Assembly: GCA_007695035.1 (NCBI GenBank)
Contig: REEO01000068.1
Location: 1 to 64,000, forward strand
Direction of reading: 5' to 3'
Origin: Saprospirales bacterium
Lineage (GTDB): Bacteria; Bacteroidota; Bacteroidia; Chitinophagales; Saprospiraceae
DNA: 64,000 nt
Positions 1 to 64,000 of the stretch are shown one piece after another (position 1 is the first letter of the stretch; the number at the start of each line of letters is the position of its first letter). The notes below the pieces were generated by a model. The model saw only the letters and a program-made list of their open reading frames with translations. It was not told the DNA's origin and searched no databases. A program made the translations under genes and the position numbers.

Positions 1-262
1 CCCTATTGGAAGTAACAACCACCATGAGTACGCGCTCAGGTTTGGGTTTTTGGTTGTACACCGTGGTGGTATCGCCCTCCAGCCCGGCGAGTAAATTCCC
101 CATCATCTCCTCCAGTTTGCTGGAGTAAGGTCTGAGTCTGGTAATGGCATCCTGCGCTTTGCGCAACTTGGCAGCCGACACCATTTTCATTGCCTTGGTG
201 ATCTGTTGGGTAGAATTTACCGAGCTAATCCGCTCTCTTACTTCCTTAAGGTTTGCAGCCAT
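1..262 (-). CDS. atpG: ATP synthase F1 subunit gamma, N-terminal part (cut by window edge)
   Basis: The reverse strand reads an open frame from an ATG at 262 to the left edge, beginning MAANLKEVRERISSVNSTQQ and continuing with ITKAMKMVSAAKLRKAQ. This is the conserved N-terminal helix of the F1 gamma subunit, the central rotor shaft that turns inside the alpha3beta3 ring. Only 87 residues are visible and the 3' end lies outside the window. It follows atpA with a 36-base gap and is the last visible gene of the atpB-E-F-H-A-G operon. The subunit beta and epsilon genes are not next to it within the window; in many Bacteroidota they sit at a separate locus. Confidence 0.95.
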   Translation of the reverse strand, partial: MAANLKEVRERISSVNSTQQITKAMKMVSAAKLRKAQDAITRLRPYSSKLEEMMGNLLAGLEGDTTTVYNQKPKPERVLMVVVTSNR

Positions 263-298
263 TTATTGTCATTTTTTCGGCCAGGTAATCATTGATTA

Positions 299-1912
299 TT
301 AAGCCTCACCTTCTTTATATCGGGCAGTCATTTCAGCAGCCAGTTTTTCAACAGCCTGGGTTGCAGATTCAGTGAGTTTACCGGCTTTGAAGTCATTCAG
401 GGCTTCAGGGTATTGTTGTTCCATGTTATTTAAGAAAACGCTTTCAAACTCCTGAATTTTTTCAACCGGCACATCTTTGAGCAAGCCTTTTGTACCGAGG
501 TATATAATGGCAACCTGTTTCTCTACCGATACAGGAGAATACTGAGGTTGCTTGAGTATTTCCACATTTCGCTTACCTTTTTCCAGTACTGCTGTAGTTG
601 CGGCATCCAGGTCAGAGCCAAACTTAGCAAAAGCCTCGAGCTCTCTGTACTGGGCCTGATCCAGTTTAAGCGTACCTGAAACCTTTTTCATGGACTTGAT
701 CTGAGCCGATCCACCCACACGGGAAACAGAAATACCAACATTAATTGCAGGTCTGATACCGGCGTTAAACAGGCCGGACTCCAGGAATATCTGTCCATCT
801 GTAATAGAGATCACATTGGTGGGGATATAGGCCGATACATCACCCGCCTGGGTTTCGATAATCGGCAGAGCAGTCAGGGATCCACCACCTTTTACGATGG
901 GCTCTCCATTCTCGTCCTTTGCATTTTTCAGACTGTCGGGAAGATCGTTCATCTGTCTGGCAATAGCATCGTTGTTGATGACTTTTGCAGAGCGCTCCAA
1001 CAATCTGGAGTGGAGATAAAATACATCACCGGGATAAGCTTCACGTCCGGGGGGACGTCTCAGCAGAAGTGATACCTCACGGTAAGCCACAGCCTGCTTG
1101 GACAAGTCGTCATAAACAATCAGTGCAGGACGCCCGGTATCTCTGAAGTACTCCCCGATAGCTGCACCGGCAAATGGTGCGTAAAACTGAAGAGGAGCGG
1201 GGTCTGAAGCAGAAGCAGATACGATCACGGTATAGTCCATCGCTCCATTGTCCTTTAAAACTTTGGCTACCTGAGCCACAGTTGAAGCTTTTTGACCGGA
1301 AGCCACATAAATACAGAAAACGGGCTCTCCCCTTTCGTAATATTCGCGTTGGTTGATAATGGTATCAATGGCAATGGCCGTTTTACCGGTCTGCCTGTCA
1401 CCAATAATCAACTCACGCTGTCCCCTACCGATAGGGATCATAGAGTCAATCGCCTTTATACCAGTTTGAAGAGGTTCGTGCACAGGTTCCCGGTAAATAA
1501 CACCGGGGGCCTTACGCTCAAGGGGAAGTTCATATTTCTTACCCTCAATCGGACCAAAACCGTCGATAGGTTGTCCCAGGGGGTTCACCACCCTGCCCAC
1601 AAATTCTTCACTCACCTGAATGGAGGCAATCCGGCGGGTTCGTCTCACGGTAGAACCTTCACGAATTCCATCACCGGGTCCCATTAGTACCACCCCTACA
1701 TTGTCCTCCTCGAGGTTGAGTACGATAGCCTGGATGCCGTTTTCAAATTCGACCAATTCCCCGGCCTGCACACCGGTAAGTCCGTAAATACGCGCAATAC
1801 CGTCCCCAACTTGCAGGACAGATCCCACTTCTTCGAGTTCGGCCTGGGATTTGTACCCCGCCAATTGTTGTTTGAGTATTGCAGAAATTTCGTCGGGCTT
1901 AATTTGACTCAT
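299..1912 (-). CDS. atpA: ATP synthase F1 subunit alpha
   Basis: This 537-residue protein is the non-catalytic nucleotide-binding subunit of the F1 head. The P-loop GDRQTGKT is at residues 171-178. The N-terminal beta-barrel has the typical segment [11 protein letters not shown] (about 35-45), and the arginine-finger region [10 protein letters not shown] lies near residue 400. Length is normal for the family (500-550). It lies 44 bases after atpH and 36 bases before atpG, so it is co-transcribed with them. Together with the beta subunit it forms the hexamer that makes ATP from ADP and phosphate, driven by gamma rotation. The assignment is secure. Confidence 0.98.
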
Positions 1913-1956
1913 TTTTACTTATTTAAGTTCAGAAAATCTGAATGTTATGCATAAAT

Positions 1957-2508
1957 TTAACTGCGAATGTTTGCAGCCTGAAATTTTCTTCTGATCTGAT
2001 TCAATTCGTGCCTTACCGAGGCATCTATTCGTCTATCGCCAAAGTCGAGTACCATTCCTCCGATCAAGTCGGGATCCACCTTATTAGAGAGGTCCACTTC
2101 GTTGATTTCTGGCAGCGCCTCAATGGCTTTTTTGATGTCGGCCAAAAGCTGCTCGTCCGGTGCCACTGCGGTAATGAGTTTTATGGTAGTAATACCTTTG
2201 ATATCGCGGTATCGCTGAGCGGCACCATCTAGAATATCTTTCATCATTGCTTCGCGGCTTTTGCGCAATAAGATGTCTAAAAAGCCAAAAGTTATTTTGT
2301 GCAACCTGGATTCAAACAGTGCTGCAAAGACTTTTCTCTTGGAGGATGGTTTAACCACCGGACTTTTCACCATCAGATAGAACTCTCTGTGTTTCAGGCT
2401 CTCTCGGACGAGTTCCACATCGGCAATCACCGCATCCAGAGCATTTTCCTCTGTGGCGAGATCTATTAAGCTTTTTGCGTAGCGCTGTACAATATTGTGG
2501 GCCGACAT
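1957..2508 (-). CDS. atpH: ATP synthase F1 subunit delta
   Basis: The 183-residue product has the delta/OSCP pattern: an N-terminal helical bundle starting MSAHNIVQRYAKSLIDLA, and a C-terminal part with the signature VDPDLIGGMVLDFGDRRIDA near residues 145-165. Delta links the top of the alpha3beta3 head to the b-subunit stator stalk. It sits between atpF (57 bases upstream) and atpA (44 bases downstream), the standard position in the operon. Length and order are normal. Confidence 0.96.
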   Translation of the reverse strand: MSAHNIVQRYAKSLIDLATEENALDAVIADVELVRESLKHREFYLMVKSPVVKPSSKRKVFAALFESRLHKITFGFLDILLRKSREAMMKDILDGAAQRYRDIKGITTIKLITAVAPDEQLLADIKKAIEALPEINEVDLSNKVDPDLIGGMVLDFGDRRIDASVRHELNQIRRKFQAANIRS

Positions 2509-2565
2509 ATAATTCAGTTAATTTCCTTCAACAATCGAGTTCCGTGGTTCAAAAAAAACACATTT

Positions 2566-3078
2566 TTAATTGAGCTTGATCTCATCGACCAGTTTGCGCA
2601 CATAGTCTTTATGCGACTGATCGGATTCAAGTTCCTTTCTTATGACCTTGGAAGCGATATCGATAGCCATATTTCCAACCTCCATTTTCAGTTCTTTAAT
2701 GGCGGCTTGTTTGTGGTTTTCGATATCGTTTCGGGCGTTGTTAATAATGGTAGCTGCCTCTTCTCTGGCCTTCTTTTTCGCTTCAGCCACCATATAATCC
2801 CGGGCTTCTTTGGCTTCATTGAGAATTTGGGTGCGCTCCTCCCTCGCCTTTGCCAGGAGTTCCTCATTTTCTTCTTTGAGGTCTTCCATTTCAGAACGGG
2901 CGATTTTGGCAGCATCCAGTGCGTTTTGAATATCGGTCTCCCTCTTCTTGAGCGCTTCAACAATGGGTTTAAACGCCAATTTCCCCACTATAATCCAGAA
3001 AGTGGCAAAAATAAGGGTGGACCAAAAGATCAAACCTGGATCGGGTTTGATAACAGAGAAATCTACTAAAAACATCAT
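2566..3078 (-). CDS. atpF: ATP synthase F0 subunit b
   Basis: The 170-residue protein has one N-terminal membrane segment (about residues 15-35, around LIFWSTLIFATFWIIVGKLA). A long charged coiled coil rich in Glu, Lys and Ala follows to the C-terminus. This is the peripheral stator stalk that holds F1 against rotation. It starts 64 bases after atpE and precedes atpH. Length is close to that of E. coli b (156). Only one b-type gene is present in the operon, so a homodimer is expected. Confidence 0.95.
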   Translation of the reverse strand: MMFLVDFSVIKPDPGLIFWSTLIFATFWIIVGKLAFKPIVEALKKRETDIQNALDAAKIARSEMEDLKEENEELLAKAREERTQILNEAKEARDYMVAEAKKKAREEAATIINNARNDIENHKQAAIKELKMEVGNMAIDIASKVIRKELESDQSHKDYVRKLVDEIKLN

Positions 3079-3142
3079 TTTTAGATCATTTTATTGTTAA
3101 AAAAGGCGCACCGGCCAACCGCCGGCGCGACCTGTTAACTCA

Positions 3143-3343
3143 TTACCCTGCAACGAACATGAGGATCATGGAGATCAAAGCAGCACCCTCTACAAGGGCG
3201 GCCGCGAGGATCATGTTACCACGTACATCGTTCGCAGCTTCGGGCTGTCTGGCAATGGCATCCATGGCTTTACCACCAATCATACCAATTCCGATGGCAG
3301 CAGCCAATGCAGCAAGAGCCAAACCAATAGAAATCAAATTCAT
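3143..3343 (-). CDS. atpE: ATP synthase F0 subunit c
   Basis: A 66-residue double-hairpin proteolipid: two hydrophobic helices joined by the polar loop ARQPEAANDVRG. The ion-binding carboxylate is Glu52 in ALVEGAAL. It is followed by Gly rather than Ser/Thr, and the glutamine and serine ligands typical of Na+-binding rotors are not apparent, so a proton-type ring is the likelier reading (inference). Several c subunits form the rotor ring that turns against subunit a. It lies 26 bases after atpB. Confidence 0.96.
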   Translation of the reverse strand: MNLISIGLALAALAAAIGIGMIGGKAMDAIARQPEAANDVRGNMILAAALVEGAALISMILMFVAG

Positions 3344-3369
3344 AATTCTGAGTTTTATAAAAACATTAA

Positions 3370-4617
3370 TTAATGATGCGCTTCTTCCGTTGCAGCTCCC
3401 AGGTAGGAAGCTGTCAATATGGTAAATACAAATGCCTGTACCAGGGCGATAATCAACTCAATGGTAATCATGAAAAGGGTTAGTGGGAATGCCACGACTA
3501 CTCCTGTCATCGCGCCCGAAAGGCTCTCTCCAGCATTTCCAAAAATAAATATCAGACTCACAAAGGCCACAATAACGATGTGTCCGGCTGTGATCGCTGC
3601 AAAAAGACGCAGCATAAGCGTAAATGGCTTGATAAACAAACCGGCGATCTCCACCGGGGTTAAAATCAATTTGACCGGAACCGGAATACCGGGCATCCAA
3701 AGAATATGTTGCCAATAATGTCTGTTTCCAGAGAGGTTTACCGTAAAAAAGGTAAACATTGCAAGGACCAGGGTCACACTTAGGTTACCCGTCACATTGG
3801 CACCGCCCGGGAAAAATGGTATTTGTCCCAGCAGATTCAGCGTAAGTATGAAAAAGAATATACAGAGCAACAACGGCATGAACCTATCGTACTTTTCTCC
3901 CAAAAATGGTTTGGCAACATCGTCCTGAATAAAGACGATGATGGTTTCAAAAAAGGATTGCATTCCCCTAGGGGCCATACCGTCCCGCTTTTTGTATGCC
4001 CTGGCTACCTTCAAAAAGACGTAGGTGAGCAGGAAAAACACCAGGAGCATGGAAAAAACATTCTTGGTAATCGAAAAGTCGTAATAAGAGGTTATTTGCC
4101 CACCAAAAAAACCGCCATCAACGGTGCTTTTTGTGTCCAGGTCAAATTTTTCACCTTGATAGACGACCTGAATGTTTCTAACTTCATTGCCGTCTTCATC
4201 GGTTTGATAATCGTAGTGAAAACCATCTATTTCGACGGTCTCGGTCGGAAAGTTTTCATCAGGTACCCGAAAAATCATCCCGTGGTACATGACATATTTA
4301 TCTATAGCAACGGTTCCGTGACCGTACTCTGCAGTTTCAAATCTACTGGTAGTGGGCAAAATGGTCCAACCGAAATCCGGCGCGTACAAAAATGCGGGCA
4401 AATGAAAGAAATAATCTGTCCAAAGGTGGAATGCATTGGCATCAACAATGTGGCCAATGGCTTTTTCACCGGGGTCAAACTCCTTTTCTTCATAGACCTC
4501 TTCAACCACCTCCTCAAGCGGGGAGGGCTCCTCTTCAACCTGAGCTGATAAAATCGCCTGGCCAAACAGAAGAAAAAAGCTAACTGACCCAATTAAAGCA
4601 AGGAATTTTCCCCTCAT
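3370..4617 (-). CDS. atpB: ATP synthase F0 subunit a, long Bacteroidota form
   Basis: Subunit a forms the proton half-channels beside the c-ring. At 415 residues it is much longer than the roughly 270-residue E. coli protein. An N-terminal signal-like hydrophobic segment (ALIGSVSFFLLFGQAILSAQ) is followed by about 170 mostly polar residues. The usual multi-helix membrane domain then begins near residue 190. The essential arginine is about Arg337 in LMLRLFAAITAGH, and the late helix carries the Glu of MITIELIIALVQAF. The long exported N-terminal domain is common in Bacteroidota. It is the first gene of the ATP synthase operon; a -7 promoter element lies 38 bases upstream. Confidence 0.95.
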   Translation of the reverse strand: MRGKFLALIGSVSFFLLFGQAILSAQVEEEPSPLEEVVEEVYEEKEFDPGEKAIGHIVDANAFHLWTDYFFHLPAFLYAPDFGWTILPTTSRFETAEYGHGTVAIDKYVMYHGMIFRVPDENFPTETVEIDGFHYDYQTDEDGNEVRNIQVVYQGEKFDLDTKSTVDGGFFGGQITSYYDFSITKNVFSMLLVFFLLTYVFLKVARAYKKRDGMAPRGMQSFFETIIVFIQDDVAKPFLGEKYDRFMPLLLCIFFFILTLNLLGQIPFFPGGANVTGNLSVTLVLAMFTFFTVNLSGNRHYWQHILWMPGIPVPVKLILTPVEIAGLFIKPFTLMLRLFAAITAGHIVIVAFVSLIFIFGNAGESLSGAMTGVVVAFPLTLFMITIELIIALVQAFVFTILTASYLGAATEEAHH

Positions 4618-4654
4618 TTATCTGTAATTTCCTGTCCGTTATCAAAAATCGCTG

Positions 4655-4662
4655 CAAAGGTA
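4655..4662 (-). promoter_or_regulatory. -7 promoter element of the ATP synthase operon
   Basis: The reverse strand reads TACCTTTG, an exact match to the Bacteroidota -7 element TAnnTTTG, 38 bases upstream of the atpB start. The 4618-4778 gap between rny and atpB shows no convincing hairpin terminator, so some read-through from rny is possible. The call rests on the motif and its position only. Confidence 0.5.
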
Positions 4663-4778
4663 TAATTTTAGGTATATATTCTATCTAAAAAGATATAAAT
4701 TTTGACCGATTTTATAAATCTGTGACAGAAAAAAGAGGAAGCAGCGTCAAACCAGGAGTCTAACCGCCCTATCAGAAT

Positions 4779-6446
4779 TTAACGCGCGTAACTTACTGCA
4801 CGTTTTTCACGAATCACAGTCACTTTAACATGACCGGGATACTGCATTTCATCTTGAATTTTTTGGGAAATCATGAAAGAGAGGTCATCCGCGTAGGAAT
4901 CGGTGACTTTTTCGCTTTCGACAATCACTCTAAGCTCTCTACCGGCTTGCAGTGCATAGGCCTTTTGAACGCCCTCGTGGGACATGGCAAGTTCTTCCAG
5001 TTCACCGATACGCTCCAAATAGCTCTCGAGTATCTCCCTTCTCGCACCGGGCCTGGCGCCGGAAATGGCATCACATGCCTGTACCACCGGAGAGATCACA
5101 TTATTCATTTCGATTTCGTCGTGGTGTGCACCTACAGCGTTACAAACCATTTCATTCTCCTTGTACTTTTCACACAGCTTCATACCAACCAGAGCGTGAG
5201 ACAATTCAGTTTCCTCCTCGGCCACCTTTCCAATATCGTGCAACAAGCCGGCCCTTTTGGAAATTTTGATCAATTTGGGACTGAGACCCAGTTCAGCGGC
5301 CATCATTGCGCAGAGGTTGGCGGTTTCGATGGAGTGCTTGAGTAGGTTTTGTCCGTAAGAGGAGCGGAATCTCATTCTACCCACCATTTTGACCAGGTAG
5401 GGATGCAGACCGTGAATATCGAGTTCCAGGACAGCCCGCTCCCCTATTTCTACAATTTGCTCGTCTAGTTCTTTGCGCACTTTATTAACCACTTCTTCAA
5501 TTCTGGCAGGGTGAATACGCCCATCGGCCACCAATCGCTTCAGAGATTGACGACAAACTTCCCGGCGGATGGGGTCAAAACTCGATATAACCACAGCCTC
5601 TGGGGTGTCGTCCACCACGATTTCGGCTCCGGTGGCTGCCTCGAGGGCGCGGATATTTCTACCCTCCCGTCCGATTATCTGACCTTTGAGATCATCGGAG
5701 GTGAGATTGAAAACCGATACCGTATTTTCGATGGTCACCTCTGCGCACATTCGCTGTATGGACTGGATGACAATTTTACGGGCTTCTTTACCTGCGTTGA
5801 CTTTTGCCTCCTCCACGGTATTTTTTACAATTGCCATTGCATCACTTTCTGCCTTGGCTTTCACGGCCTCAAGTAATTGATCTTTGGCTTCCGATTCCGA
5901 CATTTTGGCTATGGATTCCAGCTTTTCGATGCGCTCTTCATTCAACCTTTCCAGGTCTTCCTTCTTTCTGGCTACAATTTTCAACTGGGTGTCCAGATTC
6001 TGACGGATGGTTTTGATCTCAGACTCTTGTTGTTCGACATTTTCCATGCGGTCGCTCAGACTCTGGTTCTTGCGATTCAGGTCCTTTTCCTTATCAACCA
6101 CTGCCAATTCCCGCTCCCGTAGGTCCATCTTCATCTGGGACTTCTTCTCGTCCAGTTCAGATTTGAGCTTATTGAATCTGTCCTTGGCCTCCTGGATTTT
6201 CTTCTGCTTAATTGATTCATTTTTGCTTTCGGCGCGGGAGAGAATTTTCTCCGCCTTGGTTTCAGCTTCATCGACCAGCCGCTTGGCTGTCAATCTGGCT
6301 TCCTGGATTTCAAGGTCAGACTTCTTGTTGATCTCTTCAACCTTGCGCTGATTGATTTTACGGAACGTGGAAGAGAGTATAAAGTAACTCACTAAAACCC
6401 CGACCACAATTCCTCCTATAACTGATATTAAAATAGTCAATTCCAT
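4779..6446 (-). CDS. rny: Ribonuclease Y
   Basis: RNase Y is a membrane-anchored endoribonuclease that starts mRNA decay. I chose the ATG at 6446 ([18 protein letters not shown]), giving 555 residues. A longer frame reaches 6605 but its extra 53 residues do not look like protein and would overlap zapA. The domains in order are: one N-terminal membrane helix (about 3-25); a long charged coiled coil (30-230); a KH domain ([20 protein letters not shown], about 245-300); and an HD hydrolase domain with the metal motif LLHDIGK and a downstream AHHDE. Length is slightly above the usual 520. It follows the zapA gene in the same direction with a 118-base leader that can fold (6482-6514). Confidence 0.95.
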
Positions 6447-6481
6447 GATTTTAAAAATTTTATATGTATATATATGACCGT

Positions 6482-6514
6482 GGAGTTCGCTGCGACAATT
6501 GCAAAAGCGACTCC
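6482..6514 (-). promoter_or_regulatory. Hairpin in the rny leader
   Basis: In the 118-base gap between zapA and rny, GGAGT-T-CGCT (6482-6491) pairs with AGCG-ACTCC (6506-6514). This makes a 9-bp stem with one bulged base and a 14-base loop. No run of U follows on the rny-coding strand within a few bases, so it does not look like an intrinsic terminator. It may be a leader or processing structure. The function is unknown. Confidence 0.35.
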
Positions 6515-6564
6515 AATCAAATCCAATAATAAAGTGGCAGTAAATAAAAAAGGGTAACAACCGA

Positions 6565-6861
6565 TCAGGCGAGGGCTTCGGAAAGAGTTTCATTGAGATG
6601 GACAAGCTGATTCTTCAGAATTTCATCTGAGGAATTCGCGCTGTCAGACTTGTGATTTTCAACAGCGTATGTAAGCAGAGTCATAACGAGAAAGTCCTGT
6701 AAATCCCGGTCTTTATACTTAAGTTGGAATTCCCTGACTTTTTCGTTTATCTCCTTTGCCACAATGTGAATCATTTCGACCTCCCCACTCTCAACTCTGA
6801 GTGGATAAGCGCGGCCACAAACCGTAACCGAAATGCTCTGAAGGTCCTTATCGTCCATCAT
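6565..6861 (-). CDS. zapA: Cell division protein ZapA
   Basis: The 98-residue protein fits the ZapA family. It has an N-terminal beta-strand region ([23 protein letters not shown]), then [15 protein letters not shown] and a C-terminal helix ending [15 protein letters not shown]. ZapA binds and bundles FtsZ filaments at midcell. Its ATG overlaps the stop codon of the upstream coiled-coil gene by one base (TGATG), which suggests translational coupling. It precedes rny, a frequent arrangement in Bacteroidota. The family call rests on overall pattern and length. Confidence 0.85.
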
Positions 6862-7136
6862 CAGTTTTCTTCAATCCATTGGATGCACTCATCCAGTTCC
6901 TTTGTATATTGATCTAATTGTTTTAATGCCCTCTTCATAGATTCCAATCGCTCTGCTGTATCTCCATTCCACTTCTCTGAAGGGTTACTGCCAGTTTCTG
7001 TGTTACTTTTAAACTTGCGGAGGTCCTCAAGTTCTACTTTAAGACTTTCATTTTCCTCCCGCAACGCGTCCCGCTGATCAATCAACGCCTTGACCCTCTG
7101 TTGTATTTGTTCTAACACATCATTCGTGGACGCCAT
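6861..7136 (-). CDS. Small coiled-coil protein upstream of zapA
   Basis: This 91-residue protein has no recognised catalytic motif. Residues 5-40 (LEQIQQRVKALIDQRDALRE and onward) and 60-91 form charged, leucine-spaced helices, split by a polar, Ser/Asn/Thr-rich linker of about 20 residues. It is translationally coupled to zapA by a one-base TGATG overlap. Small coiled-coil proteins in this position are common in Bacteroidota. A ZapB-like or ZapA-partner role at the division ring is a reasonable inference but is not shown by sequence. A -7 promoter element lies 25 bases upstream. Confidence 0.75.
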   Translation of the reverse strand: MASTNDVLEQIQQRVKALIDQRDALREENESLKVELEDLRKFKSNTETGSNPSEKWNGDTAERLESMKRALKQLDQYTKELDECIQWIEEN

Positions 7137-7161
7137 AGTACTTGTTAAAACTGTAATTTGG

Positions 7162-7169
7162 CAAAATTA
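7162..7169 (-). promoter_or_regulatory. -7 promoter element for the coiled coil-zapA-rny genes
   Basis: The reverse strand reads TAATTTTG, an exact TAnnTTTG match, 25 bases upstream of the coiled-coil gene start at 7136. The flanking 7170-7287 stretch is very AT-rich and shows no clear terminator for pheT. Confidence 0.5.
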
Positions 7170-7287
7170 ACCCAATTATTAACAATTTTTATAATTTTTT
7201 TGCAGAGAATTTACGTTACCCGGCAAATATCAGTCATTATTCGCTATATTTCAGCACCTTACACTTAAATTATTTTTTACATGTAAT

Positions 7288-9714
7288 TCATCTTAATTCT
7301 GCGCCCAGGTCCATTTTGAGGGAGTGAAGCATTTTTTTGACCATTTTATCCACTTCTTTGTCTTTGAGGGTTTTATTGGGATCAGAAAACACCATATTTA
7401 CCGCATAGGATTTTTTCCCGGGGCCGAGTTTTTCTTCATCGGTATATACGTCAAAAAGACCAACTGAATCCACCTTTCGCCCTCCGGCCTTGAGTACAAT
7501 AGATTCAATAGCCTTAAACTCCACGCCCTCATTAACAACCAGCGCCAGGTCCCGACTCACAGTGGGGAACTTACTCACCGGACGGGAAACTACCCTGGTC
7601 TTTTGTGCCGTCTTAATCAACATCTTCCAATCCAAATCCGCAAAAAACACCTCCTCGCTGATTTCGTGCACTTTGCAAACGCTATGTGCGACCTTACCTG
7701 CCACGCCAAGGGTTTTTCCGTTTACCGAAATCTCGGCCCCAAAATCAAACCACGGATGCTCTTCCAATGGTGTAAATTGCGGAGATTCAATTCCCATGAG
7801 ATTCGTCAGGCTTTTTACCAAATGCACCAGTGAATGGTAATTGGAGGGATCGGTCTGTTGCCTCCAGTTGCCGGTATTCCAATCGCCCGATAAAGCAATT
7901 GCCAGGTGTTCGTTTTCGGTAATTTTGCCATCTTTTTGGCTGTAGGATTTTCCAATTTCGTACAGTCGCAGATCGGTTTGCTGCCTGTTGAGATTGTAGG
8001 CCATGGTTGCCAGGGAGGAGTGCAATAAATCCGGCCTCATTATATTCAGGCTTTCGTTGGAGGTATTGTGTATATAAACCAGTTCCTCCTTTCCCTTTTC
8101 ATACCAATCTGACTTTACCAGGGAGAGGTTCATGGTTTGCAGTAGTCCTCGGGAACTGAGGTAATCGGCGATTCTGTTGCCAACCAGATGTTTGTCGGGG
8201 AAGTTGCCCGGGATCAATGGTATATTGATACTGTTACTGAAGGGTACTCTATCGTATCCATAAATCCGAAGAATTTCCTCCACCAGATCTGCCTCCCTGG
8301 TCACATCTGATTTGTTGGTGGGAATAGAAACTCTGAGTTTACCATCTCCCTCAGATCGGGTCTTCATATTCATTGCGTGAAGGATTTCCACAATCTCCTC
8401 ATCGGTCATGGGTGCACCGGTGAGTTTTCGAACCCTTTCTGTCTTAAGCTCGATGACAGCAGGCGAAACAGGTGAAGGATACAGGTCGAACAGTTGGGAT
8501 GCAGGTTCTCCGCCGGCTATCTCACCAATCAATAATGCAGCTCTTTTAAGTGCTTTCAGGGTGATCTCAGGGTCCGATCCCTTTTCAAAAATTTTAGCTG
8601 CATCGGTTCTCAGCAAGTGTCTCGTACTTGTTTTTCTGACTGAGGTGGCATCAAAATGGGCCGACTCTAAAAACAGATCGGTGGTGTTTTCATTCACCCC
8701 GCTTCCAAGCCCTCCGAAAACCCCGGCAATGCAAAGGGGTTCGCGCTCGGCATTGCAAATCATCAGGTCCTCTGCATCGAGTTTCCTCTCTTTTTCATCG
8801 AGGGTTACAAACTCAGTTCCGGCGGACAATTGAGTGATAACGATGCCATTGCCCTTAATTTTTTTTAGGTCAAAAGCATGCAGGGGTTGTCCAAATTCAT
8901 GCAAAACAAAATTGGTAATATCCACGACATTATTGACTGGTCTGGCACCGATGGATTTAAGTCGAGTTTGAAGCCATTTGGGACTTTCCCCGACCTTCAC
9001 ATTTTTCATCAATAAACCGGAATACCGCGGACAGGCTTTTTCATCCTCAATTTTCACTGTAAAATTCACCTCCTGGCCCTCTTCAAATCCCTCCAGTTTG
9101 GGATAGTTGATATCCTTTTGATGATTTTCATTCACCCGCACCCAGGCCAGTACATCCTCTGCAACACCGATGTGCGAAGTGGCATCTGATCTATTGGGAG
9201 TCAATCCAATGTCGAATATGAAGTCATCCTCTATATTATAGACCTCACGGGCCTGGGTTCCGGCTTTAATGGATGAGTCCAACACAATGATGCCATCCCG
9301 GTTTTTTCCAACGCCAATTTCATCTTCAGAACAGATCATCCCCGCAGAGCGCTCCCCTCTGATCTTAGCCTTTTTTATGTCAAAAGGCTCACCCTCATTG
9401 GGGTAAATCGTGGAGCCGACTCCTGCAACCACCACTTTTTGCCCGGCAGCTACATTGGGCGCACCGCAGACGATATTCAGGGGTGCTTCTCCGTCACCTA
9501 CATCCACTTTAGTGACAGAGAGCTTATCTGCATTTGGATGCGGGCCGCATTCGAGCACCTCTCCTACCACAAGTCCTTTGAGACCTCCCGGTATGGAAGA
9601 AAATTCTTTGACTCCCTCGACTTCCAGTCCGATTGAAGTCAGTATTTCAGACATTCGATCTACAGAGTGGTCGGTATTCAGGTATTGTTTCAGCCAGTTG
9701 TATGAAATATTCAT
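7288..9714 (-). CDS. pheT: Phenylalanine-tRNA ligase beta subunit
   Basis: The 808-residue protein charges tRNA-Phe with phenylalanine as part of an alpha2beta2 enzyme. The domains in order are: an N-terminal segment MNISYNWLKQYLN; an EMAP-like tRNA-binding domain (about 40-150, KGLVVGEVLECGPHPNADKL); the B3/B4 editing region (about 215-390); the B5 domain (about 405-475); the pseudo-catalytic core; and a C-terminal FDX-ACB anticodon domain (VSKFPTVSRDLALVVNEGV, about 710-808). Length is typical. pheS is not in this window. A -7 element lies 26 bases upstream of the ATG. Confidence 0.97.
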   Translation of the reverse strand: MNISYNWLKQYLNTDHSVDRMSEILTSIGLEVEGVKEFSSIPGGLKGLVVGEVLECGPHPNADKLSVTKVDVGDGEAPLNIVCGAPNVAAGQKVVVAGVGSTIYPNEGEPFDIKKAKIRGERSAGMICSEDEIGVGKNRDGIIVLDSSIKAGTQAREVYNIEDDFIFDIGLTPNRSDATSHIGVAEDVLAWVRVNENHQKDINYPKLEGFEEGQEVNFTVKIEDEKACPRYSGLLMKNVKVGESPKWLQTRLKSIGARPVNNVVDITNFVLHEFGQPLHAFDLKKIKGNGIVITQLSAGTEFVTLDEKERKLDAEDLMICNAEREPLCIAGVFGGLGSGVNENTTDLFLESAHFDATSVRKTSTRHLLRTDAAKIFEKGSDPEITLKALKRAALLIGEIAGGEPASQLFDLYPSPVSPAVIELKTERVRKLTGAPMTDEEIVEILHAMNMKTRSEGDGKLRVSIPTNKSDVTREADLVEEILRIYGYDRVPFSNSINIPLIPGNFPDKHLVGNRIADYLSSRGLLQTMNLSLVKSDWYEKGKEELVYIHNTSNESLNIMRPDLLHSSLATMAYNLNRQQTDLRLYEIGKSYSQKDGKITENEHLAIALSGDWNTGNWRQQTDPSNYHSLVHLVKSLTNLMGIESPQFTPLEEHPWFDFGAEISVNGKTLGVAGKVAHSVCKVHEISEEVFFADLDWKMLIKTAQKTRVVSRPVSKFPTVSRDLALVVNEGVEFKAIESIVLKAGGRKVDSVGLFDVYTDEEKLGPGKKSYAVNMVFSDPNKTLKDKEVDKMVKKMLHSLKMDLGAELR

Positions 9715-9740
9715 TGGAGAAAAGTTCTTAATTCAAGGCG

Positions 9741-9748
9741 CAAAGATA
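9741..9748 (-). promoter_or_regulatory. -7 promoter element of pheT
   Basis: The reverse strand reads TATCTTTG, an exact TAnnTTTG match, 26 bases upstream of the pheT start at 9714. The rest of the 9715-9862 gap shows nothing else recognisable. Confidence 0.5.
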
Positions 9749-9862
9749 GCTTTAGAAACTAGAATGGAGAACTCAGAGCCGCTAATTTCAGCCATAGGCT
9801 TGGAGTAAATGGCGTTTCAAACCACTAATCCTCACTAGATTCCTCAAAAAGCCAACAATGCA

Positions 9863-12148
9863 TCACTTTTGAACCACGAGTTTCAGATTGATCGATTGGC
9901 CACCCGAATCCCGGATACTAATAAAGTAAATGCCCGAATCGAGATTCTTTGTACTGAAGGTTTGAATCGGGCTTGCCTGTGTATGGCGCTCCACTTTTTT
10001 GCCGGTAAGATCGTAAACGCTGATTACTGCTTTGGAAAAACCGGACTCTGGGAAACTGAGGGTGTAAAAATCTCCGGCTGGATTTGGGAACAGTTCCGGG
10101 CTGAAAGCGGCCTGGTAAAACTCCTCCACACTTACCGGTTCTTTGGCCGGCAGGTCAGTGGAAAAAATTTCTAATCCCCCGCGTTGGTTTGCTACAACTA
10201 CTTCCAAAAGTCCATTCCCGTTCAAATCCTCTAAAACTGCCTGCGAAAAAGACCCTACATTGATCTCTCCAAAAAACTCTGTTTCAGCGTCCTGTACATG
10301 ACCGGGAGCGGGATTGACATCACGGTACATTTTCAGCTTTCCATCCAGTCCTCCAACTAGCATAATCAGCCCTTCGTCGGATTCGTAGAAAGAGGGGGCG
10401 CTAAAACCGCGAAATTGATTTCCCGGCACCGTCAAGACACCTGCGAGACAGGGATTGTTGGGGGCTTCGAATTCATCGGAGGCAAACTCCGGGTTTCCGG
10501 GTGTACCGATGTTTTGGAAGTAATTCACATTGCCACAGCGCATATTATCGACATTGTTGGCATTCTGTTCTCCGACAATTAAATCCGGAAGTCCGTCGCC
10601 ATTGAGATCTGCCACGGTGGGGCGGGCAAATTGTCCCACATCGATATCCATCCAGGGGTACTCCCATGTATTCACTTGTATGGGTTCTCCCGGACCATTT
10701 ACATTTTCACCAAAAAACAGTCTTCCGCGGTTGTCACCCACTATAACATCTTTGGCGCCATTGCCGGTCATGTCGTAAAAGACAGGGGCAAAAGCCCGGG
10801 CACTGGAGGTAAATTGATTCATGCCGAACAGGTCTGTATCTTCAAGCTGGAACTCAGGCTCTTCAGCTGTGCCGACATTTCTGTACCAATACAGCGAAGC
10901 ATCTCTTTCCTGCGGACTGACATACAGGCCCATGGTTCCCACTACAAGGTCCAATAGACCATCACCATCCACATCGACCACGGCCACGTGAGAGCGTGAC
11001 CCCACATCGATCATATCGCCCACGAGAAAATCTTTTTGCTGTAGCTCAAAAACATATTCATCTCCAGTACCCACATTTTGATAAAACCAGGCCACTTCTT
11101 TGGTTTCTCCAAAACCCTCTGCCCCATTGGGAGAAACAATAAGGTCATTGCGCCCATCGCCGGTTACATCTACAATAAAGGGAGCAACAAAGGAGGGCAA
11201 ATCCACCGGAACATCGTAGGGAGGATAATTGATTTCCACATCCACCATAAAGGCGTTGGTCTTGGTTCCCCCGTTGCGCAGGAAGGCGATCTCATCAGTA
11301 GCCAGGTCGCCTATTAGCGCATCGTAGAGTCCGTTGCCCTGTTCGTCAAAAAGTGCAATGGTAGATCCGGCGTGGCGGGGTTCCGCTGAGCCTTCAAAAT
11401 TCCAGGAGGCGCAGCTATTGGGATCGTCACTCAAAAAAATCTCTCCGGAAAAATCCTCCTCAAAAAATTTTCCCCAGCAGTGGTCTTCGAGTCTGAAAAT
11501 AAATTCGTGGGGCTCGCGGCCCTCTTCCACGGTTCTATTTCTATAGTATTGAACCGTTCCACCTGCCGGACTGAAAACTACGACATCCAAATCGCCATCA
11601 CCATCAACGTCTATAATATCAGGAATGTCAATACTCAACACATTGATGTTGGCCAATCCACTGCCGTCTCTGAAAGCGAGGACATTTAAGAAAGGTTGAT
11701 CCAGTTCGAGAAACTCAAAACTCAGAGAACCATCCTCCACAACTCCTGTATAAACCTGTATTCCCGGAACACCTGGAATTTGTGAATAGGTAAAGATGTC
11801 GGGAATACCATTATTGTTGTAGTCACGCAGCAGCATGAAGTTTCTCATCTCTGGAAAAATGGATGAGAGTTCGGGGTCGTAATGGTATTCCGGTTCTCCT
11901 TCCTGTCCCTTGTTGACAAAAACCAAAACTTTGGCTCCGTCCCTGTCAAAGATTACCAACTCGTTTTTCCCATCCCTGTTGATGTCTCCATTGGAAAACT
12001 GCGGATTGTTGAGTCCGCCGGCGAACGGGTTCTTCAACTCCTTTCCATCGATGGTCACCGGAAAGGTTATCTGCTCAAAAGCCTGGCCCTTCAAAGAGAA
12101 TGTAGCAAAAACAAGGGCGGCTGTAGTTAACAGTAATTTTGTCATCAT
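9863..12148 (-). CDS. FG-GAP/VCBS-type beta-propeller protein with T9SS sorting domain
   Basis: The 761-residue secreted protein starts with a signal peptide (TKLLLTTAALVFATFSLKGQ). It carries repeated Asp-rich calcium-loop motifs of the FG-GAP/VCBS type: DINRDGKNELVIFD, DYNNNGIPDIFTY, DVDGDGDLDVVVFS, DVTGDGRNDLIVS, DVDGDGLLDLVVG, DLNGDGLPDLIVG and DLNGNGLLEVVVA. Such repeats usually build a seven-bladed propeller. The last 80 residues are a type A T9SS sorting domain (LFPNPAGDFYTLSFPESG, then ISVYDLTGKKV and GIYFISI), so it is predicted to be exported and anchored at the cell surface. The ligand is unknown. It is divergent from the antiporter gene by 56 bases. Confidence 0.9.
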   Translation of the reverse strand: MMTKLLLTTAALVFATFSLKGQAFEQITFPVTIDGKELKNPFAGGLNNPQFSNGDINRDGKNELVIFDRDGAKVLVFVNKGQEGEPEYHYDPELSSIFPEMRNFMLLRDYNNNGIPDIFTYSQIPGVPGIQVYTGVVEDGSLSFEFLELDQPFLNVLAFRDGSGLANINVLSIDIPDIIDVDGDGDLDVVVFSPAGGTVQYYRNRTVEEGREPHEFIFRLEDHCWGKFFEEDFSGEIFLSDDPNSCASWNFEGSAEPRHAGSTIALFDEQGNGLYDALIGDLATDEIAFLRNGGTKTNAFMVDVEINYPPYDVPVDLPSFVAPFIVDVTGDGRNDLIVSPNGAEGFGETKEVAWFYQNVGTGDEYVFELQQKDFLVGDMIDVGSRSHVAVVDVDGDGLLDLVVGTMGLYVSPQERDASLYWYRNVGTAEEPEFQLEDTDLFGMNQFTSSARAFAPVFYDMTGNGAKDVIVGDNRGRLFFGENVNGPGEPIQVNTWEYPWMDIDVGQFARPTVADLNGDGLPDLIVGEQNANNVDNMRCGNVNYFQNIGTPGNPEFASDEFEAPNNPCLAGVLTVPGNQFRGFSAPSFYESDEGLIMLVGGLDGKLKMYRDVNPAPGHVQDAETEFFGEINVGSFSQAVLEDLNGNGLLEVVVANQRGGLEIFSTDLPAKEPVSVEEFYQAAFSPELFPNPAGDFYTLSFPESGFSKAVISVYDLTGKKVERHTQASPIQTFSTKNLDSGIYFISIRDSGGQSINLKLVVQK

Positions 12149-12204
12149 AATGCGGTATTTAAAAAAGTTCCTATCTTAACCCCTAAATAAAAGGGAGTGA
12201 TAGC

Positions 12205-14280
12205 ATGGATCAAATTTACAAAAAATGCGCAATAATTGCGCTGATCGCAATCCTAATTCCAATAGCACCACAATCACTTCATAGTGAAACGGAAAACGAG
12301 GCTGCGGAATTCCAGATTGAGGAGGAAATAACTGTCAAAACAGATCAAAACAGGAAGAATTTATTTCTGGTAAGCGATCATACGGATGAAATGCCCATTG
12401 TTTTGGAGATCAACGGGGAGCCCGACACCTTTTTAATGATCAATGGGATGGCACCGCTGAATATAGATTTAACGCGAAAGGGTGGGTTGTTTTTCTTTAT
12501 GGAGCCTGGCCATTATACCAGTCTGCAGATATACCATTTATCCCTGGATTCGGAAGGCCTGGCGCGTTTGCGAAAGATACCGCTTTGGCTGAGTTTGTTT
12601 CCCCCCTTGCTGGCTATCGGACTTGCACTGGTATTCAGGGAGGTGATCATATCCCTCTCTCTTGGAATACTATCCGGTGCTTTTATCGCATCTGGCATGT
12701 ACTTCGATTCGATATTGACCGCCTTTTTGAGGACGATGGACACCTATATTCTTGGGGCACTTAACGACCCCTACCATCTTTCTATCATACTTCTCTCCCT
12801 GTTAATTGGGAGTACCGTGGCCATTATTTCCAACAACGGAGGGATGCAGGGAGTGATCAATAAAATAGTGCCCTATGCGAAGACCCGGAGAAGCACCAAA
12901 CTCACGGGCTATTTCATGGGTTTGTTGTTGTTTTTCGACGACTATGCCAACACCCTGATTGTTGGAAGTACCATGCGCAAACTCACCGATGCTTATAAAA
13001 TATCCAGGGAAAAACTCGCCTACATTGTCGATAGTACCGCCGCTCCGATAGCTGCGGTTGCACTGATTACCACCTGGGTTGGCGCCGAGTTGAGTTACAT
13101 ACAATCGGGAATTATCCACATAGATATCGAATTGGGGCAGTCCGTTTACGCGATTTTTCTGGCATCCCTGAAGTATTCCTTTTACCCCTTTATGACCCTT
13201 TTGTTTGTCTTTATGATACTGTGGACAGGGAGAGATTACGGGCCCATGTTCAAGGCTGAGAAAAAGGCACTTGCAGCAGAGGATAAAAGCGATGCCGATG
13301 AGGAAGACCAGAAGCTGGAGGAGGATGAACTCGAGGCCAAGAAAGGCATTCCACACCGCTGGTACAATGCGGTTGTCCCCATCCTAACGCTAATTTTAAC
13401 CGCTGTGATCGGTCTGTACTACACCGGTTTGCAGGGGCTTCATGCTGACATGGTGGGAGATGGAGTAATAGACAGTCTTTTTTCGCGAGAAGCAGCCTGG
13501 GAAGCGGCCGCCATTACTTTGGGGGAGGAAGCCGGCTTTTTACAAAAACTGGGTCTGGTGATAGGATACTCGGATCCATTTGCGTCCTTGCTTTGGGCCT
13601 CCGCCCTTGCAGTAACTGTGGCACTTTTGATGACCTTTTATCAAAACCTGATGGGTGTTTTTGAAGGCATGGAGTCATTTGGCAGGGGAATGAAGAGCAT
13701 GCTTCCTGCGGTGATTATACTCGCGCTAGCGTGGGGTTTGGCTTTGATAACTCAGGATTTGGGAACAGCGGATTATCTGGCAGGCTTGCTGCAGGGTAAC
13801 ATAAGCCCTTATTTGATACCGCCATTGGTGTTTTTGATTGCCGCTTTTACGGCCTTCAGTACAGGTTCTTCCTGGAGTACCATGGCCATTTTGTATCCAA
13901 TTGCCATACCTGCCACTTACGCTGTCTGCACAGCAGCGGGCATAGACACAGAGCTCACTGTTGAAATAATGCTGAATGTGATATCTGTCGTACTCGCTGC
14001 ATCCGTTCTCGGAGACCACTGTTCACCGCTATCAGATACGACTATTTTGAGTTCATTGGCTTCCGGTTGCGATCACATCGAACATGTGAGGACGCAGTTG
14101 CCCTATGCACTTAGCGTGGGAATTTTTGCTCTGGCAGCCTCCTTTTTATCGACCTTCCTGGGAGGGGGTTGGATGGTTTCACTTATTCTCTTCGCGGTTG
14201 GTGGGATTGTATTTTGGATGGTGATCAACCGGATTGGTGCCCGTGCAGAATTAGATCCAAAATTGCAGGCTGAGAAATAA
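12205..14280 (+). CDS. NhaC-type Na+/H+ antiporter with N-terminal extracytoplasmic extension
   Basis: The 691-residue membrane protein belongs to the NhaC family of sodium/proton exchangers. Family-like segments include GLLLFFDDYANTLIVGSTMR (about 235-254), the motif STAAPIAAVALITTWVGAE and, late, FSTGSSWSTMAILYPIAIP and LGDHCSPLSDTTILSS. Unlike the 450-500-residue classical NhaC, it has an N-terminal hydrophobic segment (8-27) followed by about 100 polar residues (30-125) before the first transporter helix. It also has an acidic loop near 350-380 (DADEEDQKLEEDELE). Ion specificity cannot be read from the sequence. The gene stands alone on the plus strand and ends at a strong terminator. Confidence 0.88.
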   Translation: MDQIYKKCAIIALIAILIPIAPQSLHSETENEAAEFQIEEEITVKTDQNRKNLFLVSDHTDEMPIVLEINGEPDTFLMINGMAPLNIDLTRKGGLFFFMEPGHYTSLQIYHLSLDSEGLARLRKIPLWLSLFPPLLAIGLALVFREVIISLSLGILSGAFIASGMYFDSILTAFLRTMDTYILGALNDPYHLSIILLSLLIGSTVAIISNNGGMQGVINKIVPYAKTRRSTKLTGYFMGLLLFFDDYANTLIVGSTMRKLTDAYKISREKLAYIVDSTAAPIAAVALITTWVGAELSYIQSGIIHIDIELGQSVYAIFLASLKYSFYPFMTLLFVFMILWTGRDYGPMFKAEKKALAAEDKSDADEEDQKLEEDELEAKKGIPHRWYNAVVPILTLILTAVIGLYYTGLQGLHADMVGDGVIDSLFSREAAWEAAAITLGEEAGFLQKLGLVIGYSDPFASLLWASALAVTVALLMTFYQNLMGVFEGMESFGRGMKSMLPAVIILALAWGLALITQDLGTADYLAGLLQGNISPYLIPPLVFLIAAFTAFSTGSSWSTMAILYPIAIPATYAVCTAAGIDTELTVEIMLNVISVVLAASVLGDHCSPLSDTTILSSLASGCDHIEHVRTQLPYALSVGIFALAASFLSTFLGGGWMVSLILFAVGGIVFWMVINRIGARAELDPKLQAEK

Positions 14281-14325
14281 AACGGGCCTGGTTTGAATCA
14301 AATCAGTAGTGGTGTCCTACATTAA

Positions 14326-14355
14326 AAAAGTCCGGACACTTTTGCCCGGACTTTT
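14326..14355. terminator. Bidirectional intrinsic terminator between the antiporter gene and ftsZ
   Basis: AAAAGTCCGG (14326-14335) pairs perfectly with CCGGACTTTT (14346-14355) around a 10-base loop. Runs of A and T flank the GC-rich core on both sides, so it can stop transcription from the antiporter gene (plus) and from ftsZ (minus). It is the only clear hairpin in the 14281-14414 gap. Confidence 0.85.
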
Positions 14356-14414
14356 GATAACCAATAAACCAATCTCATGAAAAAATAAATGAGAATATAA
14401 AAAGACGTAAATCT

Positions 14415-15842
14415 TTAATCGACATTGTCGTGGAGGTAACTGTTCCTCCTCTTTGACAAGGGGTCGTCTTCATCGTCTGTGATACTCATTCGGGATAGTT
14501 CAGAATCTCCTGAATTTTTCAATTCTTCCAACTTAATTTTCCTTCTCAGGTAAGCGGGTTCACTTTCCATTTCATTAATGACCTCTTTGGTCAATTCACC
14601 CGGTGTACTCTCTATATTTTCCTTTCTTCTTCGCTCCACTTCTTCTTTTGTGGCAGCCAGTATTTTCTCCTGCTCAGGATCTTTTACTTCCCCTTGTTCA
14701 TTCGATTCATTTTCAATGTCAAATTCCACCTCATTTGCTGTTTTGGTCTCGTCCCTGAGAATGATGGTACTTGTCTCAATTTTACTTTCTTCTGGCGCAT
14801 CGTCTTCCTGGCGAACACCCATTGTGGATGTCATCCGTGTCGTCTTTTGTTGTGAACTCTCACGCTTTCCGGATTTGGAATTATCTTCAAAACCTGTGGC
14901 AATAAGGGTAACAGACACCTTTTCTCCCAGCGATTTATCCACGCAATTTCCCCAGATGAGGTTGGATTCCTCGCCGGCTTCTTCCTGGATGTATTCAGTG
15001 ATTTCAAAAATCTCATCCATGGTTATTTCTTTTTCACCGGAGGTGACATTGAGCAGTATTTGCTCTGCCCCCCGGATGTCACTGTCTTCCAAAAGCGGGC
15101 TATTCAGGGCGAGATCGATGGCTTTTCTGGCCCGGTTTTCACCCTCTGCCACAGCGGCACCCATGATGGCTACCCCACTGTTGCGCATGACCGTATTCAC
15201 ATCTTCAAAATCGACATTCACCAGACCCGGCACGGTGATAATTTCTGCAATGCCCTTGGCGGCCGTGGTAAGTATATCATCTGCATTGGCAAACGCCCTT
15301 GATAGCTCGAGGTTCCCGTAGATTTCGCGCAATTTGTTGTTAGAGATCACAATGAGTGCATCCACATTGTCCTTGAGGTTATCGATTCCTTTAGCGGCAT
15401 GAGAGCATCGAATCCGGCCCTCGAATTTAAAGGGTATGGTGACAATTCCCACGGTGAGAATACCGAGTTCCTGCGCTGCTTTGGCGATTACCGGAGCGGC
15501 ACCGGTGCCCGTACCACCACCCATTCCTGCTGTAATAAAGAGCATTTTAGTATTGTGCATGAGGAATGATTTGACCTCGTCAATAGATTCCATGCATGCC
15601 TGTTCACCCACTTGAGGCTTTGAGCCTGCACCTCTCCCCTCGGTCAGTCCGGGACCCAGTTGGATTTTCACCGGGACTTTGCTGATTTCCATGGCCTGGG
15701 CATCCGTATTGCAAATGGCGAAATCTACACCTACGATACCCTGGTTGTACATTTGGTTTACGGCATTGCTGCCACCGCCTCCCACACCAATAACTTTGAT
15801 GATGGAGCGCTCTTCTTTAGGAAAGTCAAAATTGAGTGACAT
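14415..15842 (-). CDS. ftsZ: Cell division GTPase FtsZ
   Basis: The 475-residue tubulin homologue polymerises into the Z-ring. It has the N-terminal glycine motif [10 protein letters not shown] (19-28), the tubulin signature [11 protein letters not shown] (about 108-118) and the T7-loop region [11 protein letters not shown]. After the GTPase core (about 320 residues) comes a long acidic linker. The conserved tail motif PAYLRRK (about 429-435), likely the contact for FtsA, sits 47 residues before the end rather than at the very C-terminus. It is the last gene of the dcw cluster, 55 bases after ftsA, and is followed by the terminator at 14326-14355. Confidence 0.97.
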
Positions 15843-15897
15843 ATCTGATTGTATTTTTGTCGTAAAGAAATTTCAATTGTTGTACTGAATTATACTC

Positions 15898-17253
15898 TTA
15901 CAGGTCTCTGTCTGCTGTGGGCGCAAAAATTTCATTGGCTTTATCCAGAAATTTATCGAAAAAACCTCCTTTTCGCTTAGAATCCTCTTTATGCTTGTCT
16001 TTTGAATTTCCGGTCCCTTCACTGCTTGTTTCCGGCTTTTGTTCCTCGAATGGAGCAGGCGGTAATTTTTCATTCTTTTCAATGGAGTGTATGAGCAGTC
16101 CCACTGCGGTTGAGTAAATGGGGTTTGCCACCATTTTGGGATATCCGTGAGCCAGTTTTTCAATGGGAAGTCCTATTCTTGTGGAAAGTCCCAGGTGAAA
16201 ACTGGTCAATTCTTTGAGGTGCTTGAGATTGGCGCCTCCTCCGGTCAGCACAACACCGGCGATCAATCTGTTGTGGTAGCCGGATTGATTGAGTTCGTAA
16301 TAAACCAAATCAAATATCTCCTCCATTCTGGCTTGAATAATCTTGGAGATATTCCTCTGAGACAATTCCTTGGCCTCTCTTCCCTTGATTCCCGGAATAG
16401 TGATAATCTGGTCGCCATTGGTTTGTTCGGCAAGTGCGGAGCCAAATTTGGTCTTGAGCTTTTCGGCCTGATCGTTCATAACCACACATCCCTCTTTTAT
16501 GTCGCGAGTAATTGCACTTCCGCCAAATGGTATCACACCTGTGTGACGGATGACATTTTCATGAATTACGGTGAGGTCAGTGGTTCCACCTCCGATATCC
16601 ACGACTGCCACTCCGGCTTCCATTTCATCTTCACTGAGTACGGCTTTTCCGGACGCTATGGGTTCGAGCACAATTTCTGAGACGCGCAAACCCGCTTTTT
16701 CCACACAGCGCTTGATGTTGTTGTAAGCCGTGTGCTGGCCGGTGACGATGTGGAAGTTGGCCTCCAATCTCACACCTGACATACCCTTGGGGGCAAGGAT
16801 ACCCGGTTCATTATCCACTGTGTAATCCTGGGGAATAACGTGAATGATCTTTTCACCCGGACTCAGCACGATTTTGTGCATGTCTTTCTCGAGCTTTTTG
16901 ATATCATCCTCTCCGATTTCAATATCGCTATTTTCCCGGGTCAGTACACCACTGTGCTGAATACTCCTGATATGCTGACCGGCAATTCCCACCACAACTT
17001 CCTCGGCCCTGGCTTTACTTTTGCGCTCCACCTGAGCAATGGCTTTTCTAATGGCATTGACAGTTTTGTCGATATTGGAAACCATACCCCTGAGCACACC
17101 GGTAGATTCAACCGTGCTTACGGCCAGGATTTCAACCCTGTCGTATTCATCCATTCGACCCGCGAGGGCCACCACTTTGGTAGTGCCAATATCCAGGGCA
17201 AAAACCACATCTTTTTTGTATTGCTTCGAACTTTTCATATCAGATTTTTTCAT
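15898..17253 (-). CDS. ftsA: Cell division protein FtsA
   Basis: The 451-residue actin-like ATPase tethers FtsZ to the membrane. The phosphate-1 motif ALDIGTTKVVALAG is near residues 19-32, phosphate-2 AVVDIGGGTTDLTVI near 205-220, and the adenosine motif GVVLTGGGANLKHL near 335. The C-terminus (KRKGGFFDKFLDKANEIFAP) is a predicted amphipathic membrane-targeting helix, as expected. It lies 16 bases after ftsQ and precedes ftsZ, the usual order. Confidence 0.97.
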   Translation of the reverse strand: MKKSDMKSSKQYKKDVVFALDIGTTKVVALAGRMDEYDRVEILAVSTVESTGVLRGMVSNIDKTVNAIRKAIAQVERKSKARAEEVVVGIAGQHIRSIQHSGVLTRENSDIEIGEDDIKKLEKDMHKIVLSPGEKIIHVIPQDYTVDNEPGILAPKGMSGVRLEANFHIVTGQHTAYNNIKRCVEKAGLRVSEIVLEPIASGKAVLSEDEMEAGVAVVDIGGGTTDLTVIHENVIRHTGVIPFGGSAITRDIKEGCVVMNDQAEKLKTKFGSALAEQTNGDQIITIPGIKGREAKELSQRNISKIIQARMEEIFDLVYYELNQSGYHNRLIAGVVLTGGGANLKHLKELTSFHLGLSTRIGLPIEKLAHGYPKMVANPIYSTAVGLLIHSIEKNEKLPPAPFEEQKPETSSEGTGNSKDKHKEDSKRKGGFFDKFLDKANEIFAPTADRDL

Positions 17254-17269
17254 TCGTCCAAAAAATTAA

Positions 17270-18067
17270 TCAAGGGCTGGAGGTCTCAGCTCTCCGAGCC
17301 ACTATCTGGCCTTCGTATTTTAAGCTTATATTTTCGTAAACATTCCATCCAACCTGGGCGATTACCTGCTCGTAAAAAGCTTCCAGGTTTTCAAGTTTCT
17401 CTTCTATATTATCCATTTGGCCGAGTTCTATTTTTTCTTTGCCCAGCGATGGTATCATCTTATAATCTCCGAGTGCCGTGACCATTATCTGGTCGATAAG
17501 AACCGAGAGAAAGTCACTCCTACCCAATTGGCTACTAAGCCGTCCCAATTCTTCCAATCTCGCAAGATCGTCTTCATTTTCGGTCGCATCCGAGGGGACT
17601 CTTCCCCTTACAACCGGCAGCCGGAGTGCAGCCTGGTCCGCCATTGGCATAATTGCTCCACTCTCATCGATAAAATAAGATTTGCCGCGACTGGGTAAAA
17701 CCCGCGCTACCGGGTATCGGGGTTCACAGTGTACGCGCACCCTGCCCGATTTGCCAACATAAACCACTGCACTTTCAATGTAAGGGTGATCTGTCAGCAT
17801 ATCTGCAATAATCCGCACCGGAAAGTCACTCACAGAGTAATTATGCACAGAGTCCGTCAGGTGGCTGTGAATAAAATCAGCCAGTATTTTCTCGCTAAGG
17901 AGGTGCATTTTTTCCTTTGTGGTTTCAATCTTGATCTCCAGGCCATTGAGCTGAAGGTCTTTTTGAAAATGAACAGCGGAGACCAGCAGCCAGCCGAGGC
18001 AAACCCAGGCGAGCAGGGCGGCAAAACCGACTCCAATTCTCCTTATGGCGCTGTAATTAAATTTCAT
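17270..18067 (-). CDS. ftsQ: Cell division protein FtsQ/DivIB
   Basis: The 265-residue protein has one N-terminal membrane helix (about 10-31, GVGFAALLAWVCLGWLLVSA) and then an extracytoplasmic part. The POTRA-like segment covers about residues 65-115 (SVSDFPVRIIADMLTDHPYI and the following strand). FtsQ links FtsL and the septal synthase to the divisome. Its start overlaps the end of murG by 11 bases, so murC, which normally lies between murG and ftsQ in Bacteroidota, is absent. Sequence conservation in this family is low; the call leans on topology and position. Confidence 0.87.
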   Translation of the reverse strand: MKFNYSAIRRIGVGFAALLAWVCLGWLLVSAVHFQKDLQLNGLEIKIETTKEKMHLLSEKILADFIHSHLTDSVHNYSVSDFPVRIIADMLTDHPYIESAVVYVGKSGRVRVHCEPRYPVARVLPSRGKSYFIDESGAIMPMADQAALRLPVVRGRVPSDATENEDDLARLEELGRLSSQLGRSDFLSVLIDQIMVTALGDYKMIPSLGKEKIELGQMDNIEEKLENLEAFYEQVIAQVGWNVYENISLKYEGQIVARRAETSSP

Positions 18068-19166
18068 TGTCTTCCTTTTTTTTGATCATTTTCAACAATT
18101 CCTCAGCAATTCTCCGTGCTGAATCCGGTTTACCCTCGCGGGCAATATTTTTTGAGAGGACTTTGAGTTTTTGCTCGTCGTCCAGTAATTTCAAAACTTT
18201 GGGCATCAGACTCCCTGTTTCCTGCTCATCTCGAACCATTTCGGCGGCCTGTTTAGATTCCAGGTAAGCCGCATTGGCTGTTTGATGGTCTTCTGCAACA
18301 TTTGGAGAGGGAACCAGAACCGCAGGTTTTCCAACCAATGCAAGCTCTGAAATAGTCAGCGCGCCGGCTCTGCAGACGACCAAATCTGCGAGAGCGTAGG
18401 CGAGTTCCATTTTGTCTATAAACTGCATTGCCCGAACATTGGGCAGTTTAGCAGTTTCAGACTCAAGGAACCCGGCCCCGGTTTTACCGGTTTGCCAGAT
18501 CACGAGCAAATCTTCTCTCTGAGCCAGCAAATCGGTTGCCTCTTTCATCGCCAGGTTTAAGGTTCTGGCTCCCAGGCTTCCTCCAAATACAAGGAGCGTT
18601 TTCTTATAATGACCCCAATCGAAAAAGCGCTTAGCTTCTTCCTTACTATCTGATATTGACCTTATATCCTTTCTCACGGGGTTACCGGTTAGAATCAGTT
18701 TTTCGGGAGCGAAGTGTTTCTCCATTCCCTCGTAGGCCACAAAAATCTTCTTTGCCCTGCCGGCCAACAATTTGTTTGTCATGCCGGGGTGGTTATTCTG
18801 CTCCATAATGGCCGTTGGGATATTCATCCACTGGGCCATTTTGAGAGAGGGGGCGCTGGCGTAACCACCGGAGCCCACAACCACATCGGGGCGGAATTCC
18901 TTCAGAAGTTTTCTGACCTTCCAAAAACTGCTTATCAAATCCAGGGGAACGAGGAGGTTTTTAAATGTCAATCTCCTTTGAATTCCCCTTATTGGCAAAC
19001 CCACAATTGGGTAACCCGCTTTCGGGATTTTTTCCATTTCCATTTTTCCCAGTGCTCCGACAAATCTGATCTCCACATCGGGGACCAGGGATTTTAGCTC
19101 GTCGGCCACTGCAATGGCGGGGAAAATGTGCCCGCCCGTGCCACCGCCACTAATCAGTATTTTCAT
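18057..19166 (-). CDS. murG: UDP-N-acetylglucosamine transferase MurG
   Basis: MurG adds GlcNAc to lipid I to give lipid II on the inner membrane face. I chose the ATG at 19166 (MKILISGGGTGGHIFPAIAV, 369 residues). A longer frame to 19229 would lengthen the overlap with ftsW and lacks family-like residues. The glycine-rich donor motif GGGTGGH is at residues 7-13. The second domain has VFGGSLGARTLN, the sugar-nucleotide region VVCRAGALTISELALVGKPA, and VPSPNVAEDHQTANA. The start overlaps the ftsW stop by 17 bases. Confidence 0.96.
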   Translation of the reverse strand: MKILISGGGTGGHIFPAIAVADELKSLVPDVEIRFVGALGKMEMEKIPKAGYPIVGLPIRGIQRRLTFKNLLVPLDLISSFWKVRKLLKEFRPDVVVGSGGYASAPSLKMAQWMNIPTAIMEQNNHPGMTNKLLAGRAKKIFVAYEGMEKHFAPEKLILTGNPVRKDIRSISDSKEEAKRFFDWGHYKKTLLVFGGSLGARTLNLAMKEATDLLAQREDLLVIWQTGKTGAGFLESETAKLPNVRAMQFIDKMELAYALADLVVCRAGALTISELALVGKPAVLVPSPNVAEDHQTANAAYLESKQAAEMVRDEQETGSLMPKVLKLLDDEQKLKVLSKNIAREGKPDSARRIAEELLKMIKKKEDNEI

Positions 19167-20331
19167 AGGCAATTTCAGTTTTGTGCAATTTCCCGTGATT
19201 TTTGTTATTCTCCACATGTCTGCTGACACTCAGGATAATCCCGATGGAAATACAAGCAAATAAAACCGAAGTACCCCCCATACTAATGAGCGGAAGTGTG
19301 AGTCCTGTAACCGGCAGAAGATCCACCGACACGGCCATATTTAACAATGCCTGTAAAGTCAGGCTAATACTCAATCCTATGGCGACGATTGCTCCGAAAG
19401 CCTTCGGGCTGTTGGTCACCAAGCCTATGCATCTGAAGAACAAAAACATAAAGGCTCCCAAAACTGCAAAGCCGCCTATCAATCCATACTCCTCTACTAT
19501 TATTGCATAAATGAAGTCGGCATAAGGCGAGGGCAGGAAATTACGCTGGATGCTGTTTCCCGGGCCCAATCCAGTCCAGCCGCCCTCAGCAATGGCAATT
19601 TTCGCCTGGTCAATTTGGTAATTGTCTCCGGTGCCATACAAAAATCCGGATATTCTGTTGGCCCAGGTTTCTGCCCTTACGAATTCGGGGAAATAGGCTC
19701 CCCAGAACACCAGCATCAGGCCAATGACCACGCCAATTGCGATCATGGATGCCAACAACTTTAAGTTGACCTGCCCGATAAACATCATGGTGAAGCAGGT
19801 AGCAAACAACATGGCTGCCGTTGACAAATCCGCCGGTGCTATTAGCGCGCACACTACCATCACGGGAAATAAAATGGGCATAAATGCAGACCTAAAGTCT
19901 TTTGTGCATTGCCGGTTAAGTGATAGTTGTGCTGCCAGGTAAAGAATCAGCGCCAATTTGGCCAGATCCGAAGTTTGGAAGGTTATATCCAACAAAGGCA
20001 CCATCAGCCATCTTCTTGCTCCGTTGATCTCTACCCCATGCGTCATGGTTATGAGCAATAGAAATATAGAGAAATACAAGAGCACACCCGAAAACCGTGC
20101 GAAAGTCATGTAGTGCAACCGGTAGCAGATATAGGTAAACATAAGTCCTATCAACAAGACCGTACTGTGCTTCATCAGGTAAAACTCCGTATTGCCACCG
20201 CGCGACATGTGCGCGAGACTACCCGAGGCGCTGTACACCACGAGCACAGATGCGATGGGAAGGATACACATGGCGAGCCAAATGTATTTTTCCCCTCTTA
20301 AAAATCTGTATAAATTTCTCGCAGCCGTCAT
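19150..20331 (-). CDS. ftsW: Septal peptidoglycan glycosyltransferase FtsW (SEDS family)
   Basis: The 393-residue membrane protein has about ten transmembrane segments and the SEDS motifs RRWLMVPLLDITFQTSDLAK and, near the end, TGLTLPLISMGGTSVLFACI. FtsW polymerises lipid II with its partner transpeptidase FtsI during septation. It begins three bases after the mraY stop. murD, which usually separates mraY and ftsW, is not there. The hydrophilic C-terminal tail (KNHGKLHKTEIAYENTD) overlaps the murG start. Confidence 0.95.
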   Translation of the reverse strand: MTAARNLYRFLRGEKYIWLAMCILPIASVLVVYSASGSLAHMSRGGNTEFYLMKHSTVLLIGLMFTYICYRLHYMTFARFSGVLLYFSIFLLLITMTHGVEINGARRWLMVPLLDITFQTSDLAKLALILYLAAQLSLNRQCTKDFRSAFMPILFPVMVVCALIAPADLSTAAMLFATCFTMMFIGQVNLKLLASMIAIGVVIGLMLVFWGAYFPEFVRAETWANRISGFLYGTGDNYQIDQAKIAIAEGGWTGLGPGNSIQRNFLPSPYADFIYAIIVEEYGLIGGFAVLGAFMFLFFRCIGLVTNSPKAFGAIVAIGLSISLTLQALLNMAVSVDLLPVTGLTLPLISMGGTSVLFACISIGIILSVSRHVENNKNHGKLHKTEIAYENTD

Positions 20332-20334
20332 TAT

Positions 20335-21594
20335 CTATCTGATCTTAAGTGTTATTACAGTTATTACTGCCAGCAGCACACCGACAATCCAAAATCTGGT
20401 CACAATTTGTGACTCGTGCATTCCCTGTTTTTGGAAATGGTGGTGAAGCGGGGCCATGAGGAACACCCTCTTACCCACTCCGTATCTCTTCTTGGTATAT
20501 TTGAACCACGCCACCTGTATGATGACGGATAGATTTTCAATCAGGAATATCCCGCATAAAATGGGGATTAGGAGTTCTTTTCTCAAGATGATCGCCAGGG
20601 AAGCAATGATAGCTCCAATGGTCAGTGAGCCTGTATCTCCCATGAAAATTTTGGCAGGGTAGGCATTGTACCAGAGGAATCCGATACACGCACCGATAAA
20701 AGCAGCACTAAAGACCACCAACTCTCCCGAAAAGGGCAGGTACAAAATACTGAGATAGTCGGCGAAAATATTGTGGCCGGATACGTAGGCAAAAACCCCG
20801 AGTATGGCACCCGCTATTGCAGAAACTCCAGCGGCTAATCCATCCAGGCCATCAGTCAGGTTTGCAGCATTGGAAACGGCTGTGACAATAAAAATAACCA
20901 GTATGACAAATAAAATATCGGAGATCTTCGCTGCATTGTCACCCGCAAAGGCAACCAACCCTTTATAATCAAGGTTATTCCCCTTGAAAAAAGGTACATT
21001 GGTCAATTTTGTCTTTGCGTATGCCATTTCCACTTGTTCAGTATTGTTAAATAGTTGGGGCCTTTCAACCACCCTGATAATTTCATAACCTTTTTCCTGG
21101 GCTGTTTCCAGGCTGACTCGAACCACTATATCCTGATGAGCCAGCATGACCACTCCCACTATCAGGCCAAGTCCAACCTGGCCTATTACTTTCAATTTCC
21201 CGCTCAAACCCTTTTTTTTCCCTTTGAAGACCTTGATATAATCATCGGCAAAGCCAATGACGGCCATCCAACAGGTCACCAACAGCATGAGCTGGATGTA
21301 AATATTGGTGAGATCTGCCAGAAGAAGTGTCGGAACCAAAATGCCCAGGACAATGATCAAGCCCCCCATGGTGGGAGTACCCTCCTTTTCCTTTTGGCCT
21401 TCCAGTCCGAGGTCTCTGACCGATTCACCTATTTGTTTGCGTTTCAAAAATTTTATGATCCTGCTTCCAAAGACCATTGATATGATCAGGGAGATGATTA
21501 TTGCTAAACCCGCCCTGAATGTCAAGAATCGAAAGAGCCCTGTTCCGGGCAAATCGACATTTTTTTCCAAGAATTCAAAAAAGTGGTACAACAT
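20335..21594 (-). CDS. mraY: Phospho-N-acetylmuramoyl-pentapeptide transferase MraY
   Basis: MraY transfers phospho-MurNAc-pentapeptide to undecaprenyl phosphate, forming lipid I. I chose the ATG at 21594 (MLYHFFEFLEKN, 419 residues) over a GTG two codons upstream. Visible motifs are EGTPTMGG (about 71-78), the catalytic DDYIKV (117-122), NLTDGLDGLAAG (about 245-256), GDTGSLTIG, and the C-terminal MAPLHHHFQKQG. It is longer than the 360-residue E. coli enzyme because of an insertion around residues 165-215, a usual Bacteroidota feature. The gap to murE is 115 bases. Confidence 0.96.
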   Translation of the reverse strand: MLYHFFEFLEKNVDLPGTGLFRFLTFRAGLAIIISLIISMVFGSRIIKFLKRKQIGESVRDLGLEGQKEKEGTPTMGGLIIVLGILVPTLLLADLTNIYIQLMLLVTCWMAVIGFADDYIKVFKGKKKGLSGKLKVIGQVGLGLIVGVVMLAHQDIVVRVSLETAQEKGYEIIRVVERPQLFNNTEQVEMAYAKTKLTNVPFFKGNNLDYKGLVAFAGDNAAKISDILFVILVIFIVTAVSNAANLTDGLDGLAAGVSAIAGAILGVFAYVSGHNIFADYLSILYLPFSGELVVFSAAFIGACIGFLWYNAYPAKIFMGDTGSLTIGAIIASLAIILRKELLIPILCGIFLIENLSVIIQVAWFKYTKKRYGVGKRVFLMAPLHHHFQKQGMHESQIVTRFWIVGVLLAVITVITLKIR

Positions 21595-21709
21595 TTGCAC
21601 TGTGTTAGAACAGAAAGCAGCCGGTCACCGGAAAAAGTTCCAACCAATCTTCTCGGCAACCGAGCTGCATCTGTTTACCAACCTGAAATTGATATAAAAA
21701 CCTACCTCT

Positions 21710-23170
21710 TCACTCTGCGCGGCTGATTACAGCCTTGCGAGCAACTTCTTTATCGTCAAAGGGAACTTTTTCCCCGTTGATGTCTTGATATTTTTCGTGC
21801 CCCTTTCCGGCTACGAGTACTATGTCGTCTTTTCCGGCCAACTGACAGGCCACCTTTATGGCCTCCTGTCTGGAGCTTATTTTTCTCACTTTGAACACCT
21901 CCACACTTTCGACTCCCGCAGCTACATCTTCGATAATCGCCACTGGGTCTTCGGTTCTCGGATTGTCTGAAGTGATGATTACTTCGTCTGCAATCCTGGA
22001 GGCTATCCTACCCATTTCCGGTCTTTTTGACACATCCCTGTCTCCACCGCAACCAAAAACCACAAATAGTTTTTGATCCATTCTCTTCATTCCGGCCAGT
22101 GCACTCAGTACTTTTTCAAGTGCGTCCGGGCTGTGTGCATAATCCACAAAGACCGCAGGTTTTCCACTCAATTTGTGGACCCTTTCCAATCTGCCCTCCG
22201 GAGCCTTTAGCGCACTCATGGCGGTCAACAGCTCCATTTCCTCGAATCCCATCATTATCCCTGAGGCGTAAACCCCCAGCAAATTGTAGGCATTGTAGGC
22301 CCCAGTCAGCAGGAAGTGAATGGAGTGGCCATTGATTTCAAGTTGCAAGCCTTCTATGCTGTTCTCCACCACTTTCGCTTTGTAATCCGCGTTTCGGTAG
22401 AGACCGTAACTCACTTTTTTTGCCCTACAATTCTGAAGCATCACATTTCCGTTCCGGTCATCCACATTCGTCAGTGCAAAGGCATCGGGCTCCAAATCAT
22501 CAAAGAGCTTCTTTTTGGCGTAGAGATATGATTTAAAATCTCCGTGGTAGTCGAGATGATCGTGGGACAGATTGGTGAAAATCGCCCCAGCGAACCGGAC
22601 CCCAAAAGTCCTTTCCTGATCAAGTGCGTGTGAACTGACTTCCATGAAGGCATATTCACATCCCGACTCCACCATTCGCCTCAAAAGTCCATTCAGTTCC
22701 CTTGGGTCGGGGGTGGTATGCGTTGCGGCATCCTCCTCATTCCCAATGAGATTTCTGTTCGTAGAAATGAGCCCGCATCGGTATCCCAACTCCGTAAACA
22801 GATTGTGAAGCAGCGTTGCAACCGTGGTTTTGCCATTGGTACCTGTCACCCCTATCAGGTTAATTTCCCTGGAGGGATTTTCGTACAGATTACAGGCCAT
22901 TTCAGCCCATGCTTTTCTCGAGGATTTCACCTTAAAAAGGGTGACATCCTCTGGGAGCGAAACTTCCCGCTGGGCGACCACAGCTTTTGCGCCATTTTTC
23001 AGGGCCTGATCAATAAATTCATGCCCATCCACTTTGCTGCCCTCAATGGCCACGAAACAATCTCCGGGACCAACCGACCGAGAATCGATGTAGAGATTTT
23101 TAACCTCCACTTCTCGATTTCCGCTGACAACGACCGGGCGGACTTTCTTGAGCAAATCCCTGACTTTCAT
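21710..23170 (-). CDS. murE: UDP-N-acetylmuramoyl-tripeptide synthetase MurE
   Basis: The 486-residue Mur ligase adds the third amino acid of the stem peptide. The ATP loop GVTGTNGKTTVATLL is at residues 107-121 and the middle-domain signature THTTPDPRELNGLL near 155. DNPR lies at about 402-405, inside a segment ending RTEDP; in this family it marks meso-diaminopimelate specificity, so meso-DAP peptidoglycan is expected. It lies 27 bases after ftsI. It is the only Mur ligase found in this dcw cluster. Confidence 0.96.
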   Translation of the reverse strand: MKVRDLLKKVRPVVVSGNREVEVKNLYIDSRSVGPGDCFVAIEGSKVDGHEFIDQALKNGAKAVVAQREVSLPEDVTLFKVKSSRKAWAEMACNLYENPSREINLIGVTGTNGKTTVATLLHNLFTELGYRCGLISTNRNLIGNEEDAATHTTPDPRELNGLLRRMVESGCEYAFMEVSSHALDQERTFGVRFAGAIFTNLSHDHLDYHGDFKSYLYAKKKLFDDLEPDAFALTNVDDRNGNVMLQNCRAKKVSYGLYRNADYKAKVVENSIEGLQLEINGHSIHFLLTGAYNAYNLLGVYASGIMMGFEEMELLTAMSALKAPEGRLERVHKLSGKPAVFVDYAHSPDALEKVLSALAGMKRMDQKLFVVFGCGGDRDVSKRPEMGRIASRIADEVIITSDNPRTEDPVAIIEDVAAGVESVEVFKVRKISSRQEAIKVACQLAGKDDIVLVAGKGHEKYQDINGEKVPFDDKEVARKAVISRAE

Positions 23171-23197
23171 AAACCTGGGTAGTATTTCAAAGAACTT

Positions 23198-25318
23198 TTA
23201 AATATCCAGTCTAATACTAATATTTTTATTTTCAACACTTGAACCCGGCGGAACAGATTGCTCTATCACTCTGCCGTAGCCGTTTGCGCTGACCTCCAGG
23301 CCTGCGCGTTCAAGCGCGTACAATGCATCTCTCAACCCCATCCCCACAACATTGGGGACCGTATTTTCACTGACTCTCCTCGTTCGGAGTTTTGTCCCTA
23401 CTTCCTGATCGGGCATTATCACTACGAACTCAGCGCCCTGATCCATGACCGGGAATCGCCCCATCGAATTAAAGAGGTATCGAAACTCCTCTGCTTTTCC
23501 CACCTGCCAAAAGGGGTAGGAAGCCATTCCTGTCTCACTTGCAAACTCTGCGAGCTCCATCCGGTGATCACCGGGCTGGATGGCTCTTATCCTTTGCACT
23601 ATTTCTCTGAAAACCGGTCCTGCCACCGTACCGCCATAAAAGCCATTTTCCCTGGGCTCTGAGATCAGCACTATGCAGGTGTATTCAGGGTTGTCGGCGG
23701 GAAAAAACCCGGCAAAACTCGATTGGTACAGGGTTCTTTCTCGGTTGACATCTGTATAGTTAATCTGCGATGTTCCGGTTTTTCCAGCAATTGGATAGCC
23801 ATCGATTCTCGCCCGTCTTCCCGTTCCATTCTCAACCACTCCAACCAGCAGGTCTTTCACCTTTTCAATGGTTTCGCGGCTAGCGATGGAAGCATCCAGC
23901 ACCTCCGGTTTAAACTTTCTAATTGACCTGCCATCTCGTTGTAATTCGAGGACCAGTTGCGGTCTCATCATTTTTCCGTTGTTGGCCACTGCATTGTAAA
24001 AAGTCAACATTTGCAGTGGTGTCAGCGAGAGCTCATAACCAAAAGACATCCAGGGGAGGGAAAGACAAGACCAATTGGCCGAAACATCTCCTGCGTCTTT
24101 GATGTATGGTTTGGCCTCCCCTGCCAGTTCGATACCGGTCATTTTATCCAGACCAAAATTTTTGAGCCTGGAAATAAAGGCCTCCTCTCTATTGGTTTGG
24201 CTGTATCGCTCTACAGCCAATTTTGCGATCCCCACATTGGAGGACATCTCAAAAGACTCGCGCACCGAGGTCAATTCGAGATCATGTGGTTCGGAGTCCC
24301 TCAATATTCTGTTGCAAATCCTGGTTTGGCCCCTATTCAGATCCACTTTTTCGTCCAGGGAAACCAGTCCGTCTTCCAGCATTACCATAATGGAGGGAAG
24401 CTTGAAGAGAGAACCTGGCTCTATTAGCGATCCTATGGCGTGGTTATACGATTCAACCAATATGCCATTCTTGCGCTCGAGATTTGAAATGGCGACAATT
24501 TCACCGGTTTCGGTTCGCATGACCACTGCCACACCCATCCGGGCCCGGTGGTGTTCCATCCCCCTTTTCAGCGCGTTGTGCACCACATCCTGAATATCGG
24601 TATCGATGGTGGTAATTACATCCGCCCCTCTTTGGGGATTGGGTGCAGAGATATCACCCATCGGCACCCAGTTGGCGCCGGAAATTCGCTGTAGCACCCT
24701 CTCGCCCCTCTCACCTCTCAAGTAATCGTCAAAGGCGGCTTCCAATCCCACATTTGGCGCATTCGGTCTGTCTAGGCCAATGGTTCTGGATGCAAGCGAT
24801 TGAAAGGGTTTTACGCGTCTGCTTTTCCGCTCGACTATCAAACCACCTCTGAATTGCCCCCTTCTCAGTATGGGAAATTCGCTTATCCTCTTCATCTCGT
24901 CAAAAGTGGCATTGCGCTTTAACAACAAGTACCTGTTGCCCGCATTGCGATTCGATATCAGGTGATTTCGATAGGCTGTTTGGCTTTTTGCCGGATTCAC
25001 ATACCGTGAGAGGTGCCAGGCCAGAGAATCGACTTCGGACAAAAAAGTTCTGTCGTCCAAGGCCTGGGTATTGAGATCCATTCGTATGTCAAAGAACTGA
25101 AGTGAAGTTGCAAGGGGGAATCTATTAACACTCAATATATCTCCCCTGTCACCTTCGGTATTAACTGTTTTTATATAGAGCCTTTCGGCCTGGGCCCTCC
25201 AGTGAGAACCCTCAATCAAACTCACTTTTACCAACTGGAAAGCGATGAGGAATGCAAAGAGGATAAATCCAATAGCTACCAGATAGACCCTCAGAAGAAG
25301 CACTTTCCTTTTATCCAT
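23198..25318 (-). CDS. ftsI: Septal transpeptidase FtsI (penicillin-binding protein) with C-terminal PASTA domain
   Basis: The 706-residue class B penicillin-binding protein cross-links septal peptidoglycan. It has an N-terminal membrane helix (about 9-30), a dimerisation/pedestal domain, and a transpeptidase domain with Ser303 of SLFK, the SSN triad (EMSSNVGIAKL) and KTG (GYPIAGKTGTSQ). The last 60 residues (NTVPNVVGMGLRDALYALER and onward) form one PASTA domain. I start at ATG 25318, which overlaps the ftsL stop as TGATG; a GTG one codon upstream is also possible. Length is at the high end because of PASTA, which is common for FtsI in Bacteroidota. Confidence 0.95.
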   Translation of the reverse strand: MDKRKVLLLRVYLVAIGFILFAFLIAFQLVKVSLIEGSHWRAQAERLYIKTVNTEGDRGDILSVNRFPLATSLQFFDIRMDLNTQALDDRTFLSEVDSLAWHLSRYVNPAKSQTAYRNHLISNRNAGNRYLLLKRNATFDEMKRISEFPILRRGQFRGGLIVERKSRRVKPFQSLASRTIGLDRPNAPNVGLEAAFDDYLRGERGERVLQRISGANWVPMGDISAPNPQRGADVITTIDTDIQDVVHNALKRGMEHHRARMGVAVVMRTETGEIVAISNLERKNGILVESYNHAIGSLIEPGSLFKLPSIMVMLEDGLVSLDEKVDLNRGQTRICNRILRDSEPHDLELTSVRESFEMSSNVGIAKLAVERYSQTNREEAFISRLKNFGLDKMTGIELAGEAKPYIKDAGDVSANWSCLSLPWMSFGYELSLTPLQMLTFYNAVANNGKMMRPQLVLELQRDGRSIRKFKPEVLDASIASRETIEKVKDLLVGVVENGTGRRARIDGYPIAGKTGTSQINYTDVNRERTLYQSSFAGFFPADNPEYTCIVLISEPRENGFYGGTVAGPVFREIVQRIRAIQPGDHRMELAEFASETGMASYPFWQVGKAEEFRYLFNSMGRFPVMDQGAEFVVIMPDQEVGTKLRTRRVSENTVPNVVGMGLRDALYALERAGLEVSANGYGRVIEQSVPPGSSVENKNISIRLDI

Positions 25319-25671
25319 CACTTACCTCTGTTTTTTCCTACTTCAATAATCACAGGCGTCCTGCCCGTCCACTTCAGGTCAGCAGGTGCTACTCGCTCAG
25401 CCACTTGTGAGCGTGTCGATGAGTACATCCAGTCCGCATTGAGCGAAGTGTACTCCCATTTCATTTCAACCAGTTCGGCCTGCAGATGCTGGATGCTCCG
25501 AACCTTCTTCTCTGCCTGATGGGCAGAAAAAACATATATAGCACAAAGGAAAATCACCAGGTAGATGAAGGGCAGCTTTGCAAACCATCGCTCAGCTCTT
25601 GTCATCGGAGACTTTTCATCGCCGTTTTGAGGCGAGTCGTCCATAGTGGTTGTGATGTTGTCGTAATTCAT
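25318..25671 (-). CDS. FtsL-like division protein
   Basis: The 117-residue bitopic protein has a short cytoplasmic N-terminus and one membrane helix (about 34-50, LPFIYLVIFLCAIYVFSAH). A periplasmic coiled-coil-prone stretch (AEKKVRSIQHLQAELVEMKW) follows, then a short tail. The position between rsmH and ftsI and the topology match FtsL, which forms a complex with FtsQ and DivIC/FtsB and regulates FtsW-FtsI. It overlaps rsmH by four bases (ATGA) and ftsI by one base (TGATG). Sequence conservation is too low for certainty, so no symbol is given. Confidence 0.82.
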   Translation of the reverse strand: MNYDNITTTMDDSPQNGDEKSPMTRAERWFAKLPFIYLVIFLCAIYVFSAHQAEKKVRSIQHLQAELVEMKWEYTSLNADWMYSSTRSQVAERVAPADLKWTGRTPVIIEVGKNRGK

Positions 25672-26564
25672 ATTCTCTCTGCTATTCTCAGTTTCGCACT
25701 CCTTGACCTGGGATTTCTCTCGATCTCCTCTTCGGCCGGAGTAATTGGTTTATTGTTAATCTTTTTAAATGGAGTCATCGGGACTCCGTATTCGTCTTTT
25801 TGGATTCGGCCGGATGCATTGCCGGCTCGGATGAAATTCTTGACCATTCGGTCTTCCAGTGAGTGATAGCTAATAACCGAAAGTCTCCCACCGGTTTTTA
25901 AATGCTCAGCGGTTGAACCCAGCGCCTCTTCCAGGGCTTGCATTTCGCGGTTGACCGCAATTCTCAGCGCCTGAAAAAACTGGGAGAGGTATCTGTTCCT
26001 CGGCCCCCTAATAATCGGGTCCACCAATTCCACCAGTTCAGCGCTCATTTTCAGTGGTCGCGATTTTCGACCTTTTGCGATTTCGGCGGCCAGGGTTTTG
26101 GAGTTTCGTATTTCACCGTATTTGCTGAAAATTGAAACCAGCTCCCCTTCAGACCATTCGTTCAAAATGTCGGCTGCGGTCAGGTCCAGTCCCTTGTTCA
26201 TCCGCATATCGAGCGGCCCGTCGTACTTGTGGGAAAATCCCTTTTCGGGCCGGTCGATTTGGTGAGATGACAATCCGAGGTCTGCCAAAATCCCATCAAC
26301 TTTTTCCAATCCCAAAAACGTGAGCCAGGCCGGAAAAAACCGAAAGTTGGCACCAACCAGTCTAAATCTCGGGTCGGCAATTGCATTTTTCGCAGAATCT
26401 GCATCCTGATCAAAAGCTATTAACAAGCCGTCATCCCCCAGCCTTTCCAAAATGGCTGCCGAGTGTCCGCCCCCACCGAAAGTCAGGTCCAGATAAATCC
26501 CATCGGGAACAATTTCCAGCCCCTCTATCGACTCCTTTAACAAAACCGGTTCGTGGTACGCCAT
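25668..26564 (-). CDS. rsmH: 16S rRNA (cytosine1402-N4)-methyltransferase RsmH (MraW)
   Basis: The 298-residue enzyme methylates N4 of C1402 in the 16S rRNA decoding centre using S-adenosylmethionine. The start MAYHEPVLLKESIEGL is typical. The SAM motif LTFGGGGHSAAIL lies around 27-39, and the family signatures GLSSHQIDRPEKGFSHK, FFQALRIAVNREMQALEEAL and VISYHSLEDRMVKNF follow. The ATG at 26564 overlaps the mraZ stop (TGATG), so translation is probably coupled; a GTG one codon earlier is the alternative. It is the second gene of the dcw cluster. Confidence 0.97.
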   Translation of the reverse strand: MAYHEPVLLKESIEGLEIVPDGIYLDLTFGGGGHSAAILERLGDDGLLIAFDQDADSAKNAIADPRFRLVGANFRFFPAWLTFLGLEKVDGILADLGLSSHQIDRPEKGFSHKYDGPLDMRMNKGLDLTAADILNEWSEGELVSIFSKYGEIRNSKTLAAEIAKGRKSRPLKMSAELVELVDPIIRGPRNRYLSQFFQALRIAVNREMQALEEALGSTAEHLKTGGRLSVISYHSLEDRMVKNFIRAGNASGRIQKDEYGVPMTPFKKINNKPITPAEEEIERNPRSRSAKLRIAERI

Positions 26565-27031
26565 CACTCATCTTCATCCTTTTCAAAACTCGGTTTGCCC
26601 AGCACTTCCTCTGCCAGGGCCGAGAGATCTGCCGGCTCTTCCGCCAGCAGCTTATTGTAATTCTCAGGAGACCAAAGCTCAATTCTGTCGTTCAGGGGCG
26701 AGAGAATAACCTCCTTTGCTATGCCCGCAAACTCAAGCTGTCTCTTGCTGAGAAGAATTCTATCCGCACTATCAAGAGAAACCAAAGTGGCACCTCTGAA
26801 AAAATACCTGAGAAATTCGCGCTCTTTCCTGTTGTACACATTCAATTGCTCTACCTGCTTCACAATCTTATCCCAGGTCACTTTTTCATAGAGCATGAGA
26901 CATTTCTCAAACCCCCTGTGAATGACAAAGTCATAGGAACCCTTCCCCTCCATCTGCCGTATAAGCTGAGATGGAAGCCTCAATCGACCCTTTGAGTCGA
27001 GCTTACATTCATATTCACCAAAAAATGGCAT
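26564..27031 (-). CDS. mraZ: Transcriptional regulator MraZ
   Basis: The 155-residue protein carries two SpoVT-AbrB-like DNA-binding motifs. The first is in residues 6-50, with SKGRLRLPSQLIRQ, and the second around 80-125, with DSADRILLSKRQLEFAGI. MraZ represses its own operon by binding repeated TGGG-type boxes, and three such boxes with exact 10-base spacing lie just upstream (27071-27100). It is the first gene of the dcw cluster. Length matches the family (140-160). Confidence 0.96.
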   Translation of the reverse strand: MPFFGEYECKLDSKGRLRLPSQLIRQMEGKGSYDFVIHRGFEKCLMLYEKVTWDKIVKQVEQLNVYNRKEREFLRYFFRGATLVSLDSADRILLSKRQLEFAGIAKEVILSPLNDRIELWSPENYNKLLAEEPADLSALAEEVLGKPSFEKDEDE

Positions 27032-27058
27032 TTCCCACTTTGTCTTTCAAATATGATT

Positions 27059-27066
27059 CAAATGTA
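27059..27066 (-). promoter_or_regulatory. -7 promoter element of mraZ
   Basis: The reverse strand reads TACATTTG, an exact TAnnTTTG match, 28 bases upstream of the mraZ ATG. The three MraZ boxes lie directly upstream at 27071-27100 and would cover the -33 region, which fits autorepression by blocking RNA polymerase. Confidence 0.55.
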
Positions 27067-27070
27067 GATC

Positions 27071-27100
27071 AATTTCCCACATTTTACCACAAATTACCAC
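27071..27100 (-). promoter_or_regulatory. Predicted MraZ operator: three 10-base direct repeats
   Basis: On the reverse strand three consecutive 10-mers read GTGGTAATTT, GTGGTAAAAT and GTGGGAAATT. The shared GTGG(T/G)A core recurs exactly every 10 bases, one DNA turn. A fourth copy, GTGGGAAATG, covers the mraZ start codon (27029-27038). MraZ of E. coli and mollicutes is known to bind direct repeats of this kind (TGGG-like cores with about 5-base AT-rich spacers). The assignment to MraZ follows from motif, spacing and position. Confidence 0.8.
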
Positions 27101-27523
27101 AAGTTTTTTGTGAATAAACCGGAAGAAATGCTAAAAAAATCTATTACGGGGGCGATTGTAATCAAATTGATTACATATTAGAGTTTTTTTGATTATAAAG
27201 CAATTTACGGCACGCCCTTTGCAGGTAGATCAGATTGCTCCGGACTGAACCATCTAATCACCTTCAGGAAGTGGCGAATTGCAACGAATTATTTTTCAAG
27301 GTGTATCACATATATATAATACATATATGCAAAACTCCTTTCCGTGGGAAAAAAGGGGAAATGATTGCACCAAACCGGGACGATCAATCCTGCTTTTCGC
27401 CTACTGTGGCAAAGAGATGTAATAAAAAGGACTGTTTTTGGGTAATCACCCACTGCGGTGGGAAGAAATGGGAAGCGGGGACAAGCCCTGTAGTTTACTG
27501 CAGCTAACTGATAAGAAAGACTT
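27101..27523. other. Gene-free region between mraZ and the mannosyltransferase gene
   Basis: About 420 bases hold no convincing gene. A plus-strand frame at 27235-27507 (90 codons) starts with TTG at the predicted sigma-54 start. Its only internal ATG (27361) gives a 48-residue Cys-rich peptide (NKKDCFWVITHCGGKKW). Nothing about it resembles a known family. The right half contains a perfect small hairpin (CCCAC 27449-27453 with GTGGG 27458-27462), a second one (CTGTAG 27488-27493 with CTGCAG 27498-27503, one G-U pair), and a 7-bp hairpin at 27517-27533. A structured small RNA driven from 27209-27222 is possible but unproven. Confidence 0.4.
27209..27222 (+). promoter_or_regulatory. Sigma-54 (RpoN)-type promoter facing right
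   Basis: The sequence CGGCACGCCCTTTGCA contains GG at 27209-27210 and GC at 27221-27222, separated by exactly 10 bases. It also matches the wider -24/-12 consensus (GGCACG, four bases, TTGCA). Predicted transcription would start near 27234 and run right through the gene-free stretch toward, and antisense to, the end of the mannosyltransferase gene. No plus-strand gene with a convincing start follows. No enhancer-binding site was identified. Confidence 0.5.
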
Positions 27524-27533
27524 TTAAAGTCTT
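27517..27533 (-). terminator. Weak hairpin at the end of the mannosyltransferase gene
   Basis: AAGACTT (27517-27523) pairs with AAGTCTT (27527-27533) around a three-base loop that is the gene's stop codon. On the reverse strand a T-rich stretch (TCTTAT) follows, so it could be a weak terminator. On the plus strand it is followed by CCGG, not T, so it would not end a rightward transcript. Confidence 0.3.
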
Positions 27534-28249
27534 CCGGTAATTTTCAACCACTTGAGTTTTAGCACGCCAAAGATGGCCTCCCGGACAATTGCCTTGCTCA
27601 TTTTGGACGATCCCTCGATTCTATCGGTAAAGGTGATCGGAATTTCCTTAATTGTAAAGCCCTTGTTTCGGGATTTATACTTCATTTCAATCTGAAACGC
27701 ATAACCAATAAACTTAATATTATCCAATTCAAGATTTTCGAGGACTTTTCTGTGATAGCATATAAAACCGGCTGTTGGGTCTTTGACGGGCATCCAGGTG
27801 ATGATTCTAACATACAGTGATGCCCCGTATGAAATAAAAAGTCTGAGGAATGGCCAGTTAACCACTTTTCCGCCCTTTACGTAACGCGACCCCACTGCCA
27901 CATCCGCTTCATTGTTGGCTACAACCTCGTGAAGCCTTGGCAGGTCTTTGGGATTGTGGGAAAAATCGGCATCCATTTCAAAGATGTACTCGTAGCCATT
28001 ATTCAGGCCCCACTTAAAACCTGCAATATAAGCTGTACCCAGCCCCAGTTTTCCTTCCCTCTCGATGAGATGTACCCGACCGGGGTACTGATCGATCTTT
28101 TTTCGAACCAGACCACCGGTACCGTCCGGAGATCCGTCATCAACAACCATCACGTGAAAATCTTCCCCACTTTCAAGCGCGGCATCCACAATTTTGGAGA
28201 TGTTCTCACTTTCGTTGTAAGTCGGTATGATAATTAGTGACTGGCCCAA
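27524..28249 (-). CDS. Polyprenol-phosphate mannosyltransferase-like GT2 glycosyltransferase
   Basis: The 241-residue family 2 glycosyltransferase closely resembles bacterial dolichol/polyprenol-phosphate mannose synthases. It has SLIIIPTYNESENISKIV (N-terminus), VMVVDDGSPDGTGGLV, the metal-binding EMDADFSHNPKDLP (about 92-105) and KDPTAGFICYHRKVLENL. The C-terminus SSKMSKAIVREAIFGVLKLKW lacks the long membrane domain of some homologues. It probably loads mannose or another hexose onto a lipid phosphate for protein or glycan decoration. It starts at TTG (28249): an in-frame stop lies two codons upstream and no ATG is near. A -7 element is 29 bases upstream. Confidence 0.88.
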   Translation of the reverse strand: MGQSLIIIPTYNESENISKIVDAALESGEDFHVMVVDDGSPDGTGGLVRKKIDQYPGRVHLIEREGKLGLGTAYIAGFKWGLNNGYEYIFEMDADFSHNPKDLPRLHEVVANNEADVAVGSRYVKGGKVVNWPFLRLFISYGASLYVRIITWMPVKDPTAGFICYHRKVLENLELDNIKFIGYAFQIEMKYKSRNKGFTIKEIPITFTDRIEGSSKMSKAIVREAIFGVLKLKWLKITGRL

Positions 28250-28277
28250 GGTTTAAGGCGTTTTATAAATTAGGTGG

Positions 28278-28285
28278 CAAATATA
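28278..28285 (-). promoter_or_regulatory. -7 promoter element of the mannosyltransferase gene
   Basis: The reverse strand reads TATATTTG, an exact TAnnTTTG match, 29 bases upstream of the TTG start at 28249. It supports the short form of the gene. The remaining gap to 28428 contains only a 7-bp hairpin (CAAATCT/AGATTTG, 28365-28380) with no T-run. Confidence 0.5.
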
Positions 28286-28428
28286 GTTTATTTTAAAAAA
28301 ATGGTGAGTATGAAAGTGATTCACATTAAAGAAAAAAAGGATAGAAAGGAGAAAAGGTCACCTTCAAATCTCCAGATTTGGGATTGCATCTACCAACTCT
28401 CGAGCATGTTGGCTTTCCGGACAAAAGT

Positions 28429-30975
28429 CTAGATATCCACTTGTACCCGAAGATTAATCCTCCTGGAAGTAAGGTAGTTGGGAATGGCATACTGGGTTTG
28501 AAAAATGGTTTTTATCCAGGTTTTACTGGCCTCATTCTGGACTTGCATTAGGTTAAATACTTCGAGGCTGGCCCAGACCCTCCTGGTATGTCTGAACAGG
28601 CTGTTGGGGTTGGTCTTTCGCCTGCTCTCATCCCAGAGCAAATAGGAAAATCCAATATCCACGCGATGGTAAGGGGAAAATCTGTAGGTGTTTCTGTAAA
28701 CCCGGTTGTTCCCTCTGAGACCAAATGGCAAACCCGTACCCAGCTCCAGATTTAGGTGCATTTTGAAGTTTTCGTTATTCGGAAGATAGTCCTGAAAAAA
28801 CACGGATACATTTACCAATTGGTCAGATGGTCGGGGTACATCCTTGACTTCTTTGGCTTCGGGCTCTCCCAATTCCCGTCTGAGGTGAGTTACATCATCA
28901 AGTCGCTCCCTCGCTCTGAGAATCGAAAGATTGATCCAGCTTTCAGCGCCGGGCACAAATTCGCCATTGAGCCTGGCATCTAAACCCATTACATATCCCC
29001 GCGCATCATTTTCGCCTGAATAAGAAATTTTGACATTATCTAACTCGTAAGAGACCAGATTCCAGAGGCTTTTGTAGTAGAGTTCGGTTATCAGTCTGTA
29101 CTTTCTTCTGTTGCCGGTTTTTTGGCCAAAATCCCAGGTCATTCCGCCTACGATGTGGAAAGAACGCTGGGCCTTAAGGTCCATATTCAGGCTGCCGTCC
29201 GGTCTTCTCAATTCACGGTAAAACGGAGGCTGAGCGTACAATCCGGTGCTGAGTCTAAAAGACATGTCCGTATCCCAGTCCAGGGGTCTCAAGCTAGCAG
29301 AAAATCTGGGCGAGAGAATCAACTCGCGGTTTAAGTCCCAGTAATTGAACCTTAGCCCCCCGGCAAATTGCCACTCCCTCCTACCGGGCTTGTAAAGAGT
29401 GTAAGTATTTTGCAAAAAGCCTTCCATGCGTTTGGAATACTGGCTGTTGGTGCTTTTCAGGACTTCGAACAAATTGGTGGTCTCGCCATCGTATGGCAGA
29501 GAGTATCCGGCAGAGTCAAGCCGCTCCCACTCATTGATCCAATCGTCAAAAAACTCTCTTTTGTATCCCAGACCCCACTCTAGAAAATGGGAGCGGTCTC
29601 CGCTTTCTTCCCCTAGTTTATTGAATTCAATTCCTCCCTTGTGCTGTAGATTGAGTACCCGAAGGGTGAGGAAGTTGCGCTTGTAGGTGTGCTGGGTCCC
29701 GGTTCCTAGAATGGCGATTTCCTCTCCCAGATCTTCACTGCCAATGTCTGTTTCAATCTGAGCCAGGCGGTAGAATCCCAGAATATCGGTACTCTCGTTT
29801 TCATCACTCTGGAATCCTGAGGCGAGCAGTTTCAGGTAGAGGGGATTTTCCACACGCTCCGGAAGCCAGGTCAGGGACACTCCTCCCATGTAGTTCTCGA
29901 AATCGTCCTCCTGACTTCCCTCAAACACAGAACTCAGCTGCAGTGCAAAATCGATCAGGCCGGATGCGGTAGAGCGCTCTTCCGGGATAAAGGAGTAAAT
30001 AGAGCGGTTGTAATTCCCTATTACCCCCAATTGAAGCTCCGGATTAAAATCCCAGGTTAAAAAAGCCTGAAAGTCGTAAAAATCCGGAGCGTACTCTCCG
30101 GTCACGTCCAGTGTGCCGAGCAGGTATCTAGTGGTTTTATACCGAAACCCCGCGAGATATCTCAATCTGTTTTGGCCGTGGTCTCCCATGAAGCCACTGC
30201 CTTCTGCGTGAATACCACCCCCCAACAAACTAGCCTCCACACCCATTTTGAACTCACTGGGGACCCTGTACCTGATATCGAGAACAGAGGACATTTTATC
30301 GCCGTATCGGGGTTGGAATCCCCCAGAGCTAAAGGAGACGTCCCTAATCAGGTGTATATTTGGGAAGCTCAGGCCCTCTTGCTGGCTGGAGCTTATCAAC
30401 TGCGGCCTGTATATCTCAAAGTCGTTTACGTAAACCAGGTTTTCGTCGTAATTCCCACCCCGCACATTGTATTGAGAGCTCAACTCTCCACCGGTACCGC
30501 CGTAGGTTCCGAGGGCAATTCCGGACAGGAGGCTTTCAAAATTTCCTGACACAGAAGGGATAAATCGCAGTTTTTCGGCCTGTTCCCGGACCATGGTCAC
30601 CTCTTCAATGCGCCCTGAACGCACAATCACCTCCAGGTCGCTGTCCGTGGGTACGATGTATATATTCATACCTCGCTGTTCGCCCGGTTCCAGGGTACCA
30701 ATATTTTGTTCCAGGGTATGGTAACCGAGTCGCGTAACCACCAGATTTACATCCACATTGGCGGGAACCTGCAATTCAAATTCCCCTTCCATATCTGATT
30801 CTGCAAAAACATTGGTCCCGGCCACGCGAATGATTGCAAGTTCTACCGGTTGGTCATTTGTTTCATTGACCACTATTCCACTGATGAGTGCGCTATTCTT
30901 TGCTGAAAGATCAAGTGCAGAAAATACCAGTAAGAGGAGAGGAAGAACACAAAGATTCGAGTAATTAATTCGCAT
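28429..30975 (-). CDS. TonB-dependent outer-membrane receptor with carboxypeptidase-like N-terminal domain
   Basis: The 848-residue protein has a signal peptide (residues 1-25, LCVLPLLLLVFSALDLSAKN). A CarboxypepD_reg-like beta-sandwich follows (about 29-110, ALISGIVVNETNDQPVELAI). The plug domain is at about 125-235, with GGTGGELSSQYNVRGGNYDEN and VSFSSGGFQPRYGDKMSSVLDIRYR. A 22-strand-type barrel ends RRINLRVQVDI. Such receptors import a bound ligand with energy from TonB-ExbBD. No SusD partner lies beside it, so a glycan-specific SusCD system is unlikely; the substrate is unknown. Length is typical for this subgroup (800-900). A -7 element lies about 107 bases upstream. Confidence 0.92.
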   Translation of the reverse strand: MRINYSNLCVLPLLLLVFSALDLSAKNSALISGIVVNETNDQPVELAIIRVAGTNVFAESDMEGEFELQVPANVDVNLVVTRLGYHTLEQNIGTLEPGEQRGMNIYIVPTDSDLEVIVRSGRIEEVTMVREQAEKLRFIPSVSGNFESLLSGIALGTYGGTGGELSSQYNVRGGNYDENLVYVNDFEIYRPQLISSSQQEGLSFPNIHLIRDVSFSSGGFQPRYGDKMSSVLDIRYRVPSEFKMGVEASLLGGGIHAEGSGFMGDHGQNRLRYLAGFRYKTTRYLLGTLDVTGEYAPDFYDFQAFLTWDFNPELQLGVIGNYNRSIYSFIPEERSTASGLIDFALQLSSVFEGSQEDDFENYMGGVSLTWLPERVENPLYLKLLASGFQSDENESTDILGFYRLAQIETDIGSEDLGEEIAILGTGTQHTYKRNFLTLRVLNLQHKGGIEFNKLGEESGDRSHFLEWGLGYKREFFDDWINEWERLDSAGYSLPYDGETTNLFEVLKSTNSQYSKRMEGFLQNTYTLYKPGRREWQFAGGLRFNYWDLNRELILSPRFSASLRPLDWDTDMSFRLSTGLYAQPPFYRELRRPDGSLNMDLKAQRSFHIVGGMTWDFGQKTGNRRKYRLITELYYKSLWNLVSYELDNVKISYSGENDARGYVMGLDARLNGEFVPGAESWINLSILRARERLDDVTHLRRELGEPEAKEVKDVPRPSDQLVNVSVFFQDYLPNNENFKMHLNLELGTGLPFGLRGNNRVYRNTYRFSPYHRVDIGFSYLLWDESRRKTNPNSLFRHTRRVWASLEVFNLMQVQNEASKTWIKTIFQTQYAIPNYLTSRRINLRVQVDI

Positions 30976-31081
30976 CCGAGATTTTTTTCTGTAAAGAGAC
31001 CGATGGTACTACTCCCGGCCCAAAAACATTTGGTTCTAAATAAGCTTATTTAAGAAAAGGTGTAGAAGATCAAAAATTTGA

Positions 31082-31089
31082 CAAAAGTA
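31082..31089 (-). promoter_or_regulatory. Possible -7 promoter element of the TonB receptor gene
   Basis: The reverse strand reads TACTTTTG, matching TAnnTTTG, about 107 bases upstream of the receptor start at 30975, with a TTG about 16 bases further upstream. The long leader leaves room for regulation, but nothing specific is seen in it. Confidence 0.4.
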
Positions 31090-31164
31090 ACCGTTAAACA
31101 ACACTCAATATTTTAACCATCTCGTCTGTTAGGATTTTGATGGATAAAATAGTGCAGGAAAGGA

Positions 31165-31851
31165 TTACACCCTCACAACCGGCGGTTCCAGTCCAATATC
31201 CTTAAATTGTTTAATGGTCTTTTTAGGATCATCGGTTTTGAAAATTGCATTGCCTGCGACCAGTACATTTGCCCCGGCTTCTAAAACAGCGGAGGCATTT
31301 TGCAACCCTACTCCCCCGTCCACTTCAATAATGGTGTCCAGGTTGCGCTCCTGAAGCATTGTTTTTAGCTTGCGGATTTTCGGGATCGTTCGATAAATGA
31401 ACTTTTGACCTCCAAATCCGGGATTGACAGACATGATAAGGATCAGGTCAAGGTCCTCCAGCACGTCCTCTAAGGAGTCAACCGGGGTGCCGGGGTTTAA
31501 TGCCACACCGGCTTTGGCACCAGTACTTTTTATCTCTTGAATGGTTCTGTGCAGGTGGGGGCAAGCTTCAGCGTGAACTGTGATGACCGATGCACCCGCT
31601 TTGGCAAATTCCTCGATGTACTTCTCCGGTTCGACAATCATCAGGTGGACATCCAGCGTTTTTTGAGTGAGTTTTGAGGCGCAGTCAACCACCATCATTC
31701 CGTAGGAAATATTGGGTACGAAACGCCCGTCCATCACATCGAGATGGAGCCAGTCTGCTTCACTTTCATTAAACATTTTTATTTCTTCTCCCAGTTTTGA
31801 GAAATCCGCTGCGAGGAGGGAGGGAGCAATTAAATGGCGGTCTTTTTGCAC
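31165..31851 (-). CDS. rpe: Ribulose-phosphate 3-epimerase
   Basis: The 228-residue TIM-barrel enzyme interconverts ribulose 5-phosphate and xylulose 5-phosphate in the pentose phosphate pathway. Motifs include LIAPSLLAADFSKLGEE (N-terminus), the metal-site segment DWLHLDVMDGRFVPNISYG (about 32-50), SVNPGFGGQKFI (about 140-151) and EVDGGVGLQNA (about 174-184). The start is a GTG at 31851; no in-frame ATG fits. Length is normal. The 180 bases between this gene and the exonuclease gene hold nothing recognised. Confidence 0.97.
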   Translation of the reverse strand: MQKDRHLIAPSLLAADFSKLGEEIKMFNESEADWLHLDVMDGRFVPNISYGMMVVDCASKLTQKTLDVHLMIVEPEKYIEEFAKAGASVITVHAEACPHLHRTIQEIKSTGAKAGVALNPGTPVDSLEDVLEDLDLILIMSVNPGFGGQKFIYRTIPKIRKLKTMLQERNLDTIIEVDGGVGLQNASAVLEAGANVLVAGNAIFKTDDPKKTIKQFKDIGLEPPVVRV

Positions 31852-32031
31852 GATATGGCACTTTTTATGATCACAAAATTTCTGCGAAATTACTCAAATG
31901 CGCGGACAAATCAAGCCGGGTGAAAAAGTTTTCTGCAGGTGCCTGAGTAAGTAGTTCCATCAAGACCAAAAATCGCAGACCAGGGTCCTGGGGGAAAAAT
32001 CTAACCCACTGGTTTAGAAAAAACACCTTAT

Positions 32032-32775
32032 TCACTCCCCTTTTATCACTTCATCGGGTTTGAGAGGTTCCTGAGCGCGCATACCGAGAAACAGGCTGGT
32101 GGTTGCGATCACATCTTTTTCGCAGTATTCAGCAATTCGCTCCAGTTGATCTCCCTGCCAGTAAAGACCGTTAACCATACTTCCGTCGATGTCGTCCTTA
32201 GGAGTGGGCACACCAAAAAGTTTCGCTAATAGATTGAGTGAAGTATATGCCTTGTAGTCTCCAAATTTCCAGAGCTCCATGGTGTCGAGCAGGTACTTGA
32301 CCTCCCAGGGTTTTTTTCCCGGAATATTGACCATATTGGGGAGTGGAATTTGGTTGACCAGCATGCGCCTTCCAATATAGGGAATGTCAAACTCCTTTAT
32401 ATTGTGGCCACAGAAAAAATGGCGGTCGGGGTTGTTGAAGTAATTGGAAATCAATTCAGCAAATTCGGCCAACAGTAAGGCTTCATCATCGCCGTAGAAG
32501 GATTTCACCCGGAATTCCCGTTGGCCAGCCCTGAGTTCTGAGAAATAGCCTACTGAGATACAGACAATCTTACCAAACTCGGCAAAAATGCCCGCCATTT
32601 GGTCGTAGAGTTCTTCGGGTTCGGCTTCCATCTTACCCCTTTTAATGATGGACTCTGCCTTAATATTCCAAAGTGCTTGAAAATCTTCATCGAGATCATT
32701 GTAAGAAGCTTGAGCGGCCACGGTCTCCACATCCAGGAATAATACTTTTTCCAGCCTAACGTTATAAATCATCAT
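32032..32775 (-). CDS. DnaQ-like 3'-5' exonuclease (PolB exonuclease-domain-like)
   Basis: The 247-residue protein shows the DEDD exonuclease pattern. It has VLFLDVETVAAQ (Exo I Asp and Glu, near residues 14-17), HFFCGHNIKEFDIPYIGRRM (Exo II, about 122-141) and IAEYCEKDVIATTSLFLG (Exo III, Asp near 225). This fits the family annotated as predicted 3'-5' exonuclease related to the exonuclease domain of PolB. There is no polymerase domain, so it acts alone, probably in DNA or RNA end trimming; the substrate is unknown. Two ATGs stand side by side at the start. It is divergent from the next gene. Confidence 0.87.
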   Translation of the reverse strand: MMIYNVRLEKVLFLDVETVAAQASYNDLDEDFQALWNIKAESIIKRGKMEAEPEELYDQMAGIFAEFGKIVCISVGYFSELRAGQREFRVKSFYGDDEALLLAEFAELISNYFNNPDRHFFCGHNIKEFDIPYIGRRMLVNQIPLPNMVNIPGKKPWEVKYLLDTMELWKFGDYKAYTSLNLLAKLFGVPTPKDDIDGSMVNGLYWQGDQLERIAEYCEKDVIATTSLFLGMRAQEPLKPDEVIKGE

Positions 32776-32880
32776 TTTTTCTTTACCTTTACACAGTCAT
32801 TTACGCCATAATCTAACTTCTGAAGTAGCGGGTTTGTCACACATAATGATCCATTATTTTATCTACAAAGTTAACAAATC

Positions 32881-33861
32881 ATGACAACTACCAAGTCCAG
32901 AAGGAACCTATCAGCAATTGCAATAATAGCAATTTTATTGTTAATGGGGGTAAATGGGGTGTTGCTATATGATCGCGCATCCAAAGACCAGGAAATTTCC
33001 CAGTTAAAAACCGACCTCAGCGAGATACGTCAGCTGCAAAGTGAGCTTGAAAGGGAATACTACGAAGCCCTGTCCGAGTTGGACGACATGCGGAGCGACA
33101 ATGAAGAGCTCAATGCGATGATTGACGCCCAAAAGGATGAGTTATCTCGTCAGCGAGACAAAATTTCCCGTCTAATTTACGAAAACCGAAATCTGGAAGG
33201 GGCGCGGAGAGAATTGGACAATTTGCGCGTACAGGTGGATGATTACATTGTCGAAATAGAAACCCTGTACCGCGAAAACGAGGAATTGGTTCGGGAAAAA
33301 GACCGTCTATTGCAAGAGAAAAAACTGCTGGAGAAGGAGGTAGCCACCGAGCGGGAAGCCACAGATGAGTTGTTGGCCCTTCAAACCAACCTGGTCCAGG
33401 AGAAAGAAATAATGGACGATGAGATCAGAGCTTTGGCCCGAAAAGTGGAGCGGGCATCCGTAATTGAGGTGGATGAAATTGAAGTGCAGGGGTATCGGGT
33501 CACAGACAGAGGTAGAGAGCGTCCAAGGAGGCGCGCCAACAATATCGACATGCTTCGCATTTGCTTCAAAACCACAGCGAATGAAATCGTCGAATTCGGA
33601 GATGAGACTTTTTTCATACGCTTGATTAACCCGGCAGGTGAAACCATGGCAATTGAAAGCCTGGGCAGCGGCGTCATCCAGGAACTCGAGAAAAACACCC
33701 AGGTCAGATTTACTCAAATGAAAACCATCCCCTACCAAAAAGAGGAGGATGTTGTCTGTGCCCGTTGGCGGCCCAATATGTCCTTCATGTCCGGCAACTA
33801 CACTGTGGAGGTTTACAACAAGGGTTTTCTCGCAGGTACGTCGCGTTTTGAGTTGAAATAA
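32881..33861 (+). CDS. Coiled-coil membrane-anchored protein of unknown function
   Basis: The 326-residue protein has one N-terminal membrane helix (about 11-29, LSAIAIIAILLLMGVNGVLL). A long charged coiled coil follows (about 33-195, Glu/Arg/Leu-rich, such as ELNAMIDAQKDELSRQRDKI). A C-terminal globular domain of about 125 residues is predicted to be beta-rich (MLRICFKTTANEIVEFGDET and MSFMSGNYTVEVYNKGFLAG). The tail resembles a small beta-sandwich exposed in the periplasm. No enzyme motif is seen. The gene is alone in its transcription unit, with 278 bases to the next gene. Confidence 0.7.
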   Translation: MTTTKSRRNLSAIAIIAILLLMGVNGVLLYDRASKDQEISQLKTDLSEIRQLQSELEREYYEALSELDDMRSDNEELNAMIDAQKDELSRQRDKISRLIYENRNLEGARRELDNLRVQVDDYIVEIETLYRENEELVREKDRLLQEKKLLEKEVATEREATDELLALQTNLVQEKEIMDDEIRALARKVERASVIEVDEIEVQGYRVTDRGRERPRRRANNIDMLRICFKTTANEIVEFGDETFFIRLINPAGETMAIESLGSGVIQELEKNTQVRFTQMKTIPYQKEEDVVCARWRPNMSFMSGNYTVEVYNKGFLAGTSRFELK

Positions 33862-33970
33862 TCTTCCGGCTATCACAAATATCACTGGAATATGATACGA
33901 CCTCAAGGCATCATTGCTTTTAGGAAAATGGTGTCCTTTTAAACAAATACTTCATTGTCGGTCTGCCCTA

Positions 33971-34020
33971 TCCCGGAAAAATAAACCTCTTTTTAAAGAC
34001 CATGACGGTCATCTCCGGGA
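33971..34020 (+). other. Inverted repeat in the gap before the VWA gene
   Basis: TCCCGGA (33971-33977) pairs exactly with TCCGGGA (34014-34020), enclosing an inner hairpin GACC (33998-34001) with GGTC (34007-34010). It lies 120 bases before the VWA gene start. No T-run follows in either direction, so it is not a typical terminator; a leader structure is possible. The rest of the 33862-34139 gap shows nothing. Confidence 0.3.
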
Positions 34021-34139
34021 AAAAACGATGCAATCCAAAGCAATTTCAAGTTGTGGTAAAATATGATTGTCTTGACCGGAATCGTTTAGTGAACCTTATT
34101 GCAGGATAATTGCTAAATAGTTGTACAGAACTTGCAAAA

Positions 34140-35225
34140 ATGATAGGATGGAGATTCAGAAGGTGGGAGCCCGAACTCGATCAGACAGCGGGCTTTGAGG
34201 ATTTGTTGGAGATTTTCCAACAACTGTTGATGCATACTGCGGGGAATGTAAGTGAGGCCATCGCCTGGCTGACGGAACTTGATAGGACCTATCAATTCAC
34301 CAGCGATGACTACTCCATATCTGATTTTATCGATGACCTCATAGAAAAAGGATACCTCAAGCCCGGCAAGGGCGATGGAATCCCCGATGAACTACTGCTC
34401 ACCTCGAGAATGGAAGTCCACATGCGAAAAACAGCCCTGGATGATATTTTTGATGAACTGTCAAAAAGCGGTCGCGGAGACCACGACACCAGATATTCGG
34501 GCAAGGGAGACGAAGAGACCAGTGAGTTGAGGCCCTTTGAATTTGGGGACGATCCGGAGCGAATCGATATGCCAGCCTCGTTAAAAAATGCTATGCGACA
34601 GCGCGGCATTCACAAAATCGACCTACGGCAGGAGGATCTGGAGGTGCGCGAGACTTACTACAAAACGCAGACCAGTAGTGTGTTGATGATTGACATAAGT
34701 CACTCCATGATTCTGTACGGTGAGGATCGCATAACTCCAGCCAGAAAAGTAGCCATGGCGCTGTCCGAGTTCATCACCACTCGCTATCCAAAGGATACCC
34801 TGGACATTATCGTTTTCGGGGACGATGCCTGGCAGGTTGAGTTAAAGGATCTGCCTTATTTGAAAGTGGGGCCCTATCACACCAATACGGTGGCGGGTCT
34901 CGAACTTGCGACCAATATTCTCCGCAAGCGCAAAAATCCCAACAAGCAAATTCTGATGATAACCGATGGTAAGCCGACATGTATTAAACAGGGAAAAGGC
35001 TACTATAAGAATCCATTCGGACTGGATCGAAAAATTCTTAATCGAACACTGTCCCTGGCCCATAAGTGCAAAAAGGCCAACATTCCGATTACCACCTTTA
35101 TGATCGCAACAGATCCTTGGCTGGTCGATTTTGTCGATCAATTTACCAAAGCCAATGCCGGAAAGGCCTACTACAGCTCTATTGACCGGCTTGGTGAATT
35201 CATTTTCAAAAATTATAAAAAGTAA
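34140..35225 (+). CDS. VWA-domain protein paired with a MoxR-like AAA ATPase
   Basis: The 361-residue protein (ATG at 34140, MIGWRFRRWEPELD; a TTG 10 codons earlier is less likely) has an N-terminal helical part of about 180 residues. A C-terminal von Willebrand factor A domain follows, with the metal site DISHS (about 191-195, in SVLMIDISHSMILYG) and the later loop MITDGKPT. No signal peptide or membrane segment is seen, so it should be cytoplasmic. It ends 11 bases before the AAA ATPase gene. MoxR-VWA pairs commonly act as a chaperone-like machine that remodels or inserts metal into a target, but the target here is unknown. Confidence 0.88.
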   Translation: MIGWRFRRWEPELDQTAGFEDLLEIFQQLLMHTAGNVSEAIAWLTELDRTYQFTSDDYSISDFIDDLIEKGYLKPGKGDGIPDELLLTSRMEVHMRKTALDDIFDELSKSGRGDHDTRYSGKGDEETSELRPFEFGDDPERIDMPASLKNAMRQRGIHKIDLRQEDLEVRETYYKTQTSSVLMIDISHSMILYGEDRITPARKVAMALSEFITTRYPKDTLDIIVFGDDAWQVELKDLPYLKVGPYHTNTVAGLELATNILRKRKNPNKQILMITDGKPTCIKQGKGYYKNPFGLDRKILNRTLSLAHKCKKANIPITTFMIATDPWLVDFVDQFTKANAGKAYYSSIDRLGEFIFKNYKK

Positions 35226-35236
35226 GCAGTACGCCT

Positions 35237-36709
35237 ATGAATAAAACAACCGCTCGAACAGTGGGAGGCTTGAAAAAAGCAGGTTACAAGCCCAGATCAG
35301 TCAAAGAGGAGATTAAGAGCAACCTCATCGCACGACTCACCGGCAAACAAGCCGTTTTTCCCGGGATTATGGGGTATCAAGAGACAGTAATTCCCGAAGT
35401 GGAAAAGGCACTATTGGCCCGGCATAATATTTTATTTCTAGGATTGCGCGGACAGGCCAAGACGAGAATCGCGCGAAAGATCGGAGACTTTTTGGACCCT
35501 GCCATTCCCGTTATTAAGGGTTCGGAGATAAACGATGACCCCCTAAATCCCATCTCGGCCTGGGGAAAAGAACAACTGGAAAAACACGGCGACAAAACCC
35601 CCATCGAATGGAAAAGCCCCAAAGACCGCTATGTGGAAAAACTGGCCACGCCGGATGTGAGTGTTTCAGACCTTATCGGCGATCTCGACCCTATCAAGGC
35701 GGTCAATTTAAAATTGAGCTACTCCGATGAGCGGGCCATTCACTACGGTTTGGTGCCAAGATCGCACAGAGGTATATTTGTGATCAATGAATTGCCAGAC
35801 CTCCAGCCCCGGATCCAGGTTGCGCTTTTCAATATACTGGAAGAGGGAGACGTGCAAATCAGGGGTTTTAAGTTTCGAATACCCCTGGATATTCTCTTTG
35901 TATTCACTGCTAATCCAGAGGATTACACCAACAGAGGTAGTATCATCACCCCTTTGAAAGACCGGATAGAAAGTCAAATCACCACCCACTACCCCAACGA
36001 CATCGACATTTCCAAAGCCATCACCAAACAGGAGGCACGCCCGGATCCCGAGACAGTAAAGCGAGTCCACATGCCGGAAGCTGCAGAAGACTTGCTGGAA
36101 TTGATCGCCTTTCAGGCCAGGGAATCCGAATACATTGACCACTCTAGCGGGGTGTCGGCGAGAATGACTATTGCGGCCAGGGAGTTGCTCTACAGCACAG
36201 CCGAGCGCAGGATGTTGCTCAACAGCGAAAAAAAGACCACCATACGGTTTAGCGATTTTTGGTCAATCATTCCGGCAATTACCGGTAAGGTGGAGCTGCT
36301 TTACGAGGGAGAGCAAAAGGGCCCCCATGCTGTTGCAATTGATATTATTGGAGAAGCCCTCCGCGAGTTGTTTTTGGAGTACTTCCCGGACCCCAACGAA
36401 AAGGTAAAACAGGGAGAAAAGGACATTTTCAACACCATAAAAGCCTGGTTTGAGGGTAAAAATACCGTAGAGTTGATAAACGACGAAGCCGATAAATTGC
36501 GGTGGGAAAAACTGGACAAGATTCCGGGCATGGACAAGATTACAGAGACCCAAAACATAAACCCGGCAGACCTGCACTTTTTCAAAGAGTTTGTGCTGCA
36601 TTCACTAGCAGAGTTTGAGTTGATAAGCAAAGACATACTCACCAATAAACACCTGTTCAAAGACCCGCTGGCCGGCATGTTAGACGATCTGGATGAGGAT
36701 GATTTTTAA
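35237..36709 (+). CDS. MoxR/BchI-like AAA+ ATPase
   Basis: The 490-residue ATPase resembles the magnesium chelatase subunit I group. The Walker A motif is GLRGQAKT (about 69-76, in NILFLGLRGQAKTRIARKI). The Walker B position reads GIFVINELPDL (about 176-186), with Asn-Glu in place of the usual Asp-Glu. Next come QVALFNILEEGDVQIRGFKF, sensor 1 FVFTANPEDYTNRG and the arginine-finger region ITPLKDRIESQI. The C-terminal 200 residues are helical. The protein has no membrane segment. It follows its VWA partner by 11 bases, so the two likely form one complex. A role in chlorophyll synthesis is not implied. Confidence 0.88.
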   Translation: MNKTTARTVGGLKKAGYKPRSVKEEIKSNLIARLTGKQAVFPGIMGYQETVIPEVEKALLARHNILFLGLRGQAKTRIARKIGDFLDPAIPVIKGSEINDDPLNPISAWGKEQLEKHGDKTPIEWKSPKDRYVEKLATPDVSVSDLIGDLDPIKAVNLKLSYSDERAIHYGLVPRSHRGIFVINELPDLQPRIQVALFNILEEGDVQIRGFKFRIPLDILFVFTANPEDYTNRGSIITPLKDRIESQITTHYPNDIDISKAITKQEARPDPETVKRVHMPEAAEDLLELIAFQARESEYIDHSSGVSARMTIAARELLYSTAERRMLLNSEKKTTIRFSDFWSIIPAITGKVELLYEGEQKGPHAVAIDIIGEALRELFLEYFPDPNEKVKQGEKDIFNTIKAWFEGKNTVELINDEADKLRWEKLDKIPGMDKITETQNINPADLHFFKEFVLHSLAEFELISKDILTNKHLFKDPLAGMLDDLDEDDF

Positions 36710-37001
36710 TGTCATCTTCTGCGGAAAAATTAACTTTTACAGTCAGGTTTTACGCTCTTACCGGATTCAGACCAGGGACGAAAAGTCAATATGTGCCTGG
36801 TGACACTCAAATAGTCCAAAAAGCTGATTAAATTTGCGTGGTGGATTGCACTCAAAGCACCATAGCTGTAAGCTAATGCATACAAGTTGCAAATCCGGTA
36901 GGCTTTGGAAAAATGTTTTGAGAGCTTGATATCTGAGTCAGGACAGACCATTTCAGGCGTCGATTCACGATAGATATTTTACAACAACAAACCATCACGA
37001 G

Positions 37002-38573
37002 GTGAGCGTACTGATTTTTTTTATTGTTTACTACCTGCTGCTGAGTATATCTTTTTACTTCCTATTTCCCAGGGCGGACAAAAAAGCCACTGACGGCCTG
37101 ATTCCCGGTCTGAATTTTGCGGTTTGGGCGGAATTGGTTGGGAGGAAGCGGCTCCATGCACTCTGGTTATTGGTGCCACTGGTCAATTTCTTCATATTTT
37201 TTGGTCTTGCAATAGATACGGCACGGTCATTTGGAAGACTTTCCCTATTGGATGCGACATTGGCGGTACTTTTCATGCCATTTTACTTTTTTTGGCTTTC
37301 TTTTTCAAAAGAGATAAAGTACGAGGGTCCGACCCTGGTAGCAGAGCGCGAATACCATGCAAAAATTGAAGATGCGAAGGAACAGGGTAAAAAACTACTC
37401 GTGAGGAAACTGGAGGCAAACAATCCCTACCGCAAAACGGTGGCCAGGGAGTGGTTTGAGGCTGCGGTATTTGCAGTTTTTGTAGCTGCTTTTATCCGCA
37501 TGTTTATGATTGAGGCATTTACCATTCCCACTTCATCTATGGAAGGCACTTTGCTGGTAGGGGACTACTTGTTTGTGAGCAAGATGCACTATGGAATACG
37601 AATGCCGATGACTGTGGTCCAGTTACCGCTGCTACACAATAGAATTCCAATGATAGACCGCGAGTCCTACCTCAAATACCCCCAACTATCCTACCGGCGT
37701 TTAGGATCTTTTCAGGAAGTGAAAGAAAACGACCTGGTAGTTTTTAACTGGCCTGCCGGTGACAGTATTTACCTGCTTCCCCACCGCTCTTACAGTGTAA
37801 ATCAAATCCGTCAGGGATCGGATGAACAACAAAGGCGCTTTGAGGGATTGGACATTATATCCAGGCCCGTAGATAAGACTGACTTTTATATAAAGAGGTG
37901 CGTGGGCGCGCCTGGAACCACCTTTGAACTGAGAGATGGTCTGGTTTACATTGATGGCCAGCGCAGAGAAAACCCGGAAAATGTGCAGTTTCGGTACGAG
38001 TTGCAATCCGGGGTTCCGATTTCACCGGAAACTTTTGAACGCCTTGATATTAATCCGGGAGACCGGGTCGGCCGCACACAGTTTCACCTCAACGAGCAAC
38101 AAGTACAAGCTCTAAGAACCCTGGACGAGTCCATTACTGTAACCCCTGTAAATCCGGATCCGGGAGCTCCAACCTACTTATTTCCGCACGACCCCGAAAA
38201 CTTTCCGGACTTCGATTACGACAATTACGGGCCCATTCCCATACCGGCAGAGGGTCAAACGGTTTCAATTGACCACAGCAACATCGCCCTTTACAAGCGA
38301 ATAATCAATGTTTACGAAGACAACGAACTGCGCATCACGGATGACGCTATTTATATAAATGGCGAACCGGCTACCCAATACACCTTTCAGCAGGATTACT
38401 ATTGGATGATAGGAGACAACCGGCACAATTCTGAAGATTCCAGGGTTTGGGGATATGTTCCTGCAGATCACATAGTCGGAAAGCCACTATTTATCTTTTT
38501 CAGTACCAGAAACGCCAATATGCGCGATGGAATCCGCTGGGACCGGGTATTTAAAAGCACCTCGGGACTTTGA
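37002..38573 (+). CDS. lepB: Signal peptidase I
   Basis: The 523-residue serine-lysine protease cleaves signal peptides from exported proteins. It starts at a GTG (37002). Hydrophobic segments lie at about 2-20, 47-70, 80-100 and 150-172. The nucleophile is Ser179 in TIPTSSMEGTLLVGDYLFV and the general base is Lys298 in DFYIKRCVGAPGTTFELRDG. The C-terminal box GDNRHNSEDSRVWGYVP lies near 469. The Ser-Lys spacing (119 residues) and the segment after Lys298 are much longer than in E. coli LepB (324 residues), as is usual in Bacteroidota. The 292-base gap before it holds nothing recognised. Confidence 0.94.
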   Translation: MSVLIFFIVYYLLLSISFYFLFPRADKKATDGLIPGLNFAVWAELVGRKRLHALWLLVPLVNFFIFFGLAIDTARSFGRLSLLDATLAVLFMPFYFFWLSFSKEIKYEGPTLVAEREYHAKIEDAKEQGKKLLVRKLEANNPYRKTVAREWFEAAVFAVFVAAFIRMFMIEAFTIPTSSMEGTLLVGDYLFVSKMHYGIRMPMTVVQLPLLHNRIPMIDRESYLKYPQLSYRRLGSFQEVKENDLVVFNWPAGDSIYLLPHRSYSVNQIRQGSDEQQRRFEGLDIISRPVDKTDFYIKRCVGAPGTTFELRDGLVYIDGQRRENPENVQFRYELQSGVPISPETFERLDINPGDRVGRTQFHLNEQQVQALRTLDESITVTPVNPDPGAPTYLFPHDPENFPDFDYDNYGPIPIPAEGQTVSIDHSNIALYKRIINVYEDNELRITDDAIYINGEPATQYTFQQDYYWMIGDNRHNSEDSRVWGYVPADHIVGKPLFIFFSTRNANMRDGIRWDRVFKSTSGL

Positions 38574-38704
38574 TTGGTGGAAGGGCATTGAACAGGGAAG
38601 GTTGGCGAGTACTTAGCGAGAAAAAATCAGTGACACTTCCCGATAACTGACAGCATAATATTTACATGAAATGACACCCGCATAGATTTGTGAAAAACGG
38701 TACC

Positions 38705-39637
38705 ATGAAAACAGGAGAAAAAAAGCAGGCGAAAAACTTTTCAATCTACCCGTACATTCCCGGTCTGACAATTATCTGTTGTCTGGTATTTTTGTCTTTC
38801 GACGTCAAAGGACAATTGCCAGTCTCACAAGCCTGGTTGCTGGAAATATCCCCTGCAGAAAACTCCGGCCAATGGAAACTGGATGGGATGCTTTATTTGA
38901 GTTCCTTCAAGGACGAAGGTTACAACAACCAGCCTTTTTTTGCAGATAAAAACACCCTTTATCTGAGCAGTGGTAAGGATACAGTAACCAATTTATACTC
39001 CCTGAGTCTGCACACTGAGGAACTAAAAAAAATCACGGAGACCCATGAGTCCGAATTCAGTCCCCGATACAATGCGAGGAGCACCGCACTTAGTTTTGTC
39101 AGACTGGAAAAAGACGGAATTCAAAGAGTATGGAATCTCCCCCACGACCGTTCAAATTACGGCTCACCGATCACCCCTTTGATACTGAGGGTTGGTTACT
39201 ACAGTTGGTTAAACAGCAACACGCTGGCACTTTTTGTACTCAGAGAGGATGGCAACGAATTGATTGAGTGGAATGCAGTTACCGGCAAAGAGAAAACCAT
39301 TGCCCAAAACCCCGGGCGCTCTATGGAGTCAGATGATAGTGGCATGCTGTACTACACCGTGGAAGGTCGAAGAGATACGCGTCACATATACAGATACAAT
39401 TATCGCACCGGAAAAAGCGAGCGTTTGGTGAGGATGATACCGGGTGGGTCTCAGGATTTTTGCATTGGGCCCGACAACACCCTCTTTACCTCGGCAGATG
39501 GCATGCTCATGGCCTTCCGTCCCCGGAAGGATTCGTATTGGAAACCACAATTCGCGCTCAACATACCAGGAGCGACAGAAATCACCAGAATCGCAAGTGA
39601 CAAAAACGGGCAACTATGTATTATTACCAAACCCTGA
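38705..39637 (+). CDS. Exported WD40/TolB-like beta-propeller protein
   Basis: The 310-residue protein (ATG at 38705; a GTG five codons earlier is possible) has a signal peptide near residues 15-38 (IPGLTIICCLVFLSFDVKGQ). Repeated strands of the TolB/PD40 kind follow: NNQPFFADKNTLYLSSGKDT, ESEFSPRYNARSTALSFVRL and LYYTVEGRRDTRHIYRYNYR. It lacks a T9SS tail. It is probably periplasmic or surface-associated. The function is unknown. Its end overlaps the following DUF1684 gene by 22 bases, so the two are probably co-translated. Confidence 0.7.
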   Translation: MKTGEKKQAKNFSIYPYIPGLTIICCLVFLSFDVKGQLPVSQAWLLEISPAENSGQWKLDGMLYLSSFKDEGYNNQPFFADKNTLYLSSGKDTVTNLYSLSLHTEELKKITETHESEFSPRYNARSTALSFVRLEKDGIQRVWNLPHDRSNYGSPITPLILRVGYYSWLNSNTLALFVLREDGNELIEWNAVTGKEKTIAQNPGRSMESDDSGMLYYTVEGRRDTRHIYRYNYRTGKSERLVRMIPGGSQDFCIGPDNTLFTSADGMLMAFRPRKDSYWKPQFALNIPGATEITRIASDKNGQLCIITKP

Positions 39638-40257
39638 TTTTCCAATCCCTACTTATTTTTTCCTTGAGTCTGGCCGGAATTTCAATTGCAGCTCAGCAGA
39701 ATTCTGACAAATGGTATGGTGAGATGGAGGAAAAAAGAGCAGAAACCATCCGGTCACTTTGGCAATCCGAAAGGCAACCCATCCGGCCCAAAGACACCGT
39801 GCACCTCAACTACTACCCCATCGACTCAGAATATTTGCTTGAATGCGATCTGCACAAAACCAAAAACCCCGAGCCTTTTTCAATTGCCACCTACTCGGGG
39901 GAAGAACGCCAGTACATCAAGTACGGAGAAGTATTCATGGAGTTTGAAGGAAAACCATTTTCCCTTGAATTGTACCAAAATTATGCACTGCTGGAAAGTG
40001 AGGAATTCAGTGACTACCTCTTTCTTCCCTTTAAAGACCTGACCAATGGTGAGACCACTTACGGAGGTGGGCGATATTTGAACTTGAGCATTGCAGATTT
40101 GGAGAAATACGGTTGTCGTATAAATTTTAATCTCGCCTACAATCCCTGGTGCGCATATAGCGACGGTTTCCACTGTCCCATTCCTCCCCGGGCCAATCAT
40201 CTCGATATTGCATTGAAAGCCGGAGAAAAAGAATTTGGTAAACCACCCGGCCATTGA
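39616..40257 (+). CDS. Exported DUF1684-family protein
   Basis: The 213-residue protein has a signal peptide (about 5-25, QTLIFQSLLIFSLSLAGISI). The body matches the DUF1684 pattern: LLECDLHKTKNPEPFSIATY, then FMEFEGKPFSLELYQN, LFLPFKDLTNGETTYGGGRY and the strongly conserved end NLAYNPWCAYSDGFHCPIPP. The biochemical role of the family is not established. It overlaps the upstream propeller gene by 22 bases and is followed 30 bases later by the BtuF-like gene. Confidence 0.85.
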   Translation: MYYYQTLIFQSLLIFSLSLAGISIAAQQNSDKWYGEMEEKRAETIRSLWQSERQPIRPKDTVHLNYYPIDSEYLLECDLHKTKNPEPFSIATYSGEERQYIKYGEVFMEFEGKPFSLELYQNYALLESEEFSDYLFLPFKDLTNGETTYGGGRYLNLSIADLEKYGCRINFNLAYNPWCAYSDGFHCPIPPRANHLDIALKAGEKEFGKPPGH

Positions 40258-40287
40258 TTGGTTTCACAGAAGAAGCAAGTCCAAAAA

Positions 40288-41097
40288 ATGCCCGAATTTA
40301 GAGTTACAACTGATCATTTAGGACGCGAGGTCAAACACCCCCTTAGACCTCAGCGCATTGTCTCTCTTGTTCCCTCCATTACAGAACTTATTTGGGATTT
40401 GGGACTGCAGGATGAAATCGTGGGAATCACCCGGTTTTGTGTGAATCCCCGGGAGATGTTCAAGAGCAAGGAGCGGGTAGGCGGCACAAAAGAGATTAAA
40501 ATGGAGAGACTCCACAGACTCAACCCGGATCTGATTGTTGCCAACAAAGAGGAAAATACAAAAGAGATGGTGACAGAGCTAGAGAAAGATTACCCGGTTT
40601 TCGTCACCGAAGTCAGCGATTTTGAATCCGCGCTAAACATGATTGATGATGTGGCCGATGTATGCGGGAAGAAAGAGGAGGGACAGTGCATATCAAGCGA
40701 ACTTAAGAACCAGTACCGGGCCTTTTTGGAAGAACAAAAGAGTCCCGAAAAAAGGCCCAAAGTGGCTTACATGATCTGGAAAAAACCGTGGATGACTGTT
40801 GGGGGTGATTCTTTTATCAGTGAAATGCTTGAAATAGCGGGTATGGAAAATATTTTTAAGACGCGCGACAGATATCCTGTGGTAACTTTGGAAGAGATAC
40901 AATCCGCTTCACCTGATTTCGTATTACTTTCGTCAGAACCCTATCCCTTTAAGGAAAAACACCTGGATGAAGTAGGCAATGCTGTAGCCGATGCAAAAAT
41001 CGAATTGGTCGATGGCGAGCTATTTTCCTGGTACGGGAGCCGGCTTTTGCGGTCCTTTGATTACTTTCGCAATTTGAAAAAAAGACTGACGTTTTAA
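40288..41097 (+). CDS. BtuF-like helical-backbone metal/cobalamin receptor without signal peptide
   Basis: The 269-residue protein (ATG at 40288, MPEFRVTTDHLGREVKH) matches the substrate-binding protein fold of ABC importers for cobalamin or siderophores. It has QRIVSLVPSITELIWDLGLQ, the domain-linking helix and DFVLLSSEPYPFKEKH, with DGELFSWYGSRLLRSFDYF at the end. No signal peptide or lipobox is present, even in the upstream frame extension to 40258, so as written it would stay in the cytoplasm. No permease or ATPase gene is nearby. Either it has a non-transport role or export is unconventional. Confidence 0.83.
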   Translation: MPEFRVTTDHLGREVKHPLRPQRIVSLVPSITELIWDLGLQDEIVGITRFCVNPREMFKSKERVGGTKEIKMERLHRLNPDLIVANKEENTKEMVTELEKDYPVFVTEVSDFESALNMIDDVADVCGKKEEGQCISSELKNQYRAFLEEQKSPEKRPKVAYMIWKKPWMTVGGDSFISEMLEIAGMENIFKTRDRYPVVTLEEIQSASPDFVLLSSEPYPFKEKHLDEVGNAVADAKIELVDGELFSWYGSRLLRSFDYFRNLKKRLTF

Positions 41098-41116
41098 CCT
41101 AATTAGTTCAAAACAC

Positions 41117-42769
41117 ATGAAAATCAACCGCATACCCCTGCTTTTTGTCATCATTTTTCTACTCTCCGCCTTTAAAATGACAGGCCAGGGAAAGCATCTA
41201 TTCCAAAATGTGCCGGTTGTCCCCGATGAGTATATCGTCCAGCTTAAAGAAGGGACAGCGCCTTCCGATTGGATTGATCAACTGACTGATTTTGCCCGGG
41301 AAGTGCAGGTTGAACACATTCGGCCTCTGGCAAGGACATTAAACACCCACCTTTTTAGAATGGAGACTACCGATCGCACACCTGCCCAAATGCGGGAGTT
41401 CATGTTGAATCAGCAATCTGTTCGCGACATTTTTCCCAACAGAATAGGAGCATGGCGAACCGGTGAACCCGACGACCCCCTTTTCCCCGACCAGTGGAAC
41501 CTTTTTCAAATACAGGCACCTCAGGCATGGGAAATAGCGCGCGGAGGAACCACGGCACTCGGTGACACTATTGTAATTGCAATTATGGACAGCGGATGTC
41601 AGATCGATCATCCCGACCTTTTCGACAACATATGGGTAAACCGCGGCGAAATACCCGGCAGTGGTATGGATGAGGACGGGAATGGCTACGTGGATGACTA
41701 CTACGGCCTGAATGTCACCACCGGAGACGACCAACACAGCGTCAATCGCCACGGAACAGAAGTCATTGGAGTTGCAGCTGCAGTTACAAACAACTCCGAG
41801 GGACTCAGCAGTATAAACTGGAATGTACAGGTCATGGTACTGTCGAAGAGCAATGGCGGGCCCACGGAGGCAGACATGGTGGAGGCCTACCACTATGCAA
41901 TAGATCAGCGCAGGAGGTACAATGAGAGCGGAGGTCAAGAGGGTGCTTTTGTAGTAGCGACCAATTTTTCCGGCGGAATCGCCAATGAGGACCCCGAGAA
42001 TTTCCCCATGTGGTGTGAGATGTACGATTTGATGGGTGAGGTGGGAATACTTTCTACTGCGGCCACAGTAAATTCCAATACCGATGTGGATGTTTTTGGA
42101 GATATACCCACGACCTGTCCCAGCCCTTTTCTGATCTCAGTAACCAACTCAAACATGGACGATGAAAAAATACTGAGTGCGGGTTACGGAGTGAAAAACA
42201 TTGAACTGGCAGCGCCCGGACGCAATATTCCAACCACGACCATCGACAGCGATTACCGGGGGAACCTAAGCGGCACTTCTCTGGCAGCACCGCAAGTGAC
42301 GGCAGCCATTGCACTACTCTACTCTGCAGATTGCATAGCCTTCGCCCAACTCGCACGCGACAATCCCAGTGAGGCCGCACTTGTAGCCAGAAGGGCTATA
42401 CTGGACGGAGTAGATCGAAATTCCAATCTCGAGCAATATACCATTTCAGGAGGCAGGTTAAATGTGTACAACAGTCTTTTTGAGTTGAGTGATTGTCAAT
42501 TTGAAGTGGGACCACTTTCCATTTCAAATCTATACCCCAATCCCACAACCGGAGAGCTGAACATCGACATCCTAGCCCCAGATTTTGAACCCTATGAAAT
42601 CCAGATTACCGATATGCTCGGGCGTGAAGTATTGCGATTTCCGGTGGATTATGAAGCTTTTTCACCCAACGTGAAGCAGATCAATGTCGAGCAGCTTCAA
42701 TCCGGTGCCTATCTCATTCACATAGTCGGTGCCCGAAAAAAGGAGACGCATACTTTTATAAAGCACTGA
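41117..42769 (+). CDS. Subtilisin-like (S8) serine protease with T9SS sorting domain
   Basis: The 550-residue secreted protease has a signal peptide (4-22, RIPLLFVIIFLLSAFKMTGQ) and an I9-like propeptide (about 30-110, VPDEYIVQLKEGTAPSDWID). The catalytic domain has Asp158 (IAIMDSGCQIDHPDL), His212 (NRHGTEVIGVAAAV) and Ser388 (GTSLAAPQVTAAIALL). All three catalytic residues are present. The last 80 residues are a type A T9SS domain (ISNLYPNPTTGELNIDI, then ITDMLGREVLRF and GAYLIHIVG). It is predicted to be a surface or extracellular protease. The substrate is unknown. Confidence 0.94.
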   Translation: MKINRIPLLFVIIFLLSAFKMTGQGKHLFQNVPVVPDEYIVQLKEGTAPSDWIDQLTDFAREVQVEHIRPLARTLNTHLFRMETTDRTPAQMREFMLNQQSVRDIFPNRIGAWRTGEPDDPLFPDQWNLFQIQAPQAWEIARGGTTALGDTIVIAIMDSGCQIDHPDLFDNIWVNRGEIPGSGMDEDGNGYVDDYYGLNVTTGDDQHSVNRHGTEVIGVAAAVTNNSEGLSSINWNVQVMVLSKSNGGPTEADMVEAYHYAIDQRRRYNESGGQEGAFVVATNFSGGIANEDPENFPMWCEMYDLMGEVGILSTAATVNSNTDVDVFGDIPTTCPSPFLISVTNSNMDDEKILSAGYGVKNIELAAPGRNIPTTTIDSDYRGNLSGTSLAAPQVTAAIALLYSADCIAFAQLARDNPSEAALVARRAILDGVDRNSNLEQYTISGGRLNVYNSLFELSDCQFEVGPLSISNLYPNPTTGELNIDILAPDFEPYEIQITDMLGREVLRFPVDYEAFSPNVKQINVEQLQSGAYLIHIVGARKKETHTFIKH

Positions 42770-42903
42770 GGAATAAGAATTCTTTGACAGGCTGCAGAGA
42801 TCTTTTCCTAAGGAACAAAAACTGGATTTATATCGTTAAACCGTTATATTTAGATCAGCAAATAATATTTTCCGAAAAAAGCTTCAAAAACCAGAAAAAG
42901 CAG

Positions 42904-42911
42904 TATCTTTG
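42904..42911 (+). promoter_or_regulatory. -7 promoter element of the tRNA-Arg/ribosomal protein cluster
   Basis: TATCTTTG matches TAnnTTTG exactly and ends 15 bases before the tRNA 5' end, a good distance for a start just upstream of the tRNA. It probably drives the tRNA together with rpmB, rpmG and the DUF4295 gene, which follow with gaps of 16, 23 and 2 bases. Confidence 0.6.
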
Positions 42912-42926
42912 CCGTCCGAAAAAACA

Positions 42927-43003
42927 GGCTTCGTAGCTTAACTGGATAGAGCACCTGACTACGGATCAGGAGGTTGCAGGTTCGAATCCTGCCGAAGTCA
43001 CCA
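42927..43003 (+). tRNA. tRNA-Arg (anticodon ACG)
   Basis: The sequence folds as a full cloverleaf. The acceptor GGCTTCG (42927-42933) pairs with CGAAGTC (42993-42999, one G-U pair). There is a D arm with AGCTTAACTGGATAGAGC, and an anticodon stem CCTGA/TCAGG enclosing the loop CTACGGA (anticodon ACG). The T arm is GCAGG TTCGAAT CCTGC. The discriminator base is A at 43000 and a CCA tail is encoded at 43001-43003. The A34 is normally edited to inosine, so it would read CGU, CGC and CGA codons. Confidence 0.97.
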
Positions 43004-43016
43004 AAACTAAACAGAT

Positions 43017-43265
43017 ATGTCTAAGGTTTGTCAATTAACAGGAAGAAGGCCGCAGAGCGGTCACAAGGTATCCCACTCAAACATCAAGACCAAGCGTCGG
43101 TTTGAGCCCAACTTACAAAAAAAGCGCTTCTACATACCAGAAGTTGACAAGTGGGTGACGTTGCGCGTTTCGACCAAGGCGGTACGCTGCATCAACAAAT
43201 TGGGGATATACCAGTACATTAAGCGTCAGCAAAAGAAAGGACTGGCGACCGATATTAAACTATAA
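43017..43265 (+). CDS. rpmB: 50S ribosomal protein L28 (bL28)
   Basis: The 82-residue basic protein begins [20 protein letters not shown] and contains [20 protein letters not shown], the bL28 signature. It belongs to the large subunit near the E site. It starts 13 bases after the CCA end of tRNA-Arg and is followed by rpmG. Length is normal. Confidence 0.97.
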
Positions 43266-43288
43266 ATCAGCAAATAAAGCTATCGATC

Positions 43289-43477
43289 ATGGCAAAGAAA
43301 TCTAAAGGCAACAGAGTGCAGGTGATTTTGGAGTGTACGGAGCACAAAGCTTCGGGCAAGCCGGGCACTTCGCGCTATGTCACGCAAAAGAACCGGAGAA
43401 ATACTCCGGACAGATTGGAGTTGAAGAAGTACAACCCGACTTTAAAGAAATATACTGTTCACAAAGAAATTAAATAA
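43289..43477 (+). CDS. rpmG: 50S ribosomal protein L33 (bL33)
   Basis: The 62-residue protein has the bL33 pattern: [20 protein letters not shown], then [20 protein letters not shown] and [12 protein letters not shown]. The zinc-ribbon Cys pairs of C+ paralogues are absent (one Cys only), so it is a zinc-independent form. It lies 23 bases after rpmB and 2 bases before the DUF4295 gene, a conserved Bacteroidota arrangement. Confidence 0.97.
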
Positions 43478-43479
43478 CC

Positions 43480-43653
43480 ATGGCTAAAGTATCAAAAAAC
43501 GCGAGAATTGCTCAAAGAGCAGCAAATGCAGGTTCAGGAAAGGAACACGTTAAAGTGGTTAAGCCTATCAAAGACCCTGTGACAGGAAAGGTTACTTTCA
43601 AAGAGACCATTGTACACAAAGACAAGGTGAAGGAGTTTTTTGCCAACAAGTAA
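43480..43653 (+). CDS. DUF4295 small basic ribosomal protein (bL38 candidate)
   Basis: A 57-residue frame (ATG at 43480, stop 43651-43653) reads MAKVSKNARIAQRAANAGSG, continues with a Lys-rich middle, and ends KDKVKEFFANK. It starts two bases after the rpmG stop and is strongly basic. It matches the DUF4295 family found next to rpmB-rpmG in Bacteroidota. As I recall, the cryo-EM structure of a Flavobacterium ribosome identified a new lineage-specific large-subunit protein named bL38, which I believe corresponds to this family. The gene is short and easily missed by annotation cut-offs. Confidence 0.85.
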   Translation: MAKVSKNARIAQRAANAGSGKEHVKVVKPIKDPVTGKVTFKETIVHKDKVKEFFANK

Positions 43654-43676
43654 TTGGCTCCACACATCCGATGTCT

Positions 43677-43718
43677 AAAAAAAGGCTCTGTCTCTTCCCG
43701 GAGGTAAAGCCTTTTTTT
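43677..43718 (+). terminator. Intrinsic terminator after the ribosomal protein cluster
   Basis: AAAAAAAGGCT (43677-43687) pairs with AGCCTTTTTTT (43708-43718) around a 20-base loop, leaving a 7-T run at the 3' side. It lies 24 bases after the DUF4295 stop and 88 bases before ftsY, so ftsY is probably transcribed separately. Confidence 0.8.
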
Positions 43719-43805
43719 GTATGTACTACACCTAACTACCCGGGCCCTGACAGAAACTACTTAACTTTATGCTCTAGAACCGGGTTTTAATAACATAATT
43801 GGCCG

Positions 43806-44765
43806 ATGAACTTTCTAAAGCGAATGTTCTCCAAAGAGGAGAAAAAAAAGGACCTTGACAAGGGGCTTGAAAAGACCAAAAGCTCATTCCTCAGTAAGAT
43901 TTCTAGGGCTGTAGCCGGGAAATCAAAGGTAGATCACGACACCCTTGACGAAATTGAAGAAGCTTTGATCACATCGGATGTCGGCCTGGAAACCACGGTG
44001 AAAATAATCGACAGATTGGAAAAAAGGGTAGCCAGGGATAAGTTTATCAATACGGAAGAACTCAACAGAATCATGCGCGAGGAGATCGTCGGTCTGTTGA
44101 GTGAAAACAACAGCCTGGACATCACCGATTTCTCCATCCCCACTGACAAAAAACCCTATGTGATTATGGTGGTGGGTGTAAATGGAGTCGGCAAAACAAC
44201 GACCATTGGTAAGCTGGCGTTTCAGTTGAAAAATCTCGGATATTCTGTGGTTATGGGAGCTGCGGACACTTTTAGAGCAGCGGCGGTTGATCAGTTGAAA
44301 ATTTGGGCAGACAGGAACGAATGCCACTTTTACTCCAAAGGCATGCACAGCGATCCGGCGGCGGTTGCATTTGAAACTGTAAAATATGCCAAAGAAAACA
44401 ACATTGATGTAGCCATTGTGGATACAGCAGGAAGATTGCACACCAAAATCAATCTCATGCGAGAGTTATCCAAGATCAAGCGCTCTATTGAAAAATCAGA
44501 AGCGGGAGCACCACACGATGTCCTACTCGTTTTGGACGCTTCCACCGGGCAGAACGCCATTGAACAGGCCAAACACTTTACGGAAGCCACCGAAGTGAGT
44601 TCGATTGCTATGACCAAATTAGACGGCACTGCAAAAGGCGGTGTGGTTTTGGGAGTATCGGATCAATTTAAGATACCCATCCGTTACATAGGCGTTGGCG
44701 AAAGTATCGAAAAACTTCAGGTGTTTAACGCCACGGAGTTTGTGGACTCCCTCTTCAAGGATTGA
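43806..44765 (+). CDS. ftsY: Signal recognition particle receptor FtsY
   Basis: The 319-residue SRP GTPase docks ribosome-nascent chain-SRP complexes at the membrane. After a short charged N-terminus (about 40 residues; no long acidic A domain as in E. coli) come the helical N domain (about 28-100) and the GTPase domain. The G1 motif is GVNGVGKTTTIGKLAFQL (about 124-141); DTFRAAAVDQL, DTAGRLHTK (about 205-213) and TKLDGTAKGGVVLG follow. Motifs and order are complete. It is convergent with lepA across 123 bases that hold no clear terminator. Confidence 0.96.
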   Translation: MNFLKRMFSKEEKKKDLDKGLEKTKSSFLSKISRAVAGKSKVDHDTLDEIEEALITSDVGLETTVKIIDRLEKRVARDKFINTEELNRIMREEIVGLLSENNSLDITDFSIPTDKKPYVIMVVGVNGVGKTTTIGKLAFQLKNLGYSVVMGAADTFRAAAVDQLKIWADRNECHFYSKGMHSDPAAVAFETVKYAKENNIDVAIVDTAGRLHTKINLMRELSKIKRSIEKSEAGAPHDVLLVLDASTGQNAIEQAKHFTEATEVSSIAMTKLDGTAKGGVVLGVSDQFKIPIRYIGVGESIEKLQVFNATEFVDSLFKD

Positions 44766-44888
44766 GACGATTAACAGTTCTCCTTTTTTAACAAGCTATC
44801 AGATTGCTTACGGGAGTCTCTTAACTTAGGTAATAAGGCATTGTAATTGGTGATTGAAACTCAGTAACGGTAGTTTATGCCCTATTGA

Positions 44889-46679
44889 TTAATCTAATTT
44901 CAACACATCGAGAAACGCCTTTTGGGGCACCTCAATGCTTCCAATCTGCCGCATTTTCTTCTTTCCTTTTTTCTGTTTCTCAAGCAATTTTCGCTTTCGG
45001 GTTATGTCACCTCCGTAGCACTTGGCTGTAACATCCTTTCGCATGGCAGAAATGGTCTCTCTCGCAATGATTTTAGCGCCTACAGCTGCCTGAATCGCAA
45101 TGACAAATTGTTGCTTGGGCAACAATTCTTTAAGCTTTTTACATATCTGTCTTCCAAGCGCTTCGGCCTTGGTTCGGTGTACCAGAGCAGAAAGTGCATC
45201 TACCATATCACCGTTGAGGCGAATATCAAGTTTCACAAGATCAGACGCTTTGTAATCTGTGGGAGCATAATCGAAAGAAGCATATCCTCGTGAGATGGAT
45301 TTCAACTTGTCGTAGAAATCGAATACAATTTCAGCAAGGGGCAGCTCAAAGGTGAGCTCCACTCGCTCTGTAGTGAGGTAAATCTGCTTTTTCAGCTCTC
45401 CCCTTTTGTCCAAACATAGTGTCATCACACTTCCAATAAATTCAGGCTTAGTGATTATTTGAGCCTCGATGTAAGGCTCTTCCACTTTTTCAAGAATGGT
45501 TGCTTCAGGCAATTCGGAGGGAGTGTTTACAATTAGAAAATCCCCTTTTTTGGTATAGGCTTTATAAGATACGTTGGGCACGGTGGTTATCACCTCCTGG
45601 TCAAATTCCCTGCTAAGTCTCTCCTGAACAATTTCCAGGTGCAACATACCGAGGAAACCACATCTGAATCCAAAGCCGAGTGCTGCTGAGCTCTCCGGCT
45701 CAAACACCAGTGAGGCATCGTTCAATTGGAGTTTTTCAAGGCTGTCTCTGAGGTCTTCATAGTCATCGTTGTCAACCGGGAAAATACCTGCAAACACCAT
45801 GGGTTTCACCACTTCAAATCCCTGAATGGCTTTGTCACATGGCCGCTCTACATTGGTAATGGTATCCCCCACTTTGATTTCCGAGCTCTCTTTTATTCCG
45901 GTGATTACATATCCCACATTACCGGCTTTGAGGGTATCCTTCGGGATTTGATTGATCTGTAAAACCCCAATTTCGCTGGCTTCATAATCCATTTTAGTGT
46001 TCATGAAACGGACGACATCCCCCTTGTTCAATTCGCCGTTAAAAATACGAACATAGGCGATCACGCCCCGGAAAGAATTGAATACAGAATCAAAAACCAG
46101 CGCCTGAAGCGGGGCTTTTTCATCACCCTCAGGAGCGGGAATTCGATCTACGATGGCGGCGAGAATTTCTTTCACACCCTGACCCGTTTTTCCACTTGCG
46201 AGCAGAATCTCATCCGGGTCACAGCCAATCAAATCAACGATTTGGTCTGAAACTTCCTCTACCATTGCACTCTCCATATCCACCTTATTTAAAATGGGGA
46301 TAATTTCGAGATCGTGTTCAATGGCCAGATAGAGGTTGCTGATGGTCTGGGCCTGAATACCCTGGGTCGCATCAACCAGCAAAAGAGCTCCCTCACAAGC
46401 CGCTATAGAACGGGACACCTCGTAGGAAAAATCCACGTGACCGGGGGTATCGATGAGGTTGAAGGTGTAAGTCTCACCATCCGTATGCGGATAATACATT
46501 TGCACAGCGTGACTTTTAATGGTTATGCCACGCTCGCGCTCCAGGTCCATGCTGTCAAGAGCCTGATCCTTCATCTCCCGCTCGGAAATGGTCTGAGTTG
46601 TCTCGAGCAATCGGTCCGAAAGCGTGCTTTTTCCGTGATCGATATGCGCAATTACACAAAAATTTCTGATCAATTTCAT
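44889..46679 (-). CDS. lepA: Elongation factor 4 (LepA)
   Basis: The 596-residue translational GTPase binds ribosomes and is thought to aid initiation or back-translocation under stress. I start at ATG 46679 ([20 protein letters not shown]), which matches the family; a longer frame to 46712 would read through the promoter element. G motifs: AHIDHGKST (11-19), DTPGHVDF and NKVDM. The EF-G-like domains follow, then the LepA-specific C-terminal domain with [20 protein letters not shown] and the end [17 protein letters not shown]. Length is normal. Confidence 0.97.
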
Positions 46680-46685
46680 AGTTTG

Positions 46686-46693
46686 CAAAGATA
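46686..46693 (-). promoter_or_regulatory. -7 promoter element of lepA, very close to the start codon
   Basis: The reverse strand reads TATCTTTG (exact TAnnTTTG) only six bases upstream of the lepA ATG at 46679. Transcription would then begin at or within a few bases of the start codon, giving a leaderless or nearly leaderless mRNA. It also argues against the longer lepA frame. Confidence 0.5.
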
Positions 46694-46771
46694 CTGAGAT
46701 TTGGGTCTTCAACCCTCATCTTTTTAAGACATTAGGAAATAAAACCCACACAGTAAAAAGCCCTTTTCTCT

Positions 46772-46779
46772 TAACTTTG
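46772..46779 (+). promoter_or_regulatory. -7 promoter element of the trans-sulfuration gene
   Basis: TAACTTTG matches TAnnTTTG exactly, 46 bases upstream of the gene start at 46826. It lies back-to-back with the lepA element across the 146-base divergent gap. Confidence 0.5.
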
Positions 46780-46825
46780 TTCAGCGGTTCTATTTCGGGC
46801 CAATACCAATGAAAACTATTAGCCA

Positions 46826-48040
46826 ATGAATAAGTCCACCGTTTTTGAAAAAAAGTATCGCACCGTCTGTGCCAGGGAGTGGCCGGGAAAAGATTCTACG
46901 GGAACGCATATACTCCCGCTTCACCAGAGCAACTCATTTGAATCTCCTACAATGGAAGAGGCCATTGATGTATTTACCGGCAGGGAGAGTGGCTTTATTT
47001 ACACCAGGTATGGAAACCCCACAGTGAATGCGGTGGCGGAAAAACTGGCTTTTTTAGAAGGCCTTAAATCGGGCGCTAAATGTCATGCCATACTCACTTC
47101 TTCAGGCATGTCAGCAATTTCGACATTGTGTTATTCACTGCTGAACTCAGGCGATGAAATGATTATACACCCATCTCTTTACGGTGGGAGCCTGGAGTTA
47201 TTTGCATCCGAAATCCAGCGGGCGGGAATCCGGGTCCACCAAATGGATTTAAGAGATACAGAGCGTTTGGAATCCCAATTAAAAAGCTGCAGCATCAATG
47301 CTTCTGCAATCTTTTTTGAAACCCCGACCAATCCCGGGCTGGAAATACTGGAGATTGAAAACATTTGTGCAGTTGCGAGTCGATATGGGCTGAAAACAAT
47401 AGTGGACAATACATTCTGCACTTCTTACCTTCAGAGACCACTCGATCTCGGAGCAGATTTCACAGTATATTCAACTTCAAAATTCATTAATGGGCACGGC
47501 AACTCAATGGGTGGTCTCATTGTGAGCAGGGATGAAGAAGTCATGAGAAAAAAGGTCTGGAAAACCATGAAGCTCCTGGGTACCAATATCAGCCCATTTG
47601 AAGCCTGGCTGATCAATCAGGGATTGAAAACCTTACCCTTGCGAATGGAATCCCAGTACAGAAATGCAATGAAGGTTGCAGAAGCCCTGCAGGGTTTTGA
47701 TTGGGTGGCAAAGGTAAATTACCCGGGATTGAAATCAAATCCCTATCACGAGGCTGCAAAAAGACAAATGGACAACTTTGGGAGTATGCTCAGTTTAGAG
47801 CTATATGCCGACTTTTCAACGACTATCAAATTCTGCAATCAATTGTCATTTTCAAAATCGCCCACTTTGGGAGACCCCGACACACTTCTTCTCCACCCTG
47901 CAACCTCTTCCCATATAAACGTGGATGCAAAGGTGAGGGAGGAGACAGGCATTACAGATTCCCTTGTAAGGCTTTCCATTGGTTTAGAAGACTCTGGTGA
48001 TCTAATTGCAGAGTTGGATATAGCAGGCAAAAGCCTTTAG
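46826..48040 (+). CDS. PLP-dependent trans-sulfuration enzyme (Cys/Met metabolism family)
   Basis: The 404-residue enzyme belongs to the gamma-synthase/gamma-lyase group of fold I PLP enzymes. It contains GFIYTRYGNPTVNAVAEKLA (about 55-74), ILTSSGMSAISTL, IFFETPTNPGLEILEIE, VDNTFCTSYLQRPLDLGADF and the PLP lysine Lys219 in YSTSKFINGHGNSMGG. The end has LLHPATSSHINVDAKVREET and LVRLSIGLED. Whether it is a methionine gamma-lyase, cystathionine gamma-lyase, cystathionine gamma-synthase or O-acetylhomoserine sulfhydrylase cannot be settled from motifs alone. It is convergent with the phosphoesterase gene, with 12 bases between stops. Confidence 0.9.
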   Translation: MNKSTVFEKKYRTVCAREWPGKDSTGTHILPLHQSNSFESPTMEEAIDVFTGRESGFIYTRYGNPTVNAVAEKLAFLEGLKSGAKCHAILTSSGMSAISTLCYSLLNSGDEMIIHPSLYGGSLELFASEIQRAGIRVHQMDLRDTERLESQLKSCSINASAIFFETPTNPGLEILEIENICAVASRYGLKTIVDNTFCTSYLQRPLDLGADFTVYSTSKFINGHGNSMGGLIVSRDEEVMRKKVWKTMKLLGTNISPFEAWLINQGLKTLPLRMESQYRNAMKVAEALQGFDWVAKVNYPGLKSNPYHEAAKRQMDNFGSMLSLELYADFSTTIKFCNQLSFSKSPTLGDPDTLLLHPATSSHINVDAKVREETGITDSLVRLSIGLEDSGDLIAELDIAGKSL

Positions 48041-48052
48041 ACCTGGATAATT

Positions 48053-48565
48053 TCACCGCGGATACTCTAACACCTTGAGGTTTGAAGGCTTTCCATTATT
48101 TACGGTCAAAACAATGCAAGTGCGGAGCTTGTGAAAACCGTGTTTACCAAAGGCGCCGGGATTTATATGCAGGTGCCGGTACTTTTTATCGAATCCTGCT
48201 ACACAGATATGTGAATGTCCACAGATAAAGATATCCGGGCGATGTTGCTCAATAAATGATCGAACCTCTGGATTGTATTTTCCCCTGGGGCCTGCAATGT
48301 GAATCATCAACACTTTCAGGCCCAGGTAATCGAAACTCAGCACTTTGGGGAAGGTGGCTCTCATTTCTCTGTCATCAATATTGCCATAGATAGCTCGAAG
48401 AGGGGCTATGGCGGAATAGGTATTAACCACTTCAAACGAACCTATGTCACCGGCATGCCAAATCTCATCCGGCACGAAATCCAGATCATCCAAAAATTCA
48501 GTTCCGGCATATGAGTGCGAATCCGAAATGATGAGCACATTAGAAGAACCATTCCTACTGGACAT
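48053..48565 (-). CDS. YfcE-type metallophosphoesterase
   Basis: The 170-residue protein carries the calcineurin-like phosphoesterase motifs: VLIISDSHSYAG (metal Asp and His, about 11-22), EIWHAGDIGSFEVV (about 35-48), YGNIDDREMRATFP, MIHIAGPRGKY and DIFICGHSHICVAGFDKKYR (about 110-129). The family contains small phosphodiesterases such as YfcE and MJ0936. The physiological substrate is unknown. It lies 13 bases downstream of the dehydrogenase gene on the same strand, so the two are probably one operon. Confidence 0.92.
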   Translation of the reverse strand: MSSRNGSSNVLIISDSHSYAGTEFLDDLDFVPDEIWHAGDIGSFEVVNTYSAIAPLRAIYGNIDDREMRATFPKVLSFDYLGLKVLMIHIAGPRGKYNPEVRSFIEQHRPDIFICGHSHICVAGFDKKYRHLHINPGAFGKHGFHKLRTCIVLTVNNGKPSNLKVLEYPR

Positions 48566-48578
48566 AGTACAAATTAGG

Positions 48579-49547
48579 TCAAGAGATGGTCAGGACAATC
48601 TTCCCAAAATGATCTTTACTACGCAACCGTGCGACTGCCTTGTTAAAATCAGATAATGGGAAAACGCGATCTACCACAGGGACAATTTGGTGTTGCTCCA
48701 CAAATCGTATCATATTTTTAAAATCCTGAGGGGATCCCATGGTAGAGCCCTTAATATTGAGTTGTTTCCAAAAGATGACCTGGGGACTGATATTATCGCT
48801 TTTGCCGAGTGTGCCACCATAGGTAACTAGTGTGCCCCCTGGATTAAGTAAATTGACCAGTCTGTGAAGACCATCTCCACCAGCACTGTCAATAACCAGA
48901 TCTACAGGACCAAACTCACGGCTGAAATCCATATCCCAGGAGTTGCCATTGTAATTCACCACGCCTTCAAGACCCATTTTCAGAAGGCGACTTTTTTTAT
49001 CCTCTGAGCCAGTAGTGGAATAAACACGGGCACCTGAAGCAATGGCAAATTGAATGCAAAAAAGAGCCACTCCCCCACCTCCACCACTGATCAATACCTT
49101 TTGACCGGGTTTTAATCTCCCGCGTGTAAAAAGCGCACGGTAGGCAGTAAGTCCAGCCAGGGGTAAGGCGGAAGCCTGGATAAAGTCAAGATGTTTGGGT
49201 TTGGCGAAAATATTGGTTTTGGGAACAGAAACTTTTTCACAGAAAGTACCGTGTTGCGGCATCCCAAGAATATGATAATCCGGAGATTGGTATTCAAGGC
49301 TTTCTCCCCAGTTAATTCCGGGATCAAAAACAACAGGCTGCCCTTCATAAACCCCACAGCCATCTGAGCCTAGGACCACATTCGGTCTCAATCCCGGATA
49401 AAGCCCCTTCAGAATAAAGTCATCCCTTTTGTTGAGCGCAGCGGCTTTTAGTGAGATTTCCACAAAGTCATCAGGGATTTCTGGGCTTTTAAAGTCCTCA
49501 TTGTAGGTAGCGCCCTTTTCCTTACTTTCAAAAACAACAGCTTTCAT
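48579..49547 (-). CDS. Zinc-type alcohol dehydrogenase/quinone oxidoreductase family protein (MDR)
   Basis: The 322-residue medium-chain dehydrogenase/reductase has an N-terminal GroES-like domain (LKAAALNKRDDFILKGLYPG and VVLGSDGCGVYEG) and a Rossmann domain with KVLISGGGGGVALFCIQFAI (about 149-168). The structural-zinc cysteines of classical zinc alcohol dehydrogenases are not evident, so it is closer to the quinone oxidoreductase/YhdH-like branch that uses NADPH. The substrate is unknown. It is followed by the phosphoesterase gene at 13 bases. Confidence 0.88.
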   Translation of the reverse strand: MKAVVFESKEKGATYNEDFKSPEIPDDFVEISLKAAALNKRDDFILKGLYPGLRPNVVLGSDGCGVYEGQPVVFDPGINWGESLEYQSPDYHILGMPQHGTFCEKVSVPKTNIFAKPKHLDFIQASALPLAGLTAYRALFTRGRLKPGQKVLISGGGGGVALFCIQFAIASGARVYSTTGSEDKKSRLLKMGLEGVVNYNGNSWDMDFSREFGPVDLVIDSAGGDGLHRLVNLLNPGGTLVTYGGTLGKSDNISPQVIFWKQLNIKGSTMGSPQDFKNMIRFVEQHQIVPVVDRVFPLSDFNKAVARLRSKDHFGKIVLTIS

Positions 49548-49623
49548 CTGGCAATATTAATGCGGTAAAGTCTAATCTCGGATATCAGTCCTTCAAAATA
49601 TCGGTTGAACAGTAAATACGAAA

Positions 49624-49653
49624 AAAGGCTGCACCCGGGAGAGCGCAGCCTTT
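49624..49653 (-). terminator. Intrinsic terminator of the giant HYR/cohesin gene
   Basis: AAAGGCTGC (49624-49632) pairs perfectly with GCAGCCTTT (49645-49653). Read on the reverse strand, a run of six T follows the stem. It lies 26 bases after the stop of the giant gene and about 75 bases upstream of the dehydrogenase gene. Confidence 0.82.
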
Positions 49654-49678
49654 ATATTGATTTTATAACCAAACTCAA

Positions 49679-52600
49679 TTATTCAATCAACATCATTTTC
49701 TTAGTTGCATTGTTGCTACCTGCTTCGAGTTGGTAGTAGTAAACACCACTCGCGGGAAGGTCATTTCTATCGAGCTGTACTTCATTATAACCGCGTACAA
49801 ACTCATCTTGAATAACTTTCACAACCTTGCCGGTTACATCGTAAATGGTGATGCTACCGGAAACTTCCTCAGGAAGTACGAAGCCAATAACGGTAGATTG
49901 CCCGAATGGGTTCGGAGTATTTTGATAAAGTGCAAATACATCCGAATCAACGGTTCCAGTCACATCTTCAACCTGCAGGTTAACAATTACAGGTCCGTCA
50001 CCACTGCGGTATGCTTCAGAAGCAGTAACTGCAGAAGTTATAGAGAACAACTGATCTGTACTACCATCTGCTTTTGCAACAAATTGCAGTGTAAACAGTA
50101 CATCATCCTCCGACCTGGTGACATGCTCAGAAGCATTCCAGGAAGTAGTGATCATTCCATCATCCAACAAGTGGAATCCGAAGTTAGCTTCACTTAAGTC
50201 GTTGAGACTACCTTCCTTGAAACCATCAAAATCTATCATGTTCTGGTTGAAGTTCAGAGTAAACTGGTAACCAAGAACCTGGTTAAATTCGGATGCTCTG
50301 AAATCAACTTCTACAAACTCACCGGCTTCGAAATCGAAACGATCAACAATGATATTCACAGGATTAGCAATGCTACGGCTTTGAGCACCAATCAATGAAT
50401 TGGGCTGGTTACTGTTGTCCACATCACCAATTTTCACACCGAAGAAGTCGGCATTTCTAACAGTAGCTTGCAAATCTTCGTATGATCTTACAGTCTCAAT
50501 TTCTGCAGGGTTAGGAGGTTGCACCATACCCTGGTCGAAAATTTGATCAGAGGAAACAAACCTCCAGCTGGTATTATTTGGGAACTCGTTCACTCTACCC
50601 AAAATCAAAGATCGTAGGTCAGCGATATCGAGAACGTTAATTACACCATCAGGACGCACGTCTGCAGCAATCAATTTATAAGGGCTGTCGAGATACTGGA
50701 TGCCAAGAATATGTCTCTGAATCAACGCAATGTCAAAGGTAGTAACACCATTTAATGGATTGATATCCTTAAATGGAGTTAATACATAATCATTGTTCAG
50801 GGCAATTCCGGCATTGAAGGTAAATCCACCATCGTTACCGGTCACTATAGAGCTGAACGGATCATCATTGCGTGTCAACTCAACAGTACCATCTTCGATT
50901 GCTTCCATATCTTCAGTTTGCAGTGTACCCGCAATAGAAATATCGTTACAAATTTCATTTGGATCCTGTATCAATATGAAAGTCTCACAGAAATCCTGAT
51001 TGCCTGCCTCGTCAGTAACCCATAGTTCAATTCTGTTTGATCCAAGAGCATCACAGCAGAAGGTAATAGTAGTACTATCGATATCTTCACTGAAAGAGAA
51101 GATCAGATCAGTAGAATCTGTACAGTTATCGAAGCTACCAGCATCATAGGTTTCAGCACTCAAAGTAATACAACCACTACTTGGCATTATAACAGTAGCA
51201 ATTCCGTGGAAACAAACCGGTGTAGGCGGTTTAGCATCTACAATTTCAAAGATTTGCTCACATACAGTGGTGTTACCACAAGGATCCGTGACTGTCCAGA
51301 CTATTCTGTGTTCACCTACAGGATAAACACTTGATGCATTGTCTCCGGTGCCTGAAAAGTCGAAAGTGCCATTATTAAAGGCATCGATTTGCCATGAAAT
51401 GGTTAACGCATCCTCAAGCACATCCTCGTCAATACAAGCATGGTCAAGTTCGATAATCAATTCTATATCCTTCTCACAAGTGTTGTCAGTAACTTCGAAA
51501 ACAAGGTCTTCACAATTGACAACAATAGGCGCATCAGCATTCATGATCTTAATTTCCTGTACATGCGTCCAGGGGCTCTGAATTGTAGCCGGCTGGCACC
51601 AATCGATTACCTGCCAGGTTCTCAGAATCTTCATACATGCATTTCCTGCTTGTGGTCCGGTAAATATTGCATCTGTGTATGACGTGAGAATATCGGCACA
51701 TCCAAGATTAGGTCCTTGAATTTGAGGTTCACCCACTTGATCAGGATCCACTCCGTTACCTTCAAAACATTCACTCAATGTAACATTTCCTGGCCACACG
51801 ATTTCCCATTGACTTGGAGGCAGACCGGAAAACTGATCTATACCAGAGAATGGGCTGGTATTCACAACTTTGATCTGTTGTACACAGTCAAGAGTTACGT
51901 TACCGAAAGCGTCAGTTGCTCTCCAACCTCTAACAATAGCAAGATCATCATCCATTTCAAAACCCTGCCGTTGTTGCGGAGTGGTTTGGCCAAACACAAT
52001 TCTCTCTTGCGTAGGCGTTACCTGAACTCCAGTTCCAAGGTTACCGCATTCCTCAATAACTCCTATAAAGATTTCCTGATCGATTTCCATTCCATTGGGA
52101 CAGTTATCAATGGCTATACCATCAATAATAGTTACTTCAGGAAGTGCATCGGCAGGAAGAGCAGCAGGATCAACAACTCTGGTAACTCGCTCTTCACCAC
52201 GTTGAATGGCGACGATTCCACCAAACAACTCATCAAGCGAGGCTTGAGAAAGGTCAGAATTGGGATCATTAAAGTCAAAATCACCAAAATCAAACAGGCA
52301 GTTAACAGTAACATTAAGGTCAGATGGGCAGGTAATTGAAGGAGCGACATTGTCTTCAACAAAAACCGTCACACTACATATGTTGGTATTACCGCTAAGG
52401 TCAGTTACCTGAACATAAATATCAACTTCACCGTCACGAGCTTCAATGTCCTCGCAGCAGAAATCCATGAATTCCTGCCATTCAGTTCGACTGTTGTCAC
52501 ACTGACTATTTTTAGCAAAGTTATTATCGTCTCTGGATCTTCTAACCAAAATTGATTCAACTCCGCAGTTATCCCAGGAGCCATCATCGAATGCATCAAC

Positions 52601-55600
52601 AAAAACCCGTGCAAAGCCTTGCGTACCACCTCCAAGTGATACTCTGGTATCTAGATCACAGATTGCTACGGGAGCAACATCGTCAATAACAGAAACTCCT
52701 GTTACACACTCAGCGGTATTACCGCAACCATCATCCACCACATAAGTAACTGTGTGGTCACCAAAAGGCAGGTCGCTAACTATCCAATTACCGTTGATCT
52801 CCTCTACATTGCCAGCACTGGCGGTTACTGTGTAAGTAACATTATCGGAACAAATATCTGAAGGCAATTCATCAATTTGTCCTTGTGCAAACAATGTCTC
52901 AAGAGTGGCATCCCAGCTGCCTTCACAGCTATTAAAAGAAGTACTAACTTGCACGTTAGCAGGACATTCAACCACTGGAGGTGCACTATTATCAATAAGA
53001 ATCAACTGAGTAAATTGTGTTGTTTCATTGGTACAATCATCCAGTACATACCATGTACGCAATAATTTTTCCAATCCACAATCTCCAACGTCGAAGGTCA
53101 AATCTTCATAAGTGAAGTAAATATTATCGCAGACACTTTCAAAGCCACCTGTTACAGAAGGATGTGGGTTGCCGTTATCATCAGTAGCCCAGTTACCACC
53201 ACAAGGTAAGCCCGGGTTGGTAATTCCATCATAATTTTCAGGAGCCTCGAGTTCGTCGAGAGTAATTCTGCGAATATTAATGGTTTGCTCACAAGAAGAG
53301 GTGTTGCCACTTTGGTCTTCAACTGTCCACGTTCTATTGATTATTCTCTCCAATTCGGAATCACAATCCGTAAATATTTCCAGATCATCAGCGAATGTCA
53401 AATCAATATCACCACAGTTATCAAATGGCAGGATTTCCGGAGCATCTATATTAAGGATTAGTTCAACTTCAGATATTGTACCACCTGCAGCAGTAAATGC
53501 AGATATAAAAGTAGTTTCGAAACGAACAGTCCAGACACCTTGCGCATTCTCACCAGCGAAGTTAAAGAACACAGGACCAGCACCGGCTGCAATGGTTCCG
53601 TTTATTGGTTGAACAGGAGTTCCATCAGACAGCGTATTGAACTGATCATATGTGGTCACTACTTCTCCTTCATCATCAAAAGTAATATCTAAGGGGAAAG
53701 TACCCGCATTAAAGGTAGTGGCATTGTAAATGGTCTCCTCAGTACCATCAGGACTTTCCAGGAAGATGCTGTTGTCGTGTGGGCGCAAAATCTCTCCATC
53801 CACACGCAGACGAACATTACTTACTGTGAAGTCTGCACCAAGAGCTGAGAAATCAAATTCATACTCCAGGTCAATTGCCGGAGCACCTGATGCGACATTA
53901 CCAAATTCGTCGTTCAGACCGGTCAAGGCGATTGAGAATTCCTCACCATCGAAAGCAGGAGCAGGGGCTTCCGGGAAAATATCACCACAAAGGAGATTTA
54001 GATCTCGACACTCAATAACGGGATCAATTTTATCCTCGATAAGCAAATTACCCCAGCAGCTGTTTCCAGTCACAGGATCAACCACCGTTACTGTCAAAAC
54101 AGAATCTAAGACCTCAGCACCAAAAGGAGCTTCAACAATGTCGCCATCGCTGGTTTCAAAAATCAGTTCATAATCGTCATAACAGCGATATGGTCCACCT
54201 TCCAGAATCATGTCAGCATTGATATCTGCAATACAGTTTTCATCTACTGAAACATTAACCATGTCATTACACGCCAGTGAAGTGACAGGGTTGGGGAATT
54301 CATTAACGATCACCTCAAAACCACAGGTAGATACATTTCCTTCACAATCGGTAGCTTCGAATTCAACGAAATGAGTTCCAATCTCAATAAATGTCCCACT
54401 CACGGGACCAGCTGTTTGAACGAGATCAATCTCATCGCAAACACCTGCACCAACAGAATAGAAAACAGTACCATTCCAAATACGAGAAGCAAAAACAGTT
54501 CCTGTGAAAGCACCAGCAGCTCTACCAATACCAGCTTCTATTTCGATATTGCCGTCGTTCTCGACCACATTACCGTCGGTGTAGATAGCACGCGGTCCGC
54601 CACCTGCATAGTTAGCCACATCCATATAAATTCCAAAGCTCTCACCCGGTTCAATAATCAATCCACCAAAAGGAAAGAGAGTCGGAACATTGGTACCATT
54701 GTAGGGTACCGTTTCAGAGGCAAACAAAGTCCACACACTTGGATCGGTCTCATTACCGACATAGGTGCCGGGCGTAGCATAAAAGTCAATATCAGCGGCA
54801 GTACCGGGGGCATTTCCAATGTGAATCAGGAAGGAATCAAGTCTGATAGTCTCAGTTGAAACATTGGTAATATCAAACATATTTCCGGCGAATCCATTAC
54901 CACCGGCAAATGTGGTGGTAATATCATCCATAAATCCGGCACCCGGAGTAGCAGCTGCAAGGCAGTTATCACTCACATCAGGAATAAAGTCCAGGTTCAC
55001 TCCACATTCACCACCACCGAGGGTTACACTAACTTCATTTGGACAGTTAAATACAGGAGGCTCATTGTCTTCCACTACAACAGTAAACACACAATCAGCT
55101 ACATCCGGATCGTCAATGCTAAAAGTAACGGTTGTAGAACCCAATGGATAAACCCCGCTGGCATCTTCGCCACCATTAAATGAGTTGGTAATATCACCGG
55201 ATTCTTCACAGAAACCGGTAGTTTCAACTTCCAGTCCACCAACAAAGGCTTCGCATATACCAGGATCGGTATCTACTACGACATTATCGGGGCAGATAAG
55301 TACACATGGAGGCAATTCTACTACATTCAGTGTAGTGACACAAGTAGAAGAATTTCCGCTGTCATCAGTAACCGTAAGTATAATATCAAGATCACCAACA
55401 TCTTGCGGAATAATAAGTGTTTGAGAAATCTCTAAACTGATGTCACCGCAGTTGTCAAAACTTCCAGCATCAATATCATCTACGTCAAGGGCAAATTCAA
55501 AATTATTCGAAGGCATCAGCTCGACATCAAATCCGTCCACACAAAGTGCGGTAGGAGCCATATTATCTTCTACAGTGATAGTAACTTCACAAGTGGCAGT

Positions 55601-58600
55601 ATTGCCATTTACATCGGTTACAGTACCCACAAAAGTGTTTTCTCCAATATCATCACAAGTGAGGACAACGAATTGAGGTTCAACTGAAGCAATTCCACAA
55701 TTGTCAAATGAACCATCATCAACATCTTCGGCAGTTACAACAACTTCACCATCCTCGTCTAATTCAGCAACAATATCCTGACAGAGAACAGTTGGAGGAA
55801 TATTATCCTGAACATTTGCAGTAACCTGGCAGGAAGAAACATTGCCATTAACGTCGGTGGCTTCCACTTCTATAGTAACAGCTCCCACATCACCACAACC
55901 AAACTCGATTGGCTCAGCAGTTACCTCGTCAATATCACAATTATCCTCTACAGAAAGAATGATGTCATCAGGATCTACAGAAGCTTCACCATTCTCATCG
56001 AGGAAGACATCAATTTCTGCTACACACTCCAATACCGGAGCTATATCATCTATTACAGTGAGGTGGAAATCACAAGTACTTTCATTGCCATTGCTATCGA
56101 TTGCAGTGACAAACAAGTCGTGTTCACCTACTAAATCACAATCGTACTGATCGACATTAGCAAACAATTCTTCGATTCCACATGCATCCGAAGCTTCAAT
56201 CACCACATCATCGAGATCCAAAGCGGCAAATCCGGTAGAATCCAAACCGATGGTCAAAGAATCGATACAAGTCAATTCGGGGGCAATGTCATCAATTACA
56301 GTAAGGTGGAAATCACAAGTACTTTCATTCCCATTGCTATCGATAGCGGTAACGAAAAGATCGTGTTCACCTACGAGGCTGCAATCGTATTGATCCACAT
56401 TGGCAAACAATTGCTCGATACCGCAGGCATCAGAAACTTCTGTAACCACATCATCGAGATCCAAAGCGGCCAAACCCGTCACATCCAATGCGATTTGAAG
56501 TGAATCTACACATTCCAATACAGGAGGAATGTTATCGATAACCTCAAGGTGGAAATCACACGTGGTTTCATTTCCAGATGGATCAACTGCTGTGATGGTA
56601 AGGTCATGCGAACCAACAAGGCTGCAATCGTATTCAGAGACATTAGCGAAAGTATCAACCACTTCGCAATTGTCAGTTACACTAATAATTACATCATCCA
56701 GGTCAAGAGCGGCAAAACCGTCTTCATCCAGGAATATCTCCAATGAATCAACACAGCTAAGTTCAGGAGCCATGTCATCGACAACAGTGAGGTGGAAGTC
56801 GCAAGTACTTTCATTGCCATTGCTATCGATAGCGGTAACGAAAAGATCGTGTTCACCTACGAGGCTGCAATCGTATTGATCCACATTGGCAAACAATTGC
56901 TCGATACCGCAGGCATCAGAAACTTCTGTAACCACATCATCGAGATCCAAAGCGGCCAAACCCGTCACATCCAATGCGATTTGAAGTGAATCTACACATT
57001 CCAATACAGGAGGAATGTTATCGATAACCTCAAGGTGGAAATCACACGTGGTTTCATTTCCAGATGGATCAACTGCTGTGATGGTAAGGTCATGCGAACC
57101 AACAAGGCTGCAATCGTATTCAGAGACATTAGCGAAAGTATCAACCACTTCGCAATTGTCCGAAACCTCAACAATCACCTGATCCAGGTCAAGGACAGCC
57201 TCGCCATCAGCGTCGAGGAATACCTGTGTGGAATCCACACAATCAAGGATTGGAGCGGAATTATCCTCAACAGTTACTGTGGCCTCACAAGTAGCCACAT
57301 TTCCGCTGGGGTCAGTAACTGTAAGAGTCACCGTATTGTCTCCCGTATGGTCACAACCAAAAGAATCATTATCTATTTCCAAAGAGATCTCCCCACAATT
57401 GTCAGAAGAACCACCATCCACATCATCTGCAACAATGGTAGCTTCACCATTGGCATCCAAATCAACTGTAATATCCTGACAAACAGCTATAGGATCAACC
57501 TCATCGATTATTTCCACATCTCCGGCATTGATCACATAATCAATTTGATTGGTTAGAGGGTCAATACTAGAGAATTCAATATCTAAAGGATCATTAATTA
57601 TATCAACAACCGTTTCATCTCCAAGGTCACCGACTGCCAGGAATGTTAAGGTAATAATTACATCTCCATTGTCTAAGGTTACATCTTCATCACCAACCCA
57701 TGAAACAAGCAACAAGCCATCATTAGTTAGTGAATCATTTATTTCGAATGAGCCGTTGTTGGAAGGGAAAAAGGCCTCAATATCGACATAATCGATTACC
57801 TCTTCATCCCAGGATACGGTAAACTGAACACCTCCGAGGCCAATAAAGTCTTCGACTGTCAAGTCAATGGTAAACTCTTCACCACAACTTGGAGTAGCAG
57901 AACCGACATTTACAGTAACCTCTTCAGTTAACAGGGGCAATACCAGGGCTGAAAAGGAACACTCAGCGGAATTACCAGCACCGTCTTCCACCGTGTAGGT
58001 GACTACACTGGTTCCAAGGTTAAACTCAGTACCACTGGCGTCTCCAGATCCCGATACATCGGTATCACCGGTAATTGCATATTCTACAGAAACAACTTCA
58101 CAATTGTCATCCGCATCGGCATCAATATCGTTAATGGCCACTGATGGATCTCCCAAGACATCGACAAAGACGGTTAGGTCATCAGGGCATACAACAGTAG
58201 GCGCTTCATTGTCTTCATAGGTTACAGAACCGTCAATTACATCGTGTGGCACGGGGCCATTAAGATTTGAAAATTCAATTGCAACAGGATCATCAGTAAT
58301 TTCCACATCGCTAGTTACACCACTGGCGGATAAAATATTAAATGTAATTTCCAATATTGCAGTGCCGTTGGCCAGGGATATTTCCGATCCATTGACCCAT
58401 GAAGTAGCTAATTTTCCATCATTTACGAAATTATCATTAATATCACTGGTACCTGCGGGAAGGGTAACTTCCGCATCGACGTATTCCAGAGAGTTTTCAT
58501 CCCAGTTTACAGAATACTGCACACCGGAAACATCATCAAAGTTCTGAACTCTAACAGAAACAACAACCTGGTCGAGATTGCAATCAAACTCATAATTTTC

Positions 58601-60781
58601 AATATAGGCGACCAAATCATCACCCGGTGCAGCTTCCTCAACCGTCACCTGAAAGGAGCACTCAGCAGTGTTGTCATTTACATCAGTAGCCAAATAGCTC
58701 ACAGTTGTAACGCCCACATTAAAGGACTCACCGCTCGCATCATCAGAACCGCTTCCTGAAGTAGCACCTGAAAGCGTGTAATCAACACTTGCTATACCAC
58801 AATCATCAGACAATTCAGTTGGTTCGATGTCATCTACATCAGCAGAACCCGAAGCGAATGGGACTGTAACAGTTACATCATCCGGACATTCTACCACAGG
58901 ATCTTCATTATCTGTGATATCCACTGTACCGTTCTGTGAAGTAACAGGCATAGGACCGTCGAGGTCAGATACCTCAATTGCATTAGGGGTATTGCTGAAA
59001 ACAACATCAGAGATTCCCTCTTCACCAAATACCTCCAGGGTAAAACTAAATACAACAGTTCCATTGGGTAAACTCTCTTCAGTTCCCGAAACCCAACTCA
59101 CGGTAATGAAATCATCGCCGTCGTTAAAGTTTGAGGTACCACCCGGGAAATTCAATGACCCTGATACAAAGGAGAAGTTCTCATCGTCAAAATTGATACT
59201 AAATTGAGTTCCTAATACATCATTGAAGTTATAAACCTCTACATCAAGAGTAACGGTATTGCCACAATCAGCAGCACCAGAGGTTAAAACCAGATGAACA
59301 GTATCACTTACTGGAACAGCCTGATTGACCGTTACAGTGAAACTACATTCAGCAGTGTTGCCGGCAAAATCAGCAATGGTATAAGTGACGGTAGAAACAC
59401 CGACATTAAATTCTGTGCCGCTGGCATCATTGGATCCGGTACCGGAAGAGGCACCCGAAATAGTATAATCGAGGTAATCCACTCCGCAATTATCACCTGA
59501 ATCAGCAGGTTCTATATCATCTACTTGAGCAGAAGTAGCTCCTTGATCAGCATCAACAACTACATTGTCGGGACAGTCCACAAAAGGGTCTATTTCATCG
59601 ACAATTTCCAGATTGCCATCATTGGTAACCACATCGACATCTTCGCCATCCGTATCTTCAGCTTCAATAGCATTGACACTTCCGGTAAAGGAAATAGCAT
59701 AATTCCCCACATTAGAAGAGGCGCTAAAGTCAATGGTAGCGATAACAAATCCGTCGGCTTCATTGTAACCATCTGTGCTACTGAAACTGAATCCCAATGA
59801 ACCGTTGGCAGCATCGGAATCATCGACAGTTACATTATCACCTAAAAATTCAGTATAACCATCGAATGTAAATTCATTCGCGTCAAACTCTATAGTAAAG
59901 GTAAGCAGTCCAATGTCATCTATTCCATCGGCAGCAATATTTACAGATCCGCTGTTGTTACAGTCAATATCAGAATCAACTACATTAAGTTCCACAACAG
60001 TGGCAGGATCAGGATCATCCTCTGTAATAGTAATCTCAAAGGAGCATGAGGCCGAATTACCGTCAAAATCTACTACAGTATATTCAACAACAGTGGTTCC
60101 AAGATTAAAAAAAGTACCACTAGCATCATTGTCTCCTGAACCCCCAGTGGCACCAGATAATGCGTAAGTCACTTCATCAATGCCACAGTTATCGGAAGCG
60201 TCAGGATCAATATTTTCAACAGTATCTCCTGTTTCACCAGCATCAACTGTTAAGTTTACATCATCCGGACAGGTGATTTCGGGATCTACATCGTCAAAAA
60301 TGGCAATAGATCCATCAATTGGTACATTGGGTACCCCCTGGGGACTGCCATTTATTTCCTGGATAACTTCTATTGCAGTGGGGGATCCAGAAAATTCAAT
60401 ATCATGAACTGCAACAACGGAGGGGTTATGAACAATAAAATCCAGTTCCATCACCACATCTCCATCATCAAAATTTAGACCAACAGGTACGAACCAACTA
60501 AAAGTAACCCAACCATCAGCATTGTTGATGTTTGGAGTAAAAAGACCTCCTGGGAAGAAGTCCCTCAACTCGTCCACTTCTAATTCATCGGGGTCGAAAA
60601 CAATTGAGCCTTGCATCCCACTAATTGAATCAAAGTGTTCAACGGCAACTTCTACTGTAAGGATTTCATCGTCTTCACAAGACATTTGTTCATCAGATAA
60701 TGCAAAGGTAGGATCCTGAGCATAAACGAAACTTGAGAAGGCGAAACAAAGAAATCCGACAAGTGTAATAATTTGTTTCAT
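49679..60781 (-). CDS. Giant secreted HYR/cohesin/dockerin-like surface protein with T9SS sorting domain
   Basis: The 3700-residue protein starts at ATG 60781 (MKQIITLVGFLCFAFSSFVY, signal peptide); a 13-codon longer frame exists but hides the signal. Order, approximate residues: five cohesin-like sandwiches (20-160, 260-400, 490-625, 717-855, 949-1085), alternating with HYR domains; nine tandem HYR-like repeats of about 81 residues (1092-1820); an interrupted HYR with a non-repetitive insert (1850-2110); a P-domain-like region (2280-2450, FLESPDGTEETIYN); further HYR domains; a CarboxypepD_reg-like strand region and dockerin-like segment (3290-3430, GVTTFDIALIQRHILG and DVRPDGVINVLDIADLRSLI); a sixth cohesin-like domain (3470-3605); a type A T9SS tail (YQNTPNPFGQSTVIGF). 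Predicted to be an extracellular adhesin or matrix protein. It contains a 344-base perfect internal repeat. Domain names rest on pattern, not a search. Confidence 0.88.
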   Translation of the reverse strand: MKQIITLVGFLCFAFSSFVYAQDPTFALSDEQMSCEDDEILTVEVAVEHFDSISGMQGSIVFDPDELEVDELRDFFPGGLFTPNINNADGWVTFSWFVPVGLNFDDGDVVMELDFIVHNPSVVAVHDIEFSGSPTAIEVIQEINGSPQGVPNVPIDGSIAIFDDVDPEITCPDDVNLTVDAGETGDTVENIDPDASDNCGIDEVTYALSGATGGSGDNDASGTFFNLGTTVVEYTVVDFDGNSASCSFEITITEDDPDPATVVELNVVDSDIDCNNSGSVNIAADGIDDIGLLTFTIEFDANEFTFDGYTEFLGDNVTVDDSDAANGSLGFSFSSTDGYNEADGFVIATIDFSASSNVGNYAISFTGSVNAIEAEDTDGEDVDVVTNDGNLEIVDEIDPFVDCPDNVVVDADQGATSAQVDDIEPADSGDNCGVDYLDYTISGASSGTGSNDASGTEFNVGVSTVTYTIADFAGNTAECSFTVTVNQAVPVSDTVHLVLTSGAADCGNTVTLDVEVYNFNDVLGTQFSINFDDENFSFVSGSLNFPGGTSNFNDGDDFITVSWVSGTEESLPNGTVVFSFTLEVFGEEGISDVVFSNTPNAIEVSDLDGPMPVTSQNGTVDITDNEDPVVECPDDVTVTVPFASGSADVDDIEPTELSDDCGIASVDYTLSGATSGSGSDDASGESFNVGVTTVSYLATDVNDNTAECSFQVTVEEAAPGDDLVAYIENYEFDCNLDQVVVSVRVQNFDDVSGVQYSVNWDENSLEYVDAEVTLPAGTSDINDNFVNDGKLATSWVNGSEISLANGTAILEITFNILSASGVTSDVEITDDPVAIEFSNLNGPVPHDVIDGSVTYEDNEAPTVVCPDDLTVFVDVLGDPSVAINDIDADADDNCEVVSVEYAITGDTDVSGSGDASGTEFNLGTSVVTYTVEDGAGNSAECSFSALVLPLLTEEVTVNVGSATPSCGEEFTIDLTVEDFIGLGGVQFTVSWDEEVIDYVDIEAFFPSNNGSFEINDSLTNDGLLLVSWVGDEDVTLDNGDVIITLTFLAVGDLGDETVVDIINDPLDIEFSSIDPLTNQIDYVINAGDVEIIDEVDPIAVCQDITVDLDANGEATIVADDVDGGSSDNCGEISLEIDNDSFGCDHTGDNTVTLTVTDPSGNVATCEATVTVEDNSAPILDCVDSTQVFLDADGEAVLDLDQVIVEVSDNCEVVDTFANVSEYDCSLVGSHDLTITAVDPSGNETTCDFHLEVIDNIPPVLECVDSLQIALDVTGLAALDLDDVVTEVSDACGIEQLFANVDQYDCSLVGEHDLFVTAIDSNGNESTCDFHLTVVDDMAPELSCVDSLEIFLDEDGFAALDLDDVIISVTDNCEVVDTFANVSEYDCSLVGSHDLTITAVDPSGNETTCDFHLEVIDNIPPVLECVDSLQIALDVTGLAALDLDDVVTEVSDACGIEQLFANVDQYDCSLVGEHDLFVTAIDSNGNESTCDFHLTVIDDIAPELTCIDSLTIGLDSTGFAALDLDDVVIEASDACGIEELFANVDQYDCDLVGEHDLFVTAIDSNGNESTCDFHLTVIDDIAPVLECVAEIDVFLDENGEASVDPDDIILSVEDNCDIDEVTAEPIEFGCGDVGAVTIEVEATDVNGNVSSCQVTANVQDNIPPTVLCQDIVAELDEDGEVVVTAEDVDDGSFDNCGIASVEPQFVVLTCDDIGENTFVGTVTDVNGNTATCEVTITVEDNMAPTALCVDGFDVELMPSNNFEFALDVDDIDAGSFDNCGDISLEISQTLIIPQDVGDLDIILTVTDDSGNSSTCVTTLNVVELPPCVLICPDNVVVDTDPGICEAFVGGLEVETTGFCEESGDITNSFNGGEDASGVYPLGSTTVTFSIDDPDVADCVFTVVVEDNEPPVFNCPNEVSVTLGGGECGVNLDFIPDVSDNCLAAATPGAGFMDDITTTFAGGNGFAGNMFDITNVSTETIRLDSFLIHIGNAPGTAADIDFYATPGTYVGNETDPSVWTLFASETVPYNGTNVPTLFPFGGLIIEPGESFGIYMDVANYAGGGPRAIYTDGNVVENDGNIEIEAGIGRAAGAFTGTVFASRIWNGTVFYSVGAGVCDEIDLVQTAGPVSGTFIEIGTHFVEFEATDCEGNVSTCGFEVIVNEFPNPVTSLACNDMVNVSVDENCIADINADMILEGGPYRCYDDYELIFETSDGDIVEAPFGAEVLDSVLTVTVVDPVTGNSCWGNLLIEDKIDPVIECRDLNLLCGDIFPEAPAPAFDGEEFSIALTGLNDEFGNVASGAPAIDLEYEFDFSALGADFTVSNVRLRVDGEILRPHDNSIFLESPDGTEETIYNATTFNAGTFPLDITFDDEGEVVTTYDQFNTLSDGTPVQPINGTIAAGAGPVFFNFAGENAQGVWTVRFETTFISAFTAAGGTISEVELILNIDAPEILPFDNCGDIDLTFADDLEIFTDCDSELERIINRTWTVEDQSGNTSSCEQTINIRRITLDELEAPENYDGITNPGLPCGGNWATDDNGNPHPSVTGGFESVCDNIYFTYEDLTFDVGDCGLEKLLRTWYVLDDCTNETTQFTQLILIDNSAPPVVECPANVQVSTSFNSCEGSWDATLETLFAQGQIDELPSDICSDNVTYTVTASAGNVEEINGNWIVSDLPFGDHTVTYVVDDGCGNTAECVTGVSVIDDVAPVAICDLDTRVSLGGGTQGFARVFVDAFDDGSWDNCGVESILVRRSRDDNNFAKNSQCDNSRTEWQEFMDFCCEDIEARDGEVDIYVQVTDLSGNTNICSVTVFVEDNVAPSITCPSDLNVTVNCLFDFGDFDFNDPNSDLSQASLDELFGGIVAIQRGEERVTRVVDPAALPADALPEVTIIDGIAIDNCPNGMEIDQEIFIGVIEECGNLGTGVQVTPTQERIVFGQTTPQQRQGFEMDDDLAIVRGWRATDAFGNVTLDCVQQIKVVNTSPFSGIDQFSGLPPSQWEIVWPGNVTLSECFEGNGVDPDQVGEPQIQGPNLGCADILTSYTDAIFTGPQAGNACMKILRTWQVIDWCQPATIQSPWTHVQEIKIMNADAPIVVNCEDLVFEVTDNTCEKDIELIIELDHACIDEDVLEDALTISWQIDAFNNGTFDFSGTGDNASSVYPVGEHRIVWTVTDPCGNTTVCEQIFEIVDAKPPTPVCFHGIATVIMPSSGCITLSAETYDAGSFDNCTDSTDLIFSFSEDIDSTTITFCCDALGSNRIELWVTDEAGNQDFCETFILIQDPNEICNDISIAGTLQTEDMEAIEDGTVELTRNDDPFSSIVTGNDGGFTFNAGIALNNDYVLTPFKDINPLNGVTTFDIALIQRHILGIQYLDSPYKLIAADVRPDGVINVLDIADLRSLILGRVNEFPNNTSWRFVSSDQIFDQGMVQPPNPAEIETVRSYEDLQATVRNADFFGVKIGDVDNSNQPNSLIGAQSRSIANPVNIIVDRFDFEAGEFVEVDFRASEFNQVLGYQFTLNFNQNMIDFDGFKEGSLNDLSEANFGFHLLDDGMITTSWNASEHVTRSEDDVLFTLQFVAKADGSTDQLFSITSAVTASEAYRSGDGPVIVNLQVEDVTGTVDSDVFALYQNTPNPFGQSTVIGFVLPEEVSGSITIYDVTGKVVKVIQDEFVRGYNEVQLDRNDLPASGVYYYQLEAGSNNATKKMMLIE
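56331..56674 (-). repeat. 344-base perfect direct repeat, copy A
   Basis: Every base from 56331 to 56674 is identical to 56817-57160, an offset of 486 bases. That equals two 81-codon HYR-like units. Identity stops with a single mismatch on the left (56330) and diverges on the right after 56674. Because third-codon positions are also identical, duplication or gene conversion must be recent. It lies in the tandem HYR region of the giant protein (about residues 1369-1484). Confidence 0.97.
56817..57160 (-). repeat. 344-base perfect direct repeat, copy B
   Basis: The partner of 56331-56674, covering about residues 1207-1322 of the giant protein. The segments encode SEYDCSLVGSHDLTITAVDP, PPVLECVDSLQIALDVTGLA and DQYDCSLVGEHDLFVTAIDS in both copies. 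Neighbouring HYR units are similar in protein sequence but differ at many silent sites. Confidence 0.97.
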
Positions 60782-60973
60782 GAGTTTGGTTTTTATAATT
60801 TGTTGTTTGGTAATTATCAACTACTTGGGTTTCTGAGAATATGGATTGGTTAGACCCACATTCTATATTTTTTTACGTCTTTTTATCAATTAATCTGACC
60901 TTGGGTCCATAACTACAATAAAAATGCCAAAAATTTTGAGGCATCTATTATTCCAGCAAAATATTTAAAAAAT

Positions 60974-61006
60974 CCGGAGCACCGATGAGAACCATCGATG
61001 CTCCGG
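60974..61006 (-). terminator. Intrinsic terminator of the second HYR/cohesin gene
   Basis: CCGGAGCA-CCGATG (60974-60987) pairs with CATCGA-TGCTCCGG (60993-61006) with one internal mismatch. Read on the reverse strand it is followed by a run of T (TTTTTT). It lies just after the stop at 61016 and separates the two giant genes, so each has its own transcript end. The remaining 60782-60973 stretch presumably holds the promoter of the 3700-residue protein, but no exact TAnnTTTG match was seen there. Confidence 0.85.
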
Positions 61007-61015
61007 AAACTGAAA

Positions 61016-64000
61016 TTAATCTACAAGTATCATACTCTTAACAGCTGAGTGATCAGCAGTTGTCAGTCTATAGAAGTAAACTCCACTTCCATTCAAATCA
61101 GAAACATCAACGCGTACTTCATTGTAGCCGCCATCAAAATCTCTGTTCATTGAACGGATAAGTTTACCGGTCTCGTCAATAATCTCTATGGTAGCATTTG
61201 AAGCTTTTGGAAGTTCAAAACCAATAACCGTAGTTCCGGAGAATGGGTTTGGTACGTTTTGATACAGTACAAACTCTTCACCTTCCATACCCGTGGTAAT
61301 AAACTCAATATCTACTCCAAATACATCGTCCTGAGCATTGTATGCTTCGGCACTTAGTCCGGTATTGCTCACATTGATATGCTCACTGATTGCATCAATA
61401 TCACTTGTAGCTCTAAAGGTAAGGTTAAATACCTCAGTTCCTTCAGCAAGTGAGTTGGTCTTAGCATTGTACCAGTTCAGGTTCAAGCTACCATTTTCAA
61501 TTGCATTTACATTAGCGTCAGACAAGTTGTCCACATTACCAGGATTTTCAAACCCTACGAATTCAAGATTCAAGGCATCATAATCCAGTGTAAACTGGTA
61601 ACCAGTCATATCAACAAAGTTATTGGCATTGAAAGAAACTTCAACCAGGTCCCCAGTTCTGTAGGATTTGTCATCCACGAGGAAGTTAAACACTCCTCTG
61701 GTTTGGGCACCACTGAATCCAATTGACTCATTTACATCTCCAATTTTGACAGCAACAAAGTCATTCCCGAGATCATCAGCAGTCAAATCATTGATGCTGA
61801 TAGACTCAGGCCATGTATCTGCAAATGGATTAGCAGGATCAGTGAACGTAAAGTCAGCATCAATAAATCTCCAACTGGTGTTGTTAGGATACTCATTGAT
61901 ATTTCCAATGATCAAAGCCTGAAGAATAACAAGGTCAAATGTGGAAAGAATTCCATCATTACTCACATCTGCAGCAATCAACTTGTATGGAGAATCAAGA
62001 GACTCAATCAACAACAAGTGACGCTGAATAAGAATCAAATCCATGGTTGTGACACCCTGAGAATGGTTGTCATTCTCGTATGGAGTTAATGTTACATCAG
62101 AACCAAGAAGTACTGAGATGTCAAAAAATCCGTCCACATCTGTAGCTACTGAGGTGGTCACATCACCTGTTACATTCACAGTAACATCCTCAATACCCAC
62201 ACCATATTCTGTTTCAATCAATCCTGCTATATCCGCTGTAGCGGCAGGAGCAGTTATGCTAACAGTTCCACTAAAGATCGATACAGGCACAACCTGAAGT
62301 CCTTGAGTAACCTCTATAGAAACAGGCGTGTCAGTAATTATCGCACCAGTAACATCGTCAACATCACCTACCAATTCTACTTCAATACAGAAAATCTCAG
62401 ATCCATCTGCCAAAGTAACAGCGTTATTGAGTGACTCAAACCAGCTAACGGTAATAGTATTACCTATGATGTTATCCTCCACATTTGTCAAACCGCTTTC
62501 TTGAATTCCAAGTACAGTAGCCACAGCGGAATCAAATTCAACACTGAACTGAACACCAGTGATGTCGGTGAAATTTTCAACAGTGATTGGTACACAAACC
62601 ACGTCACCAACTGAACCTTCCACATCTTCAGATATCAGAGCAATCTCTGGACATACACCAGTAGATGCAGACACTACGAGTGTGAATTCACAAGATTCAG
62701 AATTTCCGTTAACATCAGTAACAGTAAGTGTAACAGAGTTGTATCCGAGGTCTTCACAATCAAATTCTGACTGAGAAAGAACCATGTCATCAATTCCGCA
62801 GTTATCGCTAACTGAAGTTTCAAGAACATCTGCTGGTACAATTGATCCTTCACCCTGGTTATTCAGTACAAGGGTAAGCTCATCGTCACATACAAAAGTT
62901 GGGCTGATATTATCTTCCACTGTAACAACAGCATCGCAAGAAGACACATTGCCATTTTGATCTTCAACCGTGAGAACAACATCGTTGTCACCAACATCGC
63001 CACAGTCAAATTCATACTCATCCAGCGACAAGATAACAGGTCCACAATTGTCAAAACTACCATTATCAACAGCTTCGGGCGTGGTTGATGCATTTCCATC
63101 AGCGTCCAACTCAACGGTTATATCCTGGCAGATAGCAAGCGGATCGAGCATGTCACTAACAGATACGACTGATGTACACTCGTCTTCATTTCCATGAGGA
63201 TCGGTGACAGTCAAAGTTACAACCACATCACTACCAGCATCTGCACAAGTGAATGTTGAAGGATCAACAGACAATGTCAATATCTCATCTTCAGGATCAG
63301 AACTTCCATCGTCAATATCAGAAGCATCGATGGTTGCAAGACCGTCAGAATCTAGCTCAACACTGATCATGTCAACACATTCAGCAGTTGGTACTCCACT
63401 GAGTACTTCAACAGTAGCCTCACAAGTCGAGTAGTTGTTGAATTCATCAGTCACCAACAATACAACTGTTTGCGTACCAACATCATCGAGAGTAAACACA
63501 TTGTTCTGTGCCTCGAGCGTAATGTCGAAACATGGCTCAGAGTTGTCTGTACTTCCATCGTTAATCTGATCAGCAGTAACAGTAACAGCACCGTTGTTTA
63601 CATAAATTTCGATCACATCCTCCGTACAAACAGCTACAGGAGCGGTATTGTCCTGAATCGTGATTGTAGTCAGACAGCTTGCAGTATTCCACGCGGCATC
63701 CATGACATACAATTCGACATCATTGTCTCCAATGTGCTCACATCCAAAGGTGAACTCGGAAACAGGATTATCCGCCTCATTGATATCAAACAAGAAGGTC
63801 AATGGTTCTACAGGATCGCAACCAGTATCAAAAGAAGCCTGGTCAACTATCGTAGCTGGTAATGTCACAAAACCATCTGGTCCTAGAGCAACATTAACTT
63901 TATCAGTACAAGCTGCTACAGGAGGTATTGAATCTGTCACATTCACTGTGAAAGAGCAAACAGTTTGATTCCCATTCTCATCTTCAATGGTGTATGTAAT
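61016..64000 (-). CDS. Secreted HYR/cohesin/dockerin-like protein with T9SS sorting domain (5' end outside window)
   Basis: The reading frame is open to the right edge: upstream of a GTG at 63946 it still reads ITYTIEDENGNQTVCSFTVN, an HYR-domain end, so the true start is outside. The 994 visible residues contain about six HYR-like units (such as PLAICQDITVELDADGNAST), then a cohesin-like domain (PITVENFTDITGVQFSVEFD), a CarboxypepD_reg-like and dockerin-like segment (GVTTMDLILIQRHLLLIESL, then LDSPYKLIAADVSNDGILST), a second cohesin-like domain (FNANNFVDMTGYQFTLDYD), and a type A T9SS tail (YQNVPNPFSGTTVIGFELP). The final part has the same order as the neighbouring 3700-residue protein and shares whole phrases with it, so the two are paralogues. 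Confidence 0.88.
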   Translation of the reverse strand: MTYTIEDENGNQTVCSFTVNVTDSIPPVAACTDKVNVALGPDGFVTLPATIVDQASFDTGCDPVEPLTFLFDINEADNPVSEFTFGCEHIGDNDVELYVMDAAWNTASCLTTITIQDNTAPVAVCTEDVIEIYVNNGAVTVTADQINDGSTDNSEPCFDITLEAQNNVFTLDDVGTQTVVLLVTDEFNNYSTCEATVEVLSGVPTAECVDMISVELDSDGLATIDASDIDDGSSDPEDEILTLSVDPSTFTCADAGSDVVVTLTVTDPHGNEDECTSVVSVSDMLDPLAICQDITVELDADGNASTTPEAVDNGSFDNCGPVILSLDEYEFDCGDVGDNDVVLTVEDQNGNVSSCDAVVTVEDNISPTFVCDDELTLVLNNQGEGSIVPADVLETSVSDNCGIDDMVLSQSEFDCEDLGYNSVTLTVTDVNGNSESCEFTLVVSASTGVCPEIALISEDVEGSVGDVVCVPITVENFTDITGVQFSVEFDSAVATVLGIQESGLTNVEDNIIGNTITVSWFESLNNAVTLADGSEIFCIEVELVGDVDDVTGAIITDTPVSIEVTQGLQVVPVSIFSGTVSITAPAATADIAGLIETEYGVGIEDVTVNVTGDVTTSVATDVDGFFDISVLLGSDVTLTPYENDNHSQGVTTMDLILIQRHLLLIESLDSPYKLIAADVSNDGILSTFDLVILQALIIGNINEYPNNTSWRFIDADFTFTDPANPFADTWPESISINDLTADDLGNDFVAVKIGDVNESIGFSGAQTRGVFNFLVDDKSYRTGDLVEVSFNANNFVDMTGYQFTLDYDALNLEFVGFENPGNVDNLSDANVNAIENGSLNLNWYNAKTNSLAEGTEVFNLTFRATSDIDAISEHINVSNTGLSAEAYNAQDDVFGVDIEFITTGMEGEEFVLYQNVPNPFSGTTVIGFELPKASNATIEIIDETGKLIRSMNRDFDGGYNEVRVDVSDLNGSGVYFYRLTTADHSAVKSMILVD

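Follow-up and report, generated by a model that had tools for sequence, protein, structure and literature searches.

Two adjacent giant open reading frames (ORFs) on the reverse strand of the window, i.e. the whole analyzed stretch of 64,000 nucleotides from a Saprospirales bacterium, encode proteins which join cohesins, a dockerin, HYR repeats and a T9SS sorting tail in one chain. As had been described beforehand, hmmscan against Pfam listed neither a glycoside hydrolase nor a carbohydrate-binding family for these two proteins. On balance, we lean towards the reading that the pair belongs to a group of Saprospiraceae surface proteins, exported by T9SS and equipped with cohesins, dockerins or both, which would work as a non-cellulosomal counterpart of the cellulosome. 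According to our best reading, such a network would be assembled mostly between different proteins; self-assembly of the pair is possible, not favored.

Module order and module identity

The features of both ORFs are compiled in Table 1. Profile searches bore out the module counts of the preliminary description: each protein has a single dockerin, accompanied by six cohesins in the 3713-aa protein and by two in its neighbor. By eye, a signal-peptide-like start (MKQIITLVGF...) was located at an ATG 13 codons inside the 3713-aa ORF, at about 60781. This protein contains 14 HYR stretches, some of them between the N-terminal cohesins, and a linker with a GDVN-like motif leads from its dockerin to the sixth cohesin. 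On the whole contig the neighbor ORF can be followed over 2653 aa up to the contig end, where it remains open; its C-terminal order is cohesin, CnaB-like domain, dockerin, cohesin and tail. HYR exceeded its cut-off in both proteins (Pfam hmmscan), as did the T9SS tails (PF18962, 31.8 and 38.8 bits for a cut-off of 27; TIGR04183, 43.8 and 38.8 bits for a cut-off of 23). Matches to P_proprotein, D-lactate dehydrogenase and the LapB repeat (Pfam/NCBIfam) were far below their cut-offs and were set aside. Another ORF with a T9SS tail match is found at 41117-42769 of the window.

Table 1. Features of the two giant ORFs, given as positions in the window.
Feature	Position	Strand	Evidence
Giant protein, 3713 aa from TTG	49679..60820	-	ORF list
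3713-aa protein: cohesin 1 (aa 37-177), scaffold-like class	60290..60712	-	profile search, class comparison
3713-aa protein: cohesin 2 (aa 274-409), most divergent	59594..60001	-	profile search, class comparison
3713-aa protein: cohesin 3 (aa 506-638)	58907..59305	-	Pfam Cohesin, own profile
3713-aa protein: cohesin 4 (aa 735-871)	58208..58618	-	Pfam Cohesin, own profile
3713-aa protein: cohesin 5 (aa 966-1107), high-confidence model	57500..57925	-	Pfam Cohesin, own profile, model, fold match
3713-aa protein: long stalk of HYR and other Ig-like repeats	50936..57499	-	Pfam hmmscan
3713-aa protein: CnaB/carboxypeptidase-regulatory-like domain before dockerin	50783..50935	-	PF13620, E 2.5 only; clearer in relatives
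3713-aa protein: dockerin (aa 3347-3422)	50555..50782	-	Pfam Dockerin_1, own profile
3713-aa protein: anchor-proximal cohesin (aa 3486-3619)	49964..50365	-	Pfam Cohesin, own profile, class comparison
3713-aa protein: T9SS type A sorting tail	49685..49924	-	Pfam, NCBIfam, own profile
Neighbor: C-terminal 994 aa of ORF, open at window edge	61016..64000	-	ORF list
Neighbor: cohesin before dockerin	62249..62653	-	Pfam Cohesin, own profile
Neighbor: dockerin	61862..62092	-	Pfam Dockerin_1, own profile
Neighbor: anchor-proximal cohesin	61301..61696	-	Pfam Cohesin, own profile
Neighbor: T9SS type A sorting tail	61019..61261	-	Pfam, NCBIfam, own profile

A cohesin profile was built from the eight modules of the window and a dockerin profile from the dockerins of the genome. 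Since these profiles contain the modules themselves, they locate the modules rather than prove them. Pfam Cohesin (PF00963) matched seven of the eight modules when scanned singly (best E 3.6e-10). In a genome-wide search it gave 12 matches. Four of these fall in the 3713-aa ORF and two in the neighbor, each of the six exceeding the curated cut-off. Cohesin was absent from the hmmscan of the whole window proteins, even at E ≤ 10; hence, the signal is seen module by module. The eight-module profile retrieved solved cohesins from the PDB (best E 4.7e-9). Module 5, modeled solely from the window, L022 and L023 sequences, reached a pLDDT of 91.7 and a pTM of 0.85. In the leading rows of VIA-align, the model aligned to solved cohesins with Z up to 17.6 and an rmsd of about 2 Å over 126-140 residues, and titles naming a cohesin, scaffoldin or cellulosome occur throughout the best 50 matches listed. 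Among the solved cohesins is that of Archaeoglobus fulgidus (2xdh, Z 17.0). The cohesin calls, originally made from strand pattern, were upheld by the Pfam matches and by the fold of module 5.

Dockerin_1 (PF00404, cut-off 22.9 bits) scored 16.9 and 20.4 bits in the hmmscan of the whole proteins, i.e. below the cut-off, and 25.3 and 26.2 bits in the genome-wide search, i.e. above it; the isolated dockerin of the 3713-aa protein gave 25.9 bits. Among the 54 dockerins collected, 23 were scanned and all 23 matched. The dockerin profile found solved dockerin chains in the PDB (e.g. 4fl4_A, E 8e-10); one match was a clear outsider (a protein kinase, E 0.84), and a few others have names without "dockerin". 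The second calcium loop is mostly canonical across the 54 dockerins, with invariant aspartates at its positions 1 and 12 (54/54); by eye, the 3713-aa protein has R at position 3. By eye, the first loop follows a conserved, non-canonical pattern of its own across all 54, with the glycine one place late. The calcium loops, described earlier as partly degenerate, are therefore altered family-wide in the first loop and mostly canonical in the second. Judged by sequence, we regard the window modules as genuine dockerins. A model of the C-terminal dockerin-cohesin block was poor (mean pLDDT 47.7, pTM 0.32, pLDDT under 40 over the dockerin); Foldseek placed cohesin entries first for it, but antibodies and gp120 were also listed. 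The helix 1 sequence is common to the window dockerins and other dockerins, so that self-binding may be possible.

The host draft genome has a size of 3.35 Mb and its nearest named relatives are Saprospiraceae/Saprospirales MAGs. A contig search of genomes with one window protein as query yielded only two near relatives. In a genome of the same genus (G394), a 2998-aa frame contains cohesin, dockerin, cohesin and tail; about 220 bases behind it lies a frame of 3893 aa, in which five N-terminal cohesins precede the dockerin, cohesin and tail. Both genes, the gene order and the module order are thus kept at roughly 50-65% identity, which rules out an assembly artifact as origin of the pair. In the module-wise comparison, which covered cohesins, dockerins and tails, the dockerins were best conserved (83% and 90%), followed by the T9SS tails (79% and 83%) and the cohesins (46-66% in the 3713-aa protein, 70-71% in the neighbor). 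In the genome behind L022, three of the N-terminal cohesins are found in an ORF cut by the contig end.

Dockerin repertoire and cohesin classes

In the stretches of the host genome searched with the own dockerin profile, 22 dockerin ORFs were found; a T9SS type A tail was matched in 18 of them, and a cohesin behind the dockerin in 14. The C-terminal block is thus common in this genome. Its order in many of these proteins is CnaB-like domain, dockerin, short GDVN-bearing linker, anchor-proximal cohesin and tail. Over all regions collected, 39 of the 54 dockerin ORFs have a recognized cohesin following the dockerin. Cohesins placed ahead of the dockerin are uncommon (3/22 in the host genome, 4/54 overall). 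Pfam added two further dockerin ORFs, one on C75 and a 2292-aa ORF on C20. No glycoside hydrolase was listed for the 21 scanned of these 24 dockerin ORFs, the neighbor being scanned in part. The combination which defines a cellulosome, i.e. glycoside hydrolases with dockerins plus a carbohydrate-binding scaffold, was accordingly not found in the window proteins and those 21 ORFs.

Some single ORFs were recorded in addition. The 2292-aa ORF (L019:7648-14523) combines SprB repeats with a weak cohesin match and terminates in a dockerin-like segment; a tail was not listed for it. It is followed on the same strand by a gene with the dockerin-cohesin-tail block at its end. A reprolysin-like metallopeptidase with dockerin and T9SS tail is encoded at L086:9625-13728 (C103 of the host), and a 2500-aa ORF with an N-terminal cohesin, without dockerin or type A tail match, at L092 (C93:103491-110990 of the host). 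In two other genomes, open frames with a dockerin match extend over 13315 and 9227 aa (matches at G062 C1:1518288-1518434 and G085 C15:159998-160150, respectively).

Cohesin classes were compared by nearest neighbors among 281 cohesins, and a tree was computed for 132 of these (133 columns), including 70 of the 219 scaffold cohesins. Cohesin matches of < 96 model positions, the duplicate ORFs L018 and L147 and partial copies of the window ORFs were left out of both. Post-dockerin cohesins had their nearest neighbor in their own class in 26 of 33 cases and in single-cohesin-plus-tail proteins in 6 of 33. Pre-dockerin cohesins, the N-terminal ones of the window included, were nearest to scaffold cohesins (6/8) or to each other (2/8), which rules out an origin of the N-terminal cohesins as copies of the C-terminal one. 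For the single-cohesin-plus-tail proteins, the assignment is less clear (own class 15/21, scaffold 5, post-dockerin 1). On the tree, which is weak in detail (of the 129 inner branches, 12 are starred and 64 open; window cohesin 2 takes part in one long-branch pair), the post-dockerin class required 3 changes vs. 29.5 in shuffles, and the division into anchor-proximal and distal cohesins 4 changes.

Multi-cohesin loci and a dockerin protease in Saprospiraceae

A cohesin is present in 93 of 100 sampled Saprospiraceae genomes. According to Pfam match coordinates in ten genomes, a gene set with three members recurs, namely a dockerin-HYR gene, a gene encoding three or four cohesins, and PorP/SprF. 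In the copy of the host genome (C101), SprB repeats, CHU_C and Cohesin are over their cut-offs, PorP_SprF reaches 160 bits and the dockerin, with 19.0 bits, stays under the cut-off of 22.9. A scaffold profile was built from ten multi-cohesin proteins. It matched 90 of the 100 Saprospiraceae genomes at 1e-20; phylum-wide, six of 296 genomes were matched, five of them Saprospiraceae, so that the profile is almost restricted to Saprospiraceae.

The best match of each of the first 40 non-seed genomes, ordered by E-value, was taken as scaffold locus. PorP/SprF follows directly downstream in 30 of the 31 loci whose downstream flank measures at least 700 bp. A dockerin ORF lies within 4 kb in 16/40 loci, on the same strand in all 16, a count to be read with the selection of the seeds in mind, as at least seven of the ten had been chosen for a nearby dockerin and the profile leans to such loci. 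From 141 Pfam dockerins in 42.4 Mb, a rough estimate of about 1 in 80 was obtained for meeting a dockerin by chance, on the same strand and at most 4 kb from an arbitrary position. Many of the 24 loci without a dockerin within 4 kb have short flanks; among the ten loci with 4.5 kb on both sides, four are without one. Inside the scaffold ORF itself, no dockerin was found in any of the 40 loci, several of the ORFs being cut by contig ends. A single-cohesin-plus-tail ORF is close to the scaffold in 19/40 loci. Near one scaffold locus an asparaginase/glycosylasparaginase-like gene was seen (L095:1-834, Pfam Asparaginase_2), and by eye also at L096, L098, L099, L101 and L103.

Pfam dockerins amounted to 141 in ten scaffold-bearing genomes (5 to 26 each), which had been hand-picked and not drawn at random, vs. 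15 in ten genomes without scaffold match (0 to 6 each). The match to the Pfam model begins at position 1-4 for 14 of the 15 dockerins in genomes without scaffold. In scaffold genomes, a start at position 5 or lower was counted for no more than about 12 of the 141. Possibly, there are two dockerin types.

A 640-aa ORF of the host genome (C50) has a trypsin-like domain (26.8 bits, just under the cut-off of 27.6) and ends in a dockerin (36 bits), with the stop right after the GDVN-like motif; no cohesin or sorting tail is found behind the dockerin. Matches were obtained in 36 of 60 relatives and extend through the dockerin in 24, all of these among the 37 Saprospiraceae genomes. The nine ORF ends that were inspected stop in the same manner, without tail or cohesin. 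This protease might be a client of the cohesin scaffolds.

Possible modes of assembly and relation to known systems

A T9SS tail should fix the C-terminus of a protein to the cell. The 3713-aa protein would thereby be held C-terminally and carry its five scaffold-like cohesins at the far end of a long HYR stalk. Cohesin-array proteins of this kind would display docking sites, on which dockerin-bearing proteins (HYR adhesin-like proteins, proteases) would be held. The distal scaffold-like cohesins would be the receptors and dockerins of other exported proteins the ligands; for the five distal cohesins, the dockerin of the neighbor and those of other secreted proteins are likely candidates. While the identity and conservation of the modules, the gene linkage and the cohesin classes are shown, binding and the choice of partners are inferred; the complexes would presumably sit at the cell surface and could serve adhesion, matrix formation or protease retention. 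Assembly between different proteins is favored because none of the 40 scaffolds has a dockerin of its own and 16 have a dockerin gene nearby, and because a conserved protease has a dockerin without any cohesin.

A more far-reaching version, which we consider possible but distinctly tentative, takes all loci together as a family-wide, cellulase-free cellulosome analog on T9SS. An SprB-like, PorP/SprF-linked protein would present 3 to 10 cohesins, at which many dockerin-tagged proteins, including tail-less proteases, would be docked. If the scaffolds move like SprB, the cargo would be carried along the surface. The five-cohesin protein of the window would be a second, type A-anchored scaffold, which is itself dockable, so that a branching network could arise.

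Alternatively, dockerin and following cohesin could pack within one chain as a rigid stem, stiffened by calcium, beside the T9SS tail, the other cohesins being Ig-like spacers. The frequency of cohesin and tail behind the dockerin (39/54) agrees with such a stem, as does the separate class of post-dockerin cohesins (26/33; 3 vs. 29.5 changes). The protease family, however, keeps its dockerin without any cohesin behind it, and a stem would leave unexplained why dockerin genes lie close to separate genes with multiple cohesins. We therefore consider a stem of this kind unlikely. The same grouping of modules had led to the proposal of head-to-tail self-assembly of the 3713-aa protein, or of a copolymer of both neighbors, since each chain contains both interaction partners; the pair with the same layout is also kept in G394. 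This proposal appears quite improbable to us, as cohesins before the dockerin are rare (4/54), the C-terminus should be fixed to the cell by the tail, next to the dockerin, which is awkward for a free polymer, and elsewhere scaffolds and dockerin proteins are separate genes. The modules could also be vestigial, i.e. true folds which lost recognition and are used as generic adhesin building blocks. The first calcium loop, altered family-wide, and the 24/40 scaffold loci without a near dockerin gene would fit, whereas no other module compared is as well conserved as the dockerin, the two key aspartates of its second loop are invariant and dockerin number tracks scaffold presence (141 vs. 15); a loss of recognition is thus very unlikely. 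Finally, unrelated Ig-like and helical modules, neither cohesin nor dockerin, can be given next to no credence: the whole-protein hmmscan missed the cohesins and left the dockerins below cut-off, but the single-module Pfam matches and the PDB profile matches to cohesins and dockerins argue against them, and for module 5 they are refuted by its fold match to solved cohesins.

The favored reading, a set of exported cohesin and dockerin proteins assembling mostly with each other, has relatives among known systems. Cellulosomal scaffoldins with both cohesin and dockerin are already known; clostridial ones such as CipA contain several cohesins and a dockerin per chain, with an X-module before the dockerin. 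CipA-type scaffoldins come with a cellulose-binding module and cellulases, neither of which was detected in the window proteins. Non-cellulosomal cohesins and a dockerin are found in Archaeoglobus fulgidus, in small archaeal proteins without HYR or T9SS. SprB is a gliding adhesin with SprF in Flavobacterium johnsoniae. The Saprospiraceae multi-cohesin scaffolds resemble it in their SprB repeats, the CHU_C sorting domain and the PorP/SprF gene behind them, and differ from it by the cohesins in their N-terminal part. This likeness concerns the related scaffold loci, whereas the two window proteins carry type A tails.

The preliminary description had contrasted the window proteins with cellulosomes, in which the two modules would belong to separate partners. 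This contrast is too strong, since the available part of one report describes single proteins of ANME archaea in which a dockerin is combined with as many as five cohesins (PMC9012536); both modules in one chain are thus already known from there as well. According to the same part, archaeal cohesin-dockerin pairs bind specifically, which is a precedent for binding outside the cellulosome (PMC9012536). The ANME scaffoldin-like proteins share with the window proteins the dockerin and cohesins in one chain, and HYR is abundant in ANME, but as far as the available text goes they are archaeal, without T9SS, and linked to the S-layer instead of a sorting tail (PMC9012536, PMC5244752). A surface-attached cohesin scaffold has already been proposed for Cloacimonadota. 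The Candidatus Stygibacter complex, inferred from MAGs, likewise has a large non-catalytic cohesin scaffold with a C-terminal surface-attachment domain, and dockerin peptidases; it differs by CBM2/CBM3 on the scaffold and glycoside hydrolases among the dockerin enzymes, and the portion of the account at hand describes no SprB repeats, PorP/SprF neighbor or dockerin-plus-cohesin C-terminal block (PMC8542988). Cohesin-related genes of a MAG tabulated as Saprospiraceae are read as cellulosomal in the accessible part of another paper (PMC8547425). Bacteroidota terms were not found in PMC11557425. A literature search, with most subscription journals outside its reach, brought up no paper whose listing points to these Saprospiraceae scaffolds. 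As far as this search shows, the family-wide SprB-like scaffolds with PorP/SprF, the common dockerin-cohesin-tail block and the tail-less dockerin protease are new.

If the favored reading is true, cohesin-dockerin assembly would be routine surface building in Saprospiraceae, a family named in the literature excerpts available as abundant in wastewater systems, rather than a tool for plant fiber, and a protease without a sorting tail of its own would have a possible route to stay on the cell. Adjacent scaffold and dockerin genes and the dockerin-tipped protease provide ready candidate pairs.
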